Positions 1 to 64,000 of a stretch of DNA of 64,000 nt are shown piece by piece. How positions within the stretch are numbered: the first letter of the stretch is position 1; each line of letters opens with the position of its first letter. The DNA is taken from the NCBI GenBank assembly GCA_016930515.1, contig JAFGGO010000108.1, positions 1-64,000 on the forward strand, given 5' to 3'. Source of the stretch: Promethearchaeota archaeon (lineage in GTDB: Archaea; Asgardarchaeota; Lokiarchaeia; Sigyniarchaeales; SOKP01). The notes beneath the pieces were generated by a model, which saw only the letters and a list, made by a program, of their open reading frames with translations, did no database searches and was not told where the DNA came from. The translations under genes were made by a program, and so were the position numbers.

Positions 1-1310
1 ATTTCCTTGATTTTGTTTTCAATATTTTTAAATCTTTCCTTGATCTTATCAAGAGCTGAAATAATTTCTTTCTTGACATCTGCATCTTTTTCTCGTGCCA
101 AGGCTTTCTTTAATTCAATAGTTGTCCAAACGGTAATTTTTTTATTGTTTAATATAAAGCAAATATTCTGGAGTAGCATTATCGTTTTTTGTCGCTCTCT
201 CCAATATTTTGAATCTAACTTGTATAATATCTTGATGATTTCGTTCTCGATTTCAACTTGATATTCCTCGAATAATCTTTTAAAAACCAAGGCAATCCCG
301 TCTCGGACGTTTTCAGATGGATTTTCAAATTCCTCAAAGATGTAGTTAAAAATCGTTCCTATTTTCTTCTGGCTCAAGTGATATAGAGCGTGTATCAAGT
401 TAGATCTATGTTCTTTATTGCTAGTTTCCAACAACTCGTGAATGAGATTGGACCAGATTTGGTCGAAGTTATTTTCAGCAATACTCACCAAAGCGTCAAT
501 AACTTTAATTTGAATTCGATACTCATCTTCTTCAAGTAGTTTTATGAGTTTCGGGATTATTGGTATCACTTCAGATGATTTTTCCTTTCCAATTTCTCCG
601 AATAACCATATAATAAGCTCTTTTACCCGGGATTCTTCGTTGTAAAGAAGGTTCAAGAGCACGTAAAATATTTTATCTTTAGATAAAAAATAAGTGCTAA
701 GGATTTTTAATAGTTCTGCTGCTGATCTGGCAACATCGTCGTCCTCGTCGCGCAAGTTAAGGATGGCGATAGATAATAAAGGTTCTAAATCTTTTAATTT
801 GGTATAATCTTGATTGAGAATGTTTTGCAAGGTTTTTATAACATTAAGTTTTACCTTCCAATCGTTATCCATTAATTTTTCTGTGAATTCGTCGATCATT
901 TTTTGCAAATCGCTTTTGTCGATGTGTAGAGATAGGATGAGGTTACCAACAATTTTTACTGCGAGTCTCCGCACAATAGCTTCTTGATCGTAATAACGCC
1001 CCTTGATTTTTTCAATAAGCTCAATCAATAAATTTGGTCTATACATCGAAATTTGATAGAGGATTTCAAGCGTAACCAACCGTATCCATGAATCGTTGTT
1101 ATTTATGAATTTTGTAACGTGATTGACCACTTCAAGCGCAATGGCAGGTGTTTTATCGCAAATCTGATTTAAAAGGTTCAGACTCTTATAAATTATTTCC
1201 GAATCTGTTTGAGATTCGATTAATTCAAAAATATTTTCGGTTGCCTTCTCGTAATTTCCCAGCAATATGAGTTTTTTTATACCTTTGGTATTTACAGCTA
1301 AAGACGTCAC
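1..1310 (-). CDS. HEAT-like repeat protein, C-terminus beyond window
   Basis: An uninterrupted frame of about 436 codons runs on the minus strand and off the left edge, so the C-terminus is missing. The translation is a series of amphipathic helix pairs with repeated motifs such as WIRLVTLEILYQIS, VRRLAVKIVGNLI and DVARSAAELLKILS, typical of HEAT/Armadillo-type alpha solenoids used as protein-binding scaffolds. No catalytic motif is visible. The frame is closed upstream by TAA, and the first usable start is GTG at 1310; no ATG and no clear Shine-Dalgarno is present, so the start is uncertain. The partner is unknown. The HEAT-type assignment rests on repeat pattern only. Confidence 0.75.
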   Translation of the reverse strand, partial: MTSLAVNTKGIKKLILLGNYEKATENIFELIESQTDSEIIYKSLNLLNQICDKTPAIALEVVNHVTKFINNNDSWIRLVTLEILYQISMYRPNLLIELIEKIKGRYYDQEAIVRRLAVKIVGNLILSLHIDKSDLQKMIDEFTEKLMDNDWKVKLNVIKTLQNILNQDYTKLKDLEPLLSIAILNLRDEDDDVARSAAELLKILSTYFLSKDKIFYVLLNLLYNEESRVKELIIWLFGEIGKEKSSEVIPIIPKLIKLLEEDEYRIQIKVIDALVSIAENNFDQIWSNLIHELLETSNKEHRSNLIHALYHLSQKKIGTIFNYIFEEFENPSENVRDGIALVFKRLFEEYQVEIENEIIKILYKLDSKYWRERQKTIMLLQNICFILNNKKITVWTTIELKKALAREKDADVKKEIISALDKIKERFKNIENKIKE

Positions 1311-1458
1311 GATCGCTTCGTTCGAGGGGTGATTGATAATTTACCGTTATAATTTCATTTTTGAAAATTCAAATACTATAATTAATCTCACTAAGAAGTA
1401 TATATAAATTTATAATTTTATAATTACTCGAAAATTGAATGGATTCACGAGTTGAATC

Positions 1459-2232
1459 TTATGGATCGCTTTTTTTGGACAATAGTACGGGATGGAACCT
1501 GGTATAATACTTTTCTTGAGGATTATCTGAATTAAAATAACTTAAAATCCTTGTATTCAAGCATGAACCGTTTATTAAAATGCAAGAAATCCCATATTTA
1601 TCTATAAGAGTGGTAGCGTAATGATCCAAAGGTTTTGAGGACTTCAAGCAGTTTTTTCTGGTGGTAATTGATGATAGCATTTCGTTATTAACAAAATATA
1701 GAAATTCTTTGGAAGAAAAGTCTCGTTTTATAATATCTTCTTCACCTGATTTAATAAACACACCATCAATATTTTTGATTAAAAAACATTCTTTTAACCC
1801 TAAATTGTGGGCTAGATAGATCGCGATAGAATCCGAGGTAACGTCCCAAGAATGGGGGAGTGCGTCCTCGTGCCGCATCCATTCGTAAGGGAGAAAAAAG
1901 AGCATCTCCTCCAAATTCTGAGCTTTTAAGCGTTCTTTTAGACTTTTAATATTCCTCACACAATGTAAGCGTGTTATTTTCTCACATGCCTCAGTTCCGT
2001 TTCGATCCATGGCGTAAATTGCCATCCAATGAGCGAGTTCGTCTCCAAGACCAAACTCTTTATCCATTTCTCTTACAAAATTCGCTCTGGTACCTCCTCC
2101 AGGAACAAAGATCACTGTTGAGATGGTCCTTTTTTTTATTAAAGAATAAAACTGCTCGATTGTATTTTTCAAGTTATCGATGGTTTCTAGTATTGATCCT
2201 CCAAGTTTTGCAACTATTACTTTTTGACTAAT
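1459..2232 (-). CDS. mfnE: MfnE-like amino acid kinase family protein (methanofuran biosynthesis)
   Basis: Amino acid kinase fold protein. The N-terminal phosphate-binding motif KLGGSIL is encoded only if translation begins upstream of the first TTG (2172). The frame is open back to the mfnF stop TAG at 2236-2238, with only ATA (2235) and ATT (2232) available as starts. ATT at 2232 lies 7 nt after a Shine-Dalgarno-like GGGG, giving a 257-residue protein beginning (M)SQKVIVAKLGGSIL. In methanogens MfnE phosphorylates the aminomethylfuran-methanol intermediate to its diphosphate, and MfnF then joins it to the tyramine part. The adjacent mfnF supports this role. Other members of the fold (UMP or isopentenyl phosphate kinase) are less likely here. 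The non-canonical start is inferred. Confidence 0.7.
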   Translation of the reverse strand: MSQKVIVAKLGGSILETIDNLKNTIEQFYSLIKKRTISTVIFVPGGGTRANFVREMDKEFGLGDELAHWMAIYAMDRNGTEACEKITRLHCVRNIKSLKERLKAQNLEEMLFFLPYEWMRHEDALPHSWDVTSDSIAIYLAHNLGLKECFLIKNIDGVFIKSGEEDIIKRDFSSKEFLYFVNNEMLSSITTRKNCLKSSKPLDHYATTLIDKYGISCILINGSCLNTRILSYFNSDNPQEKYYTRFHPVLLSKKSDP

Positions 2233-2235
2233 TAT

Positions 2236-3330
2236 CTATCCCCTATATAATGATTTATAATAAAATGCGCAACCAACAGCAAGGGCCGAAGAACTGATGC
2301 GATCGTGAATGTGGACCACATCTTCAAATCTTATAATATTGAGAATTCCGAGCATGTTCAATACTTTTTTAATTAAAAATTCACCCGCCAAACCAGTAAT
2401 AACAAATTTGATATCACTTTTATTAAAAACAGATAATCTTTCTTTTAATTCATTCAAAAACGCTATTAACTCGTCCTTTATTATTTTTAATTGAGCATTA
2501 TATATATACAATGCAATTGTTTCAAGTTCTTTTTGAGTAATTGTTTCTTTATCGAGACATATTACTCGAGCGAGTCTTGCGTAGCAATCTTCAATCGATT
2601 TCGTTCGATTGTCTGCGGTTTCTATAAAGTATTCTTTTTCTGATATGTATCCCAGAACTCTATGCACATCAGCAATTAACGCAAATTTTTCAAAGGATAT
2701 CCTTAAATGCTTACCCTTATAAGGTACGAAATGGGTTATCGAGGGGATAGTAGCTCTCAAACCACCAGTGTAAACCAACTCGTGGTGCATGATTCGAGAT
2801 ACATCGTCTTGTCCTACAGTAACGGGAAGAGAATCTAAAATTGGGATGATATCAATTGTTGTTGATCCTGCGTCTATTAAAACGCATAGGGGCTCGTAAT
2901 GACCAAGAAATAACGCTGTTGAAACCCAATTCGCAGCCGCAAGACTAAGATAGGATTTTCTCGCTTCTTCGATTCTGAGATATTCGTTTTTATTGCTTAT
3001 AAAGCGTAGTTTATCTGCTTTAAAAACTTGTTCTAACACATTGAGTATTCTTAGGATTCCTTCCTTTTTCGTTTGAAACGCATCGGAAAGTTCCGCAGTG
3101 ATGGAAACACATACAAAATCGAAATTATTCTCGTCGATATTAAAACCATGCGTGCAATTTGCAGTAATTATTTTTAGCATCCTTGGAATATCATTCAAAT
3201 TATTTTCCCAAAAGGGAAAATATTCTATACAAGAATAAGAATTCACGATTTCACCGTTTTTAAAGCTAACAATCGCGGCTTTTGTATTTGCACCCCCAAT
3301 ATCTAAACCCAAGATTATTGGATCTTTCAT
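2236..3330 (-). CDS. mfnF: MfnF-like H4MPT-linked C1 pathway protein (methanofuran biosynthesis)
   Basis: A 364-residue protein of the ASKHA/hydantoinase-like fold. The start GLDIGGANTKAAIV is the characteristic N-terminal phosphate loop of the MfnF family (annotated as H4MPT-linked C1 transfer pathway protein). A second signature, VLIDAGSTTIDIIPI, follows near residue 152, then the conserved TGGLRAT and a C-terminal ITGLAGEFL strand. MfnF condenses the activated furan with the glutamyl-tyramine unit in methanofuran synthesis. Its ATG overlaps the TGA of the upstream GTPase gene (ATGA), and mfnE follows in the same frame right after its TAG stop, so the three genes look co-transcribed. Confidence 0.85.
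   Translation of the reverse strand: MKDPIILGLDIGGANTKAAIVSFKNGEIVNSYSCIEYFPFWENNLNDIPRMLKIITANCTHGFNIDENNFDFVCVSITAELSDAFQTKKEGILRILNVLEQVFKADKLRFISNKNEYLRIEEARKSYLSLAAANWVSTALFLGHYEPLCVLIDAGSTTIDIIPILDSLPVTVGQDDVSRIMHHELVYTGGLRATIPSITHFVPYKGKHLRISFEKFALIADVHRVLGYISEKEYFIETADNRTKSIEDCYARLARVICLDKETITQKELETIALYIYNAQLKIIKDELIAFLNELKERLSVFNKSDIKFVITGLAGEFLIKKVLNMLGILNIIRFEDVVHIHDRISSSALAVGCAFYYKSLYRG
2239..2245 (-). promoter_or_regulatory. Shine-Dalgarno-like site for mfnE
   Basis: On the minus strand the sequence TAGGGGATAGATAATT contains a purine run, AGGGGA, overlapping the last codons and TAG stop of mfnF. The spacing to the proposed ATT start at 2232 is 7 nt. No ribosome site is visible in front of the TTG at 2172. 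The site therefore supports initiation at ATT (or ATA). Confidence 0.5.
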
Positions 3331-4370
3331 TGTTCAAATCTCTCTTGCAAGTGAAGAATTAATTCTTGCGAATTTTCTCCCGTTAAGGCATTTGTCAAAA
3401 AATAACTTCCTTTTTTTAAATTAATTCTTTCAATAAGGTGATTAATTTCGGATTCTTTGGCCAAATCCATTTTGTTCAAGACGACAATGATTTCAATGTT
3501 TCCGTCTTTCGAAAAATTTTGCGTAATTTCTTGGTATAAATCCAATTGGGAATTCACACTATAACCAGAAGAAGGTGTCGGATCAAAAACGAAGATAATA
3601 ACATCAGCAATGAGCTTTAATGCTAATATGGCTTGTAATTCAATGGCGTTTCTTTCTGACATGGGGCGATCTAATATACCTGGAGTGTCCATTATTTGAA
3701 CTCGAATCTCTTCGAACCGCTTTTTGATGATCAAGTGTCCAAGAATTAATTTTTTCGTCGTAAATGGATATTCTTGTACTTCAATTTTTTTATTAGTTGA
3801 AATGAGCTTTACTAAGCTGCTCTTACCAACATTCGGCGCTCCTGCACACACGACGCACGGTTGCGTGTAATCTAACGAGGGGATGCTTCTTAAGGCTCCT
3901 CTTAACCCGTTGAGATATTTTAAATTCTTATCTTGCTTATATAATATCGACGAAACCCTTCCAAACGTCGCCCTCCTGATTTGATCTCCTTCTTTCGGTC
4001 GTTCTATCTTGTTCAATTGTTTGACGGATTCCCTTTCAATCTTACTAAGAACTGGTAATATTCCATTTAATTTTCCCAAGGTTAATTTTAACTCGTCAGC
4101 ATCAACAAGGATCGAAGCGAGTTCCCTGTAGAAATCTGGAAGTTCGTCAATTATTGGAACGCTTTTAATAATCTTTAATATTTTATCGATAATAACCTTT
4201 ATAGCAACCTTGATTCGTTCGCCTTCTTTTTTCTTTGCCTTAATGAGAATCGGAGCATTAGTTGAAACCTGAGTAGAACTTCTCATGGCTTTTTTAAACG
4301 CAATATCGAGCACTTTTTGGGAGGTTGGTAAGTACGCAAAATTAAGGAAGGGATTGTCCATTATTCTCAC
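3327..4370 (-). CDS. NOG1-type GTPase
   Basis: A 347-residue GTPase of the Obg/NOG1 group, which works in large ribosomal subunit assembly. The N-terminal helical domain begins NPFLNFAYLPTSQKVLDIAF, typical of NOG1. The GTPase motifs are G1 GAPNVGKSSL, the switch I region with FTTK, G3 DTPGILDRP, G4 NKMD and a G5-like TNALTGE. Length fits archaeal NOG1, which lacks the long eukaryotic C-terminal extension. An alternative ATG lies three codons in. It is first in the unit with mfnF and mfnE, overlapping mfnF by 4 nt. Confidence in the family is high; the ribosomal role comes from the family. Confidence 0.9.
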   Translation of the reverse strand: MRIMDNPFLNFAYLPTSQKVLDIAFKKAMRSSTQVSTNAPILIKAKKKEGERIKVAIKVIIDKILKIIKSVPIIDELPDFYRELASILVDADELKLTLGKLNGILPVLSKIERESVKQLNKIERPKEGDQIRRATFGRVSSILYKQDKNLKYLNGLRGALRSIPSLDYTQPCVVCAGAPNVGKSSLVKLISTNKKIEVQEYPFTTKKLILGHLIIKKRFEEIRVQIMDTPGILDRPMSERNAIELQAILALKLIADVIIFVFDPTPSSGYSVNSQLDLYQEITQNFSKDGNIEIIVVLNKMDLAKESEINHLIERINLKKGSYFLTNALTGENSQELILHLQERFEQ

Positions 4371-4609
4371 GAATCGTGTTATTTATCTTACTAGATATAA
4401 AGTAGCATTCAATATTACTTTTTTGCTTTTTTCAATTACTTCAATCCCTTGGCTCCAAAGCGATGTACTTCGTTCCATGTTTATCATGACAACTCGGACA
4501 GAAAATAATAATGATGTTATTCTGATTTACCTAAATTAGAAAAATTAAAAAATTTTAGAATATTATATATTTCAAATAAAGAACTAGTCAATTAGGAATT
4601 TGAAAGCAA

Positions 4610-5698
4610 ATGGAAAAAACTAAAATTGGAATTTTAGGAGCAACGGGAGTAGTAGGTCAAAATTACATCAAGCTACTCTTAGATCACCCGTGGTTTGAAA
4701 TTATTGATGTTGCTGCTTCTCCAAGATCTGCTGGTAAGACTTATCTTGAGGCTGTAAAGGATAAATGGCAAATGCTTGTCCCAATTCCAGAAAATTTGAA
4801 AGGATTAATTGTTCGAGACGTGCAGGATTTTAACTCTTTGAGCAAGGATGTAAGTTTCGTGTTTTCTGCAATGGATCTGCCAAAAAAGGAAGAAACTCGA
4901 GAAGTGGAATTCAAATACGCTCAAAAAGGTATCCCCGTCATAAGTAATAGTTCAGCAAATAGATGGACTCCAGACGTACCAATGTTAATCGGCGAAATAA
5001 ATTACGAGCATGTGAATGTAATTCCCATTCAAAAAAAGAACCGGGGATTTACAGATGGATTCGTTGCGGTAAAACCAAACTGCTCGCTCCAAAGTTATCT
5101 CACTGCGATTTACGCGTTGGAAAAAGCGGGATTCAAGGTGAAAAAACTCATCATAACGACGCTTCAGGCAGTTTCAGGTGCGGGATATCCAGGAGTACCC
5201 TCTCTTGACATGATCGACAACATCGTACCTTATATTGGTGGAGAAGAAGAAAAAACCGAACAGGAACCCATGAAAATCTTGGGAACTATTGGAGATTCAG
5301 GTATTATAAACGACGAATCGATTAAAATTAGTGCGAATTGTACACGCGTTCCCGTGACGGACGGTCATACGGCTTGTGTTAATGTGAAATTTAAGGATAA
5401 GATTCCCTCAAGCGAAGAAATAATCAGAATCTGGAAAGAATTTAGATCCGTCCCCCAAGAATTAGACTTGCCTTTTGCACCAAAACAACCAATCATATAC
5501 TTAGACAATGATAATCGACCACAACCTAAAAAGGATAGGAATAACGATAAGGGAATGGCAGTTACCGTAGGACGCTTGAGAAAAGACACGGTATTCGATT
5601 ATAAATTCATCGCCATGAGTCATAATACTATTAGAGGTGCTGCGGGAGGAGGAATTCTGAACGCAGAGTTGTTAAAAGCGAAAGGATTCATAAAATAA
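4610..5698 (+). CDS. asd: aspartate-semialdehyde dehydrogenase
   Basis: A 362-residue enzyme that reduces aspartyl phosphate to aspartate semialdehyde in lysine, threonine and methionine synthesis. The N-terminal NADP-binding loop is GILGATGVVGQNY. The catalytic cysteine is C158 in KPNCSLQSY and the catalytic histidine is H253 in VTDGHTACV. The substrate loop SNSSANRW and the C-terminal helix with RGAAGGGILNAE are those of the archaeal/fungal-type subfamily. It is monocistronic: a 240-bp gap separates it from the divergent NOG1 gene and a convergent gene follows. Start ATG 4610 is the first in frame and aligns with the usual N-terminus. Confidence 0.95.
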   Translation: MEKTKIGILGATGVVGQNYIKLLLDHPWFEIIDVAASPRSAGKTYLEAVKDKWQMLVPIPENLKGLIVRDVQDFNSLSKDVSFVFSAMDLPKKEETREVEFKYAQKGIPVISNSSANRWTPDVPMLIGEINYEHVNVIPIQKKNRGFTDGFVAVKPNCSLQSYLTAIYALEKAGFKVKKLIITTLQAVSGAGYPGVPSLDMIDNIVPYIGGEEEKTEQEPMKILGTIGDSGIINDESIKISANCTRVPVTDGHTACVNVKFKDKIPSSEEIIRIWKEFRSVPQELDLPFAPKQPIIYLDNDNRPQPKKDRNNDKGMAVTVGRLRKDTVFDYKFIAMSHNTIRGAAGGGILNAELLKAKGFIK

Positions 5699-6000
5699 TC
5701 AAGTTCTACCCCTTTTTTATTTTTAGTTAATAATTTTAGATGATGTCCTCTTTTTATCTTAAATGCGCTTGTTTATATAATAAAGTAAGAGAATAAAGAA
5801 GTCAAGGATAAAATCGAAATAATTAAGATCAGGGAAAACAACACTATTACAAGTCCAATAGCGTACATGAATGAAAGGATTTGCTCGTGATATTAAAATA
5901 ATTTAACCGCGTGAATCGCACGAGGATTTAAATTCGGTCAAGATTTATCTTGATTTTTGGAAACTATGAATTAGCCTTTATAATATAATAAATTTCTTTT
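5699..6000. other. intergenic region between convergent genes
   Basis: About 300 bp between asd and a convergent minus-strand gene. It contains T-rich runs suitable for archaeal termination just after asd (around 5711-5720) and a loose inverted repeat, CTCGTG (5884-5889) with CACGAG (5919-5924). No convincing reading frame and no tRNA-like fold was seen. Confidence 0.4.
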
Positions 6001-7575
6001 TTAAAATTCGTGTTTGTCTATGACAATCGAAGATAAAACCTTGAGAATCTTGAAAGAACCCGAATTTTTAAAGAAAGTTATAAATGGAGTCTTTGGATGC
6101 GTGTTGAAGTAATTATCGTTCCGCATTAATTTTAAAATCCTTATAATATTCAAAAAATTTAAAGTTGGTGTCTGAAAAACGAGAAGATGAATTATTTTCG
6201 TCAATAATAATTTATCTATCTTGAGAATTAAAGATGGTGTGCCGTGGATTTCCGAAACTCTGAATCTTATTGCGGCTAAACTATTATTCTCACCATCAAT
6301 GATTATTTTATCTTTATTAACTGAGTGTATCTTCCTTAAGGCACCATTTTCAAAATCAAACAAGATACTTCTGACTAAACTAGACATTATATTGTTTTTT
6401 CCTTTATTTCCATGAATATCGGTGAATAAAACTAGTATTTTAGCGTTTAAGCCGAACGAACTAAAAATGGCTTGAAAAAAAGTAGTTGGAATCGACCAAT
6501 GCGATAATTTCTTGATATTTAAGTTAAGACCTAAAATTCTCAAGAAAAATCGCTTTAAATTGAATAAAGCTATTCTTGGAGCTCGAAACCAGCGATTCTC
6601 GTAGCTACGCAATCCGAACAGGATCTTTTGCGCAAATAGTTGAAGCACTTCTTTATTTAATGGAAAATCAAGCCCAAACAAATCTAGTGCAATAGATATT
6701 ATGTCCTTAAATTGAAATTGAAAGGCAACATTTAGCTCTTCTTTCTTGAGGATCGTATTCATCGTTTCTTGAGGCTTATCAAGGATGTACTTCATTTTTA
6801 TATCATTAATTGGCGTTATTTTTACTTCAAATGGGATTTTTCCTGAAAAATATTTTCCTTTCGAAAGCTTCATTAAAAAATCGCCTTTTTCATGTCCAAT
6901 TAAAAATCCAATAGATGCTTGGGGTAATAACTCCCCAATCAAGAGGGCCAATTCGGACAGGCGAATATTAGAGAGGATTGATAAGAGATCTTCGAGAAAC
7001 ATTATGACATTTGGTTTAGGATAGAACCAAATCAATTCGTTTTCAACTGCTTCCTGAACGAAATTGAAAAAGTTACGATAATACTCGAGAGTAGAATCAT
7101 AAATATTAGCCGAATATAAATTATTTATCGCAATAAAAATATTTTCTTTAAAAACTCGAATGGAGCTTATTTTTACCTGTCTCTGATTAATAAATATCTG
7201 TTGGAGCTGGGTAAATAACAGTTCCTTATTTTTAAGATCAATATTTTGGTAAGGTGACTTATTATCATTGAATAATTGTAAGGGTATCTTTTCTAATGAG
7301 TCGTGAACTCCTGATTTTTTTGTTTTATATAAGAATGCGTGGGTAATCTTATCTTCATTCTGAGAGATAACGATGTCTAAAATGTTTTGCTGGTCGCTAA
7401 TAAATTTAGGATAAAGGATCTTGGACAGTAAATAAAGTACTGAAGCATTTGCATCTATTGGAGTTAGTGGAATTCGCACTTCAACATCTTCTATCTGTTC
7501 TTTTGACTGAGTTCTTTTTCCGTTATATTCCAAAATCGTTTTCCAGATATTTTTAAATTCCTGATTTATCTCCAT
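6001..7575 (-). CDS. uncharacterised 524-residue protein paired with DUF362 protein
   Basis: Not recognised. The protein has no signal peptide, clear membrane segment or known catalytic motif. It is rich in Ile, Leu, Phe, Lys and Asn, with alternating predicted strands and helices throughout. The ATG at 7575 immediately follows the TAA of the upstream DUF362 gene (no gap), so the two are almost certainly translated from one message. The arrangement suggests a partner or accessory to the DUF362 protein, but the sequence alone gives no reaction. Confidence 0.7.
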   Translation of the reverse strand: MEINQEFKNIWKTILEYNGKRTQSKEQIEDVEVRIPLTPIDANASVLYLLSKILYPKFISDQQNILDIVISQNEDKITHAFLYKTKKSGVHDSLEKIPLQLFNDNKSPYQNIDLKNKELLFTQLQQIFINQRQVKISSIRVFKENIFIAINNLYSANIYDSTLEYYRNFFNFVQEAVENELIWFYPKPNVIMFLEDLLSILSNIRLSELALLIGELLPQASIGFLIGHEKGDFLMKLSKGKYFSGKIPFEVKITPINDIKMKYILDKPQETMNTILKKEELNVAFQFQFKDIISIALDLFGLDFPLNKEVLQLFAQKILFGLRSYENRWFRAPRIALFNLKRFFLRILGLNLNIKKLSHWSIPTTFFQAIFSSFGLNAKILVLFTDIHGNKGKNNIMSSLVRSILFDFENGALRKIHSVNKDKIIIDGENNSLAAIRFRVSEIHGTPSLILKIDKLLLTKIIHLLVFQTPTLNFLNIIRILKLMRNDNYFNTHPKTPFITFFKNSGSFKILKVLSSIVIDKHEF

Positions 7576-8958
7576 TTAGTTGGTCTCCCCTTTATTTTTC
7601 TTTAATTTTTGACTACATAAAGAGTTTAGAAGCGTCAGTACTGGCATGTTATTCTCGCGAAAATGTTCAAGAAATTGAGGTAAAGCATTTAAAGCCGTTG
7701 GTGGACAACCTTTAATCTCCAAGACATTTTTATTTGGTTTTAATTTTTGTTTTTTCTTTTTTGTTATTTTATCAACCCTAAAATCGCTATCTTTGGTCGA
7801 TTTTATAGCACAATCTCCAAACACAATTATGTTATTTGATTGAGATACTGGTATAGGTGGTTTATCACCAAGTAGAAAAGATGTTTCTGACATGTATTTT
7901 AAGTCCTTTAAAAGTATTGTTTTCAAGAAGTTTAACAAGTAATAAGCTTGCACATGGCATCCAGAACACATCTGACCTTGCAGCACATTAATTTCATTAA
8001 TATGAATGTCCGAGAGTATTTTTTGGCAGGGTTCTACAATTACCCCATAATCCTTGAGAGTACCATCAAGTTGGATTTTTGATAGATCAAAAGAACCCAA
8101 GCCTCTTTGATGGGCTTCGTTTAAAATTTCGTCATTTTCTGGAGCAACATTCAATAAATTTGATGTTATCAAATCCACGCTAAACGCGTCGTTTCCCACT
8201 ACGATTGTTCCCGTTTTTACCATGTTAGAGTCTTTAAAAACGAAGGGTCCTGCGCCTTCTAATATGTAAAAGAGATCGTTTATTATCAAGGTTGGAATTT
8301 TTATCGAATACACATCTACGATTTTGGCCACCATTTCTTTCTTATATTGATCGGTTGCAAGGTATTCTGTATCACATGCTTTGTTACACTTGACTTCTTG
8401 GTCTTCGGGTGATATCAATGAATACGAGTTTAATATTGATGATGTGTGGTGAAAAAGCGGATGGACTTTAACTTGATTGAAAGAGATCAGTTTGTTAGAT
8501 TCTAAAACCGTTTTTGGAATGTAAAAAAGGCGATTGTTCGCGAATATCTTCTCGGAGGTTTGCGATTTCAAAAATTTCTTCTTATCGTCTGTATCTGATA
8601 ATCTATTACTATTATCTAGATAAGCTAGTTCTACGCCAATTTCTTTGAATAATCCTTCCAATCCTAAGGTTTCAGAAATATCCTTGATTGAGGTTCCTTC
8701 ATAAGGAAAACTGCCAACATTGATTTTATTGGCTCCGGCATTTCGACACGCATCAATTAATTCCTTTAATGCGTCAAGATTAACGGTAGTCGGATAAGAT
8801 TTAGGTAAATCCAAGGTAACCTTGATAAAGACATTATCTCCTTTGTCGATATGATTCTGAATTCCACCAATTCTTTCAAGACCTTTTAAAACGCTTTCTT
8901 GAGGCGTTTGTTCTCTAACGATCGCAACAATGGGTTGTTTTAAGTTCGTCGTGGCCAT
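7576..8958 (-). CDS. DUF362 domain protein
   Basis: A 460-residue protein whose first two-thirds match DUF362: VFIKVTLDLP, the region around residues 60-110 with GANKINVGSFPYEGTS, the block LISFNQVKVHPLFHHTSS and the later GNDAFSVDLI near residue 255. DUF362 proteins are often linked to iron-sulfur or ferredoxin-like partners. Here there is a Cys pair in QMCSGCHVQAYY near residue 330 and later FGDCAIKS and IKGCPPTALNAL, which could bind a metal cluster, but no classical 4Fe-4S ferredoxin motif is present. It precedes the 524-residue unknown gene without a gap. The biochemical role is unknown. Confidence 0.8.
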   Translation of the reverse strand: MATTNLKQPIVAIVREQTPQESVLKGLERIGGIQNHIDKGDNVFIKVTLDLPKSYPTTVNLDALKELIDACRNAGANKINVGSFPYEGTSIKDISETLGLEGLFKEIGVELAYLDNSNRLSDTDDKKKFLKSQTSEKIFANNRLFYIPKTVLESNKLISFNQVKVHPLFHHTSSILNSYSLISPEDQEVKCNKACDTEYLATDQYKKEMVAKIVDVYSIKIPTLIINDLFYILEGAGPFVFKDSNMVKTGTIVVGNDAFSVDLITSNLLNVAPENDEILNEAHQRGLGSFDLSKIQLDGTLKDYGVIVEPCQKILSDIHINEINVLQGQMCSGCHVQAYYLLNFLKTILLKDLKYMSETSFLLGDKPPIPVSQSNNIIVFGDCAIKSTKDSDFRVDKITKKKKQKLKPNKNVLEIKGCPPTALNALPQFLEHFRENNMPVLTLLNSLCSQKLKKNKGETN

Positions 8959-9166
8959 GTTAAATACTCGAAATAATTTTTATGTATAATTATAGTAGTT
9001 CCAAGTAATTTAATTCTTATTTTTGTGTTTTTTTACACTGGTTTTTTTATTGAAGCTTTTTCATTAACAAAAGTTATATATCTCACAACTCCTATCTATA
9101 ATTGACCCATTTATAGTGTTTTCACGAGGAATTACGATGAATGAAAATCTCCCAATGGGCCAAAAG

Positions 9167-9184
9167 GGAGCCTTTATTGGCTCC
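9167..9184. repeat. perfect stem-loop GGAGCC-TTTATT-GGCTCC
   Basis: Six-base arms GGAGCC and GGCTCC flank a six-base loop; CCAAT (9152-9156) and ATTGG (9176-9180) nearby can form a competing pairing. It stands out in AT-rich surroundings. It lacks a following T-run, so it does not look like a simple intrinsic terminator. Confidence 0.4.
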
Positions 9185-9616
9185 TGCCATATTTGTTTGT
9201 TTCTTAAAGGAAATATGCAATTAATGAATTTTCTTATACTAAATATCAATAAAAAAAAGAGCTCAAGATGTTTTCCGCTTGAAAAAAAAAGAAATACTTA
9301 TATTGGGAGAATTATATTTTCCCAAGGATTTCCTGGAAGCTCCTAGTTCTGGTTGTAGATAATAAACAAGTGTATAGTTTTCTTAATCGATCTTATGCAT
9401 AAAAAACTAAATTATAATACATAACAGGCAATAATTTTTTAAGAAAAAGAGTTATTGAGAATGTGATCATTCACTTTTCTACCATAAACATTTATAAATA
9501 AACGCGATAAATAGTTTTATAAAGCTATAATGTAATTAACCAATTAGCTGCGTGCAAATTCAGAACCTTTCTTATTAATATTAGTGAATGGTTTTTCTTG
9601 CTCTACTAGCGCGCCT

Positions 9617-9630
9617 TAAACACGTGTTTA
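9617..9630. promoter_or_regulatory. 14-bp perfect palindrome upstream of 9632 gene
   Basis: TAAACACGTGTTTA is a perfect palindrome ending 1 nt before the ATG at 9632. A position directly on the start suggests an operator that blocks transcription or initiation. No regulator gene is adjacent, so the protein that would bind is unknown. Confidence 0.4.
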
Positions 9631-9631
9631 T

Positions 9632-10141
9632 ATGAAAAAGGAAGGAAACGACTCATTAGAAATAAAGATATCTAAAGGAGTCTATGTTGATGGGGGGATT
9701 GCAAGATTTATTAAAAATTTCAATAAATGGGGATATACGACGAAAATGTCTTGTTCTGCAATGATATCGGATGGACACAACATAAAGCTCGGATATAGAC
9801 CATTTATCTCGTTTGAGCGCCCATCAGAAGAAGAAAGCAATCCCGAAGTCTATTTCAGATTTTTAGTATCTGTATTCAAGGAAGTCAATTATCTTGAAGA
9901 ACTTCGATTACCCTACGACCCGGAACTAAGGGCATATTGGTACCTCAATTTCCAACCTTTAAATTCTAAAGATTTATCCGAAGTAAAAGGTCTTAATGCT
10001 TATTTACCTTACGGCATGCCTGACGATAAGATTTTCGAAAAATTCAAGGAATTACACTCTTTTTTACGACAAAAAGACTTTTTCAAGAAACTTTCGAGAA
10101 AGGAAACTAAGGACGGCGAAGATATAATTCAGATATTATAA
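9632..10141 (+). CDS. hypothetical protein, 169 residues
   Basis: Not recognised. A soluble, charged protein with a plausible fold: an N-terminal segment GGIARFIKNFNKWGYTT followed by KMSCSAMISDGHN and PFISFERP, then acidic helices and a Lys-rich C-terminus. There are no membrane segments. ATG 9632 is the first start and follows a perfect palindrome. It stands alone between a long gap and the FKBP gene. Composition and length favour a real gene. Confidence 0.6.
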   Translation: MKKEGNDSLEIKISKGVYVDGGIARFIKNFNKWGYTTKMSCSAMISDGHNIKLGYRPFISFERPSEEESNPEVYFRFLVSVFKEVNYLEELRLPYDPELRAYWYLNFQPLNSKDLSEVKGLNAYLPYGMPDDKIFEKFKELHSFLRQKDFFKKLSRKETKDGEDIIQIL

Positions 10142-10307
10142 TGATTTTCTTAAAAATTTCACATACCATCAACAATCTGTGAATATTTCAAATCAAATCT
10201 TTTTTGCCTCCTACAAATTAAGCAATTTTTTATAAAATATTGGAAAAAAACTTATTAGGTTTTAATAATTGCTCTATTCATACACAGCAAGAATAAATTG
10301 AATGTAC

Positions 10308-10832
10308 ATGGCGATAAAAAAAGGAGATATAATCATGGTTCATTATGTTGGAACCTTTGACGATGGATCGGTGTTCGACAGTTCTGAAACACTCGGACGA
10401 CCCTTCAAGTTCGAAGTAGGTGCAGGACACATAATTAAAGGTTTCGACGATTCGGTCCTTGGCAAGGAAGTAGGCGACGAATACTCGATCAGGTTAAAAC
10501 CAAGCGAAGCTTATGGGGAATATCAAAAAGACTTGTTGGGTAAAGTACCAATTAGCAAATTTCCTAAAGACGCAGAGTTAGAACCAGGTATGATGCTACA
10601 AATTATAGATCAACATGGTAACGGTCATTTTGCCACCATAACGGAAGTCACGGAATTAGATGTGAGTTACGATATGAACCACCCAATGGCTGGTAAAACC
10701 CTAAACTTTCAAATTAATATCTTGGAGACTGGATGCGAACCCGACTTTTTCAGCTCTGGTTTCGAAAATGAAAGCCACGACCATTCTGATTGTGGAGATG
10801 GGTGTTGCGACGATTGTGGGCACAATCATTAA
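10308..10832 (+). CDS. SlyD-like FKBP-type peptidyl-prolyl isomerase
   Basis: A 174-residue FKBP with a chaperone insert. The N-terminal half-domain MVHYVGTFDDGSVFDSS, the GHIIKGFDDSVLGKEVGD stretch and the C-terminal MNHPMAGKTLNFQINILE are diagnostic of the SlyD/short archaeal FKBP type, with an insert-in-flap domain between them (about residues 70-130). The C-terminus (ESHDHSDCGDGCCDDCGHNH) is rich in His, Cys and Asp and should bind Ni or Zn, as the SlyD tail does. It catalyses Xaa-Pro isomerisation and helps folding. Two ATGs (10302 and 10308) are two codons apart; 10308 gives the usual MAIKKGD start. Monocistronic. Confidence 0.9.
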   Translation: MAIKKGDIIMVHYVGTFDDGSVFDSSETLGRPFKFEVGAGHIIKGFDDSVLGKEVGDEYSIRLKPSEAYGEYQKDLLGKVPISKFPKDAELEPGMMLQIIDQHGNGHFATITEVTELDVSYDMNHPMAGKTLNFQINILETGCEPDFFSSGFENESHDHSDCGDGCCDDCGHNH

Positions 10833-10966
10833 TTATTTTTTATTTATACTTTTTATTGCTCTCATTATTAAAATTAATTTACAAATGAAATTTCTAAATC
10901 TCAATTAGATATAACAAATCAAAGGGGTCGAACCTATTATTACTTATAAAATTCTATCCATTACAC

Positions 10967-11182
10967 ATGAAAATAGGAGATGCGTGTCGATTATTGCAGG
11001 TAACAAAAGTTTCCCTTTATAAATATCAGAAAGAAGGGAAGATCTCGGGACACGAGCTTCCTAATGGTTATTGGAATTGGGATGATGAATTGATATATTC
11101 CTATTTTAATAAAAGTGTTAGTTCCCACAGCCTTCACTGGCAATGGAATAGCGGCGATGGTGTTATCTCCCCGAATTATTAA
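10967..11182 (+). CDS. small MerR/excisionase-type helix-turn-helix protein
   Basis: A 71-residue protein. Residues 3-48 (GDACRLLQVTKVSLYKYQKE to NGYWNWDDELIYSYFNK) match the winged-helix MerR/excisionase pattern: a DNA-reading helix after the turn and a wing with the Tyr/Trp pattern. The C-terminus is short and has no effector domain. Such isolated domains occur as small regulators or as remnants of IS607-type resolvases; no transposase is adjacent. DNA binding is inferred from the fold only. Confidence 0.55.
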   Translation: MKIGDACRLLQVTKVSLYKYQKEGKISGHELPNGYWNWDDELIYSYFNKSVSSHSLHWQWNSGDGVISPNY

Positions 11183-11315
11183 AATTTGCTGATATTTCCC
11201 GATTTTATACGATTCTTAATAGAACTTTATAAGTTAAACGGGTTCTAATAACATTATAAGAAATAGGAAAAAAATTAAGTATTAATTGTCAAATTTGACA
11301 ACTAAGTAATGTTGT

Positions 11316-11534
11316 TTATTTGTACTTGATCGCCAAGAGAAGGTCGTTCTTCGTGATCTTCTTTCTGTTTGCGTGCATGGTGAACGCTCGAGCTTGTTCG
11401 GTAAGTCCAGTTGCAGTTTTCTCCAAGTGATCAATTAACAAGTCAACTGCGTTTCGGGCCACGATAGAAGCTCCTTGTTGTTTCATGAGTCGTCTGATTG
11501 GCGACCACGCAAAACTGTGTTTCTTTTTTGCCAT
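11316..11534 (-). CDS. archaeal histone
   Basis: A 72-residue histone-fold protein. The central helix ASIVARNAVDLLIDHLEKTA and the C-terminal RKKITKNDLLLAIKYK are typical of archaeal histones, with the short first helix preceded by a Lys/Arg-rich N-terminus (MAKKKHSFAWSPIRRLMKQQG). It forms dimers that wrap DNA. There is no long tail. A strong ribosome site (TTGGAGG, 7 nt before ATG) fixes the start. It is monocistronic with its own AT-rich promoter to the right. Confidence 0.95.
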   Translation of the reverse strand: MAKKKHSFAWSPIRRLMKQQGASIVARNAVDLLIDHLEKTATGLTEQARAFTMHANRKKITKNDLLLAIKYK

Positions 11535-11926
11535 AATTCATTCCTCCAATTTTTTTTTTAAAACGTTAGTTTTTAATTTATTTTTAATTTATTTTTTATA
11601 GTTCTTAGTTAATAATATATGGGAAGAGATATTTAAATGTTTTGTAGGGTTACGGTAAAATTTCGGAACTTTAACGAAAAAATTACGACAATATTTTTTT
11701 GAACATCATTAAAGGGCAATTTTTCTGCCAACATTCCATTGGTGATCACCAAAAAAAGCATGCATAATTTATTTTTAACATGGGTCGATCCACGCTCGAA
11801 CAAGGTTATATCGCCATTAGACACTTTTTTCTTAGAATAGTTAGGACCGATAAAAAAAATAAGATCAAGAAAAATTGCATTACTATGAAATAAAAATGCG
11901 AATTTCGTGATCGTTCAAATCAAGTT
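11535..11926. other. AT-rich intergenic region
   Basis: About 390 bp containing the histone promoter on its left side (very AT-rich, 11540-11640) and no convincing gene. A 63-codon minus-strand frame (11633-11824) was not accepted because it has no ribosome site or recognisable sequence. Confidence 0.4.
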
Positions 11927-12163
11927 ATGATGGATATTGCATTTATGAATTATACATATCTTGGAGACTATTGTCTAGAATATAGTGCCTATAGAGATCA
12001 TAATAAAAGTTAGAAAATTAAAGATGTTTTCATCAATCATATATTAATATTAAAAGTCATAAACAATTCACAAGGACATATTTGGGTTGAAGATAGGATA
12101 AAAGGAGACCATTCAAGAGGAAGTAATTTCGTAATAATCCTTCCAGATAAATTAAATCACTAA
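11927..12163 (+). pseudogene. remnant of a histidine kinase ATPase domain
   Basis: The frame from ATG 11927 reads through to TAA at 12161 with one internal TAG at 12011. Its last part, IWVEDRIKGDHSRGSNFVII followed by LP, matches the C-terminal G-box/strand end of HATPase_c domains in histidine kinases. The N, D and first G boxes and all sensor and phospho-acceptor parts are missing. It is a truncated and stop-interrupted fragment, most likely non-functional. Confidence 0.6.
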
Positions 12164-12466
12164 ATTACATTTATAAATTCAAAAATCAACCAGAGTATTT
12201 TTATACAACAAGAACAATTAGCTAAATAATATTCTAAAAATAATGGAAAGATTATATATTACGATAATGAGGATCATGTAAACCTTAGAGAAACATTAAA
12301 AAAATATGACTATGAAATAAACCCTAGAATGGAGAAAATTGTCCTTGAAATAGAAAAAATCGATAAGATGCTCATTGATTCGTCTTTAACACCTCTGGAA
12401 AAAAGATATTTCTCGAAAAAAAAAAAACAACATTAGGGAGCATCATAAAAAGTATGATAAAAGATA
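12164..12466 (+). pseudogene. decayed reading frame, unknown family
   Basis: In the same frame as the kinase remnant, about 100 codons remain open apart from a TAA at 12227, ending at TAA 12464. The translation from 12230 has good protein character: GKIYYDNEDHVNLRETLKKY, then MEKIVLEIEKIDKMLIDSSL and a Lys/His-rich end. No start codon precedes the TAA in a sensible position. It could be a separate gene broken by one stop. The end overlaps the start of the following gene by 13 nt in another frame. Confidence 0.45.
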
Positions 12467-13260
12467 AAAATAAGCTTGAAATCTATAAAAGGCAATCATG
12501 TGCTCAAATTCCATTGAAAAAAGAATTTTTTTTATTAGACGGATCAGAGAAAAAATCAAAAGACGAGCTATATGAATTAATTGCATACGAAAGTAAAAAT
12601 AAGGAAGAAATAACCATCTTTTGTCCTGGTAAGGGAACGCTCGAGGATCCGCTAATAATTACACTGCCTAAGGATTTTCCTTGCAACAACATCGAATTCC
12701 GATTCGTGCCAGAATTTGTTGTTTTCAAGAACTCAGACTTCAATTCTGGAGAATGTATCATAATAATGTGCGATAATTTCACGATTATAAATTGCCAATT
12801 TTTTAAATTAAGCTTGAATCTATGTAAGGATGGACTCAATCTTGACAATGTAAAAGTGAATAACTTAATGAATATAGATGACACATTTAATTGTTTTTTA
12901 AAAGACTGTGATATAAATGGTTTGGTTCTAAAACATTCTTTTAGAAATCGATTACTTAATTGTACTATTGGAACAGTTAAAAAAAATGTTAACAACAGGG
13001 AAAATGTGTTTGAAGGGTTGAAAACAAGCGAAGAAGAGGCACAAAAAATATTGAAAACACAATATTACCCTAATTATCTAAAAATTACATGTTGGCCTAT
13101 TATTGCATTTATATTTTTCATATTTCTGTACAATGCGGGGGTAACTATTTTCATAATACCTATAGGAATTGTTTTGGTAATGCTTTTTGTATTAATTTTA
13201 GATTTCCACACATTTAAGAAATCTAATAGCGAATATTCAGGAAATAAAATTCGAATATGA
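12454..13260 (+). CDS. hypothetical beta-helix-like membrane protein
   Basis: A 268-residue protein. The middle (about residues 65-190) has regularly spaced short strands with Asn and Cys, such as NFTIINCQFF, GLNLDNVKVNNL and FRNRLLNCTIG, the pattern of a right-handed parallel beta-helix. Residues about 210-252 form two closely spaced hydrophobic segments (WPIIAFIFFIFLYNAGV and TIFIIPIGIVLVMLFVLIL) followed by a basic tail, so the protein is probably membrane-anchored with the helix on one side. No function can be assigned. It lies next to decayed frames, so this is a variable locus. Confidence 0.6.
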   Translation: MIKDKNKLEIYKRQSCAQIPLKKEFFLLDGSEKKSKDELYELIAYESKNKEEITIFCPGKGTLEDPLIITLPKDFPCNNIEFRFVPEFVVFKNSDFNSGECIIIMCDNFTIINCQFFKLSLNLCKDGLNLDNVKVNNLMNIDDTFNCFLKDCDINGLVLKHSFRNRLLNCTIGTVKKNVNNRENVFEGLKTSEEEAQKILKTQYYPNYLKITCWPIIAFIFFIFLYNAGVTIFIIPIGIVLVMLFVLILDFHTFKKSNSEYSGNKIRI

Positions 13261-13450
13261 TTGTGTTTTATTAAAATTCGATTTCTCAATTTTTTATTAA
13301 TTAATTTCAAGAATAGCATAAAATTGATAGATTAAAGAATTAATATCACCAATTTTATAATTTTTAAAAGGAAAATTTTAATTAATTCTCGTGTATTATA
13401 AAACTAAAGTTATAAAGAAAACGAAATACTAAAAATATAAGGTTCGAAAA

Positions 13451-14065
13451 ATGGGAGAAATAATGGTACCGGGCGCTGCGGGCGTGGCAATAAAGTGCAA
13501 GGATGGCGTGGTGCTGGCAAACGATAATCGCGCAACATGGGGATACACTGTTTCGAATAAAAACACGAAAAAAGTGTTTAAAATCACGGAAAACATAGGA
13601 ATGACCGCTTATGGATTAATTGGTGATTATCAAATGCTCGTGAAGATATTAAGAGCTCAAGCAAACTTGTACACGCTCGATGCGGGTGATAAAATAACCA
13701 CCAAAAGCATGGGAAAAATGGTTTCAAATTTTCTATATTCCAGAAAGATGTACCCTCTTTACACTAATCTCGTCATTGCAGGTGTAGACGATGATGGTCC
13801 AAAGTTGTACACCCTCGACGCGATAGGGTCCTTGATTCCGGATGATTACGGCACGACGGGCACGAGCATGCTATTGTCGATCGGTATTTTAGAAGCAGAA
13901 TACAAGCCCGACTTGACCGTGGCTCAAGGAGAAAAGCTTGTAGAAAAAACAGTTCGAAACTCAATTAAAAGGGATGCCATGTCTGGTAATGGAATCGACA
14001 TCCTCACGATCACGGCTTCGGGAGCCAAGGAAAAATTTATTGAAATTAAAGAACTTGGAGAGTAA
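13451..14065 (+). CDS. psmB: 20S proteasome beta-type subunit lacking the catalytic Thr1
   Basis: A 204-residue Ntn-hydrolase-fold subunit. It aligns without gaps to archaeal beta subunits: CKDGVVLANDNRAT, NTKKVFKI, MTAYGLIGDYQMLVKI and RDAMSGNGIDILTI. After an 8-residue N-terminal segment the position of the processed Thr1 holds Ala9 (PGAAGVAI instead of TTTVGI). The other active-site residues are kept: Asp25 (D17), Arg27 (R19), Lys41 (K33) and the RD.SG motif around D166. It should therefore assemble in the beta ring but not cleave peptides or self-process. A second, active beta subunit would be needed elsewhere. The nucleotide reading at this point is unambiguous in the given sequence. Confidence 0.9.
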   Translation: MGEIMVPGAAGVAIKCKDGVVLANDNRATWGYTVSNKNTKKVFKITENIGMTAYGLIGDYQMLVKILRAQANLYTLDAGDKITTKSMGKMVSNFLYSRKMYPLYTNLVIAGVDDDGPKLYTLDAIGSLIPDDYGTTGTSMLLSIGILEAEYKPDLTVAQGEKLVEKTVRNSIKRDAMSGNGIDILTITASGAKEKFIEIKELGE

Positions 14066-14156
14066 TCTCTTTTATTACCTTTATTCAATCCCAAAAGAAT
14101 TTATTTTATGTACTTTTACATTATTTAATTTCGTTAAAATATCCAGGTAATTAGAT

Positions 14157-16208
14157 TTGAATGTCTCTAACTATTTTTCATCCAACGAAAAGTGGCAGAT
14201 TAACAACTTTTCAAAAGATGAACTGCTCGGAGTTAAACAAAAACTTGTCGATCTGAAAGAAAAAAGCACGGATAAACAAGAAATTGACGAATTTGTCGAA
14301 CAAAGCTTATTCAATCAACAAATACTCGAAAGGTTCACGCGTTATCTCTCTTATGCTGATGAACTCACTCGTTATTTAAAACAAAAGAATTACAGGCTTC
14401 CTTTAACAGTTCTCACAGGTCAATTGAAGGATCAAATTGAACTCATATTAAAAAGTCTTTCCAATCTTATTCAAAACGCCCGAAATATAAAAAGATTCTT
14501 AAAAGACACCTCCTTTATAGATGAATTGCTAAAGCCAAGCCAAATCATGTCAGATAAATGTAAAGAAATGATCTTGGAACTCGATACTTTTAAAAACTAC
14601 GAAAATCCAATATCTTCTGATGATATTGAATTATGGATCGATATAAATAAGATAAAAGACAATAATATAACACTTCAAGGCATACCTGATACTTTAAAGG
14701 CTTGGGACGAAATTCTCGAAATTAAGAATTATTTTGAATCTCTCACCAATATAGACAATAAGAAGAAAAAAAAAGGTATTGTTCATTCAATACGATTTTC
14801 AGACCTTTTCGATTTTCTCGTAACTAAATCAAAAGAACAAAAAAAAATTTTTGCTAATTTCGTTTACTTGCTACGAGAACAGGATATAATTCGCGAGTTC
14901 GAAGATGAGTTTATAAATGTCCATTTAAAAAAGGAAATTACTAAAGCTCTGAAGGATTTAATCGTTCCCATTTTTTCCAAAGTTGTTAAGGAAAAACTAA
15001 ATGTTATCGTGGAAGAAACAATGGATGTCGACAAGCTTGCACCTCTTGGTGAAGATCAACAACATTTAGATGCAAGAGAATTACTAGAACAAAAATTAAG
15101 TGCTTTCCTCCCCCACCTTGCTTCATATTATTGTACTGGGCTTGAAAAAAAATATCAAGATATTATTAACGAAGTTGACGATTTAAATGAATTTAACAAC
15201 ATAATCGAGAATTACTCCTCTAAGATCGATATTTTCATTTCTATTATCAATTCAATTGAAGGAAAAGTCAAAATATTAGAATATTTACTCGAACCATACA
15301 AAAAAATAACGGAATCACTACGGAAAATTCTAACAAACTTGATTTCTGAGTTAGAAAGGAGGAAAAGCGAATACGAATATTATTTGAAAACCATAAAAAA
15401 GGAACGGTTAAGGGACAACATTAACTCTTTTGTTTCTGACCAAATTAAAAAACTCAACGAATATATTAGCGAATACGAGGACCAAACATCACTATTGATT
15501 CGAGAAGAATTTCCCCAAATAAAAAAAATGAGAAAAATCCTTGGTAATTGCAAAGAAAACATCCAGGAACTCAAAGCCGAGATTCACGCAAAATTAGATT
15601 CAGTAAAAAATAAAGACCTCGATATTCACCAAATAATTAAGCGATGGGAAGACAATTATAACAAGAAGAAAAATCAATTAAATTTCCTTTTATCGCTTAT
15701 GTTTACAAAAATATTTAAAAATTTCAAAGAAATCATCGAAGAGGAAGAATCCTTTTTTGATAATATCGCAGATATCACTAATCAAGACAATTCTCTTGAT
15801 GATTTGCCGCTTAATTTTACTTTATCGAGCGTTGTTGCGGATAAGATGACTGACGAAGAATTAAAAGACCGGTTAACTGAATTAAAAGCACGAATTAGCA
15901 AGAACGAAAAGACCATTGAACTTTATCAGAAAGAAATGTCAAAAATGGAAGATATCTTAGAAACTCGCGTGAAGTTGAGAGAAGGTATCACGGACTCAAA
16001 TGTAAAATGCGCTGTATGCCATCAACTAATTAAGTTTGGAAAAGAAAACCTCATAAAATGTCCGTTCTGTGAGAGTGCCTACCACTATCTCTGCGTGGCC
16101 TCTTGGTTAGCAAAACACAATGCTTGCCCTACCTGCCAGAATGTATTTTTGGATCCAAATTCAAACTTCTTCGATGTGCAAGAAGAAGAAGAAAATAGCC
16201 ATATATAA
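14157..16208 (+). CDS. long coiled-coil protein with C-terminal RING-type zinc finger
   Basis: A 683-residue protein that is mostly charged alpha-helix with coiled-coil segments, ending (about residues 618-665) in a RING/H2-type finger: CAVCHQLIKFGKENLIKCPF, then C-x6-H-x2-C in CESAYHYLCVASW, and CPTC. This spacing is that of ubiquitin-ligase RING domains, and Asgard genomes carry ubiquitin-system genes including small RING proteins. An E3-ligase or scaffold role is inferred; no ubiquitin, E1 or E2 gene is in the window. Translation begins at TTG 14157 just after an in-frame TAA. The proteasome subunit is the preceding gene on the same strand, 91 bp away. Confidence 0.75.
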   Translation: MNVSNYFSSNEKWQINNFSKDELLGVKQKLVDLKEKSTDKQEIDEFVEQSLFNQQILERFTRYLSYADELTRYLKQKNYRLPLTVLTGQLKDQIELILKSLSNLIQNARNIKRFLKDTSFIDELLKPSQIMSDKCKEMILELDTFKNYENPISSDDIELWIDINKIKDNNITLQGIPDTLKAWDEILEIKNYFESLTNIDNKKKKKGIVHSIRFSDLFDFLVTKSKEQKKIFANFVYLLREQDIIREFEDEFINVHLKKEITKALKDLIVPIFSKVVKEKLNVIVEETMDVDKLAPLGEDQQHLDARELLEQKLSAFLPHLASYYCTGLEKKYQDIINEVDDLNEFNNIIENYSSKIDIFISIINSIEGKVKILEYLLEPYKKITESLRKILTNLISELERRKSEYEYYLKTIKKERLRDNINSFVSDQIKKLNEYISEYEDQTSLLIREEFPQIKKMRKILGNCKENIQELKAEIHAKLDSVKNKDLDIHQIIKRWEDNYNKKKNQLNFLLSLMFTKIFKNFKEIIEEEESFFDNIADITNQDNSLDDLPLNFTLSSVVADKMTDEELKDRLTELKARISKNEKTIELYQKEMSKMEDILETRVKLREGITDSNVKCAVCHQLIKFGKENLIKCPFCESAYHYLCVASWLAKHNACPTCQNVFLDPNSNFFDVQEEEENSHI

Positions 16209-16250
16209 ACCATAATATATAGCTGTTTTATTAATATTTATACATGAAAA

Positions 16251-16427
16251 TTAAAAAATTGGAAAATCTCTTCGTATTTGGATCTCTCTTTTGAAGTATT
16301 TAATTTGCTCGGCTATAAACTCACGTGGTTTATGTTCCATCTTATCTCCAAACTTATTCAAATGATCTTCTAAAATATTTGCTGCTTTTTCCAAACCATC
16401 GATTCTTTCTTCAATTTGTCTAAGCAT
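16251..16427 (-). CDS. small helical protein, 58 residues
   Basis: A short gene with a strong ribosome site (AGAGGTGATAAAATG). It encodes MLRQIEERIDGLEKAANILE and continues as a charged amphipathic helix, ending KREIQIRRDFPIF. It starts 11 nt after the stop of the upstream 96-residue gene on the same strand, so they form one unit. No known family was recognised; a helical dimer or adaptor is plausible. Confidence 0.6.
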   Translation of the reverse strand: MLRQIEERIDGLEKAANILEDHLNKFGDKMEHKPREFIAEQIKYFKREIQIRRDFPIF

Positions 16428-16438
16428 TTTATCACCTC

Positions 16439-16729
16439 TTAAATTAGAGAAGATTCCTTCTTATTCCGTGTGTTTTCTTGAATCGAGACATGTTCTGAGA
16501 CTTCTCTTGCGCGAACCGTAAATGAAGCATCTAAATACATGGTAAGGGCGTGTATAGTTCCTTTTTCTCCCAAGTGGCAATATACATAAGGCATTGGCCA
16601 ACTCCTCACCGTACTTTTATCAATCTCGCTAAGATTAAGATCCTTACCGTAAATGTGTTTTTTACATTGTGGACATATGGTCAAGAGCCGGCTCAAGAGC
16701 GCTCTCGATTCGTATCTTTCATTTTCCAC
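16439..16729 (-). CDS. small CxxC protein, 96 residues
   Basis: The N-terminal part carries a zinc-ribbon-like CPQCKKHIYGKDLNL and a later VYCH, which could complete a metal site. A second block, HALTMYLDASFTVRAREVSE, looks like a strand-helix element. The start is GTG 16729, with AGGTG 7 nt upstream. It is followed immediately by the 58-residue gene. Not recognised as a named family; the metal-binding suggestion is from motif spacing only. Confidence 0.6.
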   Translation of the reverse strand: MENERYESRALLSRLLTICPQCKKHIYGKDLNLSEIDKSTVRSWPMPYVYCHLGEKGTIHALTMYLDASFTVRAREVSEHVSIQENTRNKKESSLI

Positions 16730-16954
16730 TATCTACACCTGAAATGTGAAATAAGTATGATCAAAAAAAAAAAAATATGGTTTAATTAATGGTGTGGTAT
16801 GCATATATTACAATTTGGGCTTTAATTCAACTAGAATTTTAAAATAATATGCCAAATTAAACACACTAAAGTACAGAAAAATTAAATTTCAATCGGTATT
16901 TATGGTAAATAGAACGAGTTTAAAAAAAAAAAGAAAAATTTATGTGAATTTACA

Positions 16955-18211
16955 ATGTCGATCAAAAACGAATTGAAAATAATAGGAGAATATGCTAAAA
17001 AAGCGGCTTTTGAATTAAAGAACACTCCTACATCAATTAAGGACAATGCTTTACTTCGGATGGCCGATCTTCTAGAAGATAAAGCGAAATTAATTATTGA
17101 AGCAAACAAAATAGATCTTCAAAATGCCCGTAATAACGGTCTCGAACAAGCTAAAGTCGATAGACTTGTCTTGAACACTGATAAAATCCATAAGATAGCG
17201 GAAGGTTTGAGAGAAGTATCTGCTCTCCCTGATCCAATCAACGAAGTAATCTCGATGTGGAGAAGACCAAATGGATTGGATATTGGACTTATACGAGTTC
17301 CATTGGGCGTCATCGGTATTATTTACGAATCAAGACCGAATGTGACTGCCGAAAGTACTAGCTTGGCTTTAAAAGCAGGGAATGCCATCGTTTTAAGAGG
17401 TGGTAGCGAAGCTATTAATTCAAATATCGCTATTGCAGATATACTCCACGAGGCTGCAACACTAGAAGGCTTGCCCGAACATTGCATTCAAATTGTCCGC
17501 AAGACTGATAGGGCTTATGTAGGCGAAATGCTTCGCTTAAAAGATTATATCGATGTCATTATTCCAAGAGGTGGTGCTTCACTGATACAAAGGGTCGTGC
17601 AACACTCTTTAGTTCCAACAATAGAAACGGGGATAGGTATCGTGAGTTTGTTTGTAAATAAGGATGCAGATTTAGATATAGCAGAAAAAATCGTTATAAA
17701 TTCTAAATGCTCGTATCCCGCAGTTTGCAACGCTTTAGATAAACTCTTATTGCATGAGGATTTAAAGGAATCTTTCGTGGAAAGAATCGTCAAATCTTTA
17801 AGAAATAACGGCGTAGAGGTTATGGGATGTGAACAAACTCAAAAAATTGTCGCCGATGTGATACCTGCAACGGAGGATGACTGGGGGGCAGAATATTTGT
17901 CGTTAAAAATTTGCATTCGGATCGTTAAGGATATTGACGAGGCCATACAAATAATAACCAAATACGATTCAAAACACACGGAATCTATCATTACTGAGAA
18001 TTACAAAGACGCAAGAAAATTCTTAGACCGGGTTGACGCCGCAGCCGTCTATGTAAATGCCGCAACCCGTCTAACTGATGGTGGTGTTTTTGGTTTAGGA
18101 GCAGAAATAGGCATCTCAACGCAAAAACTTCACGCAAGGGGTCCAATGGGAGTGAAGCAACTCACTTCTACAAAATACATAATCTACGGAAGCGGTCAAA
18201 TTCGAGAGTAA
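16955..18211 (+). CDS. proA: gamma-glutamyl phosphate reductase (glutamate-5-semialdehyde dehydrogenase)
   Basis: A 418-residue aldehyde-dehydrogenase-fold enzyme that reduces gamma-glutamyl phosphate to glutamate semialdehyde, the second step of proline synthesis. Family blocks are GVIGIIYESRPNVTAE, LKAGNAIVLRGGSEA, the catalytic cysteine C258 in YPAVCNALDKLLLH, and VDAAAVYVNAATRLTDGG with FGLGAEIGISTQKLHARGPM at the C-terminus. Length is usual for ProA. A LysE-type transporter follows 21 nt later on the same strand. The partner kinase proB is 5 kb away on the opposite strand. Confidence 0.95.
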   Translation: MSIKNELKIIGEYAKKAAFELKNTPTSIKDNALLRMADLLEDKAKLIIEANKIDLQNARNNGLEQAKVDRLVLNTDKIHKIAEGLREVSALPDPINEVISMWRRPNGLDIGLIRVPLGVIGIIYESRPNVTAESTSLALKAGNAIVLRGGSEAINSNIAIADILHEAATLEGLPEHCIQIVRKTDRAYVGEMLRLKDYIDVIIPRGGASLIQRVVQHSLVPTIETGIGIVSLFVNKDADLDIAEKIVINSKCSYPAVCNALDKLLLHEDLKESFVERIVKSLRNNGVEVMGCEQTQKIVADVIPATEDDWGAEYLSLKICIRIVKDIDEAIQIITKYDSKHTESIITENYKDARKFLDRVDAAAVYVNAATRLTDGGVFGLGAEIGISTQKLHARGPMGVKQLTSTKYIIYGSGQIRE

Positions 18212-18232
18212 ATAGCACAAGGCTGTTTTTAA

Positions 18233-18889
18233 ATGTTAGAAATATTTCTTTTTTCTTTTTTAGTTGCCCTAACTGGTGCGTTATCGCCTGGCCCCGTAAT
18301 GACATTTACTGTTTATAAATCTCTACGAGAAAAAAAAGGGTATCTTTCGGGATTGTTCATAACATTGGGACACGCAAGCTTGGAATTTCTTCTCGTCATA
18401 CTATTGTTATTAGGTGCTCAAGTCTTTTTTCAAAACCAGATTGTATTGTTGATAATTGGAATCGTTGGAGGTACTGTATTGGTAATTTTTGGTATCATGA
18501 CAATTCAAGGTATTCGATCCAAGAATTACGAAATCGATTTTTTTCAAGAGCAAGAAGAATTAAAGGGATTTCGGGGTAATAGTTTTTTAGGAGGTATCGT
18601 GGTAAGCCTATCGAATCCTTTTTGGACATTTTGGTGGGCAGTAATTGGGTTGGGATTTATGATTAATTTTAACATTAGTTTTAGTAATCCTTTAGGTTTA
18701 TTGTTATTTTATCTCGGGCACGAGCTTGGAGATCTCGTCTTTTATGTACCATTATCTGCTTTTACTTATTTAGGTGGCAAGTCGCTCAACCCAAGGGTTT
18801 ACAAGTGGGTGCTCATCATCTGTGCAGGTTTTATGATTTTTTTTGGGGTATACATGGTGTTTAACATCGTATTTTTTCCCCCTTATTAG
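18233..18889 (+). CDS. LysE/RhtB-family exporter
   Basis: A 218-residue integral membrane protein with about six hydrophobic segments. The N-terminal GALSPGPVMTFTVYKSL is the LysE-family signature; the polar loop near residues 100-115 and the NPFWTFWWAVIGLG segment are also typical. Family members export amino acids (lysine, threonine, homoserine) or related metabolites. It follows proA by 21 nt, so export of proline or related amino acids is a reasonable but untested guess. The stop is TAG. Confidence 0.85.
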   Translation: MLEIFLFSFLVALTGALSPGPVMTFTVYKSLREKKGYLSGLFITLGHASLEFLLVILLLLGAQVFFQNQIVLLIIGIVGGTVLVIFGIMTIQGIRSKNYEIDFFQEQEELKGFRGNSFLGGIVVSLSNPFWTFWWAVIGLGFMINFNISFSNPLGLLLFYLGHELGDLVFYVPLSAFTYLGGKSLNPRVYKWVLIICAGFMIFFGVYMVFNIVFFPPY

Positions 18890-18911
18890 AATTGTCTTAA
18901 TTTGAAGAAAG

Positions 18912-19208
18912 GTGTTATTGTTGCGATATTTAAATAAAATATTTCCTGGGGAGTATCTTAAGATAACAAGTACTATTTCGCCACATCTTAAGGTTGGAAA
19001 GATTTTGAAATATAAACAAGATGGTCATATCGTCTATAATTTGGATTCAAAACATTAATGCTGGCAAAAGGCCAAGGGAAAGTACGAACAGCAATATTAT
19101 TCAAATCTTTCAGAAAATTTAGCTAATATAAAGGAGCAGATGATTAAGAGCGAAGAGCTTCTCTTATCGATGCCCAGAATCCCAAGTGGACCTAATTATG
19201 GAGATTGA
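18912..19208 (+). pseudogene. interrupted small reading frame
   Basis: From GTG 18912 a frame of 98 codons is open except for one TAA at 19056. Both halves look coding: FPGEYLKITSTISPHLKVG before the stop, and YYSNLSENLANIKEQMIKSE with a Pro-rich end PRIPSGPNYGD after it. The family is not recognised. A single nonsense change in an otherwise intact frame suggests recent inactivation; two unrelated short peptides is the alternative. Confidence 0.35.
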
Positions 19209-19250
19209 ACGAAAATAAAAAAGTTAGTTCAAGATATTTTTTAAAAATCT

Positions 19251-22200
19251 TTAAACCCGATACAGTTCAAATACTTCGTCGACTAAGTATCCAGCGTTAC
19301 TGAAGGATGTGAGTTCTCCCCTCCAGTTTTTCAAGTTGGATTTATAATATTTTTCAAACTTTGTTACGAATATCTTTTGTTTTTCCCGAATCCACTCGGA
19401 TCCCTTCCCGTCAATAAATAACGCAACTAGGATATTCTCGCCTTGTTCTAACATGATTTCAAATTCTTGGTAGGCCATTTTTTCAATAGGGATTCTCTTT
19501 TTTTTAATCTCGAGACTGAAGTCTTGAATTGCTGTTAAAAACCCCCCAATTAGATCAGAGTCTACTTGCCAGTCTCCTAATTTCCTATTATATATGGTTG
19601 CACCTACTTGGTTGTGGATGACAATAATATATCTCAACCCTAAAATTTCTTTCTTAATAGGATCCTTTTCCTTGATAATCTTGTCTTTCATTGCGTTCTT
19701 TTTTATTGTTGATAATTCTTCGAGTTGTCCCATCAACCTTAGCGTATTATTCTTAGAGTCAAGTTCCCCAAATAAGCGAGCGTTTGAAATCAGGTCAATC
19801 AGTTTGAGTTTTAATTGTTTGGGTTTTACTTTCATCATCTCGCTTAAGGAATGCAAGTCAATCCGCTTTCCCTTGAAAGCGTTAACATAATATTCCACCT
19901 TTTTAATGAAAAATATCTCGCTAATTTTATAAAATATGGTATCAACAGAGAGCTCTATTGAGGATTTAGAAGATTTCCATTGGTCTATCTCTTTTTCAAC
20001 AGAACTTTTAAATGTTTTATAGTTCCTCGATTCCAATTTAATATAATCCTTGATTGTATCGTCTAAGCTTTTGATCAAATTTTTAATATGTGCGACTTCG
20101 GAATTGAATTTAAGTTCAAAATCACCGATATTTCTCTTAAATTTAAGAACTTCGCTATAATTGGCTTCGAGTTGGGTTATCTTTTTTTCAATCTCTCCTT
20201 TTCCTGAGCTAATTAATTCGCTTAATTCTGATTTCTTTTCGATAGATCCGGTCGTGTCTAGTTCTCGTGCTAAAAGCTGCTCAATTTCATCTAATTCAAC
20301 TGAAATCTTTTCCTTTTCGTTTTCCCAATGGGTGATTAACTCCTTTTCAATTTCACTGATCCCACTGAATTGTTCGATAGATTCCTGGAGGAACAATTTA
20401 AAATCTCTGTCGTAAATTTTAAGTTTTTGATTAATTTCGATTTGCATTTCTTTTCTCTTTGTTTCTGCGTCGTTAAAATTCTTTACCTTTATTAATGCCT
20501 CAGTCGTTAATTTCAAGTTCTCCATGAGCCATTTTAAGTCTCCCTCGTAATCATCAAGTTTTTTAAATAATTCTTCTCTACGGACAATATCCAAGCCTGA
20601 ATATATCCTATTACCCAATTCCTCAGAGATTTGCTTCCATTTTACTTCTTCTTCCTTTAATTTTTCGTCCCAATTAATCTTGAGATCCGATGAATAATTA
20701 GAAAAAATTTCGACTTTTTGCTCGATACCTGAAAGGAGTTGAAAAAACGCCTCGTTTTCGACTTGACTTAAATTCTTAAAATTTTCGTTCCTCTCGTTTA
20801 AAAAATCTGAGCTTTTTTTTAGCTCGTTATTATTAATTAAACTAATTATCTGGATGCTGTTATCGTCAAAAAAATGCTGTAGCTTTAATATCTTACTTGA
20901 GATATATTTTTTTACTTCCTTGCGGTTTTTTATTACTTGTTCGTATAAATCTAAATGTCTTTCAGCGTTTAGTTTTATTCCGTTCCAAGAGTTCTTTACT
21001 TCTTCTAATCTTTTTTTATAAGTATCAAATTTCAATGTAGGGGATATGGCTGAAATTTTCGATGTTATATCGAGGTTTGCTTTCTTGATAAACTCTGTAA
21101 GAGTATGAGCTAGTTTCTCAGAGGCTTTTTTCTCGGTTAATTCGATGAGGAATCGTAGTTTTTCAGAGACTTGATCTTTCTGATTCTCTAATTGGTCAAT
21201 AGAAGAGAATTCCTTGCTTTTCTTCGTTCTCTCCGCTATATATTCCTCTTTTTCCTTAATTTCCTCGACTAAATCCTTTATTTCTCTTTTAAGGATACCT
21301 TGAATTATCTTTTTATCCACTTCCCAATCCAACTCTAAATTCGATATAACAAAGGTTGAATTTACAAAACGATGATTAGATTTAACTTGATAAATGAGAC
21401 TATCAATTTTTCTGGTTCTTATTCCAATATATTCTCCCATTTCGTTAACTTTTTCTTTTGCTTCAAAAATATTTTCAGAATCGATCGATAAACGAGATTG
21501 ATTTGCTTGGAAATCGATATATTCAACGGAGTGATGTTGTATGTTCCTCAATTGTAAGATAATATCCTTTATACGCATTTTTTCGCCAAGTATCTCTCGA
21601 TAAAGAACGGGCGATTCAAGGTGGATATATTCTTTTAAAACAGCAAAATCCACAAAAAGGCTTTTCTTTCTCGAGGATTGAATGTTTCCCATTAAAAAAT
21701 TATTTATTAGCAGGTCGTTTATTACTAATTTCACGCGTTCTAAAGCGTTAGAAAAGGAAAATTGCTTGCTAAACTCGTTTAAATCGATCTGCTTGCTCTT
21801 TGGATTTTTTATTATAAATTCCATGAGCTTCGTAATTATTTCTCTGGGGATAATATTTTGGAAATTGAGATATTTGTCGTAGAGGGATTCTTTATCTAAT
21901 ATCGTTCCTTCTAACCATTTATTTGAAATAAGCCAATTTGCGATGTTTTTAACGAGTTCTGGACTCACCAAATAATTCTTACTGATTGGAAAGAAATAGA
22001 TATTAGCTTTTTCTCGCGAAGAAAGCACGATTTCGGTTTCAATCATATCTATTATTTCGTTCCAGATGTAATACATCACGAGAATGGCTCTCGTACTACT
22101 AACTAGATCTTGTTCCTTTACGCTAATGCTGGTGTATTGATTGGTAAATCCTCCATTATCTTGTTGCATCGTTTTTAAAAAGTGAATTAGGTCTCTAAAA

Positions 22201-22961
22201 TCAACACCTTTTAATTTGCCAATTAAACCCAATAATGTTATGGCCCAATATAAATATTCCACTGAAGGATACTCGTCACTTATTTTAAGTCCGAGTTTAA
22301 ATATTTTCAATTTTTGAATTTTTTTATCAATATTAATTCCTTCAATATCTTCAAGTAATATTAGGCAAAATAAGTGATAAAAAGATTCAATATCATTTAT
22401 TGGTTTAAATTTTTTCAAAAAAGAAGTTATCTTTCGCTTATTAATCTTTTTCACTCCATTCAATAGGTATAGAGCGGAAAGAGAGTAAAAAGTAGCTTTT
22501 ATTGAGGATGTACCTTGACAATCTATCGGGCATTGACTTGAAGTACAATGAATAAATCCCCCATCCTCTTTTGACTCTATCTTTTGTGATTTTAGCACAT
22601 ATATAATGTCTTTTTGTTCGATAAAGTCATCAAATCCCAATAGTTTTAATGTTCCAATGCAATAAAAGGTGCTATAAATATCTGCTTGGTCCGAAGAAAC
22701 AGAAGCCCTGTGGCCTCCTAAAGGATGTTTTAAATCTACGATATATTTTTTAACGAGATTCTTGTTGGTAATTAGATCTATTTTATCCATTTGAGAAAGT
22801 AAAAGTACTGTCCAGAACAGAGATTCGCTAGAATTGTACATGTTTCCATTTAAAATGTTGTTTTGAACGAATTCCATTGCTTTTTCAATATTAATTGGGA
22901 TTGGTAACTTATTTTCACAATACATAAGTTCTGGAATCCAAGGAATATGGAATGAAATCAT
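19251..22961 (-). CDS. giant protein: prenyltransferase-type toroid, long coiled coil, winged helix and longin-like domain
   Basis: A 1236-residue single-frame protein. Residues about 20-320 contain repeats of the prenyltransferase/squalene-cyclase alpha-alpha toroid: PLGGHRASVSSDQADIYSTF, DGGFIHCTSSQCP, then GTSSIKATFYSLSALYLLNG, and QQDNGGFTNQYTS. The His/Cys/Asp zinc set of active protein prenyltransferases is not obvious. Helical, winged-helix-like segments follow (about 340-480), then about 500 residues of coiled coil. Around residues 1015-1075 (KVEYYVNAFKGKRIDLHSLS and onward) lies a PCI-like winged helix. The last 150 residues, starting LRYIIVIHNQVGATIYNRKL, look like a longin/roadblock-type domain. 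The combination suggests a scaffold linked to small GTPases or membranes, by inference from domain types only. Confidence 0.75.
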   Translation of the reverse strand: MISFHIPWIPELMYCENKLPIPINIEKAMEFVQNNILNGNMYNSSESLFWTVLLLSQMDKIDLITNKNLVKKYIVDLKHPLGGHRASVSSDQADIYSTFYCIGTLKLLGFDDFIEQKDIIYVLKSQKIESKEDGGFIHCTSSQCPIDCQGTSSIKATFYSLSALYLLNGVKKINKRKITSFLKKFKPINDIESFYHLFCLILLEDIEGINIDKKIQKLKIFKLGLKISDEYPSVEYLYWAITLLGLIGKLKGVDFRDLIHFLKTMQQDNGGFTNQYTSISVKEQDLVSSTRAILVMYYIWNEIIDMIETEIVLSSREKANIYFFPISKNYLVSPELVKNIANWLISNKWLEGTILDKESLYDKYLNFQNIIPREIITKLMEFIIKNPKSKQIDLNEFSKQFSFSNALERVKLVINDLLINNFLMGNIQSSRKKSLFVDFAVLKEYIHLESPVLYREILGEKMRIKDIILQLRNIQHHSVEYIDFQANQSRLSIDSENIFEAKEKVNEMGEYIGIRTRKIDSLIYQVKSNHRFVNSTFVISNLELDWEVDKKIIQGILKREIKDLVEEIKEKEEYIAERTKKSKEFSSIDQLENQKDQVSEKLRFLIELTEKKASEKLAHTLTEFIKKANLDITSKISAISPTLKFDTYKKRLEEVKNSWNGIKLNAERHLDLYEQVIKNRKEVKKYISSKILKLQHFFDDNSIQIISLINNNELKKSSDFLNERNENFKNLSQVENEAFFQLLSGIEQKVEIFSNYSSDLKINWDEKLKEEEVKWKQISEELGNRIYSGLDIVRREELFKKLDDYEGDLKWLMENLKLTTEALIKVKNFNDAETKRKEMQIEINQKLKIYDRDFKLFLQESIEQFSGISEIEKELITHWENEKEKISVELDEIEQLLARELDTTGSIEKKSELSELISSGKGEIEKKITQLEANYSEVLKFKRNIGDFELKFNSEVAHIKNLIKSLDDTIKDYIKLESRNYKTFKSSVEKEIDQWKSSKSSIELSVDTIFYKISEIFFIKKVEYYVNAFKGKRIDLHSLSEMMKVKPKQLKLKLIDLISNARLFGELDSKNNTLRLMGQLEELSTIKKNAMKDKIIKEKDPIKKEILGLRYIIVIHNQVGATIYNRKLGDWQVDSDLIGGFLTAIQDFSLEIKKKRIPIEKMAYQEFEIMLEQGENILVALFIDGKGSEWIREKQKIFVTKFEKYYKSNLKNWRGELTSFSNAGYLVDEVFELYRV

Positions 22962-23131
22962 TAGTGCGACCTACTCTAAGCACGATGCGAGTTTTTTTTT
23001 TTCAATATAATTACTATAGGTTTTGAAGCTTATAATTATTATAGTAAAATATCATTGTGAAGATATTGCTCTTGAAGTATTTTTATTGTGCCTTCTTCCT
23101 TGAAATATGATACTTTGTAATATTTATAATT

Positions 23132-23923
23132 TTATTTTTGAGCATTAAAAAAAGTACCTTTCTCTTCTCCAGTTAGAATTTTTTTTATAATAGATTCTTC
23201 ATCAAATGAGGTTATTATCGCTGGAATGCCAATATTCGTTAACTTCTTTATTGCGTTGATTTTGCTTTTCATTCCTCCAAATGTGATTCCTCCGTCGATG
23301 TCATCAACTACTTTTTCGATGTCCTCGGTGATACTATTTACATTTGTTATTAATTTTGCTCCAAGGTGTTTTTTTGGATTTTTATCGTATAAACCATTAA
23401 CATCTGTAAGGATAATCAATAAATCAACATATAATAGTGTTGCGACTAAAGCCGAAAGAGTGTCATTATCTCCGTGTCGGAGTTCCTCAATTGCAACGGA
23501 GTCGTTTTCATTAATGATTGGTACAATATTTTTTTCAAGAAGAACCTCGAGAGTATTCCTCACATTAGATCTTCTCTTAGCATCCTTAGTATCGTCTGCG
23601 GTAAGTAATATTTGACCAATGTTCAAGCCGTACTTGTTGAATTCATTTTGATAAGTACTCATTAAGGCGATTTGACCCACTGAAGCAAGCGCCTGAAGCA
23701 TTTTAAAATCCTTTGGACGATTTATCAAACCTAATCGAGCTAGTCCACATCCTATAGCCCCACTACTGACTATTACAACGGAACGCCCTTCAAGAACTAT
23801 CTCAGATACTTCCTTGACCAATTTGCTTATTTTATCCTCATATATTCTTGCCTTTCCGTCAGTAATGAGTTGGGTGCTCACTTTAATGACTATAGTCTTA
23901 ACATTTGAAAGAACGCTTCTCAT
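23132..23923 (-). CDS. proB: glutamate 5-kinase (without PUA domain)
   Basis: A 263-residue amino acid kinase that phosphorylates glutamate at the start of proline synthesis. Visible motifs: VIKVSTQLIT at the N-terminus, VIVSSGAIGCGLARLG, the substrate region NENDSVAIEELRHGDND with LSALVATLLYVDLLIILTDV, and GGMKSKINAIKKL near residue 215. Bacterial ProB is about 367 residues with a C-terminal PUA domain; this one ends after the kinase fold. A shortened kinase-only form is known in some lineages. It is separated from proA by the exporter and the giant gene. Confidence 0.9.
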   Translation of the reverse strand: MRSVLSNVKTIVIKVSTQLITDGKARIYEDKISKLVKEVSEIVLEGRSVVIVSSGAIGCGLARLGLINRPKDFKMLQALASVGQIALMSTYQNEFNKYGLNIGQILLTADDTKDAKRRSNVRNTLEVLLEKNIVPIINENDSVAIEELRHGDNDTLSALVATLLYVDLLIILTDVNGLYDKNPKKHLGAKLITNVNSITEDIEKVVDDIDGGITFGGMKSKINAIKKLTNIGIPAIITSFDEESIIKKILTGEEKGTFFNAQK

Positions 23924-23951
23924 TTTTAAATGTGGTGTGTATTTAAGGATT

Positions 23952-24413
23952 TTAAAAAAGTTTATTCACAACTGCCAAAACGACGACTACAATTATAACT
24001 ACTGGTAAAACGAGCAAAAGCCCGATTATGTAATATTTTAAAAAGCCCCTTTCTAAAGTCTTCATTCCTTTCGAAAAGTCTTCTCTGGTTTTATCCTGCC
24101 ATTGTTCGAAATCTTGCTTTATCTTAATTTTTTGAGCTTCTAATTGTTCAATCGAAACATCTCCGTAATCCTTGATGTCCTTGATAGTTTTTTCCAAACG
24201 TTCGTCCCATTTTTTCTTGGCGTCCGCAAAGAATTTGGATGCTTTATCCTTATTTTGATCCCATTGTTCCTTGTTTTTGTGAGCCTGTTGTTCCATGTTG
24301 GTTTGGAACTTTTTAAATCCCTCTTGAAGTCCCGAAGTAAAGTCTTTCCATCCTTTTTGGAAGATATTTTCTTTTGTAACTTTCTCTTGATCGTTCGAAT
24401 TATTGTTGCTCAT
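23952..24413 (-). CDS. C-terminally anchored coiled-coil membrane protein
   Basis: A 153-residue protein with a highly charged helical body (KGWKDFTSGLQEGFKKFQTN and similar Trp/Phe-spaced repeats) and one strongly hydrophobic segment near the C-terminus (YYIIGLLLVLPVVIIVVVVL), ending KLF. The topology is that of a tail-anchored protein with the helix in the cytoplasm. The function is unknown. It lies 28 bp upstream of proB on the same strand and may be co-transcribed with it. Confidence 0.65.
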   Translation of the reverse strand: MSNNNSNDQEKVTKENIFQKGWKDFTSGLQEGFKKFQTNMEQQAHKNKEQWDQNKDKASKFFADAKKKWDERLEKTIKDIKDYGDVSIEQLEAQKIKIKQDFEQWQDKTREDFSKGMKTLERGFLKYYIIGLLLVLPVVIIVVVVLAVVNKLF

Positions 24414-24504
24414 AGTGATGATATATGATCTGTTTTATTTTAAATTGACTGATACATATAAATTTATGAAAAGAAAAAGTAAAAAAAATAGTATGGAAAT
24501 GTTT

Positions 24505-24771
24505 TTAAGTTACCGACATCGCAATAATAGATTGCGTCTTGATGAGTTCCATGACTAATGTCCTGACAAGGTTATTAATGTCTTTCATATTCAATCGTTC
24601 CAAGCGTTCTCTTAATTGATCCTGAAATACATTTTTCAAGTCCCTAACTGAAATGTTATCCGGGTTCTTTCCAGCTTGCTTGATGCTCAAACGTATTAAA
24701 CCCGCACAGGGTACTGCGCTCAATCCCGTTTTTTCCGATAATATTGATCCGAAATATTGAGGGATATTCAT
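24505..24771 (-). CDS. hypothetical protein, 88 residues
   Basis: A small soluble helical protein with regular heptad-like spacing: GLIRLSIKQAGKNPDNISVR, then LKNVFQDQLRERLERLNMKD and NNLVRTLVMELIKTQS. Its ATG is 2 nt past the stop of the seven-helix membrane protein gene, so they form a unit. The DNVSVRDLK-like layout resembles small helical regulators or subunits, but I do not recognise the family. Confidence 0.6.
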   Translation of the reverse strand: MNIPQYFGSILSEKTGLSAVPCAGLIRLSIKQAGKNPDNISVRDLKNVFQDQLRERLERLNMKDINNLVRTLVMELIKTQSIIAMSVT

Positions 24772-24773
24772 AA

Positions 24774-25604
24774 TTAATTCCCTCCTTTTGATAATTCTTT
24801 CATTATCTCTTCTTCGGTCATTTCTTCCTCTGGTGATACCCTCTCCTTTTTAGAGAAAATACTCATCAAACGCGATACGATAGTAGGCAAGACCCATGCG
24901 ATGAAATCGATTATAATTGCACTTAGTGTTAACCAGTAGGTTATATCTGTATTAAACTGCGTGAAATCTGCATTAAACGGATCGGTCAAAATATAGATCA
25001 TGTTTACTCCAACAGCGAAATAAATGATCCTGACGATAATGACCGCAAGATACCTGCCTTTTACCCATAATTTGACCATCTTTGATTTAGCTATTCTAAC
25101 TAACGCTTCTATCATGGCAATTGCTAAAACGGTGGAGACGGTTATAAGTAAAATACCAAAGAATAGAAGTGAAGCAACCCGCGATGCACTACCAATATGT
25201 CCGTTTATTCCAGGTGTTCCAGAAGGATAGATACTTCCTAAGAATTGGCAATAAATACTAAGCAATATAAATAATAACCACATTATGGCGAGTATCCAGA
25301 GTCCACGTTTTGCTCCTTTTCTTTCCTGGAAGAATACCAAGTATAAGAATAGGATCGTAGGAAGGTAACTAAACATGCCAAGACCATAAATAGTTAATCC
25401 AGATGGGAAATCTGTTCCTTTATCTGTAAGTAGAACGATTATGCTTGGAAGATAGGAAAGACCTAGTAACATGAAATTTAATGCCAAATAGAAAAAGGGT
25501 TTTTGGTCAGATTTATGTGCAACATAGATTAGGGATATTGCAATTAATAATCTCAATATTAGATTAGTAAATTGTAACCAATCGTTTAGACTTTCTATTA
25601 CCAT
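24774..25604 (-). CDS. hypothetical multi-pass membrane protein
   Basis: A 276-residue protein with about seven hydrophobic segments spread over residues 15-245, beginning NLILRLLIAISLIYVAHKS, and a cytoplasmic acidic C-terminus (EEEMTEEEIMKELSKGGN). There is no signal peptide or recognisable transporter motif. The layout is reminiscent of sensor or channel-like seven-helix proteins, but no retinal-binding Lys motif is evident. It is co-transcribed with the downstream 88-residue gene. Function unknown. Confidence 0.65.
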   Translation of the reverse strand: MVIESLNDWLQFTNLILRLLIAISLIYVAHKSDQKPFFYLALNFMLLGLSYLPSIIVLLTDKGTDFPSGLTIYGLGMFSYLPTILFLYLVFFQERKGAKRGLWILAIMWLLFILLSIYCQFLGSIYPSGTPGINGHIGSASRVASLLFFGILLITVSTVLAIAMIEALVRIAKSKMVKLWVKGRYLAVIIVRIIYFAVGVNMIYILTDPFNADFTQFNTDITYWLTLSAIIIDFIAWVLPTIVSRLMSIFSKKERVSPEEEMTEEEIMKELSKGGN

Positions 25605-25882
25605 CTTTTATATACCTTTTTGTATTGAAGATTAATACCATTATTGAGAAAGAATTTGTATTTAAATATATTTCAAAGTATATTTTTTTCTTTTCTATTT
25701 TATTTTTGAGAGTATTGTTCAATGTTCATTTTATTTATCTTCAATCAAATAATATCTTAAATTAATGTTTAACTTTTTCATATATTTGACTAGGATCTAG
25801 ACATTCGTTCAAAATCGATAAGCTTTTTAGCAATTTTGTATATTAATTCTTAATTTAATCTGAAAAAATTGAAAGTACAATT

Positions 25883-27262
25883 ATGAATTTTAAAATACTA
25901 ATAAAAACACCATTATGGGATGCTTTTTCTGACTTAGGACGGCGTATCTTTTTGCCTGAAGGTATTTTTTATTGGTCAGGAAGGGCTAAAAAGGAGGCTG
26001 AACTTAACGCAACTATAGGCTCGGCTTATGGATACGAAAGAGATTTTATAGAAGGTGGCACTGAGGAATGGTTACCCTGCTACTTGGATGCCATCAAACC
26101 ATATTCGAACTTAAAAATCGATTCTTTAGTACCCTACGCATCCATAGGTGGTGTTCAAGCAATTCGAGAAATTTGGAAAAAGTGGATTATAAAAAAATCC
26201 CTGTATGATATATTGAACGAAAAGGATAAACTTGGGCTGTTGGAAAAATACACTACTACTCCTATAGTTACTCAAGGTGTAACAAATGGAATATTTTTAT
26301 GTTGTTCTCTATTTTTAAGTCCTAGTGAATATATTATATCTCCAAATAAGAGGTGGGGAAATTACGACAATATCATCAACAAGTTCCTTGGAGCTAACAT
26401 CAAATCATTTGAATTTTTTGTTAATCAGGAGATCAACCTTCAAGGCATGAAGGATGTCATTCTCGATGTTGCCAAATATCAAGAAAAAATAATCATCATC
26501 TTAAACTTTCCTAATAATCCCACGGGATACACTCCTAAGCGAGCAGAAATTGAAAAAATCGTTAACACTCTCAAGGAAAGTCAAAAGCAGATTAAAAAAC
26601 CAATAATTGTACTAGTTGATGATGCGTATGAACCCTATGTATATAACGAAGGAGAAATCAGTCGATCGTTGTTTTACGACTTGATTGAGGTTCAAGAAGA
26701 TGTAATCCCCATAAAACTAGATGGTATTACGAAGGAATTGTTGATATATGGTGGTAGGGTAGGATTTGCAACTTTCGGATTAAAACCTGCGTGGGTAAAT
26801 AACGATGAAGAACTCGAAGTTCTTAAGGAAGAATTAAATAATAAGCTCGAAGGTATCACTAGAAGCACGATTTCAAACACGAATCATTTTTATCAAGCAC
26901 TTACCGTTCAAATCTTTCAAGATAAAGGAATGGACGATATTGTTAAAGAACGAGATAAGGTTAGGAGACTATTGAAATCGCGTTATAAAAAAATAAATGA
27001 GGAATTATCTTCTTTGGAATTACCAGATATATCTATCGATCCAAACTCTGGAGGATTTTTCCTTTTCATTAATCTAAATCCAAATAAAATCAAAGCTTCA
27101 GAATTCGCAGATCACCTACTTAAAAAATACAAAATAGGTGTTATCCCCATAGAAAAATTAAACGATAATATAAACGGGATCAGAATCGCTTACGCATCAA
27201 TCGATTTAGAGAAAATTTCCGAATTCGTAACCCGAATCCGTCAAGCGCTCAAGGATTTCTAA
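25883..27262 (+). CDS. PLP-dependent aminotransferase, class I/II fold
   Basis: A 459-residue fold-type I aminotransferase. Recognisable parts are TQGVTNGIFLCCSLFL (cofactor phosphate region), LNFPNNPTGYTP (substrate/cofactor Asn), VLVDDAYEPYVY (Asp pairing with the pyridine nitrogen), GITKELLIYGGRVGFATFG (Schiff-base Lys, then Arg) and a C-terminal small domain with SGGFFLFINLNP. The substrate is not evident; the protein is longer than the typical aspartate type. It stands alone between two gaps. It could also be a decarboxylase-type relative of the same fold. Confidence 0.85.
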   Translation: MNFKILIKTPLWDAFSDLGRRIFLPEGIFYWSGRAKKEAELNATIGSAYGYERDFIEGGTEEWLPCYLDAIKPYSNLKIDSLVPYASIGGVQAIREIWKKWIIKKSLYDILNEKDKLGLLEKYTTTPIVTQGVTNGIFLCCSLFLSPSEYIISPNKRWGNYDNIINKFLGANIKSFEFFVNQEINLQGMKDVILDVAKYQEKIIIILNFPNNPTGYTPKRAEIEKIVNTLKESQKQIKKPIIVLVDDAYEPYVYNEGEISRSLFYDLIEVQEDVIPIKLDGITKELLIYGGRVGFATFGLKPAWVNNDEELEVLKEELNNKLEGITRSTISNTNHFYQALTVQIFQDKGMDDIVKERDKVRRLLKSRYKKINEELSSLELPDISIDPNSGGFFLFINLNPNKIKASEFADHLLKKYKIGVIPIEKLNDNINGIRIAYASIDLEKISEFVTRIRQALKDF

Positions 27263-27460
27263 TAATTTTTCTTTATTTTTCATAGAACTAATATTTAATC
27301 AATTAATATCTAATCTTTATTTTTAGATGAGATTGTTATAGAGCTCGGAAAAAAAATCTTTTAACATGTGGTTCGCCTAGGCTATTAAGAACATTTTTAT
27401 AGAGATTACTTTATAATATTTATAACTTTTAAATTTAAAAAAATCTAAAGTTGATAAAAA

Positions 27461-28450
27461 ATGAAGATTTATTTAGTCGACAAGGGAGAACTCAAGCAAA
27501 TTGACAAGTTAGTGTTTTCTACAGGCGATGTATACTTAATCGACGACGAAAAGACCATTTTCATATGGATTGGGAGCAAGTGTAGCGTTGACGAGAAAAC
27601 TAGTGGTGCCGCTCAAGCACGAAAGCTCGATCAAGAGCGTGGAGGTGCGGCTAAGATAATAACGGTTGATCAAAATCAAGAAACTGCTGAATTCCTCAAG
27701 CTCATTGCGAGCAAGGGTACTATGAAAATCGTGGAAAAAAATATTGCCAAGACTATGTTGAAAGATGTGATGACAGGCGATTTTGCTGGTTTTACAGAAC
27801 ATGTAAATGTACTTTATCGGGTTTCCTCCGAAGAGTTCGAAGACATCAATGCGATGAAAATGATACAAGTTCCGTTTTCGAAAGACTCGTTGGATTCCGA
27901 AGATTGTTTCGTGTTAGATATGGGTACGGATGTGTATGTTTGGCAAGGAAATGCTTGCAATGTAAAGGAAAGGGTCAAATCTGGCCAATGGGCAAGACAA
28001 ATTGATGCGGATCGCGCAGGAGAGCAAAACAAAACCATTTGTGAAGAAGGCGACGATGCGGCTTTTCTTTCAGCTTTAAGCAAGGGTGAACACTACAAGG
28101 AATCTGACGCCGTCCAACTTTCTGCTGATTCTGATTTAGAAAAGGAATCCGAGATGGACAAAATCGCAGCATCCGTTCATAAAGAACACGAGGCGACAAT
28201 TAGTGACGCCGCTCCCGAAACCTCAGAATCAAGCGCGTCTTCTGCCGGACCCGGCATACCCGGATCGTCTGATGGATTACTTACCATCGAAAAGATGGAA
28301 GGTCGTCGGAGGTGTCCAAATTGTGGAAACGAAAACAAGTCTTTAATTCACGAATCTGTTGACAAGGGAAATATTATTCTCGATTATCCACGAATGTATG
28401 GTAAAAAATACAAGTGTGGAGAATGTGGTCAAGAGTGGAGAGAAAAATAA
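27461..28450 (+). CDS. two-domain gelsolin with C-terminal zinc ribbon
   Basis: A 329-residue protein. Two gelsolin-like domains are visible, about residues 1-100 (VYLIDDEKTIFIWIGSKC, then AAQARKLDQERGG) and 108-208 (CFVLDMGTDVYVWQGNACN, then GQWARQIDADRAG). A disordered Ser/Pro-rich linker (about 215-280) leads to a four-cysteine zinc ribbon, RRCPNCGN to KYKCGECGQEW, of the TFIIS type. Two-domain gelsolins from Asgard archaea are known to regulate eukaryotic actin in vitro; Asgard actins are the expected partner. The zinc ribbon suggests an additional nucleic-acid or protein contact. Monocistronic; ATG 27461. Confidence 0.85.
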   Translation: MKIYLVDKGELKQIDKLVFSTGDVYLIDDEKTIFIWIGSKCSVDEKTSGAAQARKLDQERGGAAKIITVDQNQETAEFLKLIASKGTMKIVEKNIAKTMLKDVMTGDFAGFTEHVNVLYRVSSEEFEDINAMKMIQVPFSKDSLDSEDCFVLDMGTDVYVWQGNACNVKERVKSGQWARQIDADRAGEQNKTICEEGDDAAFLSALSKGEHYKESDAVQLSADSDLEKESEMDKIAASVHKEHEATISDAAPETSESSASSAGPGIPGSSDGLLTIEKMEGRRRCPNCGNENKSLIHESVDKGNIILDYPRMYGKKYKCGECGQEWREK

Positions 28451-28538
28451 AATTATAACTCGTAGTTATTTTCATTTTTTACTTTTTATTTAATTAAATA
28501 TATAAAAAAGTTGCTAAGAATAAGATACTATCGTAGAA

Positions 28539-29759
28539 TTATGATTTAAATAAATCTCTACGCAATAATTTTATCTTCTTTTTTAATTCAACGATTTCTT
28601 TTTCTTTTTCCTCTAATCTATTCTCAAAAACAAGAGCGTTATCTTTTTGTGATTGTAGATCCGATAATATTTTATCTTCGATTTTTTCTGCTTCAACAAT
28701 CTTATTTCGCAATTTATTATTGTTTTCCTTCAATTGGTTAAGTTCTTGTTCTTTTTCTTGTAATTGGGCAATATCGATCTCATATTTCGTAACTACTCTC
28801 TGAGAGTCTCCTATCTTTGTTTCTAGTCTACTAATTTGTTCGGAATTATCTTTTTCCTTTTGTTTCAAGGTTTCAATTTCGTTAATTAGAGACTTTATTC
28901 GTTCTTCTTTCTTTTCTATTTCTTTTTTTGCCAAGCTAAATGTTTCTAATTGTTGCTGCATGCCATTTAATTTTTGATTTAAGGACTCAATAGTGCTGTT
29001 AAGTTCGAAAATGTTCTTTTCTTTTTCCGTTATTATTTCGTCTTTTTTTTCGACAAGTAATTCGAGTTTATCGTATTTTGATTTCTGGATGGTATCGTTT
29101 TCGAGATATTGAATTTGTTCCATTAATTCTTTTATTTTAAGGTCTTTATCTTCAAAGTCTTTCGCTCTTGACGACTGTTCTACCTTGATTTGGTCGATTT
29201 GGGTTGTCATTACCTGTATGATTTCGTCTTTTTTTTGCATTGAAGTATTTATTTGTTCTATGGTTTTTGATTGATCATATAATTGGGAGTATAATTGTTC
29301 TATTTCTTGGTCCTTAGTGCTGATTAAGGTCTTTAAATCTTCTGGATCAGTACCAGAATTATCTGTTGTCCCGTTTGAGACTTTAGAAAGCCTTTCTATC
29401 TCTAATTCCAAGTTGTGAATTATGTTTTCTTTTTCTTGAACGACTTTCTTCTTTAAATTCCTCTCGCCCTCAATTTCCTTGCGAAGTTCTTCTATTACAA
29501 TTTCTCGTTCGTTAATTTGATTTGTTAAATCTTGTTTTTCCCTTATTAATTGTGAAATATCCTTATTTGCTTTCTCCTTATCTAAAGAACTCTGTCGCAA
29601 TTTTTCGGATAATTCCTTGTTTTGCACCTTGAGGAAATTTAATTGTTCGATAAGCGAACCTTCCTCGTTATCGTGTTCCTCTTCTTTTTCTTCAACCCAC
29701 CCCAAGGTGGAGAGGGCGTCTACGATTGACTTTTCTTCGTCGTCGCGATCGTCGGGCAT
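28539..29759 (-). CDS. long coiled-coil protein
   Basis: A 406-residue protein with an acidic start (MPDDRDDEEKSIVDALSTLG) and then almost unbroken heptad repeats rich in Glu, Lys, Gln and Leu, for example IEELRKEIEGERNLKKKVVQ. No globular domain or signal is present; the C-terminus is basic (KKKIKLLRRDLFKS). It should form an extended rod, perhaps structural or tethering. It lies downstream of the GtrA-like and EMC3-like genes on the same strand, with a 100-bp gap. Confidence 0.7.
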   Translation of the reverse strand: MPDDRDDEEKSIVDALSTLGWVEEKEEEHDNEEGSLIEQLNFLKVQNKELSEKLRQSSLDKEKANKDISQLIREKQDLTNQINEREIVIEELRKEIEGERNLKKKVVQEKENIIHNLELEIERLSKVSNGTTDNSGTDPEDLKTLISTKDQEIEQLYSQLYDQSKTIEQINTSMQKKDEIIQVMTTQIDQIKVEQSSRAKDFEDKDLKIKELMEQIQYLENDTIQKSKYDKLELLVEKKDEIITEKEKNIFELNSTIESLNQKLNGMQQQLETFSLAKKEIEKKEERIKSLINEIETLKQKEKDNSEQISRLETKIGDSQRVVTKYEIDIAQLQEKEQELNQLKENNNKLRNKIVEAEKIEDKILSDLQSQKDNALVFENRLEEKEKEIVELKKKIKLLRRDLFKS

Positions 29760-29858
29760 ATGTTAAAGATCACCATTCTTTCTATTAAATTTTTTCTTTC
29801 TATTTGTTAGAATAAATTTAGACATTGTTTCATGGATTTTGAATGATTGTATCTTTCT

Positions 29859-30380
29859 CTAATTTAAGGTGTTGTAATCCTTCGTGAACACATATTTTCT
29901 ATCTAAAAAGAACTTTACAGTGTATCCAATAACTAAAGCCACGATCATGCTAAGTTCCAACGGGCTATTAACAAAGTTTGTCATTAGAAATTGAATTCCA
30001 ATGTTTAGAAGAGTTGTGAGAATGGCAAAAGCAAAATACTTAAAAAATTCCTGAGAAGTATCCTTGATGTTACTACCACTTTTTTTAAAGACCACATATT
30101 TATCCAAGAAAAATTTTATAATATAACATATACCAACAGCAACAATAGACCCTAAAAGTTCTGCCATATTAATTGGATCAATGGAACAATAGAGAGTGTG
30201 GATGAATTCCAAATGACCAAAATTGTTACATATATATGGATAAAGAAATATCTGGTTGGTTTTCTGTATCAAGTAATTAAGTACAATCATTAAAAGAGCA
30301 AATATTAAGTAAATAACCAGTTGCTTATGTACTTCTCTTTCTCGTAAAACGCCCCAATTAATTCCTTTTTCTTTTGACAT
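29859..30380 (-). CDS. GtrA-like membrane protein
   Basis: A 173-residue protein with four hydrophobic segments arranged as two similar halves, each ending in a conserved motif: IIKFFLDKYVVFKK and TVKFFLDRKYVF. This internal repeat and length fit the GtrA/DPMS family, which handles polyprenyl-phosphate-linked sugars or related lipids. It lies 14 nt after the EMC3-like gene on the same strand. The stop is TAG. A sugar-lipid role is taken from the family only. Confidence 0.75.
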   Translation of the reverse strand: MSKEKGINWGVLREREVHKQLVIYLIFALLMIVLNYLIQKTNQIFLYPYICNNFGHLEFIHTLYCSIDPINMAELLGSIVAVGICYIIKFFLDKYVVFKKSGSNIKDTSQEFFKYFAFAILTTLLNIGIQFLMTNFVNSPLELSMIVALVIGYTVKFFLDRKYVFTKDYNTLN

Positions 30381-30394
30381 GGTTTATCAATTGT

Positions 30395-31024
30395 TTATAG
30401 AATTCTCTTTTTCCAAGAATCGCTAGTATTAACATCATTAGTGTCATCTGCTATGTGATCAATTTCTTCGGTTTTGGAGAAATTATTCTGTAATATTGGC
30501 CCGCGAATATTCACTCGATTTATCTCGTCATCTTCTCTTCCCATGATCTGTTTGATTATCGAAGTCTTCTTGTCTTCCTTACCTGTAAGCTTTAAATAAA
30601 ACTTTTTTACACCATAAAATAATAGCGACAACCCGATGGCAAATAAGAAATAAAGAGCTGCCCAACCGCTACCAAAAAATAATATTGGAAACGGAAAAAT
30701 TCCAGATCGATAATTAAAAAATACAAAATTATCGAGTATGAAGAATAAAATGAGGAAAACAATACACCTCCCACAGGCAGGTATCAATTGCTTTTTCACC
30801 ATGGATTTCATCAATTGGGTGACCTCCGTCTGCAATTGGCGCATCATGTAAGGATCGTTCAATATCTGAGCGTTGTGCATCCTCTCTTGAAGATTCTTGG
30901 TCTTCTCTCTAAATTCTTTTAACTTTTCTGGATTTTGACCTATAAATTTATTGAGAATTTTGTTAATTAAAATAAATACCAAAGTTATAAAGAAAACAGC
31001 GAGTATTATCAATTCGATTTCCAT
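30395..31024 (-). CDS. EMC3/TMCO1-family (DUF106) membrane protein insertase
   Basis: A 209-residue Oxa1-superfamily protein: an N-terminal membrane helix, a cytosolic coiled coil (residues about 38-75) with NDPYMMRQLQTEVTQLMKSM, then two or three membrane segments. The family is the archaeal DUF106/Ylp1 group related to eukaryotic EMC3, TMCO1 and GET1. It inserts membrane proteins or supports translocation. The C-terminal tail is long and charged. It is first in a minus-strand unit with the GtrA-like gene. Confidence in the family is good. Confidence 0.85.
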   Translation of the reverse strand: MEIELIILAVFFITLVFILINKILNKFIGQNPEKLKEFREKTKNLQERMHNAQILNDPYMMRQLQTEVTQLMKSMVKKQLIPACGRCIVFLILFFILDNFVFFNYRSGIFPFPILFFGSGWAALYFLFAIGLSLLFYGVKKFYLKLTGKEDKKTSIIKQIMGREDDEINRVNIRGPILQNNFSKTEEIDHIADDTNDVNTSDSWKKRIL

Positions 31025-31177
31025 TTTTCGTACACCAGATTAAGAAATCTTGAATAAAATTAAAATTTTTCTTTACTTTTCCGTTGCGATCTTTATATTG
31101 ATGTTTTTATCAATCGCTAAAAAGTTCTATTTAAATAGAAAGGAATCTAAAGATATAATTATTAAAATTTATTTTAA

Positions 31178-32128
31178 ATGCAAATTTTAGGGGACATTCA
31201 GTTGCGTAGAGTTAAAATTAAATTATATGAACTTGAAGATTATAGGTGGTGTCCTAAAATATTACGCGTTTTTCTTTCGAAATATCTAGGATACCTTCAA
31301 AAAAAAATGGAAATATACGATCCAATCGTTCCTAAGATCGTTCACTTGTTAAAAACAACGAGTTCAAATACTATTATTGATATGTGTAGCGGATCGTTTG
31401 GTGAACACATATACCAAAAGTTAAGCGAGATAGACGATTCAATTATTGTTAAATTGACGGATAAATTTCCAGAGCCAGATATAATTGAACACATTAATCG
31501 AAGTAATTCGAAATTATCTTACGAATCAAAACCATTAGACGCAATGAACATGCCTAGATCTCTTAAGGGACTCAGGACGATGTTTACTGCTTTTCATCAT
31601 TTTCCTCCCTTTAAGGCAAGGAAAATATTACAAGATGCCGTCGATTCTAACCAACCCATCGCAATTTTCGAAATGTCTGAATTAAACATGAAGGGGTTTG
31701 TGGCAACGCTATTTTCTCCTTTTATAACGATGGCTTTAGTGAGAAAGTTTGCAAGGGAGTTTAAGTTAGGATGGAAAGCGTATGTATTCACGTGGATCTT
31801 ACCCGCTTTTCAGGCCATAGTGTTATGGGACGGTCTTGTTTCTGCGTTAAGGACATATAGCGTCCATCAGATGAGAAAATTGGTTGACTCTATAAACGGT
31901 TCAAATTATTACTGGGAAATTCAAAGGATCTCCAAGTCGATGCCCGTTATATACCTCGCAGGATATTCAAAGAACTATATTCGAAATTATCCCGAAAATG
32001 CGTGCCGATTTTGTGGAAGAGAATTATCCGAATTGGAGGCGATATTGTGTAATAGATGCAAACCATTATTTACCAAAAAGATTAGCCTCGTCAAAGATTC
32101 TAATAAAGAAATTAATTTACGAAAATAA
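31178..32128 (+). CDS. class I SAM methyltransferase-like protein with C-terminal zinc site
   Basis: A 316-residue protein. An early Rossmann-type strand-loop, TIIDMCSGSFGEHIYQKL, fits SAM binding. The later MFTAFHHFPPFKARKIL and AIFEMSELNMKGFV resemble the post-motif blocks of class I methyltransferases. The middle has hydrophobic helices (AYVFTWILPAFQAIVLW), so membrane association is possible. The C-terminal CRFCGRELSELEAILCNRCK is a four-cysteine zinc site. The substrate is unknown. ATG 31178 follows an AT-rich promoter stretch. Confidence 0.7.
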   Translation: MQILGDIQLRRVKIKLYELEDYRWCPKILRVFLSKYLGYLQKKMEIYDPIVPKIVHLLKTTSSNTIIDMCSGSFGEHIYQKLSEIDDSIIVKLTDKFPEPDIIEHINRSNSKLSYESKPLDAMNMPRSLKGLRTMFTAFHHFPPFKARKILQDAVDSNQPIAIFEMSELNMKGFVATLFSPFITMALVRKFAREFKLGWKAYVFTWILPAFQAIVLWDGLVSALRTYSVHQMRKLVDSINGSNYYWEIQRISKSMPVIYLAGYSKNYIRNYPENACRFCGRELSELEAILCNRCKPLFTKKISLVKDSNKEINLRK

Positions 32129-32203
32129 TTCGCTTAATTTATGAATAAAAAAACTTAAAAACCCAAATTTTTTTATTTTTTTAAAAAAAAAAGTGTTTGT
32201 AAT

Positions 32204-32566
32204 ATGATGGAAACAGTTGGGAAATGGGAGAATTACAAGGGACAACAAATTCTCATATGCGATTATAGAAATTTAAGAGGAAAAGAGTATATAGCCGCAA
32301 TCGAAGAGAATTTATCTAATGCTAGACGATCTAATAGAACAGATCTCTTGATTTTAACGGATATCAGGGATAGTGTCGTAGATGTAGAGGTTTCTAACAA
32401 GTTAAAAGAGTTAGCAGGTGACATAAAAAAAATCACAAAAAAAATGGCCATTGTTGGATTAACTGGTTTGAAGAAGTTAATGCTGAAATTCCTCAACAAG
32501 GTAGCTTCGATGAATATTAAACCTTTCGAGGATATAAATGTTGCTAAAGAGTGGTTAATTCAATAA
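32204..32566 (+). CDS. STAS/SpoIIAA-like small protein
   Basis: A 120-residue single-domain protein. The order of predicted strands and helices (ILICDYRNLRGKEYIAAIE, LLILTDIRDS, KKMAIVGLTGLKKLMLKFL) fits the SpoIIAA-like/STAS fold of a four-strand sheet with helices. Such domains bind lipids or act as anti-sigma antagonist-like switches; here there is no partner kinase nearby. Preceded by a 75-bp gap after the methyltransferase gene on the same strand. Confidence 0.6.
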   Translation: MMETVGKWENYKGQQILICDYRNLRGKEYIAAIEENLSNARRSNRTDLLILTDIRDSVVDVEVSNKLKELAGDIKKITKKMAIVGLTGLKKLMLKFLNKVASMNIKPFEDINVAKEWLIQ

Positions 32567-32636
32567 TCCATTGTTTAAAATTTTATTTTTTTATTTCAAT
32601 TTCAAAGTATGGTAATCTCATAAAAAATGTTCTTTC

Positions 32637-33737
32637 TCAATTTAAATTTCCATTTAAAAAACCCGCGAGATATTTGGCGTAAAGAGTTTTCCATCGGGCA
32701 GGCATGCTTGAAGCTATAGCACAACCTAATCTACATCCACTACAAAAATCGTAATTATCTTTTACTTTCATCATATCTGCTACTTCTTTTGACCTATATA
32801 TTCGGGCAATAGAGTATTTTAAAGCGTTGAAACTCCTTACAGGATGGATCTTGCATGGATAATCCACTTTTCCATCGTATCTTACGAATAAATAAGCCTC
32901 AACGACGTGACATCTTAAAATATTTTGGTAATATGTGTGGGTGTTATTTTTTTGTCTTCCAAAACCCCCATTTTCAATAACTTGAATCGTAACGGGATCT
33001 GTTATGATGTTCTTATATTCTTTTCTAAGAGATCTCACCGTACTTGCCCACTTGGAAATATCGGGAATCATATCCTTGAGATCGTCTATTTGATAAGTTT
33101 CATCCTGAAATTCACGAATGATATCCTCGCAAGGATCCATTTCGACGCAACAATTTAATTCTTTAGCTAACTCACAAATTTGCCCCAAGTATTTTATATT
33201 ATCTTTCATGACAACAGTGCTGATGACAACTTTAATGTTTTTTTTTGTAGCCAGCTTTATCGATTCGATGACTTTTTCGTAGATATTAAGCCCTCGAAAC
33301 TCATTGTGAAGGCGTGCCCTTGGATAATCTAAGGATAAAACCAAATAATCAAGTTCGTTTATTTTATTCTTTTTTAACAAGCTGGGGAGGAGATATCCGT
33401 TGCTGACTAGTCCAGTTAAGAGGTCTTGCTTTACACTGGAATGGTGAATCAATTCTGGTAAGTCTTTTCTAAGTGTGGGTTCGCCACCAGTAAACGAAAG
33501 AGATACAACTCCTAAATCTGCGATTTGAGTAGTAATATTTTTAATTTGATCCGTTGTCATTTCTTTACTCTGTTTAACCAGCGACTGAGGTAATGAATGC
33601 AACGAACAAAATGAACATTTAGCGTTGCACCTGAGTGTGATTTCTATTTGAGCGGAATATGGGATTTTTATGTTCGTAAAATTACTTAAAAAGAAATTCT
33701 TAACATAATGTAAAGCGTTTTTTGCACTGATATGCAT
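32637..33737 (-). CDS. radical SAM protein
   Basis: A 366-residue radical SAM enzyme. The cluster motif CNAKCSFC (C37, C41, C44) binds the SAM-coordinating 4Fe-4S cluster, followed by VSLSFTGGEPTLRKD (the GGE SAM motif) and LVSNGYLLP. The C-terminal part has CHVVEAYLFVRYDGKVDYPCKI and CSGCRLGCA, a SPASM-like set of cysteines likely to bind auxiliary clusters. Such enzymes modify peptides or cofactors, but no peptide substrate gene is recognised alongside. It stands alone, with stops and gaps on both sides. Confidence 0.85.
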   Translation of the reverse strand: MHISAKNALHYVKNFFLSNFTNIKIPYSAQIEITLRCNAKCSFCSLHSLPQSLVKQSKEMTTDQIKNITTQIADLGVVSLSFTGGEPTLRKDLPELIHHSSVKQDLLTGLVSNGYLLPSLLKKNKINELDYLVLSLDYPRARLHNEFRGLNIYEKVIESIKLATKKNIKVVISTVVMKDNIKYLGQICELAKELNCCVEMDPCEDIIREFQDETYQIDDLKDMIPDISKWASTVRSLRKEYKNIITDPVTIQVIENGGFGRQKNNTHTYYQNILRCHVVEAYLFVRYDGKVDYPCKIHPVRSFNALKYSIARIYRSKEVADMMKVKDNYDFCSGCRLGCAIASSMPARWKTLYAKYLAGFLNGNLN

Positions 33738-33998
33738 GGTAGATCTAAAGCTAAATAGTTAGGATCAGAAGGTATCTGTTTATTAAAAATATAATTAATT
33801 AAATTATCCACGAGAAAAAATTCTTCGGATATATTATGCTTTTCTAAACTTTTATATTAGCTTATTTTTATTACAGATTAAAAATAAAATTCAATAATTG
33901 AGAATAGATAATCCCATGTTTGTACGAAATGGGTTAATTAAAACTTGTCTCAAATAATATTGAATGTATTTTAAACTCGTATATTAAGGAGATTCAAT

Positions 33999-34373
33999 TT
34001 GTCAGAATTCGAACAAAATGTAATACAAAAATTAAACGAGATAAACCAAAAGCTTGATAAATTATTAATTCAAAAACCCCCTACGCCCGCACCTGCGGTT
34101 GCAACCACTGTCCCTGTTTCGCAAACATCTACTTCAACTCAAGTATCTGCTTCACAACCTACAAATGTGAGCCCATCAGCCGTTGTAGAAAGGCAGATTG
34201 AGGAAGAAAAGTTGGTTGAAAAGCCTCCCGTTGAGGGAAGGCGAGTGTGCCCGGATTGCGGGAACACTACATTTAACCAAATTGAGGATAAGACACAAGT
34301 CCTTTCCATGATGGGAGGGATTAAGATCTATGCTAAAAAATATGTTTGTAAGAAATGCGGTAAAGAGATGTAA
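33999..34373 (+). CDS. coiled-coil protein with TFIIS-like zinc ribbon
   Basis: A 124-residue protein with three parts: an N-terminal helix (FEQNVIQKLNEINQKLDKLL), a Pro/Thr/Val/Ser-rich flexible linker (residues about 26-70), and a four-cysteine ribbon from VCPDCGNTTFN to YVCKKCGKEM. The start is TTG with a strong AAGGAG ribosome site 7 nt upstream (33986-33991). The ribbon is of the same type as the one on the gelsolin protein 6 kb away, suggesting a shared binding target. Function unknown. Confidence 0.65.
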   Translation: MSEFEQNVIQKLNEINQKLDKLLIQKPPTPAPAVATTVPVSQTSTSTQVSASQPTNVSPSAVVERQIEEEKLVEKPPVEGRRVCPDCGNTTFNQIEDKTQVLSMMGGIKIYAKKYVCKKCGKEM

Positions 34374-34489
34374 GATCACCTAAATTCCACTTTTTTTATT
34401 AAGTGTTTTTTTCCCTTTTATATTAACATATAAAACATTAAAAACCACCAATCCTTGAGAGATCATACACATTAAATACGGTGAATTAA

Positions 34490-35137
34490 ATGAGTTTGCT
34501 ATTAGATAAAATTAAAGGCTTAATTGGAGGAAACGAACTACAAGAAATCATAAAGGATTTTAGCGATATAATCAAAATTGAAACTAATATGATAAAATCC
34601 TCAAAGGAACGGATCTCAAGTCTTCAAAATTACGCTAAAGTCGAGACACCAACTCTCAGAGAAGCAATAGAGTCCTTAGGAGAAACCTTCGAAAATATCG
34701 ACGGTGCAAGGGAAGAAAAGATCGACCAAATGCACGATAAGTTCTTAACACCATTGAACGATTTATTGGAAGAATTTAAGGAGTTATCTACGGAGTTAAA
34801 AGAATCGGAGAAGGCCAAAAAAGACTTGGAGAAAGCAAAATCCAAGCTTACCAAGCTTAAATCAAAACCCAAGGAAAAATTAAAGCCGGGTCAAATGGAA
34901 AGCGCAGAAACTGCCGTAAAGGATGGTGAAACAAAAGTACAGAAAGAAGAAACTGAAGCCAAAGAAGCGAGCGTACAATTTAATCGGAAAAAAGTATCAA
35001 TCTTAAAGGCCGTTCTTGAAGATATTATAACCATCGAAAAAACTTTTCACGAAAAAGTAATTAATTTGATTAATCCCGCCCAAGAAAAAGCTAAAGCAAT
35101 CGATTTAGATGAAAAACCTGCAGAAGTTCCTGAATAA
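34490..35137 (+). CDS. BAR-like coiled-coil protein (candidate)
   Basis: A 215-residue, wholly helical and charged protein. The pattern resembles BAR domains: an early helix with IESLGETFENIDGAREEKID, then FLTPLNDLLEEFKELSTELK with a Lys-rich stretch (KAKKDLEKAKSKLTKLKSK), and a final long helix with AVLEDIITIEKTFHEKVINL. A BAR dimer would sense or bend membranes; a plain coiled coil is the alternative. It follows the zinc-ribbon gene on the same strand 116 bp away. Structure prediction would decide. Confidence 0.6.
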   Translation: MSLLLDKIKGLIGGNELQEIIKDFSDIIKIETNMIKSSKERISSLQNYAKVETPTLREAIESLGETFENIDGAREEKIDQMHDKFLTPLNDLLEEFKELSTELKESEKAKKDLEKAKSKLTKLKSKPKEKLKPGQMESAETAVKDGETKVQKEETEAKEASVQFNRKKVSILKAVLEDIITIEKTFHEKVINLINPAQEKAKAIDLDEKPAEVPE

Positions 35138-35417
35138 TATTTTCGGCTAATATTTCAAGCATGTTATTATAACGTTTTATTTTTCTATTCTTTTAGGCAC
35201 TTTATTTAATAATCATCCCAAGATTTAATTTTATATCCATAAACAACAAATCATTATAAAAACAATTTTAACTAATAAAGATTCTTTTTATTTTTCGACA
35301 TGTTTAAATTAAAGTTGTCTTATTAAGTTAGCAACTAAAATATATGGAGTAAATGATAAATCTACAGTTTATTCATATTAATAAAACACTCCTAATTAAA
35401 ATATGAGGTATTAAAAA

Positions 35418-35930
35418 ATGGACAAACAAAATATTGGCCCTTCTATGGCGATAATTGGTGCCCTCCTTTTATTCATAGGTGCAATTTTTTTAATAAGCGA
35501 GGGCATAGCTCGTGATTTACTTATAGGTGTCTATACATTGACTTGGGATAGAATTAGTGTAGATCCGACACCAATAATCGTTAGTTTCGTAATGACTCTT
35601 ACCTTAGCAATTCTTACAATAATTATTGCATTAATTGCTCATAAAAAAATAAAGATAGGAGGAATTGCTATTGCTATTATAGGTGCTTTTGCAATTATAG
35701 CCATGTTTATCCCAATTGGAACACTTGACATCTCATCTTATCTATATCCTCCTGGTATTCCCCTTGTTGGTGGTACACCTGTCCTCGGCGAAAAACCTAT
35801 TCTAACATGTAATCTTGTTGCGACGGGAATTGCTAACGGAATTTTACTTTATAGCGTAACTTACATTCTCTATTTAGGGCCATTTCTCATCCTTGGAGGT
35901 GGACTTTTAAGTATATTCTTAAAAGAGTAA
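35418..35930 (+). CDS. hypothetical four-helix membrane protein
   Basis: A 170-residue protein with four hydrophobic segments: about residues 8-28 (MAIIGALLLFIGAIFLIS), 50-72, 78-98 and 140-165. A loop before the last segment is rich in Pro and Gly (YPPGIPLVGGTPVLGEKP). No signal peptide or known transporter motif. It stands alone between two gaps. ATG 35418 comes shortly after a weak purine run. Function unknown. Confidence 0.6.
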   Translation: MDKQNIGPSMAIIGALLLFIGAIFLISEGIARDLLIGVYTLTWDRISVDPTPIIVSFVMTLTLAILTIIIALIAHKKIKIGGIAIAIIGAFAIIAMFIPIGTLDISSYLYPPGIPLVGGTPVLGEKPILTCNLVATGIANGILLYSVTYILYLGPFLILGGGLLSIFLKE

Positions 35931-36054
35931 TTTCTTTAATAATTGATTCTTCTTTTTTTTAATATATTTTTAGCTTTTTAGATTTCGTTATATTAAAAAT
36001 TGAATATCAATCTAGAAAGTAAATTTAAAAAATAAAAAAATAAAAATTGATATC

Positions 36055-36474
36055 TTATAGTGGTTCAAATCCAAGATCAATTCGTGGATTCTCTCCTGGA
36101 AGGGGCGTTTCTAAAAACTTAACTTTTACGGGTGTATCTATTTCGATTGTTTCTGGTTTTGACTCGTCCACTCCTACGAGTTGAGCAGACACCATCGGTC
36201 CTTCGTCAAGCTTAATAACGCTAAAACAGTACGGTTTATTTTTCGAATAACCCTTATCAACGAAAAATTTAGTTCCCACGCTAATGCACGTAAAGGCGGC
36301 TATTTTTCCCTTTCCCGACATTTCGGTCCATTCCATCTCAGTAGAACCACATTTCGTACAGAGTTTTCTTGGAGGTGCAAATAATTCCCCGCAACTTTTG
36401 CATTTCGAACCCATTAACTTCTTTTGGTTAATATAATCCAAGTAATTATATACAGTTATTTCTTTTTCAGACAT
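36055..36474 (-). CDS. DUF35 OB-fold zinc-ribbon protein, thiolase partner
   Basis: A 139-residue protein with a rubredoxin-like zinc ribbon (CKSCGELFAPPRKLCTKCGS) and an OB-fold, typical of DUF35. These proteins associate with thiolases and HMG-CoA synthase in archaea, channelling acetoacetyl-CoA in the mevalonate pathway. An upstream GTG/ATG pair (36483-36486) exists, but an AAGGTGAT ribosome site suits the ATG at 36474 (MSEKEITVYN), which also matches the usual N-terminus. It follows the thiolase gene directly. Confidence 0.85.
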   Translation of the reverse strand: MSEKEITVYNYLDYINQKKLMGSKCKSCGELFAPPRKLCTKCGSTEMEWTEMSGKGKIAAFTCISVGTKFFVDKGYSKNKPYCFSVIKLDEGPMVSAQLVGVDESKPETIEIDTPVKVKFLETPLPGENPRIDLGFEPL

Positions 36475-36487
36475 TCTTTGCATCACC

Positions 36488-37747
36488 TTATTTTTGATAT
36501 ATTGTGACCACGCAAGTTCCTCCAGAACCTCCTAAATTATGCGTTAAGGCTCTTTCGACATCAAATTTAACTTGACGGTTTCGTTCGGCTCGTCCTCTCA
36601 TTTGCTTGAAAATCTCGACCGCTTGTGCGGCACCAGTGGCTCCAACGGGATGCCCCTTCGATTTCAAACCTCCAGAAGTGTTGATAGGGCGCACTCCGTC
36701 TCGTCGACTTTCCCCATTCTTCACGGCTTCGGCTGCTTTTCCTTTCTCATAAAAACCCAAGTCTTCCATTGCTAATATTTCTGCAATCGTAAAGCAATCG
36801 TGTACCTCAGCAATTTGCATGTCTTTAGGTCCGAGACCGGACATTGAATAGGCTTGCTTTGAAGCTTCTTTCGTTGCGATAAAACTCGTTAAGGTATCTC
36901 GGTCGTGTAGCGATAATGCCGCGCTTCCCTGTCCCGTACCGGTGATCCATAGGGGCGTGTCCGTGAACTTTCTTGCCAACTCTTCCGAGGCGAGGAACAC
37001 GCACGCTCCGCCGTCCGTAATTAATGAACAATCGAACAATCGTAATGGAGAAGCGATATAAGGATTAGCCGAACTTGAAAGAAAATCAATCTCGTCTTTC
37101 CAGTAGGGGACTTGCTGACCTTGACTTTCCGCTCTTTTTATTTTGCTTTCCATTATGTCTTTTATGCTTTGCTGCATTTGAGCAAAGGGGTTTTCCTTGC
37201 CGTTTTCATGGTTTTTTATTCCCACTCTCATGAGATCTTCTGGTTTTGTGCCATATTTATGAAAGTGAGCGGACGCAACAGCTGCATATAATCCTGGGAA
37301 TGTTGCTCCTGCAGGATATTCGTAAGTTGCATCTGCTGCTGCCGCCAATGCGTCAGTCACCATGGTCGTAGGTACTTCCGACATTGTTTCAATACCACAT
37401 ACGGCAATTAATTCGTGAACACCGGAAGCTATGCCCAAGATTGCTTGCCTCAAAGCTATTCCGCTGCTTGCGCAAGCACCTTCAAATCGGGGTGCTGGTT
37501 TTGGTGTAAGACCTACTAAATTCGCCATATTTGGACCTAAATGCCCCTGGTGATTAAATAGATCTGCAGTGAAATTTCCCACGTAGCAGGCGTCCACATC
37601 TTTGGCTTCAATACCATTATCAACACTTTTCACGGCGTCAATCCAAGCATCGACCCACAAATCGGGATTCCTCTTTACGGGAAAGTGCTGTCCGAACTTA
37701 CTCATTCCGGCACCGATCATCGCTACTTTTCTTGCTAATTTTCCCAT
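36488..37747 (-). CDS. thiolase (acetyl-CoA acetyltransferase type)
   Basis: A 419-residue thiolase of the archaeal SCP-x-like group. Catalytic Cys in RFEGACASSGIALRQ, catalytic His in AEVHDCFTIAEIL, and the third block GGLKSKGHPVGATGAAQAVE with NLGGSGGTCVVTIY at the end are all present. It condenses two acetyl-CoA to acetoacetyl-CoA, usually as a complex with DUF35 and HMG-CoA synthase; the DUF35 gene is next, the synthase is not in the window. A role in the mevalonate pathway, whose later genes sit 22 kb away, is likely. Confidence 0.9.
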   Translation of the reverse strand: MGKLARKVAMIGAGMSKFGQHFPVKRNPDLWVDAWIDAVKSVDNGIEAKDVDACYVGNFTADLFNHQGHLGPNMANLVGLTPKPAPRFEGACASSGIALRQAILGIASGVHELIAVCGIETMSEVPTTMVTDALAAAADATYEYPAGATFPGLYAAVASAHFHKYGTKPEDLMRVGIKNHENGKENPFAQMQQSIKDIMESKIKRAESQGQQVPYWKDEIDFLSSSANPYIASPLRLFDCSLITDGGACVFLASEELARKFTDTPLWITGTGQGSAALSLHDRDTLTSFIATKEASKQAYSMSGLGPKDMQIAEVHDCFTIAEILAMEDLGFYEKGKAAEAVKNGESRRDGVRPINTSGGLKSKGHPVGATGAAQAVEIFKQMRGRAERNRQVKFDVERALTHNLGGSGGTCVVTIYQK

Positions 37748-37849
37748 TTTTATTTACCAATAATTAATTTTCTAGTTTTAGTAATTGTCCAAAAATTAAA
37801 ATTCTTACAGTTTTTAATAATAGTTCTATCTTTTTTTAAAAAAGAGAGT

Positions 37850-40180
37850 TTAATTCCTTTCTTTTACTGGCATAAATATTTTAAAAAAATCCCGTTTTAC
37901 CTTGACATTACCTTGAAAGTTAACAATCATCCGATTACCTGAAAGGTTAACGGCGTGGAAACTACTGTAATTTCGCCCAAATCCTATAAAAGTAACAATA
38001 TCTCCATTATTTAGATTAGAGTCCAATTTAGAGGAATCTTTTATTCTTAAAAAGGTTCCAGATTTCAAATCTTCGAGCGAATTGATATTATGAATCGTTG
38101 CGAAAGAAAAAGAACCCGAATAATTTTCAAAAATGTAATCGTGAAGTTGCTTAAGTGGTTTTTTTTCGATTTTAATGGTTTCTCCCTTGATTCCCCTTTT
38201 TGCTATCAATAATGCCGCAATGGCGTGATCCACGAAACCTTTTGCTCTCACTTCGTTCACCAACTTGCCTTGTTGTAAATGAAACATTGCTTCTTTAGTC
38301 GTTTTAAATTCGTCTACTAAAAAGATATCGGGCGGTTCGAAGCGATTTTTTAGAGGTACATTTTCTTGTTCCATTCCTTCTAAATCGTTCAGGTTAGATT
38401 TTACGCAGGATAAATTATCGCAAGGTATACCAAAATATTCAATGAAAAAATCGATGATAAAATCGGAACCAGGACCGTGCCCCACGAAAATCTTGTTGAT
38501 CAATTCCTTTTTTTCGCTAAAAAACAACCCGAGTTCTTCTTCGATTTGCTGTTTTGCAACGCTTTGAGATCTAAGGTCCTTGATGTTGCTCTTTAAATTC
38601 ACATACCATAGTTCTGGCAATTCTCCGTGTTGGATGAGACAAAATCCAAAATGTCTCGTCCCAGGATCTACGGCTAATATCACTTCTTTTTGCTTAAATG
38701 TAAAGAGGTTGATGTCTGCCTTTCCTTTAGATATTTTCATCAATGAATTGAAAAAAGGTTCGAACTCTTGGTTTTTAATTTGTAGAAAAAAATCATGAGC
38801 TTGACTTTGGTAAAGCACTTCGATGTTGTATTTTTCGATTAAGGAAAAAAGATCGTGGTAATTTTCAACTTTCACAATGATATCTTGGCGAGGATCTATT
38901 TTAATTATTTTAACTTTCTCTACTGCTTTTGCTATGGCTTGGGCAATGTCGTCCTCGTTCTTTCCCGAAAGAATGTCCACATGAAGTCCGTCTAGATGGA
39001 ACGCTTCGTAAGCCGTCGAAGCACCTAGTAAATCGAAAAGTCTCTTTTCTTGGTTCCCCCCTCTTGAGATTGTTAATTTTTTTCTCGTTCGTGGGAAGAT
39101 TCTCACGCTTGCCGAGTTATATTTCCCCTTGCTAGGTGCATTTATCGTGATGACTCCTTTTAATTTTGAACTAATTACTTTAAATTCAATGAGATCTTCT
39201 AATTTCTCCTTTATGAAATCGAATTGGAGATCGCCAAGAACTAATATGTTAATATTTTTATTGTTTACAAAGAAATCAAAGGATGTAATTACTTTTTTCA
39301 GGTTTTCAAGGATCTCTGTCGCAATCTTAAATTTTTCGGGATCGTCAATATTAATTACGAATTCCTTGCGAGGATGTAAGTTGGACAAAAGCCCTGTTGT
39401 CTTGGGTGGTATGAATTTGCCATCATGATATTGGGTTCCTAGTTCAAACTCATTTTTTACATTTAGGCTAATCGTGACAATTTCGCCTTCAAGTGCCTGC
39501 TTTAAAGGAGAATTAGCCAGAGAAACCACTTGTCTTATCTTGATTTTATCGTTTAACCATTGTCCTGATTTTAAGGCTCCAGAAGTAAGACCAATGTTCA
39601 GCATCTCGCCAAGACCTTTCCGTTGTTTAAATCCTAATATTACAAAGGCCAATTCAGAATTTTCAAACTCTCTTTTTTTAAGATGAACGGAAATCCTTTC
39701 AATTAAATTCTCAATCCCCGTGATCTTTTTTGCAGATGTTTGGATTATCGGAATTCTTTCTTTCCCAAGCTTTTTTAACTCTGAATTGATTCTTTCAACA
39801 TTCGAATTAGGTAAATCCATTTTTGTTGCTGCGATGATGATAGGTAAATCTCTTTCCCGAGCTTTTTCGTAAAGCCAGTGTGTTCTAGCTTGGAAACCGT
39901 CCGTTCCAGAAATAACCAGTACTAAAAGGTCTGCAAATTCCAATCCCAAGGCAATACCTCCTTGAAAGTCGGCGTGACCCGGAGTGTCTAAAAAATTAAG
40001 CGTTAAGCTTTGTCGTTTCAAAACGAACTGAATGACCTTGAGGGACACCGTCGTACCGTGAGAAAGCTCGTAATCTAAATTATCGGGAAACTTTCCTACT
40101 ATTGCCTCAATCAAGCTTGATTTGCCGTGTTGAGCGTGTCCAGCAACTAGAACATTTAAAATTCTTTCCTTAGTAACCAT
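37850..40180 (-). CDS. translation-factor-type GTPase fused to a RuvC/YqgF-like domain
   Basis: A 776-residue single-frame fusion. The N-terminal GTPase has G1 GHAQHGKSS (14-22), HGTT (41-44), G3 DTPGHADF (65-72), G4 TKMD (119-122) and G5 TSAKK (148-152), as in EF-Tu/IF2/EF-G-type factors. It is followed by an EF-Tu domain II-like segment and an EF-G domain III-like stretch (LVLGDLQFDFIKEKLEDL). From residue about 498 a second domain begins with VILAVDPGTRHFGFCLI, then IFVGHGPGSDFIIDFFIEYF and VDHAIAALLIAKRG: an RNase H-like fold of the RuvC/YqgF kind. The glutamate expected on strand 4 is missing, so nuclease activity is doubtful. No known factor has this arrangement to my knowledge. Confidence 0.8.
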   Translation of the reverse strand: MVTKERILNVLVAGHAQHGKSSLIEAIVGKFPDNLDYELSHGTTVSLKVIQFVLKRQSLTLNFLDTPGHADFQGGIALGLEFADLLVLVISGTDGFQARTHWLYEKARERDLPIIIAATKMDLPNSNVERINSELKKLGKERIPIIQTSAKKITGIENLIERISVHLKKREFENSELAFVILGFKQRKGLGEMLNIGLTSGALKSGQWLNDKIKIRQVVSLANSPLKQALEGEIVTISLNVKNEFELGTQYHDGKFIPPKTTGLLSNLHPRKEFVINIDDPEKFKIATEILENLKKVITSFDFFVNNKNINILVLGDLQFDFIKEKLEDLIEFKVISSKLKGVITINAPSKGKYNSASVRIFPRTRKKLTISRGGNQEKRLFDLLGASTAYEAFHLDGLHVDILSGKNEDDIAQAIAKAVEKVKIIKIDPRQDIIVKVENYHDLFSLIEKYNIEVLYQSQAHDFFLQIKNQEFEPFFNSLMKISKGKADINLFTFKQKEVILAVDPGTRHFGFCLIQHGELPELWYVNLKSNIKDLRSQSVAKQQIEEELGLFFSEKKELINKIFVGHGPGSDFIIDFFIEYFGIPCDNLSCVKSNLNDLEGMEQENVPLKNRFEPPDIFLVDEFKTTKEAMFHLQQGKLVNEVRAKGFVDHAIAALLIAKRGIKGETIKIEKKPLKQLHDYIFENYSGSFSFATIHNINSLEDLKSGTFLRIKDSSKLDSNLNNGDIVTFIGFGRNYSSFHAVNLSGNRMIVNFQGNVKVKRDFFKIFMPVKERN

Positions 40181-40231
40181 TTTTATCTTACGACAATGTA
40201 TTATTTAGTAATTTTAGAATAAGATTATTTA

Positions 40232-40708
40232 TTAAATCTCTCTTCGGAACCCTTCAATAGCTTCAAAATAATCCAAGATAGATTCCCTCAACTCAACGGC
40301 GGGAACAATGTTCCTAACTCTTCTTACATATTCAACAGCTTGAGACCAGCTCCATTCTGGATGTTCCTTTAATAACCACGCAACACAAATAGCTCCGCTC
40401 CGAGAAATACCCATAGCACAATGGACCAAAAGTTTTCTATTATCTTCTTTAATCTTCTTGTTGATAAAAGAGAGTACCTCCGCTATTATTTCGTGAGATG
40501 GATATGTGTTATCTGGAAAACCTCTAAATAAATATTCGAACTTTCCTCTAGGGGGTTGATAATGCTTGTATTCCATCAGGTTAACTATAGCAGTAATTCC
40601 TTCTTCTTCCATCTTCTTAAAATTTAGCCTGGGCCAATACGCACCAATGTATAAATGTTCATTTATCTTGTATATCTCGTCAAGCTCGGGATTTTTATAT
40701 TCTGACAA
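40232..40708 (-). CDS. dual-specificity protein phosphatase
   Basis: A 158-residue cysteine phosphatase. The signature HCAMGISRSG holds the nucleophile C97 and phosphate-binding R103. The N-terminal EIYKINEHLYIGAYWPRLNF and the general-acid region RGFPDNTYPS are typical of small dual-specificity phosphatases. The substrate (phosphoprotein or phosphoinositide/RNA cap-type) is open. It is downstream of the surface-protein gene on the same strand but separated by over 100 bp, and upstream of the GTPase fusion by 51 bp. Confidence 0.9.
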   Translation of the reverse strand: MSEYKNPELDEIYKINEHLYIGAYWPRLNFKKMEEEGITAIVNLMEYKHYQPPRGKFEYLFRGFPDNTYPSHEIIAEVLSFINKKIKEDNRKLLVHCAMGISRSGAICVAWLLKEHPEWSWSQAVEYVRRVRNIVPAVELRESILDYFEAIEGFRREI

Positions 40709-40825
40709 TATTCATAAACCAAAATTTATTAACCACTCTTACTAAAGAAAAATTTTGAGAAGTAATGAATTTTGCTATTAAACAATGTAAAGAAAAAAAT
40801 GATGATGATGAAAAAAAAAATGAGG

Positions 40826-42421
40826 TTATAATTTCTTTTTTCGTATCCTATAGAGGACAAAAGAAATTCCACATAAACCCGCTAATCCAATTAACCAAGG
40901 TTCATAACCAGGAATTCCCCCATTCTCTCCTGTTATTGCTGATGTATAGGCCGTAAAAGTGGGATCCTGCTCTATTGTCCCTCCAGCCCAATCTGGGAAG
41001 CAGGTAACATAATAAAATCCCACACTCACGCTAGATAGATGGCTTAAAATATAAGCAGCTAATAACACCCGAATACCGGCTCTTGTTTCAGTAAGATTTC
41101 CAATAAATCCCGCAATAAATGCGCCAAAACCCAAGATAGTTCCAAAATTAATAGGTGTCGAGACTAAGCCTCTACCCACAACAAATGTTGTAGATTCATG
41201 TTCTTCCGTGCCGTCGAGAGTATAATTGCTCGTTTCATCAAAGTTTAACTTATAAACTGGATGTCCATTAATATAACAAGTGGCTGCTGGGATTTCATGT
41301 GTTATTTGACCGATTGTGGAACCAGTAGAATTTTGAAATCCTATTTCGCTTCCTGAACCTTCGTCTATGTTGAATCTCATGATATTTACCGTATTGATAA
41401 CTGCAAGACTAAAACCTGGATATATCCCAAATCCACTTAACCTTGCTCCGATTCCTCCTCCAGCAGAATTGTTATAGTAACCTAGATAATAACCGCTACC
41501 TAAATTAAGAGAATCTCCTCCAATAGCTGTAGAGATAATTTCTTCCCATTGTGAAAATACCCACAGATTAGTCATTTCACCAATGTTGTATTTGACTCTC
41601 GTAGTGACTTTTCCGTTATCTATTGTAGTGATATATGTGAAATTGAGCTCCTCTATGACAGAGGCCGCAACAATGTTTCCCAAATTAGTAGACGAACTAT
41701 CTAAACCTGCTGATACGCTTAATGGTTGCCATAAAGTAAATACATTTTTATACGACATTCCATAGCTATATTCTGCACCAGTTGATGTTGTAGTTTTTTT
41801 CAAATTTATTGGTATTGCTTCAGTTTCAATTGAAGGATCGACGTGCATCCACGAAGGGGCTCCTGCATCATTAAGTCTTTCGTTAAGTAAAAGTCTATGA
41901 TATCCTGAATAAAACGACCATCCCAAGAACATGTGATTTCTATTGCTAGGAAGTTCCGCTGGATCTGTTTTATAATCATAGTATGCCATCAATCCTAAAA
42001 ACCTGTTCACAACAAATAAATGCGTCGCTGGATCGCCTCCAGGATTAAAATGCTGAACTAACAGCTGAAATGGTGCACACGCATATTCGCTTGAGTTATA
42101 TCCATTGTCAAGATCCCAAGAAAAATTCTGCATTGCAATATATAGGGATTGAACACCCCCAACATTTGTATAGGTTTGATAGAACTTTGAATCAACATCT
42201 GTGATTGAATCGTTGTGAGTTGCTGTTCCGTTATAAACGCCGGGTTTGTAATCTTCTTCTAATTGAAATCCTAAAAAATCGTATGACACATCCCAATATT
42301 CTTCTGCAAACGAATGGTCGTAGAGGTTCTCTCCTGCAGCAGCTACTAATGGTGTGGCAAACGAAAGCATTAAAATGGATACAATGGTCATGCTTAATAA
42401 TTTCTGTTTAAAATTTGCCAT
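40826..42421 (-). CDS. surface protein with C-terminal anchor/sorting region
   Basis: A 531-residue exported protein. It begins with a signal peptide (KQKLLSMTIVSILMLSFATP, cleaved near AAAG). The bulk is rich in Tyr, Asn, Ser and Thr with many potential N-glycosylation sites, as in archaeal cell-surface proteins. The end has GIPGYEPW, then a hydrophobic segment (IGLAGLCGISFVLYRI) and RKKKL: a C-terminal sorting/anchor layout like the CTERM signals of Lokiarchaeal surface proteins. A second hydrophobic stretch near residue 430-470 may be another membrane segment. The domain is not recognised otherwise. Confidence 0.75.
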   Translation of the reverse strand: MANFKQKLLSMTIVSILMLSFATPLVAAAGENLYDHSFAEEYWDVSYDFLGFQLEEDYKPGVYNGTATHNDSITDVDSKFYQTYTNVGGVQSLYIAMQNFSWDLDNGYNSSEYACAPFQLLVQHFNPGGDPATHLFVVNRFLGLMAYYDYKTDPAELPSNRNHMFLGWSFYSGYHRLLLNERLNDAGAPSWMHVDPSIETEAIPINLKKTTTSTGAEYSYGMSYKNVFTLWQPLSVSAGLDSSSTNLGNIVAASVIEELNFTYITTIDNGKVTTRVKYNIGEMTNLWVFSQWEEIISTAIGGDSLNLGSGYYLGYYNNSAGGGIGARLSGFGIYPGFSLAVINTVNIMRFNIDEGSGSEIGFQNSTGSTIGQITHEIPAATCYINGHPVYKLNFDETSNYTLDGTEEHESTTFVVGRGLVSTPINFGTILGFGAFIAGFIGNLTETRAGIRVLLAAYILSHLSSVSVGFYYVTCFPDWAGGTIEQDPTFTAYTSAITGENGGIPGYEPWLIGLAGLCGISFVLYRIRKKKL

Positions 42422-42585
42422 TTTTGTTCAAATTTATTGCTAATAGTTTGGATATATTTTTTATGGAAATTCAAGCATAAAAATATAACCCATAAATTAG
42501 AGCCTTAAGTTCTAAACAATGAATTAAAACCAAGCAAACATGATTGGTTTTATAAAATACACCTTCTTTACGATTTATTTTTTGA

Positions 42586-42972
42586 TTAGATTTTGGCTAA
42601 ATCTCGGCTTGCTATCACACTTGCATCAAGACCCAAAACATCTTTAACGAGCACTTGTCCCATTATTAGCGGTGCTTCAATTTCTAGCGTGGCAATTTCT
42701 CTCAAGACATCGTCTAATTTCTCCTTAGGAATGGGTACATTGGTTCTCACGGGAACGAGAGGCAACAGCCCGTTTTTCACGCGCATCGTGGTAGTTAGAA
42801 TTCGTTTTGGAGAGATAAATTCCTCTTTAGCGTATTCTTCACCTCTCTTGCAGGTGTGTCCTTCCACGATGAGCTCTCCATTCACATTTTTCACATGAAT
42901 CTCGCATCCTGTTGGGCAAACAATACAACGCACGGTTTTTTCTCCTTCTGGTAAAACTTCAGTCATTTTCAT
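42586..42972 (-). CDS. DUF1667 protein, partner of FAD oxidoreductase
   Basis: A 128-residue protein with CIVCPTGCEIHV (C-x2-C-x3-C) followed by GHTCKRGEEYAKEEF, a four-cysteine set that probably binds a metal cluster, and then VRTNVPIPKEKLDD. This is the DUF1667 family found next to glycerol-3-phosphate-dehydrogenase-like FAD oxidoreductases. A strong ribosome site (AAAGGAGG) precedes a cluster of ATGs at 42975, 42972 and 42966; the longer start at 43014 is unlikely because it overlaps the upstream gene. Last gene of a three-gene operon. Confidence 0.8.
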   Translation of the reverse strand: MKMTEVLPEGEKTVRCIVCPTGCEIHVKNVNGELIVEGHTCKRGEEYAKEEFISPKRILTTTMRVKNGLLPLVPVRTNVPIPKEKLDDVLREIATLEIEAPLIMGQVLVKDVLGLDASVIASRDLAKI

Positions 42973-42982
42973 CATTCCTCCT

Positions 42983-44311
42983 TTATATTGAGTTCCTCCA
43001 CTTTTCAAAACCATTCCGATTATTGATGAGAACTTCTGGTTCTGGAATCACTTCTATCTCCATTGCTTTAGTTTCTTGGTTCAAGCCAATCTCTTCTAAA
43101 TTCACATTTAATTCGATCATTTCGCTCGGTAAGACATATCTCCTCTTTTTTTTAAAAAAGACCTTGTTATTGTCGTCTTTAAATTGTATTAAAACCCTTC
43201 GTTCGGGGTGTTTTACTCGAAACGAAAAAATTACATCCTTTGAAAGGTCTTTCGTGTTTATCAAGTCCGGCTTCACGTAATTCACGTTTTCTCCTGCGCT
43301 ACACTTTATTTTTCTCTTTTTTTCGGAACACTTTCCAAACTTGTTGTCGATGTAATCAACAGCATTTAATCCTGCTCGTTTTGCTTCAGCGACCACTAGA
43401 TCCACGAGGTCGTGTACCTGTAATACGTTACCGCACGCAAAAATACCCTCTGAGGTGGTTTGAAGGTTATTATCTATTGTCGGCCCTCCATTTGAAGATA
43501 TTTCCGCACCGCAATTTTGTGTGAGTTCGTTTTCTGGAATCAAACCAACTGACAAGAGCAAGGTATCACATTCAATAAAGCGGTCAGTTCCGATGATTCT
43601 ATCAAACTTGCGATCAACTTTTGAGATCGTCACCCCCTTGACTCGATTTCTTCCATGAATCTTGGTTACGGTATAACTCGTGATGAGTGGAATGTCGTAA
43701 TCCTCCAAGCACTGGACTTGATTTCTTAAGAGTCCGCTGACGTATGGTTGAATCTCGACAACTGCTTTTACTTGACACCCTTCCCATGTCAATCTCCTCG
43801 CCATGATCATTCCAATATCCCCGCTTCCTAAAATCACATAAGTCCTCCCTGGAAGGTAGCCTTCAATGTTGACGAATCTTTGCGCCTGACCTGCCGTATA
43901 AATTCCCGAGGGTCTAAATCCTGGCATGTTAATCGAACCTCGAGTTCTTTCGCGACATCCCATGCTTAGTATGATCGCCTTGGCATTTATCTCAATAAGT
44001 CCCTCGTCCTTATTTATAGCGTGAATGACCTTGTCTTCTGATAGCTTTATGACCATTGTTTCTAACTTGTAGGGAATTTCAAGTCGTTTAACCTCGTTGA
44101 TGAATCTTTGAACGAACTCAGGTCCAGTCAGTTCCTCTTTAAATTCGTGAAGTCCAAATCCGTTGTGAATACATTGAAGCGTAATTCCTCCCAATTCCTT
44201 GTCTCTTTCGAGTATGAGGACGTTCTTGTTCTCCTTTTTTACGACTATTGCAGCTGCTAACCCTGCAGAACCACCACCTATGATCGCTACATCTGTCTCG
44301 TATTTTTTCAC
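42983..44311 (-). CDS. FAD-dependent oxidoreductase (glycerol-3-phosphate dehydrogenase operon)
   Basis: A 442-residue pyridine-nucleotide-disulfide-type oxidoreductase. N-terminal FAD loop AIIGGGSAGLAAAIVVKKEN, the second nucleotide loop VILGSGDIGMIMARRLTWEG, and a C-terminal EGIFACGNVLQVHDLVD. It begins with GTG, 3 nt after the stop of the GlpA-like gene, with AGGGGG upstream. In bacteria such three-gene sets (GlpA-like, FAD oxidoreductase, DUF1667) serve an anaerobic glycerol-3-phosphate dehydrogenase. In archaea it might act on glycerol-1- or -3-phosphate. Confidence 0.85.
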   Translation of the reverse strand: MKKYETDVAIIGGGSAGLAAAIVVKKENKNVLILERDKELGGITLQCIHNGFGLHEFKEELTGPEFVQRFINEVKRLEIPYKLETMVIKLSEDKVIHAINKDEGLIEINAKAIILSMGCRERTRGSINMPGFRPSGIYTAGQAQRFVNIEGYLPGRTYVILGSGDIGMIMARRLTWEGCQVKAVVEIQPYVSGLLRNQVQCLEDYDIPLITSYTVTKIHGRNRVKGVTISKVDRKFDRIIGTDRFIECDTLLLSVGLIPENELTQNCGAEISSNGGPTIDNNLQTTSEGIFACGNVLQVHDLVDLVVAEAKRAGLNAVDYIDNKFGKCSEKKRKIKCSAGENVNYVKPDLINTKDLSKDVIFSFRVKHPERRVLIQFKDDNNKVFFKKKRRYVLPSEMIELNVNLEEIGLNQETKAMEIEVIPEPEVLINNRNGFEKWRNSI

Positions 44312-44314
44312 GAT

Positions 44315-45784
44315 TTATAAAGCCCCCTTTCGTTTGAGTTCAGTTAAAATCCTATCCTTTGTCCTGCATACAACTATGTTTGTATCATCTCCTCTTTTAG
44401 TGATTTCTTCATATGGGAGGTTTAATTCCTTGGATAAAAGTTCTATGATTCGTGGTCTGCAAAAACCGCCTTGACATCTTCCCATGCCTGGTCTGCAACG
44501 AAACTTTACGCCATCAACAGTTCTTGCTCCAACAGGAGCTCGAATTGCGTTTAAAATTTCCTTTTCTGGAACCGTTTCGCACCGACACACAATCCTACCC
44601 CATGAGGGGTCTTCTTTTATTTTTAAATCTATTTCATCATTTGAAAAATTCACGAAACGTTCGGGTTTTGGTCGATATGGATTATAATCTTCTTTTTTCT
44701 TCATGGTTAAGCCGAGTAGTTCAAGAAATTCTTGTACTTTCTCGGCAATAGAAAAACAGGAAGAAAGTCCGGGGGATAATATTCCAGCAACATTAATAAA
44801 TCCGTAAACATCCGTGTTATCAATAATAAAATCCATTGATTCTGGTACAGCTCTCAAACCAGCAAAATTTCTAATCGTGCTTTTCAACGGCAAGTTAGGA
44901 ACGAGTTTCATTCCTCCCTCCAATACTTCCTTTAATCCTGCAGTTGTTGTGGACAGATCGTCTATATCAACTATATTTTGGGCGTTTGGTCCTGCAAATG
45001 TGTTTCCGTGTATTGTTGGACATACCAAAATACCTTTCGATACTTTAGTCGGGGATGGAAATAGGATTTTATTTAGTCGAATGGAATTTCTATCAAATAA
45101 AATATATTCTCCCTTGCGCGGTATGATGTCAAAATAATCCAAACCAAGCATCTTGGATATCCTTGAAGAATAAAGTCCCGCAGCGTTGATTAGGTGACTT
45201 CCTTGAAACTCTTCCGTTCTGGTTTTAACGTGAAACACATAATCCTGGTGCTTGATCTTAATTACTTCTTGATTACGGAAAAATTTAACTCCATTTGTAG
45301 CGGCATTTTCTGCCAAGGCAAAGGTCATTTCGTAGGGACTTACGATACCAGCAGAAGGGGCGTGAAGGACAGCAACAACCTCGGGTGTTAAATTTGGTTC
45401 CATCTTTAGAATTTTTTCCTTATCGAAAATCACTTCCAAACCAGGAATACCGTCTTGTATGCCGTTTTTTCGATAAGTTTCCAATTCTTCTATTTGATAA
45501 TCTTCCAATGCAACCACGAAAGATCCTATCCTTCGAAGAGGAAAATTCAATTCCTCTTGTGCTTTAGTATACAATTGATTACCATGTATACAGAGATTCC
45601 GCTTGGTATATTTTCTATCTGCCGCGTAACCTGCGTGTACCACTCCTGAGTTAGCCTTCGTCGTTCCCGAAGCGATATCTGCTTCTTTTTCCAATAATGC
45701 AATGTTAATATCGTACTTCGAAAGAGTTCGAGCTATAGCACAACCTATTACCCCTCCACCTACGATGATCACGTCATAAATCAA
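44315..45784 (-). CDS. GlpA-like FAD-dependent glycerol-3-phosphate dehydrogenase
   Basis: A protein of about 489 residues with DAO-type FAD domain: VIIVGGGVIGCAIARTLSKY at the start and GIVSPYEMTFALAENAATNG in the substrate domain. The C-terminus carries a BFD-like [2Fe-2S] domain, VCRCETVPEKEI then MGRCQGGFCRP. Together this matches anaerobic GlpA. No ATG is available; the TTG at 45784 gives the usual N-terminus, and a TTG at 45832 would add 16 residues. It is first in the three-gene operon. Confidence 0.85.
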   Translation of the reverse strand: MIYDVIIVGGGVIGCAIARTLSKYDINIALLEKEADIASGTTKANSGVVHAGYAADRKYTKRNLCIHGNQLYTKAQEELNFPLRRIGSFVVALEDYQIEELETYRKNGIQDGIPGLEVIFDKEKILKMEPNLTPEVVAVLHAPSAGIVSPYEMTFALAENAATNGVKFFRNQEVIKIKHQDYVFHVKTRTEEFQGSHLINAAGLYSSRISKMLGLDYFDIIPRKGEYILFDRNSIRLNKILFPSPTKVSKGILVCPTIHGNTFAGPNAQNIVDIDDLSTTTAGLKEVLEGGMKLVPNLPLKSTIRNFAGLRAVPESMDFIIDNTDVYGFINVAGILSPGLSSCFSIAEKVQEFLELLGLTMKKKEDYNPYRPKPERFVNFSNDEIDLKIKEDPSWGRIVCRCETVPEKEILNAIRAPVGARTVDGVKFRCRPGMGRCQGGFCRPRIIELLSKELNLPYEEITKRGDDTNIVVCRTKDRILTELKRKGAL

Positions 45785-45969
45785 TTGAACGATTACCCAA
45801 TAGTCGAGTGTTTTATTTATCTTATGATACAATAAGTAGTAAATAAATTATTAGTTTTTTCTTCGTTTTTTTCTAAATGGTTTAGAATAATCAAAATCTA
45901 GAAAATCTTGCTATATCCTAACGAGTAATTATGGACTTATTTTTAACATGAATTGGGTGTATTCAAATA

Positions 45970-47229
45970 TTACGGGAGGATATAATCCTTTCCAAATGTT
46001 TTATCTGTGAAAATATATATTTTATCGGCTCCAGAGGTTGTTGGAACTCCATTTACCTTCAATTCAATTATCAAATTTTTCTTATTTGTTCCCCTCGGCG
46101 TTTTCTTAACTTCATTTCCCTCGAGCTTTAACATTTCGACCTTTTGATGAATGTAAGTGTCAGTTGTTCTTCCCATTATTATTATATCGTCATTTTGAGC
46201 TAAATAACCGTTATTAAGCGATATCAATGCAGTATTAGGTGGTTTATAATCAATCACGCTCCCAACTCTTATGTAACGATAATGTGAAAGGTTAGATGGT
46301 GACCTATGCTGTTGATCCTCCTCCGTTACTCTTTTAAAATAAAAACCCGTTGTAAATCCTCTATTGTACACTTTTTTTAATTCGGTCACCCACTTACCAG
46401 CCTTTTTTTTTGAAAAAGATCCATCGTAATATGCATCAATAGCTTCTCGATATACCTTGCTCACGACTTCAACATAATGTGGGTGCCTCATCCTTCCTTC
46501 TATCTTAAAACAATCAATATTAGCTTCGATTAATTCGGGTATATGGGCGATCGTACATAACTCACGCGAATTCATAAAGCGAACACCATCGTATATATAT
46601 TCCGTACCCTCTTCTTCTCTTACCCACCACCGCCTTCTGCACGGTTGAACGCAACTTCCCCTATTTGCAGATTTTTCTTCGGTACCACAAATATCCTGCG
46701 AAAAATAGCATCTCCCGCTCACCGAACTACACATGGCCCCGTGAACGAAAACCTCGATTTCAGAACTTGTTAAATTGCGCTTGACTTCCTTGATTTTCTC
46801 TAAGGAAAGTTCTCTTGCTAGAATGATCCTTCTTGCGCCCAAATTCTCGTAAAATTTAGCTGACAAAGAATTCGAGACATTACATTGCGTAGAAATGTGA
46901 AAAGGCACTTCTAATTGTCGTGCCATTTCTAATATGGCAATATCGTGAATAATAACGGCGTCAATTCCTGCCTCACTCGCTCTTGTTATGAGGTCCCTAA
47001 TAGATTCGATCTCGTTGTCGTAAACAAGGATATTCGTTGCCAAATAGGCTTTAAGCTCGTTATCGTGGCAAAAATTAACAACTTTATTAATATCTTCTAA
47101 CGAAAAATTTTCAGAACGGATTCTCATGTTATAATTGTCAACACCAAAATACACGGAATCTGCAAAACCAATTGCCGCCTTAATCGCTTTTAAATTCTTA
47201 GCAGGTGCGAGCAGTTCTACCCTTTTCAT
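45970..47229 (-). CDS. U32 family peptidase-like protein
   Basis: A 419-residue protein. The family signature EVFVHGAMCSSVSGRCYFS is present, followed by CGTEEKSANRGSCVQPCRR. The N-terminus MKRVELLAPAKNLKAIKAAI and the block DCFKIEGRMRHPHYVEVVSK are typical of U32 proteins. Several members are now known to modify RNA (for example tRNA/rRNA hydroxylation) with prephenate as oxygen donor, rather than to be peptidases; which applies here is open. The conserved cysteines may bind an iron-sulfur cluster. It stands 53 bp downstream of the Ras-like GTPase gene on the same strand. Confidence 0.85.
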   Translation of the reverse strand: MKRVELLAPAKNLKAIKAAIGFADSVYFGVDNYNMRIRSENFSLEDINKVVNFCHDNELKAYLATNILVYDNEIESIRDLITRASEAGIDAVIIHDIAILEMARQLEVPFHISTQCNVSNSLSAKFYENLGARRIILARELSLEKIKEVKRNLTSSEIEVFVHGAMCSSVSGRCYFSQDICGTEEKSANRGSCVQPCRRRWWVREEEGTEYIYDGVRFMNSRELCTIAHIPELIEANIDCFKIEGRMRHPHYVEVVSKVYREAIDAYYDGSFSKKKAGKWVTELKKVYNRGFTTGFYFKRVTEEDQQHRSPSNLSHYRYIRVGSVIDYKPPNTALISLNNGYLAQNDDIIIMGRTTDTYIHQKVEMLKLEGNEVKKTPRGTNKKNLIIELKVNGVPTTSGADKIYIFTDKTFGKDYILP

Positions 47230-47282
47230 TTTTAGAATCCGTCTTAATCGATAATATAAAGAAAAAGCACGATTTTTTGGTT

Positions 47283-47819
47283 TTAATTCAAATGAATTTT
47301 ATTTTTTAGAGCAGCTTTTTTTGTAAGCTCGGTAAAGGCTTCCTCAACGCTTTGACCTGTTTTTGCTGATGTCTGGATGTAAATGCTATTCTTTTCGTTG
47401 GCAAACTCAAGAGCCTTGTTTTTCTTTATTGTAGAACCGATCTCTTTAATTAAATCTAGTTTATTCCCAATCAGAATGAATGGTACATCATTCCCACAGT
47501 ATTTAAGCAATTCAGGATACCAAGTATTTATAACTTTTTGAAAGGTGTCTGGACGAGTAAGATCAAAAATTAATAAAGCACCGCTCGTTCCACTATAATA
47601 ATTACTACGCATGGTTTTAAACCTTTCCTGTCCTCCAACATCCCAAATTGTTAGCGTAACCTCGTCTTCTTTAAACTTTACCTTTTTATTCAAGAAATCA
47701 ACGCCCATCGTCATTCTATACGATTGACTAAACTGATTGTTGATGAATCGGTTAAGAAGGCTCGTTTTTCCTACTGACCCTGGTCCGAGAAGCGTCAGTT
47801 TTAAGTGATATTCTACCAT
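47283..47819 (-). CDS. Ras/Rab-like small GTPase
   Basis: A 178-residue small GTPase. G1 GPGSVGKTSLL (12-22), G2 Thr37 in YRMTMGVDF, G3 WDVGGQERF with Gln64 (Ras Q61 position), G4 NKLD and G5 TSAK are all present and spaced as in Rab/Ras proteins. The C-terminus (KIHLN) has no cysteine, so it cannot be prenylated in the eukaryotic manner. Asgard genomes encode many such GTPases; this one is intact and should cycle GTP. It sits upstream of the U32 gene on the same strand. Confidence 0.95.
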   Translation of the reverse strand: MVEYHLKLTLLGPGSVGKTSLLNRFINNQFSQSYRMTMGVDFLNKKVKFKEDEVTLTIWDVGGQERFKTMRSNYYSGTSGALLIFDLTRPDTFQKVINTWYPELLKYCGNDVPFILIGNKLDLIKEIGSTIKKNKALEFANEKNSIYIQTSAKTGQSVEEAFTELTKKAALKNKIHLN

Positions 47820-47995
47820 GTTTTTCCAAGAATCTCCTGTTTTCTTTTTTGTTATTTTATTAAAGATTTAATAGTATATAAAATCCATATAGAGCAGTAA
47901 AAAAATCCGAAAATAAATATTTAAGTGATATTAAGGATTGAATTTCTCAACTCGATCCGATTTTTTTAAAATCACAATAATAGAGTGGTTAAATT

Positions 47996-48469
47996 ATGGA
48001 GGAGCAAAAACATGAGCGCATCTCTGAAAAAGATTATTTTATGAAAATTGCAGAGGTTGTTGCCCAAAGGTCCACCTGCATAAGAAGATCTGTAGGCGCT
48101 GTTCTCGTGAAGGATTCTCATATTATTTCGACGGGATACAACGGCGCGCCGTCAGGGTTTAAACATTGTACGGAAGAATCGTGTGTTAGGAAAAACCTCA
48201 AGAGTGGAGTGAATCACGAGCTTTGTCGGGGGGTGCATGCCGAGATCAACTGCATCATTCAAGCGGCACTTCACGGGACTTTGATCCAAGGTAATACAAC
48301 ACTCTATTGTACTACATTTCCTTGCATGAGTTGTTTGAAACTGATCATTAACGCGGGTATTAAAAACATCGTTTATAAGGAAGGATATAACATGGAAAAT
48401 CAGATCAAGCAGGATTTGATAAAAGAATCTGATTTAAACATTGAAAAATATATTCTGGAGGGGCACTAA
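47996..48469 (+). CDS. dCMP deaminase
   Basis: A 157-residue cytidine/deoxycytidylate deaminase. The zinc site is HAEINCI (catalytic Glu) with PCMSCLKLIINAGI, the two Cys zinc ligands. The N-terminal block STCIRRSVGAVLVKDSHIIS and the loop GYNGAPSGFKHC are typical of dCMP deaminases. It makes dUMP for thymidylate synthesis. Start ATG 47996. Divergent from the Ras-like GTPase gene, with 176 bp between them. Confidence 0.9.
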   Translation: MEEQKHERISEKDYFMKIAEVVAQRSTCIRRSVGAVLVKDSHIISTGYNGAPSGFKHCTEESCVRKNLKSGVNHELCRGVHAEINCIIQAALHGTLIQGNTTLYCTTFPCMSCLKLIINAGIKNIVYKEGYNMENQIKQDLIKESDLNIEKYILEGH

Positions 48470-48557
48470 TAATTCAACTAACAGAACAGGTCCAACTTAA
48501 AAAAACGCCCGAACTATCTCATGTCTGCCATTTGGCAAAAAACCTTTATAATAGCAG

Positions 48558-48893
48558 TTATTTAATGTATTTTTTCATTATATAGATATCAGCAAGCTCT
48601 TCTTTAATAAAAGCAATATGTTCGATATCCATCATAATTTCATCAATTTTTATTGCATTTTTTAAATTTTCTATGGCCTTATCGTAATTATTTTCTGATT
48701 TAAATAGCAATCCAAGGTTAGTAAATAAAATACGATTATTAAGTTTATTTCCCATTTTATCATTGAGTTTAATTGCTTCCTCGTAAAAAGGTAACGCTTG
48801 GTCAGTACCGCCAGCTCGATGATAATTAATCGCAATATTTGATAAAATACCAGCTTTCTGTATTAAATCTCCCGTGTTTTCAGGATATTTCAA
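48558..48893 (-). pseudogene. TPR-repeat fragment
   Basis: About 111 codons with tetratricopeptide repeats: IAINYHRAGGTDQALPFYEE and LGLLFKSENNYDKAIENLKN. The start would be TTG 48893; the frame is open upstream only to a TAA near 48940, with no ATG and no ribosome site. It appears to be the C-terminal piece of a longer TPR protein whose 5' part is lost. A very small functional TPR adaptor cannot be excluded. Confidence 0.5.
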
Positions 48894-48980
48894 CGCCTTA
48901 AAACACTTGTATAAATCAAATTTTCCTTTATTTAGATTGGTTTAATTTGTTGAATAAGTCTAATTTTTTTTTAAACTTCA

Positions 48981-49862
48981 CTAATTTATTTTTTCAGCGA
49001 TGATAAAAATGTGATGCTCGGGGACTAATGGTTCGTCAATGCCAACATAATCCGTTTGAATTATTTGAAATCCACACGAATTTAGAATCTTTTTCCACTC
49101 CTCTATTTTTAGAAAATTAAGAGGTACATTGATGTCTTGATGCCCTATCACTCGATTGTAAAACCAGTCAAAAAAACTATTTGTCATGTAAATTTTATCG
49201 TCGTCAATATATGCCTCTTTAATGATTAACCTATTTTTTGTAACTCTTGTTGCTTCTTCTAATAACTGCTTGGGATTATTCGAATGATGTAAAACAGTAT
49301 ATAAAATTGTAGTGTCTACTTCGTTATTTTTTAACGGTAATTCCGCTTCTGGTTTGCATAAAATAAGTGGTAAACCAGATTCGTTATAATCGACAACATC
49401 AACCAAAATTACTTCTTTTGCAAGATTTATTTTTATTTGTAAGGCTAATAATCCGTCGCCTGCTCCGAGATCAAGAATTCTTTCCCCGGTGAGATACTTT
49501 CTGATATTTTCAAAATTTAATTTAGCTCTATTGAATGCAATGTGTTTTGTGTTTATTTCTCCGTTAGCACGCTTTTTAATGAATGCACGTAAAATACATT
49601 CTATTTCAAGAAGAGATTTTCTTGCTTTTACGCCCTTGGATATAACTCGATTTACATAAAACCAAAAAATTGAGCTTTTTAAAGAGCTTATATTAGCATT
49701 TTTCATTGCTGATAATAATAAGGATCTAATTTCTTCCAAATAATGTTTGGTTTGTTTATTTTTTTTAGAAAATATGAGATTTACTAGTTGTTCTGGTTTA
49801 CTCACATCATTGTTGTCAGTAGGATTATTAAATATGATTACTTCTCCTGCCTTTTGAGTCAT
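48981..49862 (-). CDS. class I SAM-dependent methyltransferase
   Basis: A 293-residue methyltransferase. Motif I ILDLGAGDGLLALQIKI, an acidic second strand VILVDVVD, and motif IV region TTILYTVLHHSNNPKQLL with LIIKEAYIDDD as motif V are clear. The start is chosen at ATG 49862 because the longer frame (49910) would run across a palindromic operator; the AT-rich stretch upstream contains TATA-like sequence. It is divergent from a TetR regulator and probably under its control. The stop is TAG followed by TGA. The substrate is unknown. Confidence 0.8.
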   Translation of the reverse strand: MTQKAGEVIIFNNPTDNNDVSKPEQLVNLIFSKKNKQTKHYLEEIRSLLLSAMKNANISSLKSSIFWFYVNRVISKGVKARKSLLEIECILRAFIKKRANGEINTKHIAFNRAKLNFENIRKYLTGERILDLGAGDGLLALQIKINLAKEVILVDVVDYNESGLPLILCKPEAELPLKNNEVDTTILYTVLHHSNNPKQLLEEATRVTKNRLIIKEAYIDDDKIYMTNSFFDWFYNRVIGHQDINVPLNFLKIEEWKKILNSCGFQIIQTDYVGIDEPLVPEHHIFIIAEKIN

Positions 49863-49895
49863 TTTTTTATAAAATATTATATTGATTTTAGTAAA

Positions 49896-49909
49896 TGAGT
49901 TTTTGCTCA
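49896..49909. promoter_or_regulatory. operator-like half palindrome 1
   Basis: TGAGTTTTTGCTCA shares TGAG and CTCA ends and the TTGCTCA right half with the perfect palindrome 27 bp to the right. Together with TTATAAA between them it forms a divergent promoter/operator. It lies upstream of the methyltransferase gene. Confidence 0.5.
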
Positions 49910-49922
49910 CTTATAAACTTTA

Positions 49923-49936
49923 TGAGCAATTGCTCA
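49923..49936. promoter_or_regulatory. perfect palindromic operator TGAGCAATTGCTCA
   Basis: A 14-bp perfect palindrome, 15 bp before the ATG of the TetR gene and in the shared region with the methyltransferase gene. TetR proteins usually bind such sites as dimers and repress their own gene and the divergent one. Confidence 0.6.
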
Positions 49937-49951
49937 TTTAAAGTAATTGTC

Positions 49952-50566
49952 ATGTCAAACAAAAAATTTAGTCGAAATAAAGAGGAAAAAATAGAGCTGA
50001 TCTATGAAACTTTCTTTAATCTAGTCCTAAAAAAAGGATATCATAAAATAAGTACAAATCACATAGCTAAAACTGCAAAAATTAGCATTGGTACGATATA
50101 TAAATATTTTCCTAAAGGGAAAGAAGATATTATGAGAAAATATTTCGAAACTTCAATGGAAGAAATATTAAATATTAACGATTTAATTGTTATAAATGAT
50201 GATAATATTAGATCGTTCCTCAATCGATTTATTATGGATTTATATAAGAACCATGAAAAAAAGGTAGGATATAATTTAGCTTTAAGATCTGCTATACAAG
50301 CTGATAAGCAATTGCTTGAAGCTCATAAAAACAAGATTGAACTTACATTTAAAGAAATTGCTCAGCATTTGAGAAAGAAAAACAATAATTTTAGGCAAAT
50401 ACCCGAGGAAAAATTGATTGAAATTTTTATTTTTTTATATAATCTCATAAATGCGATTATTTACCATCACTTAGCAATAATGAAATTATTTGAAAGTAGT
50501 GATAGATTGGTTGTTTACCTTTCAAACTTAGTGGCTTTTTCCTTGGATTATTTAAGTAAATCTTAA
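49952..50566 (+). CDS. TetR-family transcriptional regulator
   Basis: A 204-residue repressor. The N-terminal helix-turn-helix, KGYHKISTNHIAKTAKISIG then TIYKYFPKGKEDI, is the standard TetR DNA-binding unit; the rest is all-helical ligand/dimer domain. The start is ATG 49952 (MSNKKFSRNKEE); the frame extends 19 codons upstream but crosses the palindrome. It is divergent from the methyltransferase and upstream of the glycyl radical enzyme cluster on the same strand, so it may control both. The inducer is unknown. Confidence 0.85.
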   Translation: MSNKKFSRNKEEKIELIYETFFNLVLKKGYHKISTNHIAKTAKISIGTIYKYFPKGKEDIMRKYFETSMEEILNINDLIVINDDNIRSFLNRFIMDLYKNHEKKVGYNLALRSAIQADKQLLEAHKNKIELTFKEIAQHLRKKNNNFRQIPEEKLIEIFIFLYNLINAIIYHHLAIMKLFESSDRLVVYLSNLVAFSLDYLSKS

Positions 50567-50679
50567 TCTAGAAACTGCCTTTTTAATGTATTTTATATGA
50601 AATTTCTTAGATTCATTGCTCTTTTTCGTATGATATACTGGGAATATTAATAAATTCAAAAAAACTTCAGTATATGATA

Positions 50680-50700
50680 TTTTGATTATATCAATCAAAA
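50680..50700. promoter_or_regulatory. inverted repeat TTTTGATT-N5-AATCAAAA upstream of activase
   Basis: A 21-bp interrupted palindrome 42 bp before the activase start. An 8-bp inverted pair ATATACTG (50633-50640) and CAGTATAT (50668-50675) lies just upstream. Its sequence resembles CRP/FNR-type half-sites (TTGAT/ATCAA) but with 7 instead of 4 spacer bases. It probably is the operator of the glycyl radical operon. Confidence 0.5.
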
Positions 50701-50742
50701 ATAACTATAATTATTGCAATTTAATATGAAATGAATTTTTAG

Positions 50743-51660
50743 ATGAATGGTAAAAAAGGATTAATTCATAAAGTAGAGAGATTTTCCCTTCACGATGGTC
50801 CAGGCATTAGGACTTTGGTCATAATGAAAGGATGCCCCTTAAAATGCTCCTGGTGTTCCTCCCCTTATACACAAAGTCCCAATCCCGAAATTCTTTATAT
50901 AAAGAGTAAATGTACGGGGTGCGGTCGGTGTATTGAAACCTGCCAACAAAGTGCAATAACATGGGATGTAAATCTCTCTCAAGTAATAACGGATAGAACA
51001 TTATGTATTGGTTGTGGTAAGTGCGTCAGTGTTTGTCTTAATGCCGCTCGTGAGTTATCAGGTAGGTCTTATACGATACAGCAATTATTCCAAGAAGTTG
51101 AAAAGGATGCGATCTTTTATCGTCGAAGTGGGGGTGGAATTACCATAGGTGGTGGGGAACCAACATTACAGGCCGAATTTGTTGGTGAATTTCTATCTAT
51201 ATGCCAATCACATTTTTTTCACACAGCCATGGAAACATGCGCCCTTACCTCTTGGGAAAAATTTGCCCCCCTCTTGGATTTGCTCGATCTTGTTTATATT
51301 GATCTCAAACACATGAATGATAGTTATCATATTGCATGGACAGGAGCTTCCAATCGTGAGATTCTAAAAAATATTAGAAAAGCCGCCCAGAAAAATCAAA
51401 TAATATTACGAATTCCCTTAATTCCTGGATTTAACGATTCTACGGAAAATATCACAGAGAGCGCAAGATTTGCGAAACAACTCGGAAAGAACATTATACG
51501 CCTGGAACTTTTACCTTATCATCAATTCGGTATTCATAAATACGAAGAATTAGAAAGAACATATACAATTGAATCCATTCAACCCCCTTCGGAGGATGAT
51601 ATGGTAAATTTACAGGATATTGTCAGATCTTTCGGTATTGAAGTAAAAATAGGCGGCTGA
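50743..51660 (+). CDS. glycyl radical enzyme activating protein
   Basis: A 305-residue radical SAM activase. Cluster motif CPLKCSWC (C31, C35, C38), a ferredoxin-like insert with two 4Fe-4S motifs (CTGCGRCIETCQQ and CIGCGKCVSVCLN) typical of activases of the CutD/HpdA type, and the SAM-binding GGGEPTLQ near residue 145. It abstracts hydrogen from the glycine of its partner enzyme. A 49-bp gap separates it from the first enzyme gene on the same strand, so they form one operon with the second enzyme. Confidence 0.95.
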   Translation: MNGKKGLIHKVERFSLHDGPGIRTLVIMKGCPLKCSWCSSPYTQSPNPEILYIKSKCTGCGRCIETCQQSAITWDVNLSQVITDRTLCIGCGKCVSVCLNAARELSGRSYTIQQLFQEVEKDAIFYRRSGGGITIGGGEPTLQAEFVGEFLSICQSHFFHTAMETCALTSWEKFAPLLDLLDLVYIDLKHMNDSYHIAWTGASNREILKNIRKAAQKNQIILRIPLIPGFNDSTENITESARFAKQLGKNIIRLELLPYHQFGIHKYEELERTYTIESIQPPSEDDMVNLQDIVRSFGIEVKIGG

Positions 51661-51709
51661 GATGTGACATATCAGAACATCATTAACGAATAAAAAAAAA
51701 GGTATTTGT

Positions 51710-54157
51710 ATGAAATTAGGTCATAACTATCATAATCTACGGTACCCAGTACCTTCTGAACAATCAGCCGTTTTTTACCAAGAACATATTGAACGATTGA
51801 GAGAGAACCATCTGAATACTAAAAATACAGCTTCTATTGATAGGTTACGGATCGAGACACGTGTGATGAAAGATACAGAAGGTGAACCAATGGCAATCCG
51901 CAGGGCCAAGGTCTTTGCTAGGATCTGTCGGGAGATGCCAATTGAGATCTGGCCAGATGAACTAATTTTCGGTCATACGGGCGTGCGTCCTCTTTGTCGG
52001 GATGTGATTCCCGATGACTGCCCGGTCCTCCTGAAAGGACAGCGTTTAACGTCCCTCATGGTGGATACAATTGAATTTGAATTAAAAGATTTTGATCCCG
52101 CCGACCAGAAGGAATTAATCGAGGAAATCGCTCCGTATTGGAAGGGAAATGGTGATTGGGAGAGAACTCATGCAGGTAGCAATTTCCAGGCTTTACCGGA
52201 TTATTTAAAAGATCTTCTCTTCGAGGATACATGCACCTTTCCCCTGAAACAATCATTAATATACACGCCTTTTTTCATTTCGGGAGGACATTACGGGCAT
52301 AATTCAATCTCTTACCCTGAGGTTCTAAAAAAAGGACTCTTAGGTATCAAGAAAGAAGTTGAAGCGAAGTTTAAAACGACAATGGAAAGCGATAATGGTT
52401 CAAGAACTTTTTTAAAAGCGGTTATCTTAGCCTTGGAAGCGTCCATTGATGTAGGCAAGAGGTTCGCGGATAAAGCAAGGGAAATTGCCAAGAAGATAGA
52501 AGATCCCGTACGTAAATCTGAACTCGAAAAAATTGCAACGATTTGCGACACTGTTCCTGCTTATCCCGCCCGAACATTTCATGAGGCACTACAATCAATT
52601 TTTATGACCCAAGTCCTTCTCAATTGGGAATCGCCAATGATTCTTTCACAGACTACAGGGAGGATCGATCAATACCTGCTCCGATACTTTGAAGAAGATA
52701 TGCAACATGGGATTCTCACGGTTGATATTGCTCAGGAACTGTTGGACTGTTATCTAATAAAGTTAAATCATATCAACCGAGGGAACCATCTTGCAGTGGG
52801 GGGATACAAAGCTAATGGCCGTGATGGCACGAATATGCTTTCCTACATGTTGATCGAGGCCATGAAACACGTCCGTCTTGCGCATCCTTTTATAAGCGTG
52901 CTTCTCCACGCTCGAACGCCCCAAAAGTTGCTGATTAAAGCGGCGGAGTTATCTGCTCTCGGAACGGGGCATCCTGTTTTTCTCAATGCTGATACCTTAA
53001 CTACAATGATGTTGGCACGTGGGAATATAGGGGGCTTTCCTATCACCCTAGAGCTTGCTCGAACCGCCACACCTGTCGGTTGCTACGAACCAGTCATCAT
53101 GGGTCTGGATTCAGGATATATGTACGGTGGTTATTTCAATTTAGCAGCCATTTGCGAATTAGTTCTCACAAATGGATACAGCAGGCGCTATGGAAAAAAC
53201 ATAGGGCTACAAACTGGTGATCCTCGGAAATTCACCTCTTTTAAAGAATTTAAAGAAGCTTACAATGCTCAACTTTCATTCATGATAAAGAATTTTTCTT
53301 CTGCAACTGATATTTTTGAACGAGTGTTATCCAATCTCCTGCCAACACCATTCGAATCGAGTCTCATTAAAGATTGTATTTCTAAAGGGAAATCACGTGA
53401 AGACGGAGGTGCGCGGTTTAATTTCAGGACGATAATCGGGGCTGGATCGAGTGATACTGGAGATTCACTAACTGCCATATCTAAACTCATTTTTGATGAG
53501 AAGAAAATTACAATGGATGAATTATGTCGTGCATTAGAAGCCAATTTTGAAGGATATGAAAATATCCGGAATATTTTATGCGCTGTACCCAAGTTTGGAA
53601 ATGATGATGATATTGCCGATGAACAGGTTGCGTGGGTTAGTCACGTGTTCGCTAAAGAGGTATCTAAGCAAAAAAATACCCGAGGCGGTCACGCCGTTCC
53701 TATGGGTGCCCCCTTGCAGTATTACATGTTTGGAGGATGGGTTGTAGGGGCCTTACCCTCGGGAAGAAAAGCATGGGAACCATTATCGGACGCTTGGTCA
53801 CTATGTGCAGGAAGCGATGTTAATGGTCCAACGGCCGTTTTTAATAGCATGGGAAAAGTTAACAATGCAGAACTTTCAGCTGGCGTCACTCTCAATCTGC
53901 GTTTAGATCCTTCGATTTTCAGAAGCGATGATGGCATTCTAAGATTCGTTAACTTTATTAGAGCCTTTGTTGATCAAGGAATCTTCCAAGTTCAGTTCAA
54001 CATCATAGATACAAAAACGCTCCGAGAGGCGCAAAAAGAGCCGGAAAAATATAGAGATTTAATCGTAAAAGTTGCAGGGTATAGCGCTTATTTTACGCAG
54101 CTTATTAAATCATTACAGGATGGAGTCATTACTAGAACGGAACATAAACTTTTATAA
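51710..54157 (+). CDS. glycyl radical enzyme 1 (dehydratase/lyase-type)
   Basis: An 815-residue glycyl radical enzyme. The thiyl cysteine is C458 in PVGCYEP with Glu460, and the glycyl site is Gly790 in VKVAGYSAYF. The Cys-x-Glu motif places it with the dehydratases, C-N/C-S lyases and decarboxylases and separates it from pyruvate formate-lyase (Cys-Cys). The Tyr in GCYEP differs from the common GCVEP, so the substrate cannot be read from the motif. An AAGGT site precedes the ATG. No microcompartment shell genes are present. Confidence 0.9.
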   Translation: MKLGHNYHNLRYPVPSEQSAVFYQEHIERLRENHLNTKNTASIDRLRIETRVMKDTEGEPMAIRRAKVFARICREMPIEIWPDELIFGHTGVRPLCRDVIPDDCPVLLKGQRLTSLMVDTIEFELKDFDPADQKELIEEIAPYWKGNGDWERTHAGSNFQALPDYLKDLLFEDTCTFPLKQSLIYTPFFISGGHYGHNSISYPEVLKKGLLGIKKEVEAKFKTTMESDNGSRTFLKAVILALEASIDVGKRFADKAREIAKKIEDPVRKSELEKIATICDTVPAYPARTFHEALQSIFMTQVLLNWESPMILSQTTGRIDQYLLRYFEEDMQHGILTVDIAQELLDCYLIKLNHINRGNHLAVGGYKANGRDGTNMLSYMLIEAMKHVRLAHPFISVLLHARTPQKLLIKAAELSALGTGHPVFLNADTLTTMMLARGNIGGFPITLELARTATPVGCYEPVIMGLDSGYMYGGYFNLAAICELVLTNGYSRRYGKNIGLQTGDPRKFTSFKEFKEAYNAQLSFMIKNFSSATDIFERVLSNLLPTPFESSLIKDCISKGKSREDGGARFNFRTIIGAGSSDTGDSLTAISKLIFDEKKITMDELCRALEANFEGYENIRNILCAVPKFGNDDDIADEQVAWVSHVFAKEVSKQKNTRGGHAVPMGAPLQYYMFGGWVVGALPSGRKAWEPLSDAWSLCAGSDVNGPTAVFNSMGKVNNAELSAGVTLNLRLDPSIFRSDDGILRFVNFIRAFVDQGIFQVQFNIIDTKTLREAQKEPEKYRDLIVKVAGYSAYFTQLIKSLQDGVITRTEHKLL

Positions 54158-54182
54158 TAAATCCATTAAAAAAGTAAAAAAA

Positions 54183-56693
54183 ATGATAGATTTGAACGAA
54201 AAATTTATAACAATTCAACCTACAGCACGCATGAAAAGGTTAAGAGCATTTTATATTGAAAATTCAAAACAAGATGAACCATTTTACACTATATATTTCG
54301 ATCGTGCAATCGCTAGAGTCATGAAGGAGACCGAAGGAGAACCAATGGTTTTACATAGGGCCAAGGCTTTTGCCGCAGCAGTAGAAGCTATACCGGTCGA
54401 AATATTTCCTGATGAACCTTTTGTGGGATGGATTGGAGGTAGTCCTACTGCCATTCCATTGGGCGCAGAACAACTGGGAGCTAGATTAGAAATCGAGCTG
54501 GATTTCTATAAAAACATGAATGCTGAAGATCGGAATATTGTACGAGAGGAAATTATTCCTTATTGGAAGGGTAGTGGTGATTGGAAACGCCATTGGTTCC
54601 ATCAAAATTATCAGATGCTTCCCCCTGAGACGCGTAATCTTCTCTACGGAGATCCCGATCCAGACCTTAAAAAAATAGGAATTATAACGCGATCAAGACC
54701 ACCAGCTTTACCTCGGATCGAGATGAATGAAGTTTCGGATGAGACGGATGGTTTGGGGCGGGGATTTATCAGCGATGGCATGAATCGCCACCATATAGGT
54801 CATTGTTCCTATGGATACAAAAAGGTGCTGAAAAAAGGTTTTCTTGGTATTAAAAAGGATGCAGAGGATCGACTGGCTCGAATTGATTGGACCAATACAG
54901 AAGATCAAAAAAAGGTACCTTTCCTCAAGAGCGTGATAATTGCAATGGATGCTGCTGCGAAAGTTGGGACGAAATTTGCAGTTAGCGCTCGAAAAACAGC
55001 CGAAAAAGAAACGGAACTGGGCCGTAAAGGCGAATTGGAAAAGATCGCCCGGATATGTGAGCGTGTTCCTGCTCTTCCTGCTCGTACTTTTCATGAAGCC
55101 CTCCAATCTGTCTGGTTTACTCAAATTTTAAATTGGTGTGAAGTTCCAATAATTTTTGCTGTATCTCCAGGCAAAGTTGATCAATACCTTTATCCGTTTT
55201 ACGAAAAAGATATTCGTGAAGGTAATCTAACAAAGCAGGACGCCCAGGAATTAATTGATTGCTGGCTAATGAGATTCACGCAGGGGGTGTCGCCGTTCAT
55301 TCCCCAATCCGGTGCCGCCTATCACATGGATGTCGGGGGTTTAAAAGAAGATGGGAGCGATGCTACCAACGAATTATCATACATGTTTATTGAAGCCATG
55401 ATCCACACGCGAATGGTCGAACCAAATTTCGGAGTTTTTGTCCATAGTAAAACTCCAGAGGATTTGTTGATTAAGGCCTGTCAACTCTGCGTTCTAGGAA
55501 CAGGACATCCCATGTTTCTAAATAATGATGTTTTTGTCGAAAACTTTTTAGCACGTGGGACTTTGGGCGGACCTTCCGTTCCGCTGGAGTTAGCTCGAAC
55601 TAGTGGTGCTATTGGTTGTAATGAACCTCATGTGACAAATTACGACTCTGAATTCAATGTGGGGCCATTTCTCCTCTTACCACATGTTTTAGAATTGACC
55701 CTATCGAATGGATGGAGTCGAATCCATAATAAATATATGGGTCTGCGTACCGGAGATCCAAGGGAATTCAAAACTTTTGCTGACCTACAAGACGCTTACT
55801 TAAAACAATTGGCGTATTTAACAACACAATGCGAGATCGCTAATAATAATTCTGAAATTACTCTAGCCCAGCGATATCCTACAATTTACGCATCTGCGTT
55901 AATTGAAGATTGCATCGAAAATGGGCTTACACGAGAAGAGGGTGGGGCACGGTTTAATTTTGGTCCTTGTATCGCCACAGCTGGTGCAACGGATGTTGGA
56001 GACTCCCTTGCTGTAATCAAAATGCTAGTATACGATAAGCAGGAGATAACAATGTCTGAACTTCTCGACGCCTTAAAGACTAATTTTGAAGAACACAATT
56101 CATTGCGTGAAAAACTACTTCAGGTGCCTAAGTTTGGAAACGATATAGATTATGTCGACGAGATTGTCTCTTGGGTCATGAAAACCTATTGCGATGAAAT
56201 CATCAAACACGAAAACACGCGTGGGGGACATTTAGTTCCTTATCAAAATCCTCTTGCTTGGTATGTGAGTACCGGCAGATCTGTCGGAGCTCTTCCTTCG
56301 GGAAGAAAAGCTGGAGAACCACTTTCAGACGGGATCTCCCCTACACGCGGGGTGGATGTCAGTGGACCCACGGCCGTGTTTAATTCCGTCAGTAAAATTG
56401 ATAACATCTCAATTTTTTTTGGAGAGACCCTAAACATGCGGCTCAACATGGATGTTTTCGCAAATGACGCAGGAATCCATAGGCTGGCTACAATGATTAG
56501 GACCTTTGTCGATCTTAAGATTCATCATTGCCAATTTAATCTTGTCTCTTCAGAAATTCTAAGGAAAGCACAGCAGAATCCAAGTGAATATCAAGATCTT
56601 ACAGTACGAGTGGCTGGTTATGTTGCTTACTTCACTAGGTTAAGCAAGTCAGTACAAGACAGCATAATCGCCCGTACAGAGCATGGTGGTTAA
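54183..56693 (+). CDS. glycyl radical enzyme 2 (dehydratase/lyase-type)
   Basis: An 836-residue enzyme 25 nt after enzyme 1. The active-site cysteine is C479 in AIGCNEP with Glu481, and the glycyl site is Gly812 in VRVAGYVAYF. The frame extends upstream into enzyme 1, but ATG 54183 gives the expected N-terminus. It is a paralogue of enzyme 1, with which it shares WKG-x-GDW and RTFHEALQS-type blocks, and differs most around the catalytic loop (Asn instead of Tyr or Val). It could form a heteromer with enzyme 1 or use another substrate. Confidence 0.9.
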   Translation: MIDLNEKFITIQPTARMKRLRAFYIENSKQDEPFYTIYFDRAIARVMKETEGEPMVLHRAKAFAAAVEAIPVEIFPDEPFVGWIGGSPTAIPLGAEQLGARLEIELDFYKNMNAEDRNIVREEIIPYWKGSGDWKRHWFHQNYQMLPPETRNLLYGDPDPDLKKIGIITRSRPPALPRIEMNEVSDETDGLGRGFISDGMNRHHIGHCSYGYKKVLKKGFLGIKKDAEDRLARIDWTNTEDQKKVPFLKSVIIAMDAAAKVGTKFAVSARKTAEKETELGRKGELEKIARICERVPALPARTFHEALQSVWFTQILNWCEVPIIFAVSPGKVDQYLYPFYEKDIREGNLTKQDAQELIDCWLMRFTQGVSPFIPQSGAAYHMDVGGLKEDGSDATNELSYMFIEAMIHTRMVEPNFGVFVHSKTPEDLLIKACQLCVLGTGHPMFLNNDVFVENFLARGTLGGPSVPLELARTSGAIGCNEPHVTNYDSEFNVGPFLLLPHVLELTLSNGWSRIHNKYMGLRTGDPREFKTFADLQDAYLKQLAYLTTQCEIANNNSEITLAQRYPTIYASALIEDCIENGLTREEGGARFNFGPCIATAGATDVGDSLAVIKMLVYDKQEITMSELLDALKTNFEEHNSLREKLLQVPKFGNDIDYVDEIVSWVMKTYCDEIIKHENTRGGHLVPYQNPLAWYVSTGRSVGALPSGRKAGEPLSDGISPTRGVDVSGPTAVFNSVSKIDNISIFFGETLNMRLNMDVFANDAGIHRLATMIRTFVDLKIHHCQFNLVSSEILRKAQQNPSEYQDLTVRVAGYVAYFTRLSKSVQDSIIARTEHGG

Positions 56694-56870
56694 ATTAGTA
56701 TTTAAAACATTCATTCATTCTTTTTATTAATTATTTTTCTAAGAATCTTTAGCTATTTCTAAATGAAATATGAAATCTAAAGTTCATTTATTAGAATATA
56801 AAAAAACCAGACTACATAACGAAATATTCGATCTTTATATTAAATAATTAAAAAAAAAGGTAATTATTGT

Positions 56871-59324
56871 CTAAAATTCACTGAAAACGGTTCTTGCGAT
56901 GATATCGTCTTGAAGGTTTTTACTAAGATCTATAAAACGAGCAGAATAACCCGAAACCTTGACTGAAAGATCGGGGTATCTTTCTGGATGAGCCTGTGCG
57001 TCCTTCAACGTTTCAGAGCTTACAGGATTAATCTGAAGTTCTCTCCCTCCTAATTCAAAGTATGCTTCAACTATAGAAGTGAGTTGGTCTATTCCTTTGT
57101 CATTATCTATCAAGCTTGGATTAATTCTCACGTTTAACGCAACTCCATTGGTAAGAAGGGCATCGCGCGAAGCTAAAGCTACTGATCGGAGTGCCATGGT
57201 AAGACCATTCTTTTCCGTGCCGTTTACGGGAGAAAGTCCATTCGATACGGCTTCGCCTTGTATTCTTCCATCTGGAGTGGCTCCTAACATTTTACCCTCC
57301 AAAACCTGCGTTCCCGCTGCAGATACGAGGCTAGATCGATATATACCATCACCCCCCCTCACGTGATATTTTCTTGGAATGTTGCTAAAAAGCTCCATGA
57401 CCCATTTTGCAAGTTCGTCTACCTCTTCGTCGCCATTACCGTATTTGGGCGCTTTATTTCTTAATTGTTGCTTGAGTGCTTCTGCGCCCTTGAAATTATT
57501 ACGAAGATGTTTAACCAATTCTTCCATTGTTATCAATTTTTGCTCGAAAACTGCCCAACGAATTGCCGCAAGCGAGTTAACAACCGTTCCTAAGGCTTGT
57601 CCATTCATACAACTATTATTGTAGCGTGCCCCGCTTCGGGTAATATCGTTTCCACTCTCCAAACAACCCTCTATCGTGGATGATATTAATGGAGAAGGAA
57701 ATTCTTCTGCAAATACCTTGTCTTTCAATTCTGCCATTTTCACGACTTTATCTATTGAAAAAGCAAGTTGATCAGCAAAGGCTTTCTTTACATCTTCAAA
57801 AGATTTAAAAGTACTTGGATCGGGGGTTTTTGCACCTACTTGTTTTTCTCCCAATAAAAGAACCCTTCCCTCGTTTAAAGCCATGTTAAGAACGACCGCC
57901 ATAAAAATACCGTTACCTCCGGTATAGGAAAAATCGTTACCTGTACCTGTGGGTTCTACACACCCCACGATTGAATAATCTCGAGCATCTTCTAGTGAAT
58001 AACCGTCTTTTTGAAGTTGTGGTATTAATATCTCGTCGTTATGAATGGCCATTCCCGCAGTAAATCGAAAAGTTTCAATAACTCTTTTAAAAAATTCCCG
58101 TGGCGTTTTAGAAGAGATCCGTATTGACAAAGTGTTTAATAAACTTTTTACGTTTGCAATAGCTTCAAGAAACATGAAAGATACATCGTTTGTTGCGTCG
58201 TTTCCGTCATTATCTACGCCCCCAATCGTTATGTTATTCTGTCCTGCTATGACAACGGAAGCAAGTTTAACTAAATATTCTTCAATCGCTCCTAAAGCTT
58301 GCTTATAAGTAATCCTTCCTTCTTCTAAATCCGCTGCGTAAAAAGGATAAAGATATTGGTCCACTCGTCCTTGAGAAAATATGTTCATGTCGCCATAACT
58401 CATTTCCATGACGACATTAGTCATCCATACGGATTGAATTGCTTCCATGAAAGATGTAGGTGGGAGTGCTGGCACTCTTCTTGCACGTTCTGCAATTTTT
58501 AAAAGTACTACTTTTCTTTCTTCGTTAGCATTTTCAGCCATTTTCACGGCAAGTTCCGCATATCGGTTTGAATAATCGCAAACGGCTTTAGAAGTTACCA
58601 AAACTGCTTCGTAAAAATCTTTGCGTTGTTCGTAATTCTCGTCCGTTTCTTTGAGTTTCGCAAGACCTTCGGTCGCCATTTTTTCTATTCCTTTAAATCC
58701 TAGTTCTAATACTCGTTTATATCCTGGAATGACATGTCCTTGCATGTCGGCTAATAATGCATAAGTACCGGGATTTTGTGCAAGTAATCTACCGAGTATT
58801 GCGGCCATTGGTCCTGTCAAATCTTCAAATAATCCTGCTTCTTTCAAGCGTTCAACTTTCCGATTACTTAAAGTTTTACCCTTCCAGAACGGAATGATGT
58901 TATTTTTCAAATCATTGCGCTCTTGTTCTGTAAAAGGAGCATAACGTTCAAGGTGATTCAACTGTCCCATTAACATTTTTTTAATGCTTTCATCGACTTG
59001 ATCGCTTAAGAGAACTTCGTATATGCTAACATGGGTTCCAAGTTCTATTTCGAATGGATCAGCTCTGATTTTACTAGATTTTTTTCCTACAAGCAGCTCA
59101 TTATCATCAATCCTTATCGGAAGACACCGTAAGAATTCCTCTAATGCTTTAGCTTTCCGCAGGCAAGGTGGTGATCCCTCCATTTGCTTCCAGATTCTTG
59201 TATAACATCGAGCTCGCTCAATGTCATATTCAAAAGGACTAGATAACATCTTATCCCTTATTTTTCGAACCCTCTCTGAAGGTATCCCTTGTAGAGGTTT
59301 CATGGTTAATTCTTGGATCGTCAT
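56871..59324 (-). CDS. glycyl radical enzyme 3 (dehydratase/lyase-type)
   Basis: An 817-residue enzyme convergent to enzyme 2. The thiyl cysteine is C455 in IVGCVEPTGTG with Glu457, and the glycyl site is Gly792 in VKVSGYSARF. GCVEP is shared by choline lyase, glycerol dehydratase, isethionate lyase and hydroxyproline dehydratase. No activase is adjacent, so the one at 50743 may serve it as well. The start is uncertain: ATGs at 59366, 59324 and 59303 are in frame; 59324 lies just after a TATA-like stretch. The stop is TAG. Substrate open. Confidence 0.88.
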   Translation of the reverse strand: MTIQELTMKPLQGIPSERVRKIRDKMLSSPFEYDIERARCYTRIWKQMEGSPPCLRKAKALEEFLRCLPIRIDDNELLVGKKSSKIRADPFEIELGTHVSIYEVLLSDQVDESIKKMLMGQLNHLERYAPFTEQERNDLKNNIIPFWKGKTLSNRKVERLKEAGLFEDLTGPMAAILGRLLAQNPGTYALLADMQGHVIPGYKRVLELGFKGIEKMATEGLAKLKETDENYEQRKDFYEAVLVTSKAVCDYSNRYAELAVKMAENANEERKVVLLKIAERARRVPALPPTSFMEAIQSVWMTNVVMEMSYGDMNIFSQGRVDQYLYPFYAADLEEGRITYKQALGAIEEYLVKLASVVIAGQNNITIGGVDNDGNDATNDVSFMFLEAIANVKSLLNTLSIRISSKTPREFFKRVIETFRFTAGMAIHNDEILIPQLQKDGYSLEDARDYSIVGCVEPTGTGNDFSYTGGNGIFMAVVLNMALNEGRVLLLGEKQVGAKTPDPSTFKSFEDVKKAFADQLAFSIDKVVKMAELKDKVFAEEFPSPLISSTIEGCLESGNDITRSGARYNNSCMNGQALGTVVNSLAAIRWAVFEQKLITMEELVKHLRNNFKGAEALKQQLRNKAPKYGNGDEEVDELAKWVMELFSNIPRKYHVRGGDGIYRSSLVSAAGTQVLEGKMLGATPDGRIQGEAVSNGLSPVNGTEKNGLTMALRSVALASRDALLTNGVALNVRINPSLIDNDKGIDQLTSIVEAYFELGGRELQINPVSSETLKDAQAHPERYPDLSVKVSGYSARFIDLSKNLQDDIIARTVFSEF

Positions 59325-59562
59325 ATATAAATTAATGACCGTCGTGCATTTAAAGATTTTTGTCATTAATGCAAGATTTAAAAATTCGATTTTATATTTT
59401 CAAAGCTGATTTTGAAAAAATGGCTATATTTTCTTAATAAAATGATGATTTAGGTCATATAATATCTTAAAAACCAAACGAGTAAAAAGATTCTTTGAGT
59501 GGTAAGTTTTTTTGTGAACCTCTCTTATGTTTAAGAAAAATTCACTTGTATTAAAACGATAT

Positions 59563-60657
59563 TTAAAATAAATGATCTTCTATTATTTTTGAACCATAGT
59601 CCGCTTGTTTTACTTTCACGATATCGCTTTCAGGAATTCCAATGTCTCCTAAAAAACCTTGAACTCCTTCAATATCTTCAGTTCTGCAAAAACAATGGAT
59701 GTTTGGTCCCGCATCGACAGTAAAATAGCATTCGATTCCCTCTTTTTCTTTTTGTTTCACGCCTTCTTTAAGTAATTTAGCAGTTTGAAAATATTGATAT
59801 CTTAGTTTTGTAACCCGTTTCATAACTCGTAAAGTGTTAGGATTCCAATAAAACAAGGGCGGATCAGATGTCATCATCACACTATGCATGTACAAGCAAT
59901 TTTTCTCTGTTATTTTCCCCACCGTAGTAAAATCGTCGTTCATGATTGCTTCCCTGATTTCCACGCATTGTCTTTCGGATTCTTTAATTTTTATGGGATT
60001 AAACACGCTCGAATGTGCTGAATCGTGTCCAACATTTGATATGACTTCTTTTTCCTCTCGGTTTATTACAGCTATGACGGCGGCAATGTTAAATTCGTTG
60101 CAGGCACATATTTGTTCAGCGTAAGATGTGTCATGAGAGTTTCCCTTTTTCCACCATACAAACCCGCCGTGAATCGAGCGAGCTGCAGAACCAGAACCCA
60201 GTCGTGCGTATTTTGATAGTTCGGTATTGTCTAAACCTAGATTTAAAGCATTACTAGTACACGTCGCAAGTGCTGCAAACGCTGAAGCCGAAGAAGCTAA
60301 ACCCGCTGCCGTTGGGAACTTGTTCTCGCTTACCATTTTAAAATGTAGATCTACATTAGCTAACTCTTTTAATGGATTTACCACTGCCAAAATTCGTTTC
60401 ATTTGGCTTTGATCAAACACGCTCAATTCATTATTTGTTTTTAAAAAAGCAGTGTCTTTGCTAAAGTTTTCTGAAAATTCTATTGTTGTGTGTGTGATAA
60501 GGTCAATTCCCGTTTTGGAACTTTCAATGGATTCTTTCGTCATGCTAACAGTATCGTTCGTGGGAATGTTAAGGTACGATGGATGATCGACGGCGCGACC
60601 CCAATATTTTATTAAGGCTATATTTGGATGTGCTACAGCTGAAGATTTCAATTTCAT
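59563..60657 (-). CDS. diphosphomevalonate decarboxylase-like GHMP enzyme
   Basis: A 364-residue GHMP-fold enzyme. N-terminal HPNIALIKYWGRAVDHPSYL with the substrate Lys, IPTNDTVSMT, the ATP loop PTAAGLASSASAFAALATCT, a conserved Arg in SGSAARSIHGGFVWW, and the catalytic Asp in FTVDAGPNIH. These are the marks of mevalonate 5-diphosphate decarboxylase; the related archaeal phosphomevalonate decarboxylase cannot be excluded. It makes isopentenyl diphosphate or its monophosphate. Divergent from the HMG-CoA reductase gene across a 124-bp promoter region. Confidence 0.9.
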   Translation of the reverse strand: MKLKSSAVAHPNIALIKYWGRAVDHPSYLNIPTNDTVSMTKESIESSKTGIDLITHTTIEFSENFSKDTAFLKTNNELSVFDQSQMKRILAVVNPLKELANVDLHFKMVSENKFPTAAGLASSASAFAALATCTSNALNLGLDNTELSKYARLGSGSAARSIHGGFVWWKKGNSHDTSYAEQICACNEFNIAAVIAVINREEKEVISNVGHDSAHSSVFNPIKIKESERQCVEIREAIMNDDFTTVGKITEKNCLYMHSVMMTSDPPLFYWNPNTLRVMKRVTKLRYQYFQTAKLLKEGVKQKEKEGIECYFTVDAGPNIHCFCRTEDIEGVQGFLGDIGIPESDIVKVKQADYGSKIIEDHLF

Positions 60658-60735
60658 GTTAAACCACTTTTATATTATAGAAATTTGTATTCAAGGAATT
60701 ATAAATTTGGTTTTGTTTTTAAAGAAACTGTTTAT

Positions 60736-60752
60736 AGATTAGAACTTAATCT
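60736..60752. promoter_or_regulatory. inverted repeat AGATTA-N5-TAATCT in divergent promoter
   Basis: Six-base arms with a 5-bp spacer between the two divergent mevalonate-pathway genes, 30 bp before the reductase start. It could be an operator for coordinated control or a symmetrical promoter element; AT-richness lowers its weight. Confidence 0.35.
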
Positions 60753-60781
60753 TTAAATAACAAGGAAAAATAAATGCAAGT

Positions 60782-61945
60782 ATGAACGAGTATTCTTCAG
60801 AGATATCGGGTTTCCATAAGCTCTCTATCGAAGAGAGGTTAAAAATAATCAAGGAAAAAGTAGGTCTTAACGACGAGGAAACTGATATTCTCCAGAATTT
60901 TGGATATTTTGAACCCCAAGCAATGGACATGCTCATTGAAAATGTTATAGGAAGTTATCAATTACCTTATTCAATCGCATGCAACTTTAAAATAAATGGA
61001 AACGATTACCTCGTTCCAATGGTCTTGGAAGAACCTTCGGTTGTAGCTGCTGCTTCAAATGTGGCGAGGATGGCGAGAAAATATGGTGGGTTTCACTGCG
61101 AAAAAATTCGTCAAGTCATGATAGGTCAAATTCAGATCGTGAATCTTAAAGCAGTTGAAGATGCTGTAAAAAATATTGAGGTAAACAAGGAAAAAATTAT
61201 TCGTCTCGCAAACGACCAAGATCCTATTCTCATTAAATTTGGAGGAGGTGCAGTTGATTTAGAAGTAAGACCAATCGATACTATTAAAGGACCGATGATA
61301 ATCGTCCACTTGCTCGTCAATGTACTGGATGCAATGGGTGCTAACGCCGTGAACACGATGGCCGAGGCAATAGCACCGCTTTTGGAAGAATTATCCCGTG
61401 GAAAAGTCTTGCTCAGGATTATTTCGAATCTTGCTACTCATAGAATCGCAAAATGCAAGGCTACTTTTGATAAGGACATGCTAGGGGGTGCTGAAGTGGT
61501 TGAGGGCATATTAAATGCTTATGCGTTTGCTAAGGCAGATCCTTTCAGATGTGCAACTCATAATAAAGGAATAATGAACGGGATAATAGCTCTTACTTTA
61601 GCAACGGGAAACGATACACGGGCTATCGAGGCAGGAGCGCACGCTTATGCGGCTTTAAACGGATATTCCCCTCTCAGTTGTTTTGAAGTGGATCCTTTTG
61701 GTAATCTAGTAGGAGAACTTGAGCTTCCAATGGCGTTGGGAATCATTGGAGGACTCACGAAAACGCATCCGTTAGCAAGGATTTCGCTAAAGATTCTGGG
61801 GATAAAAAAAGCAGAAGAATTGGCTCAAGTTGCCGTTGCGCTTGGGCTCTGCCAGAATGTGGCGGCTTTAAGGGCACTTGCTGCCGAAGGCATACAAGCG
61901 GGGCACATGAAGTTGCACAAAAGAAAAGCAGAAAAAATAGATTGA
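60782..61945 (+). CDS. class II 3-hydroxy-3-methylglutaryl-CoA reductase
   Basis: A 387-residue enzyme. ENVIGSYQLPYSIACNF and MVLEEPSVVAAASNVARMAR (catalytic Glu), LLVNVLDAMGANAVNTMAEA (catalytic Asp), CATHNKGIMNGI (catalytic Lys) and GHMKLH (catalytic His) at the C-terminus are all present. The ENVIG motif and the short N-terminal part place it in class II, the form common in bacteria and found in only some archaea. It reduces HMG-CoA to mevalonate. The N-terminal ATG 60782 follows AAGG at some distance. Confidence 0.92.
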   Translation: MNEYSSEISGFHKLSIEERLKIIKEKVGLNDEETDILQNFGYFEPQAMDMLIENVIGSYQLPYSIACNFKINGNDYLVPMVLEEPSVVAAASNVARMARKYGGFHCEKIRQVMIGQIQIVNLKAVEDAVKNIEVNKEKIIRLANDQDPILIKFGGGAVDLEVRPIDTIKGPMIIVHLLVNVLDAMGANAVNTMAEAIAPLLEELSRGKVLLRIISNLATHRIAKCKATFDKDMLGGAEVVEGILNAYAFAKADPFRCATHNKGIMNGIIALTLATGNDTRAIEAGAHAYAALNGYSPLSCFEVDPFGNLVGELELPMALGIIGGLTKTHPLARISLKILGIKKAEELAQVAVALGLCQNVAALRALAAEGIQAGHMKLHKRKAEKID

Positions 61946-61990
61946 TATCCATTATTATTGACTTGTATTTGCTTAATAAGGCTTAAAGGA

Positions 61991-62377
61991 TCATATGATT
62001 GAAAGACTCCTTGTTTTTTCAAGACCTTTTGCAAATTTAGACATTTTAAATTGGACGCAATCGTTTGTTTGAATGATCTTTATCGCCCATTGGGGAATAA
62101 AGCTATTATACTTTACTTCCATGATGCATGTTCCCGGAGGAACGATAAATTTTGAACCTCCTCCGTAATGAAGATCGAGATTATAATTTCGAACTACCAT
62201 GTTTGTGTCAAAAGTAAGCCTGAAATTTCTTTCCATTATCGATACATACGGTTGTCTTTTATAAGAAACACAACATTCGGGTTTCAAGTTTAATCTTTTT
62301 ATAAGAAACCAATTCTCTTCCAATGTTTTTTTATCTTGATTGGTATTAAATTCAAGCCAAAATTGAAAAATGAATCT
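61991..62377 (-). pseudogene. VTC-domain (polyphosphate polymerase-like) C-terminal fragment
   Basis: About 130 open codons match the C-terminal half of VTC domains: CVSYKRQPYVSIMERNFRLT then FDTNMVVRNY and CIMEVKYNSFIPQWAIKII followed by SKFAKGLEKTR. The frame is closed by TGA at 62378-62380, the only start is TTG 62323, and the basic N-terminal part of the domain is missing; further minus-strand frames upstream are broken by stops. It is a decayed or truncated gene. Confidence 0.6.
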
Positions 62378-62551
62378 TCAATGAATTTAATGAAAAGATC
62401 TTCAATCATATGTTTAGAAATTGAAATATTATTTAAAAACCAGTTGGAGTGTTGCTGGAATATTGATATGTTCTATTCTCTTATTCTGAAAATACAAAAA
62501 CATTATATAAATATCTTCGTGTTGGAATAAATGATAAAAATGAGAGAAGAT

Positions 62552-64000
62552 TCATTTATTTTTTTTCATTGCTACCTTTTTAACATCTTTTGTGATCTTT
62601 TCACAAGCAAGTTGAGCAGAAATGATGGAAACTGGGACTCCCACACCGGGATGAGTATAATGTCCGGCGTAATACAGGTTTTTAACCTTCTTGCTTTTAT
62701 GATGAGGTCTAAACACGGCAGTTTGTCGCAAGGTATGAGCTAATCCAAGTGCCGTACCCTTGAAAGCGTGAAATGTATTTTTAAAATGCTCGTGCGCAAC
62801 AATCCGTTTTACAACGATAGAGTCCTTAATCGATTCTCCCGTTAGTTTTTCAACCTTTTCAAGGACTTTATCAAAATATTGCTCTCGGAAGGATTCAATA
62901 TCGTCAAGATCGGGAGAAACTAAAACAAGAATGGTCATGAGCTCTCCTCCCTCAGGAATTAGGGACGGATCTGACTTTGAAGGGACGGTAATATAAATAG
63001 ATGGATCTTCTGGCCATTGTGGGTTTGATCCAAAAATCTTATTGAAGTAATCGTCCCAATCGGGGTTAAAATAAAAATTATGATGCAAGAAATTGTTTAA
63101 TTTCTTGTTCAACCCAAGATAAACCAAGAACGCCGCTGGAGCAATTATTTTCTTCTTCCAATACTTCTCTTTATATGTTCTATATTTTTCCTCTATTAAT
63201 TTCATTTCTCCATGTTCGTAATCTCCTGTGTTTAAAATGATGTCCGCTTGAAAATTTCCATTACTTGTTAGCAATCTCTTTCCCATTTTGTCTTTTACTT
63301 CTATTTTAAACACTTCAGTATTAAACTTGAAATCTACTCCTTTTTCTACTCCTAAATTTTTAATTGCGTCAACAATGGCTCCAAAACCCCCCAATGGATA
63401 CCAAATTCCAAGGTTCATATCACAATGAGCTAAAATAGAATAAACCGCGGGGCTAATGGGCGGGGAGGCACCAACAAAAGCTACGCTATATTGGACAATT
63501 TTTTGAGCTTTATCGCTTTTAAAATATTTTTTTACGAACTTATCAAGTTTCGTGAGAATTTTAAGCTTTAATCCCTTAAAAATCAGCGATCTATCCAAAA
63601 AATCAAGGATATTCCAATAATCCTTATAGAGAAAATGATCGAAAACGATATCGTACATTGCTTTCGAGCGTTCGATAAATTTTCGTAATTTTTTACCTCC
63701 TTCCTTTTCGAATGTATCAAAAAGTTTGTAATTTTCGTTTATATCTGCCTTGATATCTAAAGAATCGTTTTCACCGAAATGAACTCGATAAGAGGGATCT
63801 ATACGCACTGTTTTATAATAATCTTCGGGTTTTTTTCCAAAGAGGGCGAAAAAATTGTCAAACGCATCAATCATCATGTACCACGAGGGTCCCATATCAA
63901 AGACGTAACCTTTTTCTTGCCAAACCATGCCTCGACCTCCAGGCTTGTCGTTTTTCTCGAGTACCGTGACTTCGAAGCCTTCTTTTGCTAAAATAGCTGC
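62552..64000 (-). CDS. CrtI-type phytoene desaturase / carotenoid oxidoreductase, N-terminus beyond window
   Basis: An FAD-dependent amine-oxidase-fold enzyme running off the right edge; 482 residues are visible. The cut N-terminus still shows AKEGFEVTVLEKNDKPGGRG, the second part of the FAD-binding region, followed by YVFDMGPSWYMM. The C-terminal block NLYYAGHYTHPGVGVPVSII is the CrtI signature. It desaturates phytoene or related carotenoids, consistent with nearby mevalonate genes. The stop is TGA. The substrate is inferred from the family. Confidence 0.9.
   Translation of the reverse strand, partial: AAILAKEGFEVTVLEKNDKPGGRGMVWQEKGYVFDMGPSWYMMIDAFDNFFALFGKKPEDYYKTVRIDPSYRVHFGENDSLDIKADINENYKLFDTFEKEGGKKLRKFIERSKAMYDIVFDHFLYKDYWNILDFLDRSLIFKGLKLKILTKLDKFVKKYFKSDKAQKIVQYSVAFVGASPPISPAVYSILAHCDMNLGIWYPLGGFGAIVDAIKNLGVEKGVDFKFNTEVFKIEVKDKMGKRLLTSNGNFQADIILNTGDYEHGEMKLIEEKYRTYKEKYWKKKIIAPAAFLVYLGLNKKLNNFLHHNFYFNPDWDDYFNKIFGSNPQWPEDPSIYITVPSKSDPSLIPEGGELMTILVLVSPDLDDIESFREQYFDKVLEKVEKLTGESIKDSIVVKRIVAHEHFKNTFHAFKGTALGLAHTLRQTAVFRPHHKSKKVKNLYYAGHYTHPGVGVPVSIISAQLACEKITKDVKKVAMKKNK

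Follow-up and report, generated by a model that had tools for sequence, protein, structure and literature searches.

What might an archaeal protein do that joins the fold of a Rab prenyltransferase to a longin? This is the question raised by a gene in the 64,000-nucleotide stretch of DNA analyzed here (the window), which belongs to a member of Lokiarchaeia, the host group, Asgard, being the archaea closest to eukaryotes. The toroid barrel of RabGGTase attaches lipids to Rab proteins, and the longin is of a type on which small GTPases dock. The source assembly comprises 4.0 Mb in 190 contigs and is 94% complete, with an estimated contamination of 5.3%. The gene starts with ATG and is read without interruption, so that the single large protein recognized in the previous sequence-only reading is encoded by an intact frame (Table 1). 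Longins of Lokiarchaea are known, and some of them are fused to Arf-like GTPases (PMC4917890, PMC10933270), while a review of 2016 reported no detectable coiled-coil domain on them and listed prenyltransferases as absent from Lokiarchaeum; these absences were argued to speak against a eukaryote-like membrane-linked GTPase machinery in that organism (PMC4917890). No description of the succession of toroid, winged helices, rod, winged helix and longin was found in the open-access literature; the architecture appears to be undescribed, its parts being known.

Table 1. Position and composition of the gene and of the domains of its product; coordinates are those of the window.
Feature	Residues	Coordinates	Strand	Composition or basis
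Whole gene	1236 aa	19251..22961	(-)	toroid, two winged helices, helical rod, PCI-like winged helix, longin
RabGGTase-beta-like alpha/alpha toroid without the catalytic ligands	20-317	22011..22904	(-)	Pfam, profile, structure match
H138/C139/C144/C148 cluster, probable metal site	138-148	22518..22550	(-)	insert in toroid repeat 3
Two consecutive winged helices	320-441	21639..22004	(-)	AF2 secondary structure
Helical rod, heptads at about 811-1020	454-1027	19881..21602	(-)	composition, periodicity, AF2
PCI-like winged helix, common to the (probably) membrane-anchored paralogues	1033-1076	19734..19865	(-)	Pfam, AF2, hhalign
Longin domain	1109-1236	19254..19637	(-)	AF2 topology, structure matches, weak profile match

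The N-terminal head is, as first read, an alpha-toroid of the prenyltransferase type. Pfam Prenyltrans matches the protein above its cut-off (3e-13), a search of NCBIfam giving nothing useful. AlphaFold (AF2) models were built for residues 1-630 and 985-1236, the input being the window protein aligned to related loci; in the first of them (pLDDT 83) the toroid helices span residues 25-317, and the model together with structure comparison resolves six alpha hairpins. RabGGTase beta was the top structural match by VIA (Z 26.3, rmsd 2.4 A over 260 residues), the best Foldseek matches were all RabGGTase beta chains (E 6e-9), and the toroid profile retrieved RabGGTB from the PDB sequences at 5e-20. 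Complement-type and terpene-cyclase toroids, considered as the closest fold, ranked clearly below the prenyltransferases. The likeness to RABGGTB (GGTase-II/III) concerns the six-hairpin alpha/alpha toroid itself, whereas the window toroid is fused to winged helices, a rod and a longin, and no alpha subunit was identified for it.

The parallel with Rab prenyltransferases does not, however, extend from fold to function. In RabGGTB, zinc is held by Asp238, Cys240 and His290, and the diphosphate by Arg232 and Lys235 (PMC9141697). These zinc ligands align to S233, E235 and S288 of the window protein, the last pair resting on one alignment, since the global alignment is out of register in the last toroid repeat and puts H290 at residue 327; H260 is the sole histidine between residues 205 and 320. 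In the global alignment R232 corresponds to S228 and K235 to a gap, and toroid repeat 4 lacks its GGF loop. Judged by these replacements, the toroid is predicted to be a non-working prenyltransferase, and, its catalytic zinc ligands being replaced, no prenylation role is supported. An insert in repeat 3, missing from RabGGTB, carries the pattern HC-x4-C-x2-3-C, of which the histidine is kept in 25/25 family members, the first and the second cysteine in 24/25 each and the third in most; D94 is likewise kept in 25/25. This Cys/His insert likely constitutes a new metal site. An extra cysteine-rich, zinc-ribbon-like stretch is inserted within the toroid of one orthologue (L041:2903-6856, genome G052). 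As to toroids on other proteins, one is combined with an ABC ATPase with hydrophobic segments (L050:8696-11974; Prenyltrans 4e-29, ABC_tran 5e-26), and ORFs of 1030-1090 aa with a toroid occur repeatedly in the class.

Two winged helices follow the toroid in the model (320-356 and 358-441), which were missing from the domain list drawn up initially, and long helices begin at residue 454; the same winged-helix module has a match in another Asgard class, within a HEAT-repeat protein. The rod contains one proline in 574 residues, 36% of which are charged, and is helical at both modelled ends. Significant heptad periodicity is confined to approximately its last 200 residues, and of the 500-residue coiled coil proposed earlier it is the long charged rod that stands, the label 'coiled coil' being supported in part. 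The winged helix expected near the C-terminus was found as a Pfam PCI match (5e-6, 27.1 bits against a cut-off of 22) and in the AF2 model of residues 985-1236 (pLDDT 88), which comprises the rod end, the winged helix and a low-confidence linker at about 1081-1098; one long single helix precedes the winged helix in this model, which starts at residue 985.

The C-terminus had been described as longin- or roadblock-like, and the first of these terms was retained. Across residues 1109-1230 the AF2 model shows the order b1-b2-a1-b3-b4-b5-a2-a3, which is that of longins, as are the two C-terminal helices; a weak helix is placed ahead of b1, where roadblocks carry a helix, these having a single helix at the C-terminus. 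The VIA matches, over about 122 residues, were headed by TRAPP Bet3-Trs33-Bet5-Trs23 (Z 13.8), Fuzzy-Inturned (13.6) and Sec22b (13.0), and the sequence profile gave a weak match to AP-4 sigma (E 0.036), AP sigma also having the longin fold. Roadblocks reach Z 12.0, aligning only without the last helix: their alignments end at model residues 223-228, those of longins at about 250. As modelled, the domain is a longin, which fits better, rather than a roadblock. The longins of TRAPP (Bet5/Trs23), CPLANE Fuzzy, the SNAREs Sec22b and VAMP7 and AP sigma/mu share its full topology (Z about 11-14, ~120 residues) at about 5-13% identity only; it differs from them in standing C-terminally after a rod and a winged helix, and from the SNARE longins in that Pfam reported no SNARE motif in the window protein. 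The domain belongs to the large family of Asgard (Lokiarchaeal) longins (PMC4917890, PMC10933270), but it differs from the Loki longins described in 2016 (PMC4917890) in sharing its chain with a toroid and a long helical rod.

Orthologues of the same architecture were found at four further loci (L038, L039, L040 and L041, with identities of 43%, 54% for the partial L039, 39% and 28%), and an architecture so kept across relatives presumably reflects more than chance. A single-sequence search of genome contigs with the window protein found no relative; the family alignment did, and the sister-family relatives retrieved with it were all from Lokiarchaeota or Lokiarchaeia. A profile of residues 1-460 detected relatives (E <= 1e-15) in 71 of the class's 83 genomes, and only four partial matches were obtained outside the class (227 phylum genomes searched). 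Most sister ORFs have about 1415-1504 residues and the same body of toroid, winged helices, rod and winged helix, which is a core protein of the class; the version with the longin, found in only 5 of the 83 genomes, is accessory. Two hydrophobic C-terminal segments occur in 20 of 21 core paralogues and one in the remaining paralogue, as against none of the six longin-bearing members (segments called by Kyte-Doolittle hydropathy alone); these segments are predicted to form a membrane anchor, probably. The C-termini of the core paralogues were searched for a longin, and none was found. The C-terminal winged helix is homologous between the window protein and the core paralogues (hhalign E 8e-6), and the longin stands exactly where a core paralogue carries its probable anchor. 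In a tree that left out the partial sequence of G002, the longin-bearing clade (the window, G001, G052 and G054) received a support of 100/100 and branched among the anchored members. The simplest reading of these comparisons would be that, in the window's clade, a longin took the place of the C-terminal membrane anchor. A tandem copy of 708 aa with rod, winged helix and longin and without a toroid directly follows the orthologue in G054 (L040:12496-14619).

All 58 relatives searched matched the window protein, for the most part in its longin domain, and the window's own genome yielded 34 longin matches. L051:8469-9371 unites in one chain a longin of this family and a GTPase of the Ras/Arf type (Pfam Roc 3e-16, Arf 2e-14), and in L049:4993-5916 a P-loop occupies the place that the GTPase has in that fusion; TPR repeats are also among the partners. 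Elsewhere a hydrophobic segment precedes the start of the longin by about 15-30 residues (L042:3827-8287, L046, L048, L057), or several transmembrane segments lie ahead of it (L047:709-1926, L052, L053), and G054 has three small proteins with three hydrophobic segments each whose longins are 53-59% identical to that of the window protein (L052/L053). Four of the proteins are receptor-like (L042:3827-8287, L046:5551-10269, L048:6218-8566, L057:7576-10929), consisting of an N-terminal hydrophobic signal, a large region, which in some of them gives weak matches to Ig, macroglobulin or the like, one further transmembrane segment and a longin that is expected to be cytoplasmic. A 428-aa protein of another Asgard class (L199:989-2272, genome G179) has a longin (i-E 2.5e-29) followed by a toroid (Prenyltrans 5e-30), in the reverse order to that of the window protein, a separate joining of the two domains. 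No further longin-toroid fusion was found among the longin ORFs of 420-440 aa of other Asgards, L223-L225 carrying other partners, in one case HEAT-like repeats as judged by eye.

The gene is flanked by proB (23132-23923, (-)) on one side and by genes for a LysE exporter (18233-18889, (+)) and proA (16955-18211, (+)) on the other, and neither a GTPase gene nor a longin gene was seen immediately next to it. Within the genus, proB and proA still lie beside the orthologue in G001, and proA, LysE and a RING-type gene lie near that in G002; since the surroundings differ in G054 and G052, gene context gives no functional hint. No conserved operon link of the core paralogue to GTPases or longins emerged, though the window's genus has longin genes on either side of the anchored paralogue (L047:11496-17964 in the window's own genome and L099 in G002). 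The RING-type gene of the window (14157-16208, (+)) encodes a protein of 683 aa, apparently mostly helical, whose C-terminus bears a RING-H2-like finger (zf-RING_2 at E 2e-5, narrowly missing the cut-off); it is a possible Asgard E3-type protein, kept near the orthologue in G002 with 47% identity. The window also encodes a Gelsolin-repeat protein (27461-28450, (+); 3e-30), the C-terminal cysteine motif of which resembles a zinc ribbon.

For the function of the protein we propose, with about an even chance of being right, an elongated cytosolic tether or adaptor, the foot of which sits at a membrane-proximal GTPase or longin partner. Its head would be a decommissioned toroid of the RabGGTase-beta type with a Cys/His metal site of its own and two winged helices, probably serving as a binding platform; the stalk would be the helical rod of roughly 570 residues; and the foot would consist of the PCI-like winged helix and the longin, the latter standing where the core paralogue has its membrane anchor of two segments. 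Through the longin this foot would dock close to a membrane; its partner there would most likely be a small GTPase of the Ras/Arf-like type, a second longin carried by a transmembrane protein, or both, and the rod could then bridge that site to the ligand of the head. The predicted folds, the ligand loss, the anchor exchange and the presence of the longin family on GTPases and membrane proteins were computed; the binding of a GTPase or partner longin, the ligand of the head and the bridging we infer. Of the GTPase or membrane tether suggested by the sequence-only reading, the probable anchor at the longin's place in the core paralogue and the company the longin family keeps support the tethering, while the protein contains no GTPase domain. 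Against the proposal, longins also serve in SNAREs and adaptor coats, not as GTPase platforms; heptads cover the rod in part; the gene has no GTPase or longin gene as an immediate neighbour; the membrane segments are calls by hydropathy; and the longin version is the accessory one.

A first rival, which we hold unlikely, is an adaptor in receptor signalling: the longin would pair with the cytoplasmic longins of the single-pass receptor-like proteins, and the rod and toroid would scaffold downstream factors with no bridging of membranes. It agrees with the occurrence of the same longin family behind the transmembrane segment in proteins that have a hydrophobic signal at the N-terminus and domains resembling Ig or macroglobulin, and with the dimerization of longins and roadblocks in known structures (PMC10933270), but the toroid and the long rod are left unexplained, and a paralogue that is itself membrane-anchored fits bridging at least equally well. 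The protein could instead act through its PCI-like and other winged helices as the scaffold of a large assembly resembling the proteasome lid, a coat or UFL1, to which longin and toroid would be peripheral; this we consider quite improbable. Three winged helices, one of them a significant PCI match, and the alignment of the modelled rod end and winged helix with chains of the 26S proteasome lid type (Z about 11) point this way; yet the rmsd of that alignment is poor (4.8-6.0), helical matches at such Z can be generic, and the helical-bundle half of a PCI domain was not identified before the winged helix.

Two further explanations turn on the toroid. As a lipid or isoprenoid sensor, the protein would bind archaeal isoprenoid chains or peptide tails in the hydrophobic funnel of the toroid, and the longin and winged helices would report the binding. 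The funnel positions (as defined for RabGGTB, PMC9141697) are partly kept, F147 being F158, Y241 Y236, W243 Y238 and W244 W239 in the window protein; against this, the diphosphate residues are replaced (R232) or missing (K235), the aromatics at 243/244 may be merely structural and Y241 is not conserved in the family, and we regard such a sensor as improbable. Least likely of all, and very improbable, is an active protein prenyltransferase or other transferase working through the new Cys/His site, for which the fold, the closest relatives and the inferred placement of the cluster in a loop ahead of a toroid helix, like that of catalytic ligands, can be adduced. All three catalytic zinc ligands and R232 are lost and the GGF loop is missing, and another paper of 2016, while noting that beta-subunit homologues are common in archaea, found no C-terminal prenylation cysteines on archaeal Rab-like GTPases (PMC4915359).

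The tether or adaptor that we favour would resemble the golgin-type coiled-coil tethers, as generally known, in its long helical rod and in a putative C-terminal attachment to membrane or GTPase (by the probable anchor in the core paralogue), an analogy of layout rather than of sequence, and differs from them in the toroid and winged-helix head and the partial heptads. A bolder version, which we think improbable, would see in the whole a golgin-like tether family of Lokiarchaeia built on a dead RabGGTase-beta toroid, anchored in its core form and docked through longin and GTPase in the window's form, the toroid reading isoprenoid chains or GTPase tails. If this were true, toroid, longin and small GTPase would have worked together before eukaryotic Rab prenylation and longin-based Rab control arose. 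Taken together, a RabGGTase-beta-fold toroid, a helical rod and a longin occur in one chain that has a widespread, probably membrane-anchored sister; the prenyltransferase-beta fold apparently has a non-catalytic role in these Asgard archaea, and the protein offers a testable candidate for the way in which Asgard archaea could attach small GTPases to membranes without the use of lipid tails.

Follow-up and report, generated by a model that had tools for sequence, protein, structure and literature searches.

A translational GTPase joined to a YqgF/RuvX-type RNase H-like domain in Asgard and Methanopyrus-type archaea

In the window, i.e. the whole analysed stretch of 64,000 nucleotides, a single gene (37850..40180, minus strand) was found to join a translational GTPase (trGTPase) with intact GTPase motifs to an RNase H-like domain of the YqgF/RuvX family with an intact carboxylate triad. 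The fusion is conserved in Asgard archaea and in a further archaeal phylum and has been kept under purifying selection. By sequence comparison, both halves are assigned to known families, and the protein is most likely a ribosome-dependent, GTP-switched RNase, perhaps acting in pre-16S rRNA maturation or quality control; we infer that it would bind the ribosome, cleave RNA and be gated by GTP, with pre-16S rRNA as a speculative substrate by analogy.

Reading frame, occurrence and genomic context

The gene is a single ATG-started frame of 776 aa with zero internal stops and has full-length relatives. From the N- to the C-terminus it encodes a G domain of the active trGTPase type, domain II, an EF-G-type domain III, a reduced region IV, an EF-G-type domain V, the YqgF/RuvX RNase H-like domain and a tail of 85 residues. 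The initial annotation, made on the letters alone, had proposed an uninterrupted frame uniting a translational GTPase with a RuvC/YqgF-like domain, and this was borne out by the Pfam models GTP_EFTU (E = 6.4e-29 in the window protein) and RuvX (15/15 relatives).

The gene was detected in the genome of the window and in 14 others, i.e. in 15 of approximately 65 genomes of one Lokiarchaeal family, distributed over seven genera and including Lokiarchaeota BC3; these copies are full-length except those cut by contig ends. One copy, truncated by a contig end, was obtained from a second Asgard class (genome G059). The contig in question (G059:C49, start of L049/L079) opens with a frame reading MCIRDS, which resembles leftover sequencing adapter, so that the apparent start of this relative is regarded as artificial. 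The search for the same fusion in other Asgard genomes, which the annotation had proposed, was therefore positive, and it was positive outside Asgard as well: a separate archaeal phylum, which we take to be Methanopyrus, carries the fusion with the same architecture in 5/5 genomes (Methanopyrus-type genomes). The fusion family thus reaches beyond Asgard archaea. Among 394 archaeal genomes from 252 genera around this phylum, no further convincing members were found, and a viral collection returned nothing but unrelated GTPases. Separate genes for the two parts in all relatives had been named as the outcome that would speak against a fusion; a separate copy was found nowhere in the sampled genomes, with no convincing stand-alone nuclease domain in 224 Asgard and the 394 archaeal genomes, no stand-alone RuvX in the genome of the window, and the fusion never split.

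Because the genome of the window is a 190-contig bin whose contamination is estimated at 5.3%, we considered whether two unrelated genes had been joined by contamination or chimeric assembly. The same fusion is, however, present in 14 more Lokiarchaeal genomes at a conserved locus, in the second Asgard class and in the five genomes of the other phylum, two of which carry it on one contig each, of 1.4 and 1.7 Mb. Since the full-length fusion recurs across several genera and another phylum, this explanation is refuted for practical purposes.

The tree of the fusion groups by genus, with one genus excepted, and inheritance was therefore mostly vertical, accompanied by losses. Omega was mostly 0.05–0.2 in all four parts of the fusion, the closest pair having too few changes to judge, and the fusion is accordingly under purifying selection. 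As the distribution is patchy and most relatives are devoid of the fusion, the protein is not a core rRNA processor. A simple replacement of RNase E/G-like enzymes was also considered and its prediction was not borne out, since these enzymes and the fusion do not show a complementary distribution: they occur together in one genome, and most genomes are without either. In one Lokiarchaeal bin, an RNase E/G match of E = 2.8e-109 (L220, G001:C355) lies far above those of its relatives and may be bacterial contamination.

The Lokiarchaeal locus has the order glycerol-3-phosphate dehydrogenase-like oxidoreductase, pyridine nucleotide oxidoreductase, DUF1667-like protein, dual-specificity phosphatase and fusion, followed by a zinc-ribbon protein, a radical SAM protein and EMC3-like and GtrA-like membrane proteins; names of the first two genes and of the phosphatase were checked against Pfam, and the others were assigned by eye. 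In the window, positions 42983-45832 (minus strand) encode the FAD-dependent glycerol-3-phosphate dehydrogenase-like protein with a BFD-type iron-sulphur domain and the pyridine nucleotide oxidoreductase, then the DUF1667-like protein, a block that adjoins the phosphatase in nearly all inspected Lokiarchaeal genomes. The phosphatase-like gene itself (40232-40708, minus strand, TTG start) has the same orientation as the fusion and lies upstream of it at a distance of 51 bases. Its adjacency to the fusion is common in Lokiarchaea, and it also persists without the fusion; as the phosphatase occurs in 43/65 genomes and the fusion in 15, some of which have no phosphatase, it was rejected as a functional partner. 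Fifteen fusion-less Lokiarchaeal genomes were inspected, and most retain both flanks with the fusion cleanly absent, two sites being cut by a contig end; the intact flanks indicate that gain or loss was clean. Small genes at these sites were rejected as remnants, as they encode unrelated small proteins. In Methanopyrus-type genomes, the fusion is followed by a dCTP deaminase/dUTPase-like gene (L198:9215-9682), which in one of them overlaps the stop codon by 4 bases. No ribosomal or rRNA-processing gene was among the conserved neighbours at the Lokiarchaeal and Methanopyrus-type loci, which counts against the reading as a ribosomal RNase.

The GTPase half and its EF-G-type extension

The G domain (residues 1-170; 39671..40180, minus strand) was assigned by Pfam GTP_EFTU, matching residues 5-167 of the window protein, and by motifs conserved in both phyla, namely GHAQHGKS (14-21), GTT (42-44), DTPGH (65-69), TKMD (119-122) and TSAK (148-151). 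In a 21-sequence alignment, G19, K20, S21, T44, D65, G68, H69, K120 and D122 are kept in at least 90% of the fusion family. The features that define the trGTPase superfamily are all present in the fusion protein, i.e. motifs G1–G5 with the switch-I GxT and DxxGH, and a beta-barrel domain II behind the G domain. The histidine of DxxGH (here DTPGH) is used by ribosome-activated GTPases such as EF-Tu and EF-G. The G domain is without a G′ insertion. Domain II (residues 172-262; 39395..39667, minus strand) was delimited by the IF-2, LepA and SelB models, which run through it to residues 207-240 of the window protein, and by Pfam EF-G_D2 in relatives (up to 1.5e-12 in Methanopyrus-type genomes).

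In a tree of G and II, the fusion family formed one clade whose stem measures 2.37; its placement towards EF2 has weak support (83/67). This long branch stands beside, not inside, EF2, which counts against a ribosomal GTP-gated RNase. Judged by the equivalog models, the fusion protein is not EF-G or aEF2 proper, the cut-offs having been missed by a relative with 89.2 bits vs 659.4 for EF-G and 55.7 vs 738.45 for aEF-2. An identity with aSelBL was rejected, as M. kandleri has aSelB and not aSelBL (PMC3037878). At least two further EF-2-like proteins, with frames of approximately 730 and 753 aa, are encoded in the genome of the window and fall into two separate EF2 branches of the same tree.

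The part behind domain II (residues 262-495) had been described as domain III-like. Domain III is indeed recognisable there, but the same stretch appears to hold EF-G domain V as well, with a reduced region IV between the two. As single sequence, residues 262-500 of the window protein gave no family match. The family profile was collinear with EF-G 421-680 over 213 columns at P values of 0.008-0.017, which are weak in absolute terms, and the collinear III–V score exceeded those of all 150 column shuffles; with more distant relatives added, the III–V match to EF-G reached P = 2.3e-4. Taken alone, domain III (residues 266-345; 39146..39385, minus strand) matched EF-G 414-484 (P = 1.1e-4) and domain V (residues 431-495; 38696..38890, minus strand) matched EF-G 615-680 (P = 1.8e-4), i.e. 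both of these domains expected of the EF2 family were recovered. For domain V, Pfam EFG_C additionally gave 0.0012 in one relative, below the curated cut-off. The region in place of EF-G domain IV (residues 346-430; 38891..39145, minus strand) is collinear in the III–V profile alignment, shortened to approximately 85 residues, and on its own gave zero individual profile matches to EF-G. Applied without the G domain, the III–V profile retrieved domain III of archaeal EF-2 from a whole genome (E = 1.3e-4), and its two best PDB matches, each weak, were domain III of TetO and of EF-2.

AlphaFold2 modelling of the full protein with two sequences gave a mean pLDDT of 32. For residues 255-500 the mean was 44, with blocks of domain III reaching 77, and use of this model was confined to its secondary structure and its ranks in the fold search. 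Two beta-alpha-beta-beta-alpha-beta units were predicted, corresponding to domains III and V. In a Foldseek search of the model against 350,542 PDB chains, the 36 best matches were entries or complexes of EF-G, EF-2 or EF4 (best E = 1.3e-6); their TM-scores are low (0.2-0.3), and the search is thus evidence for how the individual parts fold, but not for how they are arranged. With several methods in agreement, residues 262-495 are read as predicted EF-G domains III and V flanking a reduced region IV.

The YqgF/RuvX domain and the tail

The RNase H-like domain (residues 498-663; 38192..38689, minus strand) was identified by Pfam RuvX and by profile comparison. Pfam RuvX matched the isolated domain in all 15 relatives, the best match (6.8e-8, 33.4 bits) coming from the distant Asgard member, whose isolated domain alone passed the curated cut-off of 29.2 bits; the window's own nuclease domain gave 0.0033, below this cut-off. 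The profile was also compared with an independently built RuvX family, for which sequences were taken from public plasmids, E. coli and the PDB; P was 1.4e-6 and fell to 1.3e-7 once more distant relatives were included, and the catalytic positions came into register. E. coli RuvC resembled the domain over the first 43-72 columns only, around the first strand, and profile comparison with Tex/Spt6, represented by E. coli Tex alone, showed no similarity (P = 0.31 and 0.16).

Three putative catalytic carboxylates were assigned by alignment to YqgF and not from a structure: D505 in strand 1 (VDPGTRH; 38666..38668, minus strand), E624 in strand 5 (VDEFKTTKEA; 38309..38311, minus strand), which aligns with the Glu of the YqgF motif DER and is kept wherever covered, and D651 in the C-terminal helix (FVDHAIAALLIA; 38228..38230, minus strand), kept in all sequences covering the position. 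All three are present in 20/20 sequences covering the domain, across two phyla and despite approximately 31% identity, and the E624 motif reads VDE(F/Y/R)xTTKEA. The arrangement is that of YqgF/RuvX, with three carboxylates and a strand-5 Glu, and not that of RuvC, whose Glu at the end of strand 4 faces no Glu in the alignment. In the YqgF family, the acidic residue is borne on strand 5 (at its end) rather than on strand 4 (PMC9601230, PMC3985635). Between residues ~586-615 (window ~38336-38425, minus strand), Lokiarchaeal copies carry an insertion before strand 5 of variable length and sequence, which is missing in the other Asgard class and in Methanopyrus-type genomes.

These residues bear directly on whether the domain cuts or only binds. 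The initial annotation had noted that the first Asp is kept, which the alignment upholds (D505 is invariant in 21/21 sequences), and that the strand-4 Glu is lacking. The latter holds at the RuvC position, but at the YqgF position in strand 5 the residue is present as E624; the YqgF arrangement, which normally places its Glu there, explains the apparent loss. The conclusion drawn from it, loss of the catalytic Glu and hence binding without cutting, was not sustained, as E624 is conserved and the YqgF triad complete. Binding of RNA or protein without cleavage, as proposed for Tex, can point to the related Tex being without the full carboxylate set (PMC3985635) and to YqgF structures, in which just three carboxylates were judged too few to chelate two metals without substrate (PMC9601230). 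Set against this are the retention of all three YqgF carboxylates across two phyla and the zero profile similarity to Tex. In D. radiodurans YqgF, moreover, mutations of D22, E106 and D122 impair or block RNase activity, the Glu and Asp equivalent to those found here thus being needed (PMC9601230). Binding alone is therefore judged improbable, and conservation of D505, E624 and D651 makes it more likely that the domain cuts RNA than that it merely binds it.

The C-terminal tail domain (residues 690-776; 37853..38113, minus strand) is conserved in both phyla in the 21-sequence alignment; a Pfam search with the tail of a distant relative returned no match.

Proposed function and comparison with known systems

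A covalent fusion of a GTPase and an RNase is strong evidence of two activities acting together. We lean slightly towards a ribosome-type GTPase that holds its own nuclease, with GTP hydrolysis licensing or timing an RNA cut on the ribosome. The N-terminal half (G-II-III-reduced IV-V) would dock, in the manner of EF-G or LepA, at the factor site of the ribosome, where GTP hydrolysis would be stimulated. The C-terminal YqgF/RuvX domain would thereby be positioned against ribosomal or ribosome-bound RNA and might cut, in a metal-dependent manner, the RNA within reach, so that GTP hydrolysis would license or time the cleavage. Counted in favour of a ribosomal RNase were the DxxGH histidine, EF-G domains III and V, membership of the RuvX family, the D-E-D triad and the retention of the fusion in three archaeal lineages. 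The action of bacterial YqgF on pre-16S rRNA and the eIF5B-Nob1 checkpoint in maturation of the 40S subunit suggest, as analogies, that an rRNA precursor would be the likeliest substrate. E. coli YqgF is reported to act on pre-16S rRNA only within the 70S ribosome (as cited in PMC9601230), and in eukaryotes 3′ maturation of 18S rRNA is coupled to the GTPase eIF5B (PMC10104536). A ribosome-associated or RNA-handling role, as suggested at the outset, stays the best guess.

The EF-G body lies on the A-site side of the ribosome, and a second reading makes use of this: as a translation quality-control or rescue factor, the protein would sense stalled or colliding ribosomes with its GTPase half, its EF-G-type body sitting on the A-site side, and cut mRNA or tRNA at or close to the A site with its YqgF half. 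The patchy distribution fits such a dispensable factor, and the condition-specific LepA and TypA are likewise without a G′ insertion (PMC4342817); ribosome rescue or toxin genes were, however, not seen in the inspected neighbourhoods, and the YqgF precedent points to rRNA. We consider this reading unlikely, though the least so of the alternatives.

A DNA-acting fusion, i.e. a RuvX-type Holliday junction or R-loop nuclease with a GTPase module serving a non-ribosomal purpose, is hard to reconcile with a GTPase half of ribosomal-factor type through domains II, III and V, for which we know of no DNA role. The dCTP deaminase/dUTPase-like gene next to the fusion in Methanopyrus-type genomes would suit it, but the downstream gene is not conserved in Lokiarchaea. 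Other activities, including Holliday junction cleavage, are reported for some YqgF proteins, which counts against the RNase reading (PMC9601230); overall, a DNA-acting role is rated very unlikely.

The preferred ribosomal reading can be stated more fully: the protein may be a self-contained GTP-gated ribosomal ribonuclease, the first trGTPase known with its own nuclease, from an old archaeal family (Methanopyrus-type and Asgard), in which hydrolysis at the factor site would be coupled to cleavage of rRNA or ribosome-bound RNA. This fuller version is put forward tentatively, doubt slightly outweighing belief. The fusion would connect the ribosomal factor site with YqgF, a protein whose function in bacterial cells is under debate, and the heat-stable Methanopyrus-type version would allow direct in vitro testing. 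Not all nucleases that process rRNA in archaea have been established so far (PMC11602121).

That no described factor is known to have such an architecture, as initially stated, agrees with the reviews of both superfamilies: among 57 surveyed trGTPase subfamilies, of which seven are archaeal, a nuclease is mentioned for none (PMC4342817), and a survey of the RNase H-like superfamily names no GTPase partner (PMC3985635). No description of a GTPase-YqgF fusion was found in the open-licence literature, and an earlier annotation is possible. The archaeal trGTPases aEF2, aEF1A, aIF2g, aIF5B, aSelB, aSelBL and aGTPBP belong to the same superfamily, none being described with a nuclease (PMC4342817), and the fusion would be a further archaeal subfamily.

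The fusion shares with the EF2 family (EF-G/aEF2, LepA, TypA/BipA, Tet) a G domain with DxxGH and predicted domains II, III and V in order, and with LepA and TypA the missing G′ insertion; unlike this family, it has a shortened region IV, additional nuclease and tail domains, its own deep branch in the G+II tree and scores far under every NCBIfam equivalog cut-off. With YqgF/RuvX (PF03652, COG0816, putative pre-16S rRNA nuclease) it has in common the RNase H-like profile, the D-E-D set with the strand-5 Glu and the motif DE-x-x-TT-x-x-A (VDEFKTTKEA in the fusion), whereas YqgF is a stand-alone bacterial protein of approximately 140 aa and the domain described here trails a translational GTPase in archaea, with a variable Lokiarchaeal insertion before strand 5. 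The RNase H-like domains of RuvC and Tex/Spt6 belong to the same clade of the superfamily as that of the fusion (PMC3985635), which differs from RuvC in being without the strand-4 Glu and from Tex in showing zero profile similarity. The closest analogy in working is eIF5B with Nob1 in final 40S maturation, where a translational GTPase is coupled to an rRNA endonuclease; there the GTPase is of IF2 type and the nuclease has a PIN domain, each being a protein of its own, and their homology to the fusion is confined to domains G and II.
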